Origin: an uncultured Candidatus Saccharibacteria bacterium
GTDB lineage: Bacteria > Patescibacteriota > Saccharimonadia > Saccharimonadales > Saccharimonadaceae
Length of the DNA: 32,354 nt
Direction of reading: 5' to 3'
NCBI GenBank assembly: GCA_946530935.1
Contig: CAMNAJ010000005.1
Location: 1-32,354 of the forward strand
Part shown: piece by piece, positions 1 through 32,354 of the stretch
Layout of the letters: each line of letters starts with the position of its first letter
Numbering within the stretch: position 1 is the first letter of the stretch
Notes under the pieces: model-generated
Told to the model about the DNA's origin: nothing
What the model saw: only the letters and a program-made list of their open reading frames with translations
Database searches by the model: none
Program-made: the position numbers and the translations under genes

Positions 1-2
1 TT

Positions 3-257
3 CATCTTAATAAGGTTGAACTTATTAAATGTGGTAATGGTAAGAGAATTGATGCAGAGCGTGAGCAGTGGAGCGATGGTGTAAACCTACTCTGTATCCG
101 CCCAGGTGTAGTAATTGCATATGACAGAAACTTTGTAACGAACCAGACGCTTCGCCGTCATGGTATTAAAGTAATTGAAATCCCGAGTTCCGAATTGTCA
201 CGTGGCCGTGGTGGTTCGCACTGTATGAGCATGGCATTAGTGAGAGAGGAGGAGTAG
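3..257 (+). CDS. arcA: Arginine deiminase, C-terminal fragment (5' end outside window)
   Basis: Frame 3 reads [84 protein letters not shown], with the arginine deiminase C-terminal catalytic-Cys motif GRGGxxCMSM. Confidence 0.9.
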
Positions 258-318
258 AGAAGGAGAGTCTAGGTAAAGTTTGTTGTGGGGGATAATACTT
301 AATTAAAAAGGAAGAAAA

Positions 319-2040
319 ATGTTTAAGAAGAAAAATCGTAAAAAATCTAGTCGAGCAATGCTGTCTGCATACTCGATCATCATGATTTTGATTGTACTTC
401 TTGGTATTTTGTCTCATGTTTTGCCAAAGGCAAAATATCAAGTTGTTACCCCAGAAGATGCGGCTCCACTTCTTGAGCTTGAAACCGTAACTACTGAGGA
501 CGAGCCAGCTCCGGCTGGTGAAGCTATTCCACTAGAAGTTGGCCCTGTGACTGTACTTGAAGGTGGAACAGTCGACAGTGTTGACGCCGTTGCCCCAGCA
601 ACTACAGACGCTGCGACTACTGAAGAAGAAACAACTACATACGAATCTCTCGAAGATTGTGAAGAAGCTAATGGCGAAGGCACTTGTGCTCTTGTCGACG
701 GTTCCGGTGTAGTTGGTGCTAAACTATTTCAAATCCTAAAGGCGCCAATTCTTGGCTTTGCGGATGCCATTGATGTATGTATCTTTGTAATGGTACTTGG
801 TGGCTTCCTAGCTGTAATGGCTAAAACCAAAGCCCTTGAAACTGGTATTAAGATTTTAGTGAAGAAACTTAAAGGGAAAGAATATCTACTTATTCTTCTT
901 CTTATGTTCATCTTCTCGATTCTTGGTACAACTTACGGTTTCCTTGAAGAAAGCGTTGGTTTCTATGTACTCATTGCCGCAACAATGTTTGCTGCAGGCA
1001 TGGATCCACTCGTTGGTGTTGCAACTATCCTTCTTGGTGCGGGTTCTGGTGTGCTTGGTTCTACCATTAACCCATTTGCAACTGGTGTAGCAGTTTCTGC
1101 CATGAAAGATGCCGGTATCGAATTTAATAATGGTACCGTAATTCTAATTGGTGTGATTCTTTGGCTCACTACACTTGCAGTTTCTGCATTCTTTGTAATA
1201 CGTTACGCAAAGAAAGTTCAACGTGATAAAGGTTCAACATTCCTTAGTCTTCGCGAACAAGCAGCAGCAGAGAAGAAATATGGCAAATACCTTGAAGCAC
1301 AAGGTGATGATATCAAGCTTTCTGGCAAGCAGATTGCTTCCCTCATCGTTTTCGCATTTTCATTCGTAGTAATGATTATTGGCTTTGTGCCATGGGGCGA
1401 ATTCTTTGAAAATAGTATCTTCTCTCAAATGCATGATGCACTTGGTGGCTTTCTTGGTGGCGGTTTAACTGGTGAAGCACTTGGTGATTGGTGGTTCTAT
1501 GAAGCAGCTCTTTGGTTCTTCTTAATTTCCATCGTTATATCGCTCATCAACCATGAAGGTGAACATGGCTATGTAGATACATTTATTGATGGTGCAGACG
1601 ACATGATCGGTGTAGTTCTTGTGATTGCAGTCGCTCGTGGTGCATCTGTACTTATGAGCCAAACATACTTAGACAACTTCATTGTCTATAATGCTTCGAA
1701 TTTCTTGGCAACTTTGCCAGAAATGGCATTCGTACCTTTGAACTATTTGCTCCATGTGGTACTTTCGGTCTTAGTACCGTCATCTTCTGGTCTTGCAACA
1801 CTTTCGACGCCGATTATTGCGCCGGTGGCTGCAAACCTTGGTTACAGTACAAACGTGGCTGCAATGACGATTGTCGCAGCAAATGGTCTTGTGAATCTCA
1901 TCACGCCAACTTGTGGTGCAATCATGGGTGGCCTCGCACTTGCCAAAGTTGATTACTCGACTTGGTTTAAGTGGGGGATTAGAGTAGTAGCATGTATCGC
2001 GGTAGTAAATATCGTAGTACTTTGCCTATTCTCAATTTAA
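319..2040 (+). CDS. YfcC-family membrane permease, probable basic amino acid (arginine/ornithine-type) transporter
   Basis: 573 aa multi-TM protein (GTTYGFLEESVGFYVLI, LGAGSGVLGSTINPFATGVAVSAM, VLVPSSSGLATLSTPIIAPVA are YfcC/SLC13-like); SD-like aaggaag upstream; lies directly after arcA. Confidence 0.8.
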   Translation: MFKKKNRKKSSRAMLSAYSIIMILIVLLGILSHVLPKAKYQVVTPEDAAPLLELETVTTEDEPAPAGEAIPLEVGPVTVLEGGTVDSVDAVAPATTDAATTEEETTTYESLEDCEEANGEGTCALVDGSGVVGAKLFQILKAPILGFADAIDVCIFVMVLGGFLAVMAKTKALETGIKILVKKLKGKEYLLILLLMFIFSILGTTYGFLEESVGFYVLIAATMFAAGMDPLVGVATILLGAGSGVLGSTINPFATGVAVSAMKDAGIEFNNGTVILIGVILWLTTLAVSAFFVIRYAKKVQRDKGSTFLSLREQAAAEKKYGKYLEAQGDDIKLSGKQIASLIVFAFSFVVMIIGFVPWGEFFENSIFSQMHDALGGFLGGGLTGEALGDWWFYEAALWFFLISIVISLINHEGEHGYVDTFIDGADDMIGVVLVIAVARGASVLMSQTYLDNFIVYNASNFLATLPEMAFVPLNYLLHVVLSVLVPSSSGLATLSTPIIAPVAANLGYSTNVAAMTIVAANGLVNLITPTCGAIMGGLALAKVDYSTWFKWGIRVVACIAVVNIVVLCLFSI

Positions 2041-2057
2041 AACACAAACAATAAAGC

Positions 2058-2090
2058 AATCCGCTCCAATAAAATGGGGCGGATTTTTTT
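2058..2090 (+). terminator. Rho-independent terminator after the yfcC-like gene
   Basis: AATCCGCTCC-aataaaat-GGGGCGGATT followed by TTTTT; one G:T wobble in the stem. Confidence 0.85.
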
Positions 2091-2134
2091 AAAAATGCTT
2101 GTGCTTAAAACAAACTTAAATTATAATGTGAATC

Positions 2135-3148
2135 ATGGATGGTTATACATTAACGCATAAAACGCCGTCGCGTAAGGATTTTATCGATACTGCAGATTTT
2201 GATCAATCTGAGATTAAAGATATTATCACTACTTCGCGTACGGTGAGAGACTATATTAAGGGTGGCGGTTGGTTAAACGCGCTATTCCATAAATCTCTTG
2301 GTATGATTTTCGAACAAAAATCAACCAGAACTAGAGTGTCGTTTGAAGTTGCGATGGAACAACTTGGTGGACATGCACTAAATCTTGCTCCGGGCGCAAT
2401 TCAGCTTGGTAAGCATGAAACGATTAATGACACAGCAAAGGTGCTCGGCCGTATGTGTGACTTAATAATGTCACGTGTAGATCGTCACGAATCAATTAAG
2501 GCTTTGGCAGAATTTGCAAAAGTGCCAGTTATTAACGGCATGAGCGATAGATGTCATCCAACGCAAGGTATTGGCGATATGATTACGATTGTTGATAACT
2601 TGCCAGAAAAGCCAATGAATGAAATAAAAGTTGTCTTTGTTGGTGACGCAACACAAGTTTGTAACACGCTTTGCGATATGACTACAAAGATGGGTATGAA
2701 TTTTGTGCATTATGGCCCAGAAAATCATAAGATTGATGAAGAGTGGCTTGAAATTGGTCGTAAAAACGTTGAGAAATATGGTGGTTCTGTAGCTTGGTCA
2801 GATGATCCTGAATGCCTTAAAGGTGCTGACTTTATTTATACTGATGTTTGGTACGGTCTTTATGATAAAGAGACGCCGAAAGAAGTTTATATGGCGGACT
2901 TTTATCCTAAATACCAGGTAAACGACGAATTAATGGCTTCAACTGGTAATCCAAACTGCAAGTTTTTGCATTGCTTGCCAGCTAGCCGTAATGAAGAAGT
3001 GACTGATTCAGTATTAGACGGACCAAATTCTCTTGCTTGGGATGAAGCAGAGAATCGTCTAACTGCGCAGCGGGGGTTAGTATTGTATTTTTCCGGAGTA
3101 GCACAAGCTACACTCGATTATATAAAACAACAAAAGGAGGCTAATTAA
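2135..3148 (+). CDS. ptcA: Putrescine carbamoyltransferase (PTCase), ornithine carbamoyltransferase superfamily
   Basis: FEQKSTRTRVSFEVAMEQLGGH, HPTQGIGD and HCLPASR superfamily motifs. DVWYGLYD (in place of the SMG loop of OTCases), FYPKYQVN and DEAENRLTAQRG resemble PTCases. Followed by aguD-like and aguA genes. Confidence 0.8.
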   Translation: MDGYTLTHKTPSRKDFIDTADFDQSEIKDIITTSRTVRDYIKGGGWLNALFHKSLGMIFEQKSTRTRVSFEVAMEQLGGHALNLAPGAIQLGKHETINDTAKVLGRMCDLIMSRVDRHESIKALAEFAKVPVINGMSDRCHPTQGIGDMITIVDNLPEKPMNEIKVVFVGDATQVCNTLCDMTTKMGMNFVHYGPENHKIDEEWLEIGRKNVEKYGGSVAWSDDPECLKGADFIYTDVWYGLYDKETPKEVYMADFYPKYQVNDELMASTGNPNCKFLHCLPASRNEEVTDSVLDGPNSLAWDEAENRLTAQRGLVLYFSGVAQATLDYIKQQKEAN

Positions 3149-4611
3149 TGCCAAAGAAGAAATATAAATTCAGGCTGTTTAGCGCTGTGCTCGCTACGGT
3201 CTGTATAATCTTGGTGGGAGATGCGGTAGCGCCAACTGCGGCCATCGGTAACTCGATGTACCTATGGTGGGCAGTCATGCTTATCGGTTTCTTCGTACCA
3301 TACGCACTTATTAGTGCAGAACTCGGTACACAGTATCCGTCCGAAGGCGGTATGTATACCTGGATTAAAAAAGCCTTCGGTAAGAAGTGGGCTTCGAGAG
3401 TAGCTTGGTTTTACTGGGTAAACTATCCACTTTGGATTGCGTCTCTAGCAGATCTCATTACTACCATGCTTATGCAAATGTTTGGCATTGAGATGGAAAT
3501 GTGGATGGTACTTGCAATTCAAGTATTCTACATTATACTTGTTACAATTCTCGGTATGCTTCGCATCTCGCAATCTGATGTCGTGTCTAATATTGGTGCA
3601 CTTATCAAGATTGTTCTTCTCGGTGCAATTGGTGTGCTCGGTTTTTATGTACTCTTCACAAAAGGTACAGCTAACCCAATTGAGTCATGGCACGATGTGG
3701 TGCCACTAGCATCTGCTGAAGGCGGAATTGATTGGGCCGGTCTTTCATTTGTCTCGCTCATTATTTTCAACATGCTCGGGTTCGAGGTTGTTGGTACATT
3801 CTATGATGATATGGATCAACCAAAGAAACAAATTCCTAAAGCAATTATTCTTGGTGGTATCCTTATTGCGATTTTCTACATTTTGCCATCATTTGGTATG
3901 GGTGTAGCAATTCCATACGAGGAACTCGAAACTAATACTGGTTTCCTAGATTCCTATAATGTATTGCTTGCAAATGCGGGCTTTGCGGAAGCTGCGATTC
4001 AGTCTATTACGATTGTGGTCGGTGGTCTCTTTATATTAACTTTGATTTCAAATATTTCTTCATGGAATTTCGGCGTTTATTCAGTAATTGCATTCGCTGC
4101 TGAAGATGGCATGTTCCCGAAATCTTGGAAGAAACGCAATAAAGACGGTGTGCCATATGTGGTCGGCATTTGGACTGGCTTAGTGTCGATCGTTCTAGCT
4201 GTAGCAGGTATCATTCTTGCATACTGCTTCCCAGAATGGGAAGATGGTTCTAACCTCTTCTGGGCATTTTTCGACTTGTCACTCGTGTGTCTTCTTTTGT
4301 CGTACATCCCAATGTTTGCGGCATTTATCAAGTTGCACAAGAATGGCAAGCAAGTTCAGAATGGTTACTGGGTTAATGTTGGTACAGTTATGAGATGGTT
4401 GATGGGCGTAGTTCCTCTACTCCTTCTCTTCATTTCATTATTCTTCACATTTATCCCAGAATTTAGCATTGAAGCAATCCAGGATAATATGACTTTGATT
4501 GTAAGCTCGGTAGTTTGTATCGTAATTGGCGAAGTACTAGTTGCTAGAATGACAATCAATGACAGAAGGAAGAAACTCGAAAGAAAAAGTAGAGCAGCTT
4601 TAAAGCGTTAA
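3148..4611 (+). CDS. aguD: APC-family amino acid permease, probable agmatine/putrescine antiporter
   Basis: 487 aa with ~12 hydrophobic segments, APC-type N-terminus; TAATG overlap with ptcA and SD AAAAGGAGG; flanked by ptcA and aguA. Confidence 0.78.
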   Translation: MPKKKYKFRLFSAVLATVCIILVGDAVAPTAAIGNSMYLWWAVMLIGFFVPYALISAELGTQYPSEGGMYTWIKKAFGKKWASRVAWFYWVNYPLWIASLADLITTMLMQMFGIEMEMWMVLAIQVFYIILVTILGMLRISQSDVVSNIGALIKIVLLGAIGVLGFYVLFTKGTANPIESWHDVVPLASAEGGIDWAGLSFVSLIIFNMLGFEVVGTFYDDMDQPKKQIPKAIILGGILIAIFYILPSFGMGVAIPYEELETNTGFLDSYNVLLANAGFAEAAIQSITIVVGGLFILTLISNISSWNFGVYSVIAFAAEDGMFPKSWKKRNKDGVPYVVGIWTGLVSIVLAVAGIILAYCFPEWEDGSNLFWAFFDLSLVCLLLSYIPMFAAFIKLHKNGKQVQNGYWVNVGTVMRWLMGVVPLLLLFISLFFTFIPEFSIEAIQDNMTLIVSSVVCIVIGEVLVARMTINDRRKKLERKSRAALKR

Positions 4612-4628
4612 ACAAACATTAAAAAGGG

Positions 4629-4674
4629 TGGCAACTTAGTAATGTCTGGCTATTGTCAGCATGCTAAGTTGCCA
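4629..4674 (+). other. Long imperfect stem-loop in the aguD-aguA intergenic region
   Basis: 11-bp perfect arms TGGCAACTTAG (4629-4639) / CTAAGTTGCCA (4664-4674), with additional inner pairing ATG/CAT and CTG/CAG; no U-tract follows. Confidence 0.7.
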
Positions 4675-4700
4675 TTAATAGTATAAAGAAAGGAAATTAA

Positions 4701-5795
4701 ATGAAATTACAATCAACACCAAAGCAAGATGGATTCTATATGCCATCAGAATTAGCACCACATAAGTGTACTTATCTTTTGTGGCCAGAGAGGCCAGATA
4801 ACTGGCGCGAAGGCGCAAAGCCAGCACAAAAGGCATTTCGTGAAGTGGTTGAGGTAATCGCAAAACACGAGCCAGTAGTACTTGGTGTAAATCAGTCGCA
4901 GTATTTGCACGTACTTGGTATGAATATGCCAAACGTGTCGGTAGTTGAAATTTCAAATAATGACTCTTGGATTCGCGATTCAGGTGCGACCATGGTTATT
5001 AATGGTAAAGGCGACATTAGAGCAGTAGACTGGGGCTTTAATGGTTATGGTGGGATGACTGACGGTATTTATTATCCTTGGGATTTTGATGACTATGTAG
5101 GTGCAAAAATGGCTAATATCGAAAAAACTGATCGTTATGTGCCAGAAGATTTTGTGCTTGAAGGTGGTTCTATTCATACTGATGGTGAAGGTACACTTCT
5201 CGTAACGGAAGAAACTTTGCTCTCTGAAGGACGCAACCCGGGTAAAAGCAAAGAAGAGATTGAGGCAATCCTTAAGGAATATACTGGTGCTGAAAAAGTG
5301 CTCTGGCTTCCTTATGGCGTATATAAAGACGAGGATACGAATGGTCACGTTGATAATATTTGTCAGTTCGTGGCGCCAGGTAAAGTAGTTCTTGCTTGGG
5401 AAGATAACCCAAATGATCCGCAGCATGAGCGTTCACAAGTAGACTATGATTATTTGATGAACGAAACGGATGCTAAGGGTCGCAAGATTGAGATTGTTAA
5501 GATTCACGTGCCAAATGTAATTACTATTACTAAGGAAGAGTCTGAAGGTGTTGATGTGGTAGAAGGCACGTTCCCACGCAATGAAGGCGATCGCTTGCCT
5601 GCTTCATATATTAATTATTACAACTGTAATGGTGCAATTATCTTGCCAGTCTTTAATGACCCACACGATGAAGAAGCCGTGCGCACGCTTCAGGAGCTAT
5701 TCCCAGACCGTGTAATTGAAACAGTTTACGCTAGGGAAATTTTGCTTGGCGGTGGTAATATTCACTGTATTACACAACAAGTACCAAAAGCTTAA
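4701..5795 (+). CDS. aguA: Agmatine deiminase
   Basis: Peptidylarginine-deiminase-family protein; WPERPDNWR, NDSWIRDSGATMV, ..GHVDNICQF, and C-terminal catalytic GGGNIHCITQQVP. Confidence 0.95.
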   Translation: MKLQSTPKQDGFYMPSELAPHKCTYLLWPERPDNWREGAKPAQKAFREVVEVIAKHEPVVLGVNQSQYLHVLGMNMPNVSVVEISNNDSWIRDSGATMVINGKGDIRAVDWGFNGYGGMTDGIYYPWDFDDYVGAKMANIEKTDRYVPEDFVLEGGSIHTDGEGTLLVTEETLLSEGRNPGKSKEEIEAILKEYTGAEKVLWLPYGVYKDEDTNGHVDNICQFVAPGKVVLAWEDNPNDPQHERSQVDYDYLMNETDAKGRKIEIVKIHVPNVITITKEESEGVDVVEGTFPRNEGDRLPASYINYYNCNGAIILPVFNDPHDEEAVRTLQELFPDRVIETVYAREILLGGGNIHCITQQVPKA

Positions 5796-5804
5796 AAGTT
5801 AACA

Positions 5805-5834
5805 AAAAATCCGGTCTTTAAGGGCCGGATTTTT
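5805..5834 (+). terminator. Rho-independent terminator after aguA
   Basis: AAAAATCCGGTC-tttaa-GGGCCGGATTTTT; U-tract abuts the gpmI -10. Confidence 0.85.
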
Positions 5835-5844
5835 GTGCTATAAT
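5835..5844 (+). promoter_or_regulatory. Extended -10 promoter of gpmI (leaderless-type)
   Basis: GTGCTATAAT (TGn-TATAAT) ends 6 nt before ATG 5851. Confidence 0.7.
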
Positions 5845-5850
5845 ATGCTT

Positions 5851-7443
5851 ATGGATAAGCTACAGTATGATGGGCCTGTAGTGCTCGCAATATTAGATGG
5901 TGTTGGTCTTGCGCCAGATGGTCCGGGTAATGCCGTATCAAAAGCAAGGACTAATTTTCTTGGTAAAGCCGCAAGAGAATATTTTCATATCGCACTAAAT
6001 GCTTCTGGTGAAGCGGTTGGGCTAACCCCAGAGCAAATGGGAAATTCTGAGGTTGGTCATAATACGATTGGAGCTGGTAAATCAATTAAGCATGGAATTG
6101 CACGTGCAAACGAAGCCATCAATTCGGGCGAGTGCTTTAATTCCGAAGCCTGGAAAGGCGTGATTTATCAGGTCAAAAAAGAAGGTGAACATACATTACA
6201 TTTTGCTGGTATTTTTTCAGATGGTGGCGTACATAGCCACATTGAGCATCTTGAAAGCATGATTGAAAGAGCATATCGTGATGGTGTTCGCAAGATGCGG
6301 ATTCACGCGGTGTTTGATGGACGTGATGTGGCGCCACAATCAGAACCAAAATATATCGATAGAATTGAAGATTTCGCGAAAAAATTCCCAGATGCAGACA
6401 TTAAAATTGCTTCTGGTGGTGGCAGAATGGTATTTGTAGCAGATCGGTACGAAAACGATTGGCAGGTTGTAGCTCGTGGTTGGGATGCGATGGTTAATGG
6501 TGAGGCAGACTATTATTTTAAATCTGCAGATGAGGCTATTCAGGTTCTTAGGCGCCTGAATCCAGAAGTGCAGGACCAGAATCTTCCACCGTTCGTAATT
6601 GTAGATGAAAACGAAAAACCGGTTGGACAAATAAAAAAAGGTGATGCAGTAGTTTATTATGATTTTCGCGCTGATAGGGCGATTGAAATTTCGATGGCGT
6701 TCACTTATTGGGATTTTCCGTATTTTAACCGTGGTGATTTCCAGCCAAGCGACGTTTATTTTGCCGGGCTTACAGAATATAATTCAGATACTCACGTTCC
6801 GGAACATCGTTTGTTTGAACCGACTGTTATTAGTAATACACTAAGTAAGTTTTTGTCTGAGCGCAAATTAAAACAGTATGCAATTTCAGAAACGGTTAAA
6901 TTTGGTCATATTACTTATTATTTTAATGGTGATAGTTATGAACCAAATAAAGGTGAAGTATTTAAAGAAATTGAATCTTATACAGAACCATTTGAGACGC
7001 GTCCATGGATGAAATGTGCAGAAATTACCGATGAACTACTGGATAATTTAGAAAAATTCGATTTTGTGCGTGTGAATTTTCCGGGTGGCGACATGGTTGG
7101 CCATACGGCAGATATGGAAGCGACTATTGTTGCAATGGAATCGATTGATTTGTCACTTGCAAGAATTGCGAAGAAAGTTGATGAGCTTGGTGGTGTGCTG
7201 ATTATAGCAGCAGATCACGGTAATGCAGAGGAACTCTTAGATAAGGATGGCAATAAAAAGACATCACATACACTTAATAAAATACCTTGTATTATCTATG
7301 ACAATACTGAAAACCGTTACAAGTATAATACGGTGCCGGTTTATGAGCCAGGACTTGCTAATTTAGCTTCAACGATTGCTATACTCCTAGGGCAAAACGA
7401 TTACCCTGATTCTTGGGAGAAACCACTGATTTCTGTGCTATAA
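5851..7443 (+). CDS. gpmI: 2,3-bisphosphoglycerate-independent phosphoglycerate mutase
   Basis: AILDGVGLAPDGPGNAVSKA, MGNSEVGHNTIGAG, HSHIEHL, FDGRDVAP, ADHGNAEE. Track start 5833 lies within the promoter; start at MDKLQ is more plausible. Confidence 0.93.
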   Translation: MDKLQYDGPVVLAILDGVGLAPDGPGNAVSKARTNFLGKAAREYFHIALNASGEAVGLTPEQMGNSEVGHNTIGAGKSIKHGIARANEAINSGECFNSEAWKGVIYQVKKEGEHTLHFAGIFSDGGVHSHIEHLESMIERAYRDGVRKMRIHAVFDGRDVAPQSEPKYIDRIEDFAKKFPDADIKIASGGGRMVFVADRYENDWQVVARGWDAMVNGEADYYFKSADEAIQVLRRLNPEVQDQNLPPFVIVDENEKPVGQIKKGDAVVYYDFRADRAIEISMAFTYWDFPYFNRGDFQPSDVYFAGLTEYNSDTHVPEHRLFEPTVISNTLSKFLSERKLKQYAISETVKFGHITYYFNGDSYEPNKGEVFKEIESYTEPFETRPWMKCAEITDELLDNLEKFDFVRVNFPGGDMVGHTADMEATIVAMESIDLSLARIAKKVDELGGVLIIAADHGNAEELLDKDGNKKTSHTLNKIPCIIYDNTENRYKYNTVPVYEPGLANLASTIAILLGQNDYPDSWEKPLISVL

Positions 7444-7444
7444 T
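7435..7444 (+). promoter_or_regulatory. Extended -10 promoter of galU
   Basis: GTGCTATAAT; its TAA (7441-7443) is the gpmI stop codon; ATG follows after 9 nt. Confidence 0.65.
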
Positions 7445-7453
7445 TAGGGCATT

Positions 7454-8284
7454 ATGATTACGAAAGCTATTATCCCGGTTGCGGGATGGGGGACTAGGCG
7501 TCTTCCTATTACTAAGATTATTGAAAAATCAATGCTTCCTGTGGGAAATCGTCCACTTGTGGACTATTCGGTGCAGGAGTTAATAAAGGCCGGTGTAAAA
7601 GATATTTACATGGTGATTTCTAATACTGAGCCGTGCCAAGTGCAAGAATTTTACAAGGATAATTTAGCACTTAATCAATATTTGATTGAACGCGGTAAAG
7701 AAGATAGATTGAAACTAGCAAAAACTCTGCCTGATGATGTTACGATTCATTATACTGTGCAAGATCCAGCAAGTAAGTACGGAACTGCAGTACCAATTGC
7801 ATTAGTAGTAAAAGAGTATAAGATTGACGAACCAGTGCTTGTATTTATGGGCGATGATTTTATTTGGAATCCGAATGGCGAATCTGCTGCTGAGGCACTT
7901 ATTAAGGCGTCTGGAGAAAAGGAAGAATCGGCGATTCTAGGTGTTGAGATTCCAAAGGAAAAAGTAAAAAAATACGGTGTTTTATCTGAAAAAGATGGCA
8001 AGTTGGTTGGTGTAGTTGAAAAACCAGAACCAGAAGATGCTCCTTCGAATTTGATTAATGTTTCGAAGTATATAATGGCACCGGAACTTCTTGAAAGAAT
8101 TGTAAAGTACGTTGATGAACACGACTTTGGGCCAAAAGACCAAGAATACATGGTGACGGATCCAATTGATGAATTCATTAAGGACGGCGGCGTAATGCGT
8201 GTTGCGCCTACTACTGGTGAATACCTCGATGGTGGTTCTGTTGAGGGTTGGCTTCATGCCAATAATGTTGTTTGCAACTCTTAG
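7454..8284 (+). CDS. galU: UTP--glucose-1-phosphate uridylyltransferase / GalU-type nucleotidyltransferase
   Basis: KAIIPVAGWGTRRLPITKIIEKSMLPVGNRPLVDYSVQEL; KPEP; GPKDQEYMVTDPIDEFI. Confidence 0.85.
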   Translation: MITKAIIPVAGWGTRRLPITKIIEKSMLPVGNRPLVDYSVQELIKAGVKDIYMVISNTEPCQVQEFYKDNLALNQYLIERGKEDRLKLAKTLPDDVTIHYTVQDPASKYGTAVPIALVVKEYKIDEPVLVFMGDDFIWNPNGESAAEALIKASGEKEESAILGVEIPKEKVKKYGVLSEKDGKLVGVVEKPEPEDAPSNLINVSKYIMAPELLERIVKYVDEHDFGPKDQEYMVTDPIDEFIKDGGVMRVAPTTGEYLDGGSVEGWLHANNVVCNS

Positions 8285-8305
8285 CTTAAAACAGATTAAA
8301 AAATC

Positions 8306-8340
8306 TAAATTAGCACTCTTGCATAATGAGTGCTAATTTA
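8306..8340 (+). promoter_or_regulatory. CIRCE operator (HrcA binding site) upstream of clpC
   Basis: TTAGCACTC-N9-GAGTGCTAA core (8310-8336), extended to a perfect 13-bp inverted repeat TAAATTAGCACTC/GAGTGCTAATTTA. Confidence 0.95.
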
Positions 8341-8341
8341 G

Positions 8342-8347
8342 TATAAT
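8342..8347 (+). promoter_or_regulatory. clpC -10 box
   Basis: TATAAT 6 nt before ATG 8354; TTGCAT at 8319-8324 (inside the CIRCE spacer region) is 17 bp upstream as a possible -35. Confidence 0.7.
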
Positions 8348-8353
8348 AGAGGT

Positions 8354-10822
8354 ATGCAAGAAGAATTTAGTGAAATTATGAATCGGCTAAGCGAAAACGC
8401 AAGGTTTGCGCTTCAAAAGGCCGATTTTTATAGTAAGAGATATAACAATGGTTACATGAGCACGGAACACTTGCTTCTTGGTATTATGTCGATTGATACT
8501 TCTACGGGTGCAAAAATGATTCGTGAGCAAGGCGCCACACTTGAAGAGATTGAAAAAGCTTTAAATAAGGTCGCAGTTGAGGTTCCTGGTTCGGATATGG
8601 CAATGATGTCACTTTCTGAAGCGGTGATTTTGACGCTCCGTATGGCGCAAAACTATACGCGTGAACAAGGATTAACTGTGATTGGCACGGAGCATTTGCT
8701 GTATGCTTTGCTTAGCCAACCAAATTCACGGGCTTCTTTAATACTTGTCCAATTAAAAGTCGATACAGATAAATTAATGGACGAGATCGAGGATTTAGTT
8801 GAGGAACAAACTAAGGATGAAAAACTTAAAGCGGAAAAGGCAAAGTATTTAAAAAAGACTCCGTTAAAGTTTTTGAATCGTTACGGCAAAGATTTGACAG
8901 AGGAAGCAAGAGCTGGAAAGCTTGACACCGTAATTGGTCGTGAAAGTGAAATTGAAAGAGTTATTACGGTTTTATCACGTCGTACAAAATCAAACCCAGT
9001 TTTGATTGGTGAAGCGGGTGTAGGCAAAACTGCGATTGTTGAAGGTTTGGCTGCCAGAATCGTTAATAATGAAGTGCCGGGCAACCTCATTGGTAAACAC
9101 ATTTATCAAGTAGACTTATCGTCCGTGGTGGCTGGTACAAAATTCCGTGGCGAGTTTGAAGAAAGAATTAAAGGTATTATTGATGAAGCGACGGGTGACG
9201 AATCGATACTGTTATTCATCGATGAAATACATCTACTTTCTGGTGCAGGATCATCGGAAGGTTCAATGGACGCGGCGAATATTTTAAAGCCTGCACTTGC
9301 TCGTAATTCAATTAATTTAATTGGTGCAACTACCCTAGATGAATACCGTAAAACAATTGAAAAAGACAAAGCACTTTCTCGCCGTTTTCAGACTGTGATG
9401 GTAGAAGAGCCATCAGCGGCGGTAACGCTAAGAATTTTGAAGGGAATTAAAAAACATTATGAAAGTCATCATGGCGTAGTGATTCCGGACGAGATTTTAG
9501 AAACTGCAATCACTATGAGTCAACGCTACATTAATGACCGTTTTATGCCGGATAAGGTGATTGATATTATTGATGAAGCATCGGCAATTTGTAAAGTTGC
9601 AGCAGATAAAAAAGGCGGCAGTAAATATAAGAAGATGAAGATTGAAAAATCGAATCTTGAGAACAAAATTAATGAGGCTGCCGAAAAAGAAGATTACGAA
9701 AAAGCTGCAAATTATAAAACTGAACTTGCAAAGCTCGAACAGGAAATTAAGAAACTTGAAAAAGCAGGTGTAAAAGAAACTGAGAACCCTACACTTACAG
9801 AAGAAAATTTGGCCACGGCGGTTTCTTTGAAAACTGGTATTCCAGTATCAAAAGTTCATGGCTCCGAAATGAAGATGCTAATGGAACTTGAAGACCATAT
9901 TAAGCAATCGATTATTGGGCAGGACGAAGCAATTAAGGCAGTAGCCAAAGCAATTCGTCGTGGTAGGTCCGGTATTGCTGATTCACGCCGTCCAATTGGT
10001 TCTTTCCTTTTCATGGGTCCAACTGGCGTTGGTAAAACAGAACTTGCTCGCGTAATTGCACGTGAAGTATTCGGTGGCGAAAATGCGTTAGTCAAAATCG
10101 ACATGAGTGAGTTTGGTGAAAAGCATAATGTGTCAAGACTCGTAGGCGCGCCAGCCGGTTATATTGGATATGATGATGGTGGTAAGCTCACGGAAGCGGT
10201 TCGACGCAAACCATATTCAGTGATTCTCTTTGACGAAATCGAGAAAGCACATCCGGATGTATTTAATTTATTACTACAGATTCTCGAAGATGGTGTTTTA
10301 ACGGATGGTCAGGGAAACAAGATTAAGTTTAATAACACTATCGTAATTTTAACTTCGAATCTCGGTTCGGCAGATATGTATCGAGAAGGTGAACTTGGTT
10401 TTACAGCAAAGACGGCAAAAGATAAAAAGGATCTGGAACGAGAATATGAGGAAAACAAAGAGTATGCAATGAAGGCTTTGAAAAAAGTGATGCGTCCAGA
10501 ATTAATCAATCGCCTTGATAATATTTTAGTATTCCATGCACTTACAAGAAAAGACGTTGAAAAAATCTTTGATAATCTGATTAATGATCTTAAGAAACGG
10601 CTTGCGACAAAAGGCATCGGACTAAAAATCGAAGAAAAAGCCAAAGAATATTTGATTAAAAAAGGATATGATCCAAAAAACGGTGCAAGGCCGCTTAGAC
10701 GAGAAATTGAGGACGAAGTAGAATCACTTCTTTCCGAAGAAATAATTTCTGGTCATTTAAAGAAGGGCGACATTCCGGTTTTGAAATTAGAAAAAGGTAA
10801 ACTAAAGTTAGTAAAGGAGTAA
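8354..10822 (+). CDS. clpC: ATP-dependent Clp protease ATP-binding subunit ClpC (AAA+)
   Basis: Clp N-domain repeats, two AAA modules ([30 protein letters not shown]), UVR-like coiled segment; next to clpP. Confidence 0.95.
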
Positions 10823-10823
10823 T

Positions 10824-11414
10824 ATGAAAAAACCAAATGACTATTTAGTGCCAACAATTATTGAAGAAACTAATCGTGGCGAAAGAGCATACGACATTTA
10901 TTCGAGACTTTTAAATGACCGTATTGTATTTATTGGTGAAGAAGTTAATTCGCATACTGCAAATTTGGTAGTAGCGCAACTCTTGTACCTTGCGCATGAA
11001 GACCCAAAGAAACCTATTAAACTTTATATTAATTCTCCGGGCGGTTCGGTTTATGATGGACTTGCGATTATTGACACGATGAATTATATCGAGCCAGATG
11101 TAGAAACGATCGGTATTGGACTTCAGGCTTCGATGGGCGCAATGCTACTTTCTTGTGGCGCAAAAGGTAAAAGATTTTGTCTTCCGAATGCTCGTATCAT
11201 GATTCATCAGCCATCATCTGGCACAGAAGGTAAGATTACAGATCAGGAAATTATGCTTAAAGAAGGTATTTTCTTAAAGAAGCGTTTAGCTGAAATCTTT
11301 GCAAAAAACACCGGGAAAACTCTTTCTCAAGTTGAGAAAGATATGGATCGAGATAACTGGATGAGTGCCGAAGAAGCAAAAGAATACGGTATCATTGATC
11401 AAATAATTAAATAA
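10824..11414 (+). CDS. clpP: ATP-dependent Clp protease proteolytic subunit
   Basis: [26 protein letters not shown] (Ser), IMIHQPSSG (His); SD aaaggag upstream. Confidence 0.97.
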
Positions 11415-11747
11415 TCACTTACGTGGGGTAGAGATATTTGCCCCACGACCATAATCTGGCAAAATAATCTTAACGATTTCTCCGTGATGGTTTTTTAGTG
11501 GGATCTTAAGTTCATTTGCGAGAGTATTTACAACGGCAGCACCAATTCGAAGGCCAGTAAATGACCCAGGACCAGACATAAAAGTGATTTCTTCGAGATC
11601 TTTAAAGTCTTTTCCGTTTTCTTGAAGCTTATCACGAAGGAATTTTAGGAGGTTTTCAGCAAGATCGCGACCTGATTCCCAAGAATACTCTTTGTTGTCT
11701 AATCTTAAAATGGTTGTTGGTGTGGAAGTATCTAGATACATTTTCAT
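11415..11747 (-). CDS. tsaB: Short TsaB-like protein (tRNA t6A biosynthesis), N-terminal domain only
   Basis: MYLDTSTPTTILRL ... FMSGPGSFTGLRIGAAVVNTLA is the TsaB signature; 110 aa, adjacent to tsaE. Confidence 0.82.
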   Translation of the reverse strand: MKMYLDTSTPTTILRLDNKEYSWESGRDLAENLLKFLRDKLQENGKDFKDLEEITFMSGPGSFTGLRIGAAVVNTLANELKIPLKNHHGEIVKIILPDYGRGANISTPRK

Positions 11748-12160
11748 TTTACTAAAACCTCGCGTGAACCATCGTCATTTAACGATAATTCAATGATTTT
11801 TCGATTATTTGGAAGGAAATTTTCGACAGTATTTGCCCATTCTACTACTATAACTGCGTTAGAATTGTTTAAGTTTTCTTCTAAATCTTCTGTCATAAGC
11901 CCAGGGTCGTTTAGACGATAGAAATCATAATGGATTAGAGTGTACTCTTTTCCATCTTTCTTAAATGCATATGATTTAGAAATCGTAAAACTTGGGCTGG
12001 TGACTTTTTCTTTGATGCCAAGTCCTTCCGCGAGGCCGCGTGTAAAAGTGGTTTTACCGGTGCCGACGTCACCTAAAAGTTCAATCACAATTGGAACAGA
12101 AAGCTTGGAGGCAAAGTCTCTACCGAAGTTTAGCATTTCTTGTTCTGATGTAATTTTCAT
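11744..12160 (-). CDS. tsaE: tRNA threonylcarbamoyladenosine biosynthesis ATPase TsaE
   Basis: LLGDVGTGKTTFTRGLAEGLGI, SPSFTISKSY, HYDFYRL. Track ORF extends to 12424 but the TsaE-like start MKITSEQEM is at 12160. Confidence 0.93.
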   Translation of the reverse strand: MKITSEQEMLNFGRDFASKLSVPIVIELLGDVGTGKTTFTRGLAEGLGIKEKVTSPSFTISKSYAFKKDGKEYTLIHYDFYRLNDPGLMTEDLEENLNNSNAVIVVEWANTVENFLPNNRKIIELSLNDDGSREVLVK

Positions 12161-12174
12161 TGTATAATTATAAC
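12161..12174. promoter_or_regulatory. 14-bp bidirectional leaderless promoter core between tsaE and murC
   Basis: TGTATAATTATAAC: plus-strand TATAAT 12163-12168 and minus-strand TATAAT (complement of 12167-12172), each 6 nt from its own ATG. Confidence 0.75.
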
Positions 12175-13395
12175 ATGAAAATATATATTTCTGGTATCTC
12201 TGGAACAGGGATGGGGCCACTAGCTTTAATGGCGAAACAAGCTGGATTAACGGTATTTGGTTCGGATAAAAATGCAGGTATGATTTTACCGGAGTTAGAG
12301 ACGGCTGGAATTGAAGTAAAAATTGGTGAGCAGGATGGTGAGTTTTTGAAACAAAAAATTGCCGATGGGGTAGATTGGTTTGTATACACATCAGCTCTTC
12401 CAAAAGATCATCCAGAATTAACAATCGCTAAAGAGTCAGGAGTTAGAGTCACAAAACGTGACGAACTAACGGAATATCTAGTGCGTGAACTTAATCTTAA
12501 AATGGTGGCGGTGGCTGGCACACATGGCAAGACTACTACTACTTCAATGATTACTTTTGCTGCTTTAAAACTTGGAATCCCAGCCGCATATATTGTGGGC
12601 ACTACACTTGGTTTTGCTCCTAGTGGTAGTTATAAACCGGGAGATGAATTCTTTATTTATGAGGCTGATGAATATGATAGAAACTTTTTGATGTTCCATC
12701 CATGGTTAGCGGTTTTTCCAAGTGTGACTTATGACCATCCAGATGTTTATCCAACAAGAGAAGATTATTTGGAGGCATTTTCGCAATTTAAGGCACAATG
12801 CGAAAACGTGATTGATGAAATTAATGGCGATGTAGATTTTAAATTAGCTGGTGCAGCAAGAAGACGTGATGCAGAACTTGCTATGACGGCGATTCTAAAT
12901 ATGGCGCCAGAAATAGAAACCGAAAAAGTTAAAGCGGTACTTGATGAGTTTCCTGGTGTAGGTAGGAGATTTGAGCGTCTTGCAGACGGAATTTACACAG
13001 ATTATGCGCATCATCCAGAAGAAATTGCCGCAACGCTTGACGTAGCAAAAGATGAAGCAAAAATTCGTGGCAAAAAGGGTATTGTTGTGGTCTACCAACC
13101 ACATCAGAATACTCGTCAGCATGAAGTACGCGATGGTTACGTTGATGCATTTATTGGTGCTACAAAGATTTATTGGATTCCGACTTATTTGACGCGCGAA
13201 GATCCGGATTTGGTAGTTTTAACCCCTGAAGAATTAATTGCTGGCCTAAAAAACGCAGATGTCGCAGAGCCAGCAGAATTAAATGATGAGCTATTTGAAA
13301 AAATAATAAAGTACCGCGATGAAGGTTATTTAATACTACTAATGACGGCTGGTCCGGCGGATTCGTGGCTTAGAAAAAACGTTGAAAAATCTTAG
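12175..13395 (+). CDS. murC: UDP-N-acetylmuramate--L-alanine ligase (MurC-type Mur ligase)
   Basis: MKIYISGISGTGMGPLALMAKQAG, AVAGTHGKTTTTSMI, DYAHHPEEIAATL. Track start 12160 includes the promoter. Confidence 0.88.
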   Translation: MKIYISGISGTGMGPLALMAKQAGLTVFGSDKNAGMILPELETAGIEVKIGEQDGEFLKQKIADGVDWFVYTSALPKDHPELTIAKESGVRVTKRDELTEYLVRELNLKMVAVAGTHGKTTTTSMITFAALKLGIPAAYIVGTTLGFAPSGSYKPGDEFFIYEADEYDRNFLMFHPWLAVFPSVTYDHPDVYPTREDYLEAFSQFKAQCENVIDEINGDVDFKLAGAARRRDAELAMTAILNMAPEIETEKVKAVLDEFPGVGRRFERLADGIYTDYAHHPEEIAATLDVAKDEAKIRGKKGIVVVYQPHQNTRQHEVRDGYVDAFIGATKIYWIPTYLTREDPDLVVLTPEELIAGLKNADVAEPAELNDELFEKIIKYRDEGYLILLMTAGPADSWLRKNVEKS

Positions 13396-13410
13396 TTCTT
13401 ATGCTAAGAT
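13382..13410 (+). promoter_or_regulatory. Promoter of the 13417 gene
   Basis: TTGAAA-17-TAAGAT with TGC extension; -10 ends 6 nt before ATG 13417. Confidence 0.6.
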
Positions 13411-13416
13411 TTAATT

Positions 13417-14079
13417 ATGGTGGAAGGTAATGACGCTGTTTCTACGCGTGGAAAAGAAAACACAAAACGCCTAACAATTCTTCTCGGCATTTTGTGCTTT
13501 TTGATAGTTGGTTTAACGGTCACAAATGTTTTGTTGCTCTTAAATAACAACAAAGGTGGTAAGGAGAGTGGTGAAGAAGGCGGAGAAGAGATTATTGCAG
13601 CCTGTTCAGATTATTGGCAAGTTACCGATGCGGTGCATTGTGTTCAAGAAAACTATGTTTATGATGCAGAAACACTGAAATATGGTGAAAGCAATTGTAC
13701 TGGTATATGCTATGAATACTATAAAACAGCAGTTGCTTATATAGAATCGCACAATAGCGCAGAAAATGTAAAAAATATAAGAGGGATTTTTGATGAGTTT
13801 ATTCTAGCCGTAAACGACGATAAGTCGGCATACGGGTTAAAACTAATGCGCGATAAAGAGATTTCAAAACTTGATTTTTCTGATGAATTCAATAATGAAA
13901 TGCTTAATGATGCACTCGAAGCTGACGGTTTTTTCAAATCTGTTTCATCGGCTGATTACGTGATTGTTCTTGCATATCAATTAAATAGACAAGATGTAAT
14001 TGATAGCTACACAAAAATTAAAGTCGAAAGAGAGCTTGCTGAAGGCGTAGACTCGAGCAAGGGATTGGGGCAAGGATGA
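13417..14079 (+). CDS. Uncharacterised single-TM protein with extracytoplasmic domain
   Basis: TM segment LTILLGILCFLIVGLTVTNVLLLL followed by Cys-containing exported domain; ATGA overlap with next gene. Confidence 0.7.
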   Translation: MVEGNDAVSTRGKENTKRLTILLGILCFLIVGLTVTNVLLLLNNNKGGKESGEEGGEEIIAACSDYWQVTDAVHCVQENYVYDAETLKYGESNCTGICYEYYKTAVAYIESHNSAENVKNIRGIFDEFILAVNDDKSAYGLKLMRDKEISKLDFSDEFNNEMLNDALEADGFFKSVSSADYVIVLAYQLNRQDVIDSYTKIKVERELAEGVDSSKGLGQG

Positions 14080-17000
14080 AACATTTTAAAAAGAATCGAT
14101 TGATGGTTGCAGTAATTGCTTTGATGGTAATGTTCTTTGCTGCGTTAACTATACATAACGAAGTAGAAGCTTATACCTGGAGCTGGGACGATCCGGACTG
14201 GAGCTGGTGTGTTAAAAGTGCTGGTGAAGGTAGGTCTGATATTTATTCTGTGCAGTGGGCTTGTTGGAAAACGCGTCCTGCGGACGGAAGCTATGGTTGT
14301 GCAATTTGGTTAGGTTCGCCGACCGATACAAGTACTTTAATTTATCTTGATGAGGGTGATACAACTGTTTACGGTTATTATTATAGGATGTGTACTTCTG
14401 TAAATGGCGTTTCTCACAATGATGCGGCTTCAAACGTTTATGCATACAATGACGGTGATTCGATTGGTTATGGTGGTTATGTGGGGGGTGGATATTGGGC
14501 AAGCCCTGGTAGTACGAGAGTTTCCATCAATGTTGCAAGTTTTATTAATGGTGCAAGCGTTAGGTATGAAGATGATTATACGTATTATTCCAGGACTATT
14601 ACTATTAATCGTTGTAATGCAACTAATACATCTTCTTGTGATACTCAGGACGCAAATATTACTTTGGCCGTGAGAAAACCGCAGAAAAAGAAATTGACGA
14701 TGATAGCCATAGATACGAATGGTCAATCATTGTCTAGTTATGCGCCAAACCAAGAAGTTGAGGTGAATTCCGGTTCGTCGGCTTCTTTGACGGCTTATGA
14801 TTTATCAAGTTATCACTATATAAAAGTAAAGTGGGGTACTAGCACTTGGAACAGTAGTTGGTGGGATGATGCTAATAGAACTTATACAGTCGGTTCTCTT
14901 ACGTCGGATACGACTATTTATGCGGTTTATCAATTAGACCAAAAAACACTTACGATGAAAGCAGTTGATTCGAATGGTAATTCATTATCGCATTTAATGG
15001 CAGATAAAAGTGTGACAGTTGTTGCTGGTAGTTCAGCGTCGCTTACTGCTGATAATCTAGTTGGATATACAAAAAAGTGGTGGGGTACGAGTGCGACTGG
15101 TGGGCGTACTGCAAACACCGGTATGACGTATACCGTAAATCCACTTAATAGCAATACGACAATTTATGCAGTTTATGAGCGGCACGAATTTGCGGCAAGA
15201 GCGCGAGTATTTGAAGGAAATAATACTTCGGGCACAAATAGTAAAAGTACTGGCTATGTTGAAACGAACAATACTCAGACTTTAAATATTAACTGTTTAA
15301 ATAGCGGCTGTACGGCAACATTTGATTTAGCGGCTAAAAATGTAGTAGGCTCTGCGGCGATGAATTATGTAGTTTATCGTTCTCAAAATGGTGGTTCTGG
15401 TTCAACACAGTATGTTAATCCGGCGAGCCCTTATGCAATGAGCTCAAGTGGAACTACTATTAAGATATATAGTGGTGGAAATTATCTAAATTCAATCACT
15501 GAAACTATTTTGCCTGGTCAAACGGTTTGTTATTACATTACTTTCTATCCGTTTGGGTCTTATTCTAATACTACTACTGCCACTGCTAAAGCTTGCGCGC
15601 ATGCTAATCCATCAACATTCGAAGGTCAATCTAAAGTGACTACTGGTTCTGGCACAACGACAAGTGGTTGGAGAAATACAAGTACGAATGGTACACAAAA
15701 CATTAGTGGCTGTACGACAGCTGGTTGCAGTATTACATTCCAACATTATTTAAGAAGAACATCTGGTATTGGCAGCACTACTTATAATGTTACAAGAACT
15801 TCCAATTATTCAACTATTTCTGGTGCAACACTAAAGAGTGGGACTGAAGCGTTTACTGGAGTTTCTAATAATACAAGCGTCCTTGAATATCAGGAAACGA
15901 TTACTTTGATGCCTGGACAAGTGGTTTGTGAGACACTCACATTTAAGCCGTCTAACGATGTTGTAAATGTGGCTAGTAACGTTGTAATTAAAATTTGTGC
16001 ATCTGCTCTTGGTAATGCGCAACCACCTGATCCTACTCCTCCTACAACACTAGATGACGATGACTTAAGTGATGCTTTCCTTGATATGCGCGTAAAGAAT
16101 CCTACTGGTGCTACAGAATACCGTAAGTACCAGGAGACAGTTTACGCAAAACCAGGACAGGTCTTAAGTTACCGTTCGTCCTATAATCCGGTTTTGCAGT
16201 ATGCATACTATGTCTATCCACAGAAGTTTAGATTAAATGGCACTGGTACAGTTTATCCAACCAGCGGTATTAACACAGCTAGTACACTTGGTACGATGTT
16301 TAATGCATATAAAGGTTCTTATGGAAACTGGAACAATTCATATACAGTGTTCAGTAAAACCGGTGGCTTCTTATCTGGATATTCTGAAGACTTTATCTAC
16401 TCTAATGGCCAGACGGAGAAGAGAGTTAATACTAATACTCACCAAGTAAAGACCGGTGAAGTTGGTAGAAATCTTGCTGAAACTGCAGCAACCAACAAGA
16501 ATAATCGTACTAAAACTACCGTAAGCCAAGTAACATTTACAGCAGATGGTAGTAGCAACAACGTTGCAAACACGTATACGGCTAATAAAACAAGTACGGC
16601 TAATGCTTATGTGCCTTACAACTATGATACAACTCTCAAAATTGAGGAAGATGACGATGAAGTGATTTATGCTGGCGAGGAAAAGAATATTAAGTACGAA
16701 ATCGATGTTATTCCAAAAACCAATAACAAGACAACCGATGGCTCTGATGGCGAAAAATATGCGACGATTATGCGTGATGCAATTAGTAAAGTCGTGATTT
16801 ATCTGGGTACGGAAAAGCCACAAAGTAATGGCTGGAATGGCACTAGGACGGCTGATGTTTGTAACTACTTTATTGGTGCAGCGAGCAATGGTACCACTTG
16901 TAAGTTTGCAAACGAAAAGACTGAAGATTTGAACCCGTCTGGTATATTAACTGGTTCTCAGCATAAGCTTGAACTGTTGATGCAGGTTCCTGACGTTGTA

Positions 17001-18086
17001 GCTGGAACACAGCTTTGTGTCGCTGTGGCAAGTTTCCCAGCTTCTAGTGGTTTGGCTACAAACTGGGATAGTACAGACGGTAATAATAAATGGCGTATTT
17101 CGAAGTCACGCTGTTTTACGATTGCAAAGAAACCACTGTTTGAAGTTTGGGGCGGAAGCGTGTATTCTGGTGGCTCTATCAGAACAGCTGTCACAACAAA
17201 GAACAACCTAGCTGGCGTTGGTGATCTCGGTGGTGTAATCGTGTTTGGCTCATGGTCAGAACAAAGCGTAGTATCACTTGGACAGACGTTTGGTATGGCT
17301 TCTGGTGCAGCTACTGGTCTTGCTACTAATGCAGCTGGTGGCGGTAGCTATGAAGGTAGTACACCGGTCTATTGTACCCACCGTGTACCACTAAGTCTTG
17401 CGAACTATTCTAGCTCAGCACTTTCCGGCATTTGTGGAAATACGCAAGCAACTGGTAATTCTGGTATTTCAGCGGTAATTTCAAATAAAGAATCATTAGT
17501 TGGTACTTTACCAAATGAAGACAGTAAAGTATACGAATATACAGCTAATAGTACAATTGCACTTAATAACACTGGCGGAAAAGATGTAATTCGTTATAAT
17601 TCTAGTGCGAGCCTAACCATTAATGCTAGCGTAGCGAATACTGGAAAAACACATATTGTACATGCTAAGGGCGATGTAATGATTAATGGTAATATCACTT
17701 ATCAAGGTGGCTCTAGCACTACTTATAGCGATATGGGTAGTATTCCAAAGGTAATCATCTATGGTAACAATATTACAATTGGTTGCTCTGTGACTACGAT
17801 TAACGCAATCTTGATAGCGGAACAAGACATTACCACCTGTGCTTCTTCTGATATTAATTTGAGAGCAAATTCAACACAACTTACTATTAATGGTGCGATT
17901 ATTTCGAACAAACTATTCTTAAATCGTACTCATGGTGCTGCCACTGGTGCCAACTCAAAGGTTCCGGGCGAAATTGTGAACTATGATATTTCTACGCTAC
18001 TTTGGGGGCGTGCTAAATCTGATCCTGGTAACGAACATAAAAACCTTACGGCTGTTTATTCGCACGAAATTGCTCCAAGATACTAG
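14076..18086 (+). CDS. Giant exported surface protein (1336 aa) with repeated domains
   Basis: N-terminal signal peptide (VAVIALMVMFFAALTIHNEVEA), Thr/Ser/Asn/Tyr-rich, two InlB/Flg_new-like repeats and two Cys-pair repeats; long open frame. Confidence 0.8.
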   Translation: MKHFKKNRLMVAVIALMVMFFAALTIHNEVEAYTWSWDDPDWSWCVKSAGEGRSDIYSVQWACWKTRPADGSYGCAIWLGSPTDTSTLIYLDEGDTTVYGYYYRMCTSVNGVSHNDAASNVYAYNDGDSIGYGGYVGGGYWASPGSTRVSINVASFINGASVRYEDDYTYYSRTITINRCNATNTSSCDTQDANITLAVRKPQKKKLTMIAIDTNGQSLSSYAPNQEVEVNSGSSASLTAYDLSSYHYIKVKWGTSTWNSSWWDDANRTYTVGSLTSDTTIYAVYQLDQKTLTMKAVDSNGNSLSHLMADKSVTVVAGSSASLTADNLVGYTKKWWGTSATGGRTANTGMTYTVNPLNSNTTIYAVYERHEFAARARVFEGNNTSGTNSKSTGYVETNNTQTLNINCLNSGCTATFDLAAKNVVGSAAMNYVVYRSQNGGSGSTQYVNPASPYAMSSSGTTIKIYSGGNYLNSITETILPGQTVCYYITFYPFGSYSNTTTATAKACAHANPSTFEGQSKVTTGSGTTTSGWRNTSTNGTQNISGCTTAGCSITFQHYLRRTSGIGSTTYNVTRTSNYSTISGATLKSGTEAFTGVSNNTSVLEYQETITLMPGQVVCETLTFKPSNDVVNVASNVVIKICASALGNAQPPDPTPPTTLDDDDLSDAFLDMRVKNPTGATEYRKYQETVYAKPGQVLSYRSSYNPVLQYAYYVYPQKFRLNGTGTVYPTSGINTASTLGTMFNAYKGSYGNWNNSYTVFSKTGGFLSGYSEDFIYSNGQTEKRVNTNTHQVKTGEVGRNLAETAATNKNNRTKTTVSQVTFTADGSSNNVANTYTANKTSTANAYVPYNYDTTLKIEEDDDEVIYAGEEKNIKYEIDVIPKTNNKTTDGSDGEKYATIMRDAISKVVIYLGTEKPQSNGWNGTRTADVCNYFIGAASNGTTCKFANEKTEDLNPSGILTGSQHKLELLMQVPDVVAGTQLCVAVASFPASSGLATNWDSTDGNNKWRISKSRCFTIAKKPLFEVWGGSVYSGGSIRTAVTTKNNLAGVGDLGGVIVFGSWSEQSVVSLGQTFGMASGAATGLATNAAGGGSYEGSTPVYCTHRVPLSLANYSSSALSGICGNTQATGNSGISAVISNKESLVGTLPNEDSKVYEYTANSTIALNNTGGKDVIRYNSSASLTINASVANTGKTHIVHAKGDVMINGNITYQGGSSTTYSDMGSIPKVIIYGNNITIGCSVTTINAILIAEQDITTCASSDINLRANSTQLTINGAIISNKLFLNRTHGAATGANSKVPGEIVNYDISTLLWGRAKSDPGNEHKNLTAVYSHEIAPRY
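14688..15183 (+). repeat. Two tandem InlB/Listeria-Bacteroides-like (Flg_new-like) protein repeats within the giant surface protein
   Basis: KKLTMIAIDTNGQSLSSYAP...SGSSASLTAYDL...TSDTTIYAVYQL and KTLTMKAVDSNGNSLSHLMA...AGSSASLTADNL...NSNTTIYAVYER; boundaries approximate. Confidence 0.65.
15185..16015 (+). repeat. Two tandem Cys-containing domains within the giant surface protein
   Basis: RVFEGN...INCLNSGCTATF...LPGQTVCYYITFYP...KACAHA and STFEGQ...ISGCTTAGCSITF...MPGQVVCETLTFKP...KICASA; boundaries approximate. Confidence 0.6.
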
Positions 18087-18087
18087 T

Positions 18088-18097
18088 GTGCTATAAT
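18088..18097 (+). promoter_or_regulatory. Extended -10 promoter of radA
   Basis: GTGCTATAAT, 7 nt before ATG 18105; possible -35 TTGCTC at 18070-18075. Confidence 0.65.
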
Positions 18098-18104
18098 CAT
18101 AGAT

Positions 18105-19454
18105 ATGAAACTCAGGAGTCAGTTTGTCTGTCAGCAATGTGGTGCGACATATGCGAAATGGGTTGGACAGTGTAATAATTGTTCAGCATGGAATTCTTTG
18201 GTTGAACAAGTAGTTGAGCCAGAGATTGGAAAAAAAACTGCTATTGAAAAAGGTAAACAAACTGGTAAAAAACTTGATTTTGTTAAATTAAAAACCGTAG
18301 TGCCGTCTGATAAAAAAGCGCGACTCTTAACGGAATTCCCAGATTTGAATGTGGTGCTTGGTGGGGGGATTCTAATGGGTTCGGTTTCACTACTAGCTGG
18401 GCAGCCGGGCATTGGTAAGTCGACTATCTTGATGCAAATTTGTGCAGAAGTCGCTAAAAAACACGATGTATTATATATATCTGGTGAGGAATCGGCTGGG
18501 CAGGTAAAACTTCGTGCCGAAAGACTTGGTGCAAATTCGGATAGGCTAAACTTTGCAACTTCAACTTCTGGTAATGATATCGCAAAGACGATTGAAACTG
18601 GTGAATTTGACTTGGTGATTGTAGATTCTATTCAAACACTCGCGATGGATGAAATTTCATCGGCACCAGGAACAGTTTCTCAAGTTACTAATTGTGGTAA
18701 TTTGATTATTCGAGCGGCTAAAGCGACCGATACGGCTGTGATTATTGTTGGCCATGTGACTAAAGAGGGAACACTTGCGGGACCAAAAGTACTTGAACAT
18801 TTAGTAGATGTGGTGCTTAATTTTGAAGGCGATAGATATGGTGGATTCAAAACCGTAAGAGCGGTGAAAAACCGTTTTGGTTCGACAAATGAGGTGGCGA
18901 TTTTTGAGATGGGTGAAACTGGGCTTAAGGAAGTACAAAACCCATCAGCGGCTCTATTGGCCGAAAGAACTAATACAGACGGCTCAATTATTTTAGCAAC
19001 TCTAGAAGGAAACCGCCCGATTTTAGTTGAGATTCAGGCTCTTGCCACAACGTCTAATTTTGGTTATCCAAAGCGTACGGCATCTGGATTTGATATTAAT
19101 CGTTTGAATCTACTAATTGCGGTAATTGAAAGACGAACAAAACTTAAGCTATCTGACAAAGATATTTTTATTAACGTGGTCGGAGGAATGAAAATAAACG
19201 ATTCGGCAGCGGATCTTGCGGTTTGTATGGCAATTGCGTCGGCGGTAGCGGGGAGAAAGCTTGGGGAAGAGTATGTGGTATTTGGTGAAGTAGGACTAGG
19301 CGGAGAAATCCGTTCAGCATTCAGAGCGGACCAGAGAATTGCAGAAGCGAAGAAATTAGGATTTCTTCACGCGATAGGGCCGGCAACGGTACATGATAAA
19401 TTTGTAATTCCAGCAAAAGACCTACGTGAAACTTTAATTAAGTATGTAAAATGA
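18105..19454 (+). CDS. radA: DNA repair protein RadA/Sms
   Basis: N-terminal zinc motif CQQCGATYAKWVGQCNNC, Walker A GQPGIGKST, KNRFGSTNEVAIFEM, Lon-like C-terminal domain. Confidence 0.96.
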   Translation: MKLRSQFVCQQCGATYAKWVGQCNNCSAWNSLVEQVVEPEIGKKTAIEKGKQTGKKLDFVKLKTVVPSDKKARLLTEFPDLNVVLGGGILMGSVSLLAGQPGIGKSTILMQICAEVAKKHDVLYISGEESAGQVKLRAERLGANSDRLNFATSTSGNDIAKTIETGEFDLVIVDSIQTLAMDEISSAPGTVSQVTNCGNLIIRAAKATDTAVIIVGHVTKEGTLAGPKVLEHLVDVVLNFEGDRYGGFKTVRAVKNRFGSTNEVAIFEMGETGLKEVQNPSAALLAERTNTDGSIILATLEGNRPILVEIQALATTSNFGYPKRTASGFDINRLNLLIAVIERRTKLKLSDKDIFINVVGGMKINDSAADLAVCMAIASAVAGRKLGEEYVVFGEVGLGGEIRSAFRADQRIAEAKKLGFLHAIGPATVHDKFVIPAKDLRETLIKYVK

Positions 19455-19927
19455 AAATTTTAGGAATTGATCCAGGTATTGGGATTTGCGGATTTGGGTT
19501 AATCGAAACCAAATCGCGTACGGATGCAAAAGCATTAGATTTTGGTGTGATAACGACAAAAATACGAGCACCACTTCCGTCAAGGTTAAAAGAACTATAT
19601 GAATCATTGCAGGAGGTTTTTGAGTCAACGAAACCAGATGTAGTGTCGGTAGAGAAGCTATTTTTCTCGAAGAACATTACAACTGGGATTGCGGTGGCGG
19701 AAGCGAGAGGGTTAGTGCTTCTTGTGGCGGAGCAAAAGGGTTTACCAGTTTTTGAATACACACCAAATGAGATAAAAAAGACTTTAACGGGCTATGGCTC
19801 GGCTAAAAAAGGTCAGATACAAGAAATGGTACGAGTGCATTTAAATTTAAAAGATAAGCCAAAGCCGGATGATGCGGCAGATGCTTTGGCGGCTGCTATC
19901 ACGCACTCTTTAAACGGGATGGTATAA
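19451..19927 (+). CDS. ruvC: Crossover junction endodeoxyribonuclease RuvC
   Basis: MKILGIDPGIGICGFGLIE, SVEKLFFSKN, DDAADALAAAITH; ATGA overlap with radA. Confidence 0.95.
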   Translation: MKILGIDPGIGICGFGLIETKSRTDAKALDFGVITTKIRAPLPSRLKELYESLQEVFESTKPDVVSVEKLFFSKNITTGIAVAEARGLVLLVAEQKGLPVFEYTPNEIKKTLTGYGSAKKGQIQEMVRVHLNLKDKPKPDDAADALAAAITHSLNGMV

Positions 19928-19928
19928 T
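19923..19928 (+). promoter_or_regulatory. -10 box of ruvA overlapping the ruvC stop codon
   Basis: TGG-TATAAT, 6 nt before ATG 19935; TAA of ruvC is 19925-19927. Confidence 0.6.
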
Positions 19929-19934
19929 ATATAT

Positions 19935-20510
19935 ATGATTGCGCATATTAGAGGTAAAGTTACAGAAAAATTTGGAAACTCACTGATTATTGATGTGTCT
20001 GGTGTTGGGTATGAGATAACGGTGCCGACGCTTGATTTTGACGCAGCACTGCTTAATGAGGAAAGGAAGTTTTTTACCTATCATTCGATTAGAGAAAATG
20101 CAGAAGAATTGTATGGTTTTTCTAGTTTGATGGCGAAGAAATTGTTTGAACTTCTAATCTCGGTACAGGGAGTTGGGCCGAAGGCGGGAATTGCTATCCT
20201 GTCTTTGGCGGAGCCAGAAGAAGTAAGAAATGCGATTGCAAACGCCGATGCGGCCTTTATTTCAAAAGCGTCTGGGGTAGGCAAAAAATCTGCGGAGAGA
20301 ATTATAGTAGACCTTCGTGATAAGGTAGGAATACCGTCACATTATGGAGCGACAGAGACGAAATATAAGACTATGGATGAAGCGAATGACGAGGCTCTAG
20401 ATGCGCTTATGGCACTCGGGTTTACATTGAAAGAAGCTTCACTGGCGCTTGAAAAGATTGATAGAGATCTTCCAACCGAGGAAAGAATCAAAATGGCCTT
20501 GAAAAAATAA
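19935..20510 (+). CDS. ruvA: Holliday junction branch migration protein RuvA
   Basis: MIAHIRGKVTEKFGNSLIIDVSGVGYEI, SVQGVGPKAGIAIL, ASGVGKKSAERIIVDL (HhH motifs). Confidence 0.95.
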   Translation: MIAHIRGKVTEKFGNSLIIDVSGVGYEITVPTLDFDAALLNEERKFFTYHSIRENAEELYGFSSLMAKKLFELLISVQGVGPKAGIAILSLAEPEEVRNAIANADAAFISKASGVGKKSAERIIVDLRDKVGIPSHYGATETKYKTMDEANDEALDALMALGFTLKEASLALEKIDRDLPTEERIKMALKK

Positions 20511-20527
20511 AACAAGTGTGTTAAAAT
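20499..20527 (+). promoter_or_regulatory. Promoter of rplS
   Basis: TTGAAA-17 bp-TAAAAT; -35 overlaps the ruvA 3' end; gives a ~26-nt leader. Confidence 0.55.
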
Positions 20528-20559
20528 AACAGGTAATTGTCTAATATAAAGGTTTAAAT

Positions 20560-21036
20560 ATGAGTTTTTCTATTCTAAAGCAAATCGGTGACGCCCAAAA
20601 GAAGAAGGCTGTTGTTGATGTTCGTTCTGGTGATACCGTAAAAGTCACCCAAAAGATTAAGGAAGGCAACAAGTTTCGTTTGCAGACTTTTGAGGGTGTA
20701 GTGATTCGTGTTGATCGCAAAGAGTCTCATACTGCACGTATTGTTGTCCGCAAGGTTACTTCTGGTGTTGGTGTTGAGAAGTCATATCTCATCCATTCGC
20801 CACTCGTAGAGAAGATTGAAGTCACTAAGCGTTCGAAAGTTCGCCGCAATAACCTTAGCTATCTTCGTGAGCGCTCTGGTAAATCCGCACGTCTTTCTGC
20901 AAAGGATTTCGATCGTGCATCTGTTAACGATGTAACTGTTCCAGAAGTTGAAGTTGTTGAAGCTCCAGCAGAAGAGCCAAAAGAAGAAGCTACTGAAGCT
21001 CCTAAAGAAGAAGCTCCAGCCGAAAAAGAAGCTTAA
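20560..21036 (+). CDS. rplS: 50S ribosomal protein L19 with acidic C-terminal extension
   Basis: GDTVKVTQKIKEGNKFRLQTFEGVVIRV, GVGVEKSYLIHSPLVEKIEVTKRSKVRRNNLSYLRERSGKSARL, followed by an E/A/P-rich tail. Confidence 0.96.
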   Translation: MSFSILKQIGDAQKKKAVVDVRSGDTVKVTQKIKEGNKFRLQTFEGVVIRVDRKESHTARIVVRKVTSGVGVEKSYLIHSPLVEKIEVTKRSKVRRNNLSYLRERSGKSARLSAKDFDRASVNDVTVPEVEVVEAPAEEPKEEATEAPKEEAPAEKEA

Positions 21037-21046
21037 TTAAGAATTT

Positions 21047-21076
21047 AAAAGACTCGGGGCTAACCGAGTCTTTTTT
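21047..21076 (+). terminator. Rho-independent terminator after rplS
   Basis: AAAAGACTCGG-ggctaa-CCGAGTCTTTTTT. Confidence 0.9.
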
Positions 21077-21118
21077 GATTAGTTTGCGTGACTAGATAAA
21101 GTATACTACAATGTTTTT

Positions 21119-22069
21119 ATGAAAATCCTTGGGATAGATGAGGTCGGACGAGGACCTTTGGCGGGTCCGCTGGTGGTTGGTGCGGTAATTTTGCCAGAAG
21201 TTTTACCGGATTGGGCTAATGAACTTGATGATTCCAAAAAACTGACGTTTAAAAAACGAGCTAAGCTTAGTGAAATAATTCTTGATGGAGCAGTTGCAAC
21301 CGGGCTTGGGTTTGTTTCACCATTTGAACTTGACGAACTTGGAATGGTGCCGGCTTTAAAACTTGCAACTAGAAGAGCTCTTCAGGATATGCAAGGTCAA
21401 CAAATTAAATGCACAAAAGTAATAATTGACGGAAATATTAATTTTTTAACTGGAACAAAACTAGAAAAGATTACGACTACATTAATTAAGGGTGATGCTT
21501 TGATAAAGGAAATATCGGCAGCATCAATTATCGCCAAGGTCGCTAGGGATAATTATATGATTGAACTTGGTAAGAAATACCCTGGTTATGGATTTGAAAA
21601 ACACATGGGGTACGGAACTAAAGCGCATATCGATGCGATTAAACGTCTTGGATTAACTTCGGAACACAGACTAAGCTTTGAACCGTGTAAGAGCATCTCT
21701 GGTTTTAAGAGAGAAGAAACAAAGAAGAATACGACGGTGATAGGGAAATTTGGCGAAGATGCTGCGGCTGATTATCTAACGAATTTGGGTCACAAAATAG
21801 TTGGGCGTAATTTTAAAACGAGATGGTGCGAGATCGATATTGTTTCAATTGTTGAAGATAAGATCTGTTTTACAGAAGTTAAATATCGTAAAAGTGATGA
21901 TTTTGGTGGTGGAGTAGCAGCCATAACTCCGGACAAAGTTAAAAAAATGAAGCTCGGAGCGGAGATATTTTTGAAATATTATCCAAAATACCAAGATTTA
22001 CAGCCGATTTTAGCGGTAGCCGATGTGACGAAAGAATATAAAATCAAGAATTGGTTTGAAATAATTTAA
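21119..22069 (+). CDS. rnhB: Fusion protein: ribonuclease HII (N-terminal) + YraN/UPF0102 endonuclease-like domain (C-terminal)
   Basis: MKILGIDEVGRGPLAGPLVVGAVIL ... AASIIAKVARDNYM ... HMGYGTKAH (RNase HII), then GKFGEDAAADYLTNLGHKIVGRNFKTRWCEIDIVSIVEDKICFTEVKYRK (YraN) in the same frame. Confidence 0.9.
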   Translation: MKILGIDEVGRGPLAGPLVVGAVILPEVLPDWANELDDSKKLTFKKRAKLSEIILDGAVATGLGFVSPFELDELGMVPALKLATRRALQDMQGQQIKCTKVIIDGNINFLTGTKLEKITTTLIKGDALIKEISAASIIAKVARDNYMIELGKKYPGYGFEKHMGYGTKAHIDAIKRLGLTSEHRLSFEPCKSISGFKREETKKNTTVIGKFGEDAAADYLTNLGHKIVGRNFKTRWCEIDIVSIVEDKICFTEVKYRKSDDFGGGVAAITPDKVKKMKLGAEIFLKYYPKYQDLQPILAVADVTKEYKIKNWFEII

Positions 22070-22102
22070 GGTTATTTTAGGTTGCTATTATATAATAATA
22101 GT

Positions 22103-23413
22103 ATGAATAATGATAAACCTGAATTAGATGAAACACCAACACAAGATAATGTTGAAAACATCGGAACGTCAAATGAGGACTTGGTAGAAACTAAAAAATC
22201 TAAAAAAAGAACCTTAGAAATTAGTGGTACATTATTTATAATAATTCTCGTAGTAGTGATTTCGGTTGTAATGACTTTTAATATGTCTAAGAAAGATTCC
22301 GATAATGGCAGTAGTGACGGTAATGGTAGTTCGGTAATTGACGGTGATGATAATGACGGAGCTAATACTGAGTTAACTAGTAAAAGTGTGACGACAACAA
22401 TTGATAGAAAGACAATTACTTATAATGGCGCTTATGTAGTAGATGGAATTGAGGCGACTATTAATTCTGGTACTTACGAATCGTCCACAGACGATCAGGT
22501 GGTATTTTTAGTGATAAATGGCGGCAAGCTTACAATTAATGGTGGTGTAGTGATTAACAAAACTGGTAGTGCTAATTCTAATGGCCGAGGTGATAATTAT
22601 AGCTTCTATGGAATTAATTCAGCCGTCGTAGTCGTGGGTGAAGGTTCTTCTGCTACGATAGATGGTGCTTTAATCAATACTTCTACTTCTGGCGCTAATG
22701 CGGTAGTAGCTACGAATGGTGGCAGTGTAACTATTAATAATTCAGCTATTTCTACGACTAAAGATGGTTCTAGAGGTCTTCACGCTACTTATGGTGGCAC
22801 TATCAATTCAAATAAAACTACCATCTCGACAAAAGGTGGTTCTTCGGCTGCACTTGCAACAGACCGCGGTTCTGGTACAGTGGTGGCAAATGCTATGGAA
22901 CTCTCAACTGCTGGAGCCGGATCACCGCTGATTTATTCAACTGGTGATATAAAAGTAACTAGCTCAACTGGTACATCCACGGGTGCACAAATTGCAGTAG
23001 TAGAGGGGAAGAACTCTATCACATTAGATGACTGTGAGTTTTCTACTAATGGTATTGGTAATCGTAACAACGTCGACAACGCGGCTGTTATGATTTATCA
23101 GTCGATGTCTGGCGATGCTTCAATGGGGGCTGGTTCTTTTACGGCTTCGGATTCTAAATTGACTGTGCTTTCAGATTCCGAACAATATGAAACAGTTCCG
23201 TTTTTCTTTGTGACAAACACTACGGCTAGTATTTCACTTAGTGGCGTAGAAATGAACTTTTATGAAGATGGATACTTTATTCTGGCATCCGGTACGAATG
23301 AGTGGGGAAATGCCGGTAATAACGGTGGCACTGTAACGGTGGATGCTAAAAATATTAGCACATCTAGTTCAGAGATTGGTGTAGATGAGATTTCTAGTGT
23401 AAGCGGATTATAA
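22103..23413 (+). CDS. Membrane-anchored, probable parallel beta-helix surface protein
   Basis: N-terminal cytoplasmic tail, one TM (GTLFIIILVVVISVVMTFNM), then repeated INGGxxTINGG / GGSVTINNSAIST / GGTINSNKTTIST turns. TATAAT 6 nt upstream of ATG 22103. Confidence 0.7.
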   Translation: MNNDKPELDETPTQDNVENIGTSNEDLVETKKSKKRTLEISGTLFIIILVVVISVVMTFNMSKKDSDNGSSDGNGSSVIDGDDNDGANTELTSKSVTTTIDRKTITYNGAYVVDGIEATINSGTYESSTDDQVVFLVINGGKLTINGGVVINKTGSANSNGRGDNYSFYGINSAVVVVGEGSSATIDGALINTSTSGANAVVATNGGSVTINNSAISTTKDGSRGLHATYGGTINSNKTTISTKGGSSAALATDRGSGTVVANAMELSTAGAGSPLIYSTGDIKVTSSTGTSTGAQIAVVEGKNSITLDDCEFSTNGIGNRNNVDNAAVMIYQSMSGDASMGAGSFTASDSKLTVLSDSEQYETVPFFFVTNTTASISLSGVEMNFYEDGYFILASGTNEWGNAGNNGGTVTVDAKNISTSSSEIGVDEISSVSGL

Positions 23414-24403
23414 TTAGACGTTAAAGCGAAATTCTACAACGTCGCCGTCTTTCATGATGTATGTTTTTCCTTCGGTGCGAAGGAGGCCGGCTTCTTTCAC
23501 GGCTTTTTCAGAACCTAGACGTTTTAGATCATCATAATTACAAATTTGGGCAGCAATGAAGCCGCGTTCGAAATCGGTATGAATAGTGCCGGCAGCTTCT
23601 GGAGCGGTAGCACCCTGTTTAATGGTCCAAGCACGACATTCTTTTTTGCCAGCAGTGAGAAAAGATTGAAGGCCAAGAGTTTTATAAGCAGCTTTAATTA
23701 GCTCGCCAAGTGCATCCTCTTTTACGCCGTAGCTTTCAAGGAATTCTTTTCTTTCGTCACGGTTCATGCCAGACATTTCTTCTTCGAGTTTAGCATTAAC
23801 AAAAATGGCTTCGGCTGGAGTAACGAGAGATTTTAGTTTTTCTTGTAAATCTTGATCCGTGAGGCCGGATTCATCAACATTAAACATATAAATGACTGGT
23901 TTATCGGTGAGAAATGGAATATGCTCGTCGGCAGGATCTTTTTTGCGCTTGGCGGCGATTTTTTCTTTAGTTTCTTCGTCGGCAAGTTGAAGTTCAAGAT
24001 TAATGATGTCGATATCTTCTTTAGCTTGAGAAACGATGTCTTCTTCAATTTTATTATCAGCGCGGACGATATCGTTATTAACGAAGGCACGAACAACGTG
24101 GCAAATAGCTTGGCATTCGCGGATGTGAGCGAGGAATTTATTGCCAAGACCTTCGCCTTTTGAAGCGCCAGCAACTAGGCCAGCAATATCGACGAATTCT
24201 ACGGTAGCCGGAACAACTTTATCAGTTTCGTACATTTTAGCTAGAACGTCCAAGCGTTCATCTGGGACGGGAACAATACCAACATTTGGTTCAATGGTAG
24301 CAAAAGGGTAGTTGGCGGCAAGAGCGCCAGCGTTAGTTAAGGCATTAAACAAAGTGGATTTACCGACATTTGGTAAACCGACGATTCCAATCTTTAAATT
24401 CAT
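23414..24403 (-). CDS. ychF: Redox-regulated ATPase/GTPase YchF (Obg family)
   Basis: MNLKIGIVGLPNVGKSTLFNALTNAGALAANYPFATIEPNVGIV ... TGS-like C-terminus (IHTDFERGFIAAQICNYDDL); start corrected from 24661. Confidence 0.94.
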   Translation of the reverse strand: MNLKIGIVGLPNVGKSTLFNALTNAGALAANYPFATIEPNVGIVPVPDERLDVLAKMYETDKVVPATVEFVDIAGLVAGASKGEGLGNKFLAHIRECQAICHVVRAFVNNDIVRADNKIEEDIVSQAKEDIDIINLELQLADEETKEKIAAKRKKDPADEHIPFLTDKPVIYMFNVDESGLTDQDLQEKLKSLVTPAEAIFVNAKLEEEMSGMNRDERKEFLESYGVKEDALGELIKAAYKTLGLQSFLTAGKKECRAWTIKQGATAPEAAGTIHTDFERGFIAAQICNYDDLKRLGSEKAVKEAGLLRTEGKTYIMKDGDVVEFRFNV

Positions 24404-24501
24404 ATCTGTTATTATACCATGATTTTGAGGAATTTTTAGTCTTTGATGGGTGGAGAATACCATTATAATTAAGTTATTAGCTTTATATAGTATGGAGGAA
24501 T

Positions 24502-24738
24502 ATGGATCTAATTGATAAAGTTGGTGAAATGCTACACATGTCGCGTGAAGAGGTGGAGAAGAATAGTGAGCAAATTGACGAGAATATGACTTATTTTTGG
24601 CAGCCAGGTAGGGGTGGGTTAAGCTTAGTGACCGATAAAGACGGTAACTATCTTGGTGCAACTTCTGGGGTTAATCCTGAAAAACTGTTTGAAGAATTTA
24701 GAAACGGCAGAAGGGCCGGGAACTTATTCAATGAATAG
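24502..24738 (+). CDS. Small uncharacterised protein (78 aa)
   Basis: SD GGAGGA at 24494-24499, TATAAT at 24464-24469, overlaps start of next gene. Confidence 0.6.
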   Translation: MDLIDKVGEMLHMSREEVEKNSEQIDENMTYFWQPGRGGLSLVTDKDGNYLGATSGVNPEKLFEEFRNGRRAGNLFNE

Positions 24739-25414
24739 GTTAGTGGTCTTTAATGATGCTGTAGAGATTGGGGTGTCTGATATCTATGACGGCACCATGC
24801 GGTTTTTTGGCGAGGGAGACGAACAGGAAATCATTGACAATCAGGCGAGACTTGGGGAGCTAATCGGGTTACCGAAGGAAAAAGTTTTAAGAGTTCGGAC
24901 GATTTATGATGGCAGAGAGTCTTATAATGACTACTTTGAAGTGACAGAAGAGAATTTGGAGGAGTTTTGTACTCAGCAGTCAGAAAAAGAGATTAAAGTC
25001 TCGGATGGGCTAGTAACGAGACTTAAAAATGTTGGGATTTTGCTTCCGCTCGCGGATTGTCTTGGTGCAGTGTTTTATGATGAGGAACAGAGAATTATTG
25101 GGTTACTCCACGCCGGACGGCACAATATTGAGCAGAATGGCCCAGAAAACTTTTTAAGGTTTCTTAAAGAAGAATTTAGCTGTGATGCTGCTAGATTAAA
25201 AGTGTGGCTTTCGCCATGCGCGAGGAATTACTTGATTACCAAGCTGAATAACCAAAAACTCTTAGATGCAGCTAAAGAACAGATGCTTAAGATGGGGGTT
25301 TTAGAGGAAAACATTATTGATTCCTGCGTTGATGTGGTGACGAGTGAGATTTTTCCATCCTGCTCGGCCGGTGATAAAACTAATAGATTTGCGGTTGTGG
25401 TTAAACAAAATTGA
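24731..25414 (+). CDS. Divergent laccase-domain/YfiH (PgeF, Cu-oxidase_4) family protein
   Basis: LLPLADCLGAVFYDEEQRIIGLLHAGRHNIEQNG corresponds to the family ADC...HAGWRG core; start ATG 24731 chosen (track start 24653 lies inside the upstream ORF). Confidence 0.7.
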   Translation: MNRLVVFNDAVEIGVSDIYDGTMRFFGEGDEQEIIDNQARLGELIGLPKEKVLRVRTIYDGRESYNDYFEVTEENLEEFCTQQSEKEIKVSDGLVTRLKNVGILLPLADCLGAVFYDEEQRIIGLLHAGRHNIEQNGPENFLRFLKEEFSCDAARLKVWLSPCARNYLITKLNNQKLLDAAKEQMLKMGVLEENIIDSCVDVVTSEIFPSCSAGDKTNRFAVVVKQN

Positions 25415-25439
25415 ATTATAATTAAATAAAGGAGTAAAA

Positions 25440-25724
25440 ATGACACTACTTGCAAAAATGATGGAAGAAAACATGGCAACTCTTAAAGAGATGCAGAAAA
25501 AAATGCTTGATATGCAGGAAGAGATTTATAAGGAAAATGGCGAGCAAATTGAGCGCGTAAATAAGATGAAGGCCGAGACCGAGGCGGCCGGTACAAAAGT
25601 GAAGTACGAAGCGGCGGCAAGTGGCCTTAAAGAAGGTTTTAAGGACACTAAATTCTGCCCAAATTGTGGTGCAGAAATTGCCGCAACGGCGAAATATTGT
25701 AGCGAGTGCGGTGCTAAACAATAG
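25440..25724 (+). CDS. Small coiled-coil + zinc-ribbon protein
   Basis: C-terminal KFCPNCGAEIAATAKYCSECGAKQ; SD AAAGGAG. Confidence 0.75.
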   Translation: MTLLAKMMEENMATLKEMQKKMLDMQEEIYKENGEQIERVNKMKAETEAAGTKVKYEAAASGLKEGFKDTKFCPNCGAEIAATAKYCSECGAKQ

Positions 25725-25732
25725 GAGAAAAA

Positions 25733-26953
25733 ATGGGAAAAATGCCACCTTTACCAGAACCAATTAAGGAGGAAAAGCCGAAATCTCAGTCGCCACTGCT
25801 AATCACTTTAGCGGTGCTCGCGATAGTAGGGATTGCTTTTGGAATTGCCGGTGCGATGGCTCTCTTTAGAGAGCAAGGTAAGCCGGCCGCGGAAGATGTA
25901 GTGCTGGATTTTAAACATTATAAGATTGCCAAGATTGAGGACGAGCCGATTTACGTTTATAAGAGTGAATACGACGGCAATTATCAGCTTGTTAATAAGG
26001 ATTTCCCAGAATACGTCGGTATGAACAGGGATTTTGAGGCGCTAGAAGAGTTCAGATATGACGACGTGGTAGATTATGAAGAATACAAGGCATTCTGCGA
26101 AAAATGGGATATTGAGCAGAAATTCACTGATGAGGACAGCAACTACGCGATTGTTTCTAATTATTACGTCGGTTCACCAAATACGACGGCGAAACTTGCT
26201 GAGGTTTACGAAGAATATGCATCAGTAACGATCTTTTACCAGGTGAGCTCTAGAGGTGTAACAGCCGATACGACTGGGTTTGCGATTATCGTCCCGGTGG
26301 ATACAGATGTAACCAAGGTTAGTTCAATCTCAATGTATACCGAGACGGAATATGAAAATCTCAAGAAATACGGTGAAATTTACGATCCGTCATACTATTT
26401 GATGGAAGATAAGCCGATTATTTACCTCTATCCAGAGAAAGAGATGGAAGTATCGGTGAAGCTGGGGAATGCCCAGAATCTCACGGTTTCATACCCACGC
26501 TATGAGGATGGTTGGCGAGTATTAGCACAGCCAAACGGTGATTTGAAGGATTTAAAAACTGGTCGTAACCTTTACGCGCTTTACTATGAAACTAAACTAG
26601 AAGAAGCCTTTAAGGTAGAAAAAGATGGTTTTGTAGTAGCGGGTGAGGATTCAGCGGAATTCTTAGAGAAAAAACTTGCGATACTTGGTTTAAACGACAG
26701 GGAAAAAGAAGAGTTTATCGTTTACTGGCTGCCGAAGCTTGAGGCTAGTAAGTTTAACTACATCAGATTTGCGACTACAGAGGAAATTGATAAAAACACT
26801 ACACTTGATGTATATCCAAGGCCGGATAGTGTAATTAGGGTCTGGATGTCGTTTAAGGGGTTAGACGAAGAGATTAAAGTTGAAGAGCAGAAGCTAGAGA
26901 CTCCGGAAAGAACCGGTTTCACGGTAGTGGAATGGGGCGGCTCTGAGCTATAG
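25733..26953 (+). CDS. Membrane-anchored uncharacterised protein with KPxIYLYP motif
   Basis: Pro-rich N-terminus, one TM (LLITLAVLAIVGIAFGIAGAMALF), central DKPIIYLYPEKEMEVSVKL; SD aggag. Confidence 0.7.
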   Translation: MGKMPPLPEPIKEEKPKSQSPLLITLAVLAIVGIAFGIAGAMALFREQGKPAAEDVVLDFKHYKIAKIEDEPIYVYKSEYDGNYQLVNKDFPEYVGMNRDFEALEEFRYDDVVDYEEYKAFCEKWDIEQKFTDEDSNYAIVSNYYVGSPNTTAKLAEVYEEYASVTIFYQVSSRGVTADTTGFAIIVPVDTDVTKVSSISMYTETEYENLKKYGEIYDPSYYLMEDKPIIYLYPEKEMEVSVKLGNAQNLTVSYPRYEDGWRVLAQPNGDLKDLKTGRNLYALYYETKLEEAFKVEKDGFVVAGEDSAEFLEKKLAILGLNDREKEEFIVYWLPKLEASKFNYIRFATTEEIDKNTTLDVYPRPDSVIRVWMSFKGLDEEIKVEEQKLETPERTGFTVVEWGGSEL

Positions 26954-26962
26954 GGTTTATAC

Positions 26963-26991
26963 TTGACTTTTTAGATAAAGTGTGCCATAAT
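26963..26991 (+). promoter_or_regulatory. Promoter of the 27041 gene
   Basis: TTGACT-17 bp-CATAAT with TGTGC extension. Confidence 0.7.
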
Positions 26992-27040
26992 TATAGATGT
27001 TGCTAGGTTTTTGCGTACTCACAAAAAGGAGGTAAGAAGA

Positions 27041-27400
27041 ATGCGCGATTACAGCAGAATTAGGTTGTCGAACTTTTTAATCAACCTGACTGGCACGGAC
27101 ATTGAAATGTATGATGATGTATCTGGTACGATCTATGATTTTCCGGCATGCGATTCGGATATTCCGGAGACTCCGACTAGGCACAGGATTGATAGCCCAA
27201 CTTATCACTATGTGGTAACTGAAGATAGGGCTAAAGAGCTGATTGAGTCTGGTCGTCCGGTTTATGACATCGCTGTGCTAAAAAGCATTGGCACAGGTAG
27301 AGATAACTCTAAAATAGCAACGCTCTACTGGGCGGCTAATCCGGAAATCCCGGTCATACTTTATAAGTCAAAATCTAACAAAGGCATCATCTACCCGTAA
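27041..27400 (+). CDS. Uncharacterised small protein
   Basis: ATG 27041 preceded by strong SD AAGGAGG; own promoter and downstream terminator; no recognisable family. Confidence 0.65.
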   Translation: MRDYSRIRLSNFLINLTGTDIEMYDDVSGTIYDFPACDSDIPETPTRHRIDSPTYHYVVTEDRAKELIESGRPVYDIAVLKSIGTGRDNSKIATLYWAANPEIPVILYKSKSNKGIIYP

Positions 27401-27415
27401 ACTTAGCACCTTGTA

Positions 27416-27433
27416 GGCTCCCAGATGGGAGCC
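27416..27433. terminator. Hairpin terminator between convergent genes
   Basis: GGCTCCC-agat-GGGAGCC followed by attttcttt. Confidence 0.75.
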
Positions 27434-27440
27434 ATTTTCT

Positions 27441-29366
27441 TTAGTAAATTTTTTGAAGGGCAGAACGTTGGAAGAGAATATTTTGGCGATTTTTGCGAGC
27501 ATATTTAGCGGCGGCCTCTAAGATTGTGCCGCTAACACCAATATCTAGAGCCTTCTTTGAAATGGCTTTAAATGGTGTAAATTCGTTTTCTTCGGTGATA
27601 CCTTTAGCGATGGCAGTAACGATGCTAGTAATAACTTCGTTAGGACTAATGTTTTCTTTGACGGAGTCGTTGGTAAGTATTTCAACGAATTTATCAAAGT
27701 TATCATTAATGTAGTTTAGAATGTATTCACCAACACCGATGGAATTTGGATTAATGAGGAGCTGCTCAAACATGCGGACACGGTCTAGACCGGTCATGCG
27801 GCCGTTTGGATTAAAGAGTTCGTCGAGAAGGCATTTGGCTTCATCGATGTTTTCAGGATAAGAGAGAATATCTGGCAGGGCAGCTGGCTTATAGATAGTA
27901 ATTAGCTTTTCAAAACGCTCTCTAGCTTCGTAGTCACGGAGTGCGACTGCGATGGCGCGGTTAAAGATGAATTTATTCGGATAAAGCTCTTCTTTAATAA
28001 TACGATTGAAGAAATCGCGGATTTTGGCATTACGGGTATCGATATCTGTGACAGTCATGAGCCAACCGAGGGAATGAGCGTAGATATTCTGCGCTACTTC
28101 GGAATCGAATTTAAATTCATTAAAATGAATGATTGGCCAATCGGAGCCAAATCGACCCCAAAAAAGCTTATAAACCTGAGCTCTAAATTTTTCTTGGGCT
28201 TTGTCGGTTTCCTCGAGAGATCGCCAAGCGTTATTGACGATGTCGCTAGCGAGCCAGATAAGGTAATCGAGATGTTTGTCTGGGTCACCGTCACTAGGCA
28301 TTTTTTCGATAACATTAAAGGCGGCGGGAAGAATAATGGTGTATGGAATACGATCTTCGCCGAGGATAAAATTAGCAAAGAAGTATTCGATGGCGACGGC
28401 ATTAGTGACAATTTCTTGGCTTTCCATTGAGGCGATTTTTTCGATGATGTCGATATTGGTTTTAGCCGGAATATTTAAGATTAATGGATACATGCAATAA
28501 TGGGTGATTGAACCTTTGCCGGTGCCAAAAGGATCGTCTAGATTGGCATTAACAAAGTCGACTTTTGAAAAGTAGTTCTCGATCGGTTCAAAGAGATATT
28601 TATCAAGAACCTCTAAGAGATTGCCTTTATTAGATTTAATGAATTCAGTAAAGATTTCGTCGACTTTTTTCCAGCCAATTTGATTTTCGGCAAAGAGTAG
28701 GCGGTATCTCGCGACATTTTCGATGCCGCTGATGCGATCTTGTTCGGAGATATTGAAATCTTCGAAGTTTTTCCAACGAAGGTACTTGATGGTAATCCAA
28801 TAATCATCGACGGTAAACTCGTGTAGCGGAAGCCCAGCATCAGAGTTTTTGATGATTTCCATATACATGTTGTAGAGAGCTAGCTCGTCAATGGTCTTGA
28901 TCTTTTTATTGATTTTTTCGCGGTGTTTAATGAGAGTAGGATAATCAAGATCGCGGTCGGCGAAGCGTGGGGCGACTGCTTGGTAAAGACCGGCATTTGA
29001 GACTTCGATTTCAAAAGTAACACCGCTGTTTTTGAAGGTAAAACTGTGGTTTTTGTCATTTCTTGCAAAGTGGGTTTCTACGCGTTTCCAGGCAAAATTG
29101 CCAAAACCGGCTTTTTGAAAAATTACAAGGTTGTCTTTTGCCATAGCCATTAAAATATCGAAGAATTTATCGAAGAGGGCGTTTTTGGCTTCACTTTTAG
29201 TATTATTAACGTCAAGAACATAGAGAGTGAGTTTTTTGCCGACAATGGTGTAGATTCTAGCTATTCCAGGTTGACCCATGGCATTTCGGTCGGTAAGTTC
29301 AGCATAAAGAACGCTTTTTTTCTTAATGTTTTTTAAAATTGTTTCTGTGAGTTGTTTACCTTCCAT
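27441..29366 (-). CDS. Uncharacterised 641-aa protein, predicted mostly soluble
   Basis: Long ORF with plausible promoter: TATAAT (complement of 29375-29380) 8 nt before ATG; no signal peptide or recognised motif. Confidence 0.7.
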   Translation of the reverse strand: MEGKQLTETILKNIKKKSVLYAELTDRNAMGQPGIARIYTIVGKKLTLYVLDVNNTKSEAKNALFDKFFDILMAMAKDNLVIFQKAGFGNFAWKRVETHFARNDKNHSFTFKNSGVTFEIEVSNAGLYQAVAPRFADRDLDYPTLIKHREKINKKIKTIDELALYNMYMEIIKNSDAGLPLHEFTVDDYWITIKYLRWKNFEDFNISEQDRISGIENVARYRLLFAENQIGWKKVDEIFTEFIKSNKGNLLEVLDKYLFEPIENYFSKVDFVNANLDDPFGTGKGSITHYCMYPLILNIPAKTNIDIIEKIASMESQEIVTNAVAIEYFFANFILGEDRIPYTIILPAAFNVIEKMPSDGDPDKHLDYLIWLASDIVNNAWRSLEETDKAQEKFRAQVYKLFWGRFGSDWPIIHFNEFKFDSEVAQNIYAHSLGWLMTVTDIDTRNAKIRDFFNRIIKEELYPNKFIFNRAIAVALRDYEARERFEKLITIYKPAALPDILSYPENIDEAKCLLDELFNPNGRMTGLDRVRMFEQLLINPNSIGVGEYILNYINDNFDKFVEILTNDSVKENISPNEVITSIVTAIAKGITEENEFTPFKAISKKALDIGVSGTILEAAAKYARKNRQNILFQRSALQKIY

Positions 29367-29447
29367 ATACTATTATTATAAGAGTTTTTAGGGATATCGT
29401 CTAGCGTAAGTAATTTGGAAAAATGGGCTTCGTGATATGATACTTAT

Positions 29448-30164
29448 ATGGGAATAAGAGGCCGAAGAGTTCTGATAATGATAGTCGCATTTCTTGGCGT
29501 TGCGACATGGCTAATGATGAACCCGGAAAGCTATGAACAATTCTTTATTAAGGTGCCAGATGAACCGGAAGCGGAAGCGGTTAATGAATTAGATAAAGAT
29601 GTACCGCTCGCCGTAGAAATATTAGAAGAATTAGAGGTGAAGGGTAGAGCACCAAAGACTAATTATTCAAGAGAACAGTTTTATGATGGGTGGCCGCTTG
29701 TGGATGGCTGCTCACTTCGGCAAAAGATTATAAAGAGAGAATTTGGTAACAGTGCGGTGCTAAACGGATGTTATGTACAGGCGGGGGAATTTGACGAACC
29801 GTATACTGGTCAACACATGGTGTTTGAGAATAAAACTGACATATCGAATTCTTTACAGATTGATCACGTGGTGGCTTTGTCGGACGCTTGGCAAAAGGGA
29901 GCACAGTACTTACCTTATGAAACGAGGTATAAGATTGCAACCGATCCACTAAATTTATTAGCGGTGGATGGCCCCGCCAACGAGAATAAATCCGATGGTG
30001 ATGCAGCGACTTGGCTTCCGCCAAATAAAAAATTTCGTTGCGAATATGTGGCAAGACAGGTTTCGGTGAAATATAAATATGGTTTATGGGTAACGGAGGC
30101 CGAAAAAGAGGCTATTTCTAGAATTCTGACAAATTGTCCAAACGAGCCGGCGATTGGTGTATAA
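29448..30164 (+). CDS. Secreted or membrane-anchored HNH endonuclease (DUF1524/GmrSD C-terminal-like)
   Basis: N-terminal TM/signal (VLIMIVAFLGVATWLMM), QIDHVVALSDAWQKGA, DPLNLLAVDGPANENKSDGDAATWLPPNKKFRCEYV. Confidence 0.85.
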   Translation: MGIRGRRVLIMIVAFLGVATWLMMNPESYEQFFIKVPDEPEAEAVNELDKDVPLAVEILEELEVKGRAPKTNYSREQFYDGWPLVDGCSLRQKIIKREFGNSAVLNGCYVQAGEFDEPYTGQHMVFENKTDISNSLQIDHVVALSDAWQKGAQYLPYETRYKIATDPLNLLAVDGPANENKSDGDAATWLPPNKKFRCEYVARQVSVKYKYGLWVTEAEKEAISRILTNCPNEPAIGV

Positions 30165-30165
30165 T
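30160..30165 (+). promoter_or_regulatory. -10 box upstream of rhodanese gene, overlapping upstream stop codon
   Basis: TATAAT 30160-30165; TAA stop of nuclease at 30162-30164. Confidence 0.55.
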
Positions 30166-30189
30166 TATTACAAATATAGTGGAGGTAAT

Positions 30190-30876
30190 ATGAAAAAATA
30201 TATATGGTGGTTTGTGACGGGTGCAGTACTTTTGGTTGTTGGGGCTTTTTTGTTGGGCAGATTTGTATTCCCGAGTGATAATTTGGCGAGTTTGCCGCTT
30301 CCAGAACTAGCTGAAGGCCAAAGAGGTGAGCTTGGTATTGACAAAAATATTGATGAAAAGAGTATTGATAATTATTTAGGGCGTTCTGATGCGGTCTATC
30401 GTGATATGAGGATGCTAAAGGATCCAGGGAATTACGAAGCAATTGGTGGTGATGCATATCTATCTGGTTTTGTGAACGGATTTGAGGTGGTGCCTTTGCC
30501 GTATCTTCTAAATGTGACCGGTCTTCCACCAGAAGTTGGTAACACATATACTGGTAATACTCTCTTTACCGTGAAAGACGGAAATTACACGGCAAATTAT
30601 GAAGAATCATTGCAGGTGCTTGAAGCGTTATTTCCGAAGGACAAAGTGATATTTCTTATGTGTGGTGGTGGCGGGTATGCCGGTATGACCAAAGCGATGC
30701 TCGTGGCTTTGGGCTGGGATGAAACCAAGATTTATGATGTCGGTGGATACTGGTTCTATGAAGGCGAGAATAACGTTGAGGTAAAGCGCAAGAATTCTAA
30801 AGGCGAAACAGTTTACGATTTTTATAAGGTGCCTTATCATACGATTAACTTCAAGAATCTCACGGAGAAAAAATGA
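30190..30876 (+). CDS. Membrane-anchored rhodanese-like domain protein
   Basis: N-terminal TM (YIWWFVTGAVLLVVGAFLLG); VIFLMCGGGGYAGMTKAMLVALGWDETKIYDVGGYWFYEG is rhodanese-like; SD GGAGG upstream of ATG 30190. Confidence 0.8.
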   Translation: MKKYIWWFVTGAVLLVVGAFLLGRFVFPSDNLASLPLPELAEGQRGELGIDKNIDEKSIDNYLGRSDAVYRDMRMLKDPGNYEAIGGDAYLSGFVNGFEVVPLPYLLNVTGLPPEVGNTYTGNTLFTVKDGNYTANYEESLQVLEALFPKDKVIFLMCGGGGYAGMTKAMLVALGWDETKIYDVGGYWFYEGENNVEVKRKNSKGETVYDFYKVPYHTINFKNLTEKK

Positions 30877-31370
30877 GCAAAAAGAAGAAGATTGGTGGGT
30901 TAGTTGCAGCACTAATTGCGGTGGTAGGTTTAGGCGTGCTCTTTATGTTTGCGGTAGCAGGGGTTTTTAGTAATCAAATAACGGCTCTAGACGATGAATA
31001 CTACTGCGAGGGGAAATGTGAGAGCGAATTCGAGGAACTGACCGAAGAATCTTATGAAAAGCTTATAGAAGAGAAGAAATCTTTTGTGGTGTTTGTTGAC
31101 CAAATCGGGTGTGATACGGCGGATAAGTTAAGAGGTTTTTCGAACGATTATTTTAGTGAGCAGGGCGTAAAAATTTATAAGATGATGTTTTCGGTGCTAA
31201 AAGGAACATCCCTTCATGAAAAAGTAAAGTATTATCCTTCTGTAGTAGTAATAAGTAAAGGCACAGTTAAAACATTCTTAAGGGCTGACTCAGATGAGGA
31301 CGCAAAAGCCTTTAACGAATATGGCAGCTTTATCGACTGGGTAAATAAGAGAGTGAAGTTTAATAATTAA
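30873..31370 (+). CDS. Membrane-anchored thioredoxin-fold-like protein with single-Cys motif
   Basis: TM (GLVAALIAVVGLGVLFMFAVAGVF), KSFVVFVDQIGCDTADKL, YYPSVVVISKG (cis-Pro-like); ATGA overlap with rhodanese gene. Confidence 0.6.
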   Translation: MSKKKKIGGLVAALIAVVGLGVLFMFAVAGVFSNQITALDDEYYCEGKCESEFEELTEESYEKLIEEKKSFVVFVDQIGCDTADKLRGFSNDYFSEQGVKIYKMMFSVLKGTSLHEKVKYYPSVVVISKGTVKTFLRADSDEDAKAFNEYGSFIDWVNKRVKFNN

Positions 31371-31377
31371 AAAGGCC

Positions 31378-31405
31378 TTGACTTTTTATTAAGCTTATGT
31401 ATAAT
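31378..31405 (+). promoter_or_regulatory. Promoter of the first small surface protein
   Basis: TTGACT-16 bp-TATAAT. Confidence 0.7.
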
Positions 31406-31482
31406 TAGAAGTGTTTAAGGGTTATACACCTAAAACAAAAATGAAAAACAAAAAATCCACGGAGAGTGGAAGGAGTTACAAA

Positions 31483-32007
31483 ATGAAAAAAACATTAATT
31501 GCGGGCGCAGCATCTTTGGCTCTTGCTGCGATGCCAGTAATTGGCGCTTTCGCTGCAGATCCTGCTGCGGTGATTGATACTCTTACCGTGACGGTTGACG
31601 AGGCTTGTACTTTCAACCACGATGGTTCGAGTGGTTCTTACACCAAGGCTCTTGAACCAGGTGAGTTAGATGAAAATTTTGCAACTAGCACCTTCAAGTC
31701 TATGTGCAATAATGGTAAAGGTTACACCGTAGGTGTGGTATTTACCAATCTCGCTCATCTTGATAATGCTGGCGCGTCTATCGTTTACTCTGCAACTACC
31801 CCAACGGCTGGTTCTGGTACTTGGACTGCGCAAGTCCAGGGTGGTTCAAACATTGCTGCAAGCGGTGGTGTTTTGATTGATACCAATACTCAGGACCCCG
31901 CAGAAGGTACTGTAGCGGCTGTTGTTTACAAGGTTAGCTTGCGCAACGATCAAGCCCAAGGTACTTACCGTGGTACTGCTACCTATACGCTTACTCAAAA
32001 AAGCTAA
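31483..32007 (+). CDS. Small exported surface protein (signal peptide + beta-rich domain)
   Basis: MKKTLIAGAASLALAAMPVIGAFAADPAAVIDTLTVTV...GTYRGTATYTLTQKS; SD AAGGAG; start corrected from 31411. Confidence 0.8.
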   Translation: MKKTLIAGAASLALAAMPVIGAFAADPAAVIDTLTVTVDEACTFNHDGSSGSYTKALEPGELDENFATSTFKSMCNNGKGYTVGVVFTNLAHLDNAGASIVYSATTPTAGSGTWTAQVQGGSNIAASGGVLIDTNTQDPAEGTVAAVVYKVSLRNDQAQGTYRGTATYTLTQKS

Positions 32008-32021
32008 AAAGAGCTAAAGGT

Positions 32022-32050
32022 AAAAAGACTCCCTAAACGGGAGTCTTTTT
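32022..32050 (+). terminator. Rho-independent terminator after first small surface protein gene
   Basis: AAAAAGACTCCC-taaac-GGGAGTCTTTTT. Confidence 0.9.
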
Positions 32051-32214
32051 GATGCTAAAACCTGTGGAAAACTTTTTATAAAAAAGCATAAGAATTACTT
32101 GACAACATTTTTTTGCTTATGTAAAATGAGAATTGTTAAGGGTTCATACACAATTAACGAAAATAAAATAAAATAAAATTATTTTCCATCTTCGAATGGG
32201 AGGAGACAAAAATA

Positions 32215-32354
32215 ATGAAAAAAACATTAACCGCAGGTGCTGCATCTTTGCTTTTTGCAGCTATGCCTATTGTTGGTGTTTTTGCTGCAAACCCAGCCGC
32301 GATTACCGATACGTTGACGGTAAACGTGAGTCTTTCTTGTACGTTCACACGTAC
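32215..32354 (+). CDS. Second small exported surface protein, paralog of 31483 gene (truncated at window end)
   Basis: MKKTLTAGAASLLFAAMPIVGVFAANPAAITDTLTVNVSLSCTFTR; SD AGGAG; closely matches the N-terminus of the preceding gene product. Confidence 0.8.
   Translation, partial: MKKTLTAGAASLLFAAMPIVGVFAANPAAITDTLTVNVSLSCTFTR

Follow-up and report, generated by a model that had tools for sequence, protein, structure and literature searches.

Bacterial bidirectional promoters have divergent start sites 7-25 bp apart, and two polymerases cannot bind them together (PMC10268837, PMC12825309). For the Escherichia coli examples of Warman, Grainger and colleagues, spacings of 18, 10 or 23 bp between transcription start sites (TSSs) are preferred, as typical rather than obligatory values (PMC10268837, PMC12825309). 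Leaderless '-10 next to ORF' promoters place a TAnnnT box close to the start codon, at a constant distance upstream of it, with no Shine-Dalgarno (SD) sequence (Zheng 2011, PMC3160421; Deinococcus-Thermus, PMC12340547). A term search of PMC3160421 and PMC12340547 gave no mention of Saccharibacteria or TM7, whichever of the two names was searched, or of divergent pairs, and the open-access literature that we searched offered nothing relevant on leaderless promoters or start-site maps for Saccharibacteria or CPR.

We describe a 20-bp module between the tsaE and murC genes of a Saccharibacteria genome. It shares with the bidirectional promoters described by Warman, Grainger and colleagues a short -10 sequence read on both strands, but it allows two full TATAAT boxes with 2 bp in common where theirs has one pseudo-symmetric box. 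Its start spacing, for starts that are themselves predicted, is 15 bp rather than 18, 10 or 23, and it differs further in that both RNAs are predicted to be leaderless, with the start codons inside the promoter. It resembles leaderless -10/ORF promoters in the distance of its TAnnnT and in the lack of an SD sequence; unlike them, it consists of two that interlock. It is also like extended -10 promoters, TGnTATAAT without a -35 being the genome-wide consensus here, whereas its TG comes from the start codon and -1 C of the opposite gene, read in complement. The module would work as the known bidirectional promoters crossed with leaderless -10-to-ORF promoters.

If this is true, the region is near the smallest possible for control between two genes: it would do without leader, ribosome site and -35, with -10 bases shared and start codons doubling as promoter elements. 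It would show how far gene control can be compressed in the streamlined genome of the tiny parasitic Saccharibacteria. It would also offer a defined, testable rule linking -10 box and TSS for a bacterial group that is large, mostly uncultured and, as far as we found, lacks a published start-site map. Its near-identical copies would make a natural series of bidirectional promoters in which to study how polymerase chooses its orientation. Annotation based on SD sequences may, if so, misplace starts in these genomes.

DATA AND METHODS

The window is the whole stretch of DNA analysed, 32,354 nt, and is contig 5 (CAMNAJ010000005.1) of a 650-kb genome that is 83% complete (assembly GCA_946530935.1). 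The nearest named relatives of this genome are Candidatus Saccharibacteria MAGs, many of ruminant gut origin. Gene starts are our own ORF calls, not curated annotation.

Promoter statistics cover 548 of the 650 kb of the source genome, with 455 genes. Conservation is given for the 29 genus genomes, among those examined, in which tsaE is divergent from murC. The exact module was defined as CAT-NN-TATAATTATA-NN-ATG and searched as CATNNTATAATTATANNATG, with the reversed sequence as control.

THE tsaE/murC LOCUS

Features of the locus are collected in Table 1. The product of murC scores 231 bits against the NCBIfam murC cut-off of 335; Pfam and the best family agree with MurC, and the low score and short length are what a divergent lineage would show. 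The N-termini of both the tsaE and murC products are conserved in the 29 genomes, which backs both start codons.

Table 1. Features of the tsaE/murC locus, in window positions
Feature	Position	Strand	Remarks
tsaB	11415..11747	-	downstream of tsaE, stop/start overlap; TIGR03725 at cut-off
tsaE	11744..12160	-	138 aa; TIGR00150 above cut-off, PF02367
TTGTTC, weak murC -35 candidate	12140..12145	+	17-bp spacer; within tsaE codons for Glu-Gln
Bidirectional promoter module CATTGTATAATTATAACATG	12158..12177	both	two start codons and two interlocked -10 boxes
tsaE start codon (CAT)	12158..12160	-	
Predicted tsaE TSS	12160	-	first base of start codon; from 7-nt box-to-start rule
Gap between start codons	12161..12174		14 bp, TGTATAATTATAAC alone
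murC promoter -10 box TATAAT	12163..12168	+	6 nt before ATG; preceded by TTG (12160-12162), no TGn
tsaE promoter -10 box TATAAT	12167..12172	-	6 nt before ATG
Overlap of the two boxes	12167..12168		2 bp
TGT (TGn) extension of tsaE -10 box	12173..12175	-	T complements A of murC ATG; G complements -1 C
Predicted murC TSS	12175	+	first base of start codon; from 7-nt box-to-start rule
murC start codon (ATG)	12175..12177	+	
murC-type Mur ligase	12175..13395	+	406 aa; best family TIGR01082, under its cut-off; three Mur_ligase Pfam domains

The geometry claimed by a sequence-only reading of the window (a 14-bp gap reading TATAAT on both strands, two shared base pairs and a 6-nt distance between each box and its own ATG) is exact to the base, and the TGn that it saw on the minus strand is there. 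The predicted starts are 15 bp apart. The -10 elements overlap on opposite strands, as in a bidirectional promoter; the TGn that marks an extended -10 precedes TATAAT on the tsaE strand and is missing from the murC strand. The overlap measures 2 bp because two perfect TATAAT boxes pack with that overlap in this orientation (TATAATTATA), a sequence found once in the window where 0.15 occurrences would be expected by chance.

The same reading had put forward TTGTTC as a -35 candidate for murC. The position and spacing stand, but the candidate is weak: it matches TTGACA at 3/6 positions and is not listed by a consensus promoter scan, nor does a -35 signal show in the logo built from 98 leaderless promoters of this genome. 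The Gln codon is CAA in 27/27, against 63% CAA in window genes, in lineages that are related and with a conserved protein motif. The murC strand is without the TGn that most of its peers have, and its -35 candidate is weak, which counts against the two-way reading.

A second MurC-type ligase, 54% identical, is present in the same assembly (G000:C4:38282-39484; L058, L165). It also has a leaderless-type box, TATAATTAAGTT-ATG, and is either a paralogue or bin contamination. MurC-type ligases 57-58% identical to the murC product of the window are found in Butyrivibrio sp. MC2021 and AE3009 (on large contigs) and in Lachnospiraceae MAGs (L097, L099, L100, L103), a likeness that possibly reflects gene transfer between lineages. 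Neither of the two genes 3′ of murC (13417-18086; 220 and 1336 aa) matches an NCBIfam family; the 1336-aa product, whose sole match is a sub-threshold Ig-like hit, is perhaps a surface protein.

A GENOME-WIDE RULE FOR LEADERLESS-TYPE PROMOTERS

A TATAAT-like hexamer lies exactly 6 nt before the first ATG in 87 of the 455 genes and 7 nt before it in 34, over a background of ~8 per position further upstream. Leader genes have it at 6 nt in 27/112 cases, internal ATG codons in 11/1346, and no peak at 6 nt appears among these internal codons. The logo of the 98 promoters with a box at 6 nt reads T(R)TGnTATAATAAAnnY-ATG, with T in 90% and G in 79% at -15/-14 and a pyrimidine (T/C) at -1 in 91%.

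SD-like motifs precede none of the 135 box-bearing genes and 131 of the 320 others. There are therefore two initiation classes, of which the predicted leaderless class includes tsaE and murC: TAnnnT stands ~6-8 nt before ATG above the genomic background, an SD sequence is absent, and at this locus only 14 bp are available for any.

The same box rule holds in another genome of the genus (G050); it is weaker in one from another family of the order (G094), where the peak is at 6-8 nt. Beyond the genus, TAnnnT is found 6-8 nt before the murC ATG in 10/11 genomes of other genera. Most same-genus genomes in which murC has no divergent tsaE keep a box ~6-8 nt before its ATG.

PROPOSED MECHANISM AND INVERSION OF tsaE

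The idea of a compact bidirectional promoter that would yield two leaderless mRNAs, already present in the sequence-only reading, is strongly supported, because the genome-wide leaderless rule, the conservation and the recurrence at unrelated pairs all back it. Geometry, genome-wide use, conservation, recurrence and the lack of an SD sequence can be read from the DNA itself. Positions 12158-12177 very probably form a self-contained leaderless promoter of the extended -10 kind, which the housekeeping RNA polymerase would use constitutively in both directions.

We infer start sites, sigma factor, polymerase alternation, constitutive expression, strength and regulation along the following lines. 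RNA polymerase with the housekeeping sigma factor would bind in one of two orientations, read one TATAAT (TGn-extended on the tsaE side) and melt the AT-rich core. Transcription would start at or within about a base of the A of ATG and yield one of two leaderless mRNAs, tsaE-tsaB or murC, on which the ribosome would then initiate.

Mutually exclusive firing, which had also been proposed, would hold as far as binding goes, simultaneous occupancy being sterically forbidden (PMC12825309). One could go on from there to a regulatory toggle, in which exclusive binding of polymerase couples tsaE and murC expression inversely. Such a control device seems unlikely, for E. coli promoters of this kind have too low a basal activity for competition (PMC12825309), tsaE and murC are unrelated housekeeping genes, and their pairing is not conserved.

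The pairing is broken in six genus genomes (L006, L012, L019, L023, L067, L068). There the module-bearing tsaE is inverted and reads toward murC, the module lies between tsaB and tsaE, and murC is without a box of its own. On the simplest reading, tsaE and the two-way promoter would have been inverted together, and tsaB would now be served by the promoter's other half. A MurC tree, which is a single-gene tree, needs three changes for the four inverted genomes with full MurC sequence; gene transfer may also account for this pattern, the tree being single-gene. The bidirectional promoter was likely selected for genome compaction, in combination with leaderless translation, rather than as a regulatory switch.

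CONSERVATION AT tsaE/murC

The start-to-start gap is 14 bp in 22 of the 29 genomes, 16 bp in 2 and 18 bp in 5. Conservation of the motif in related genomes, which the sequence-only reading had named as a check, is complete for the tsaE-strand TATAAT (29/29), while the murC-strand box is perfect in 22/29. The five genomes with the 18-bp form have their boxes 10 nt from ATG, and the arrangement may therefore work without being strictly leaderless.

The uneven conservation could mean that one direction alone is real: the symmetry of TATAAT would have produced the second box incidentally, and transcription of the other gene would begin further upstream, within its neighbour. TATAAT is indeed inherently near-symmetric, much of the divergent transcription in bacteria arises as a by-product (PMC10268837), and the murC-strand box varies in 7/29 genomes and is without TGn in 23/29. 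Yet each start lies exactly 6 nt from its own box, the murC box is found beside murC even where tsaE is not, box-bearing genes have no SD sequence, and the two-sided geometry is seen at unrelated pairs as well, all of which makes a single direction very unlikely.

The six genomes with TGn on the murC strand all have an imperfect box, so that TGn accompanies 6/7 imperfect murC boxes and 0/22 perfect ones (Fisher 1.5e-5, among related lineages). Genome-wide the trend is absent, TGn being found with 54/71 perfect and 21/27 imperfect boxes. We dropped compensation of imperfect murC boxes by TGn as proof, given the relatedness of the lineages and the lack of a genome-wide trend.

RECURRENCE AT OTHER GENE PAIRS

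Forty-five sites of the exact module are present in 24 of 60 genus genomes, five of them in the source genome of 650 kb, and the reversed sequence gave none in either the 60 genomes or the source genome. No site was found in 40 genomes from the order's other genera, nor in 96 genomes from the order of Butyrivibrio, a control with larger genomes. Outside the genus, 3 of ~378 genomes of the phylum have it, two of the three without a real gene on one side; the module is confined mainly to one genus. The relaxed form CATNNTANNATNNTANNATG stands at 90 against 6 within the genus.

A gap of 14 is the commonest start-to-start distance between two leaderless boxes in the source genome (5/13 pairs); against these five, ten genome-sized order-2 Markov sequences had one such pair. 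The arrangement had been called unusually compact, which is right in general, but here it is a part used again at other pairs.

About ten unrelated gene pairs flank the module across the genus. In addition to tsaE/murC they include thymidine kinase (tdk)/uracil-DNA glycosylase (ung), dnaG/a 204-aa protein of no known family, glycyl-tRNA synthetase (glyS)/ABC transporter, smpB/glycosyltransferase, triose-phosphate isomerase/HAD hydrolase, glutaredoxin/RlmB-like methylase, epimerase/a 475-aa protein without family, tRNA-Val/prfA (L205, G000:C20:12954-12973; prfA by profile) and tRNA-Arg/a 344-aa protein (L191). One copy in the source genome, on C11, has no long ORF on either side.

A tRNA gene lies on one side of the module at three sites (L185, L205 and L191). 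There the box precedes the tRNA by a few bases, and at tRNA-Val/prfA the tRNA begins a few bases past the predicted start. A tRNA needs no start codon, and a box beside one supports transcription start, not translation, as the cause of the spacing. Five-residue ORFs beside some copies of the module were considered as leader peptides; this was ruled out, as they are tRNA genes.

TGn is found on both strands at 29 of the 45 sites and on one strand at 16. Its TG is read from the complement of the start codon (CAT) and -1 C of the opposite gene, in the window on the tsaE strand only. The palindrome might instead serve chiefly as the operator of a dimeric regulator of both genes, with its promoter likeness secondary. 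This is most improbable, for although CATGNTATAATTATANCATG is a perfect palindrome in several module copies, the paired -10 boxes, starts and TGn elements fully explain the symmetry, the N positions vary freely, genes with a single leaderless promoter have the half site alone, and the pairs served are unrelated housekeeping genes.

For the bidirectional promoter, we lean slightly toward a broader account, in which this Saccharibacteria lineage has made a standard 20-bp part, CATGN-TATAATTATA-NCATG, whose start codon and -1 C, read backwards, are the TG of the opposite extended -10. The part would have emerged at, or spread to, some ten unrelated divergent pairs, and being symmetric it would let a gene and its promoter flip in place with both neighbours still expressed, as for tsaE, tsaB and murC.

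A second compact divergent form, with 30 bp between starts, occurs at L164 (G000:C3, ~22822 and 36971). It has back-to-back extended -10 boxes with one common CATG (ATTATANCATGNTATAAT), which, being palindromic, supplies TGn to both boxes.
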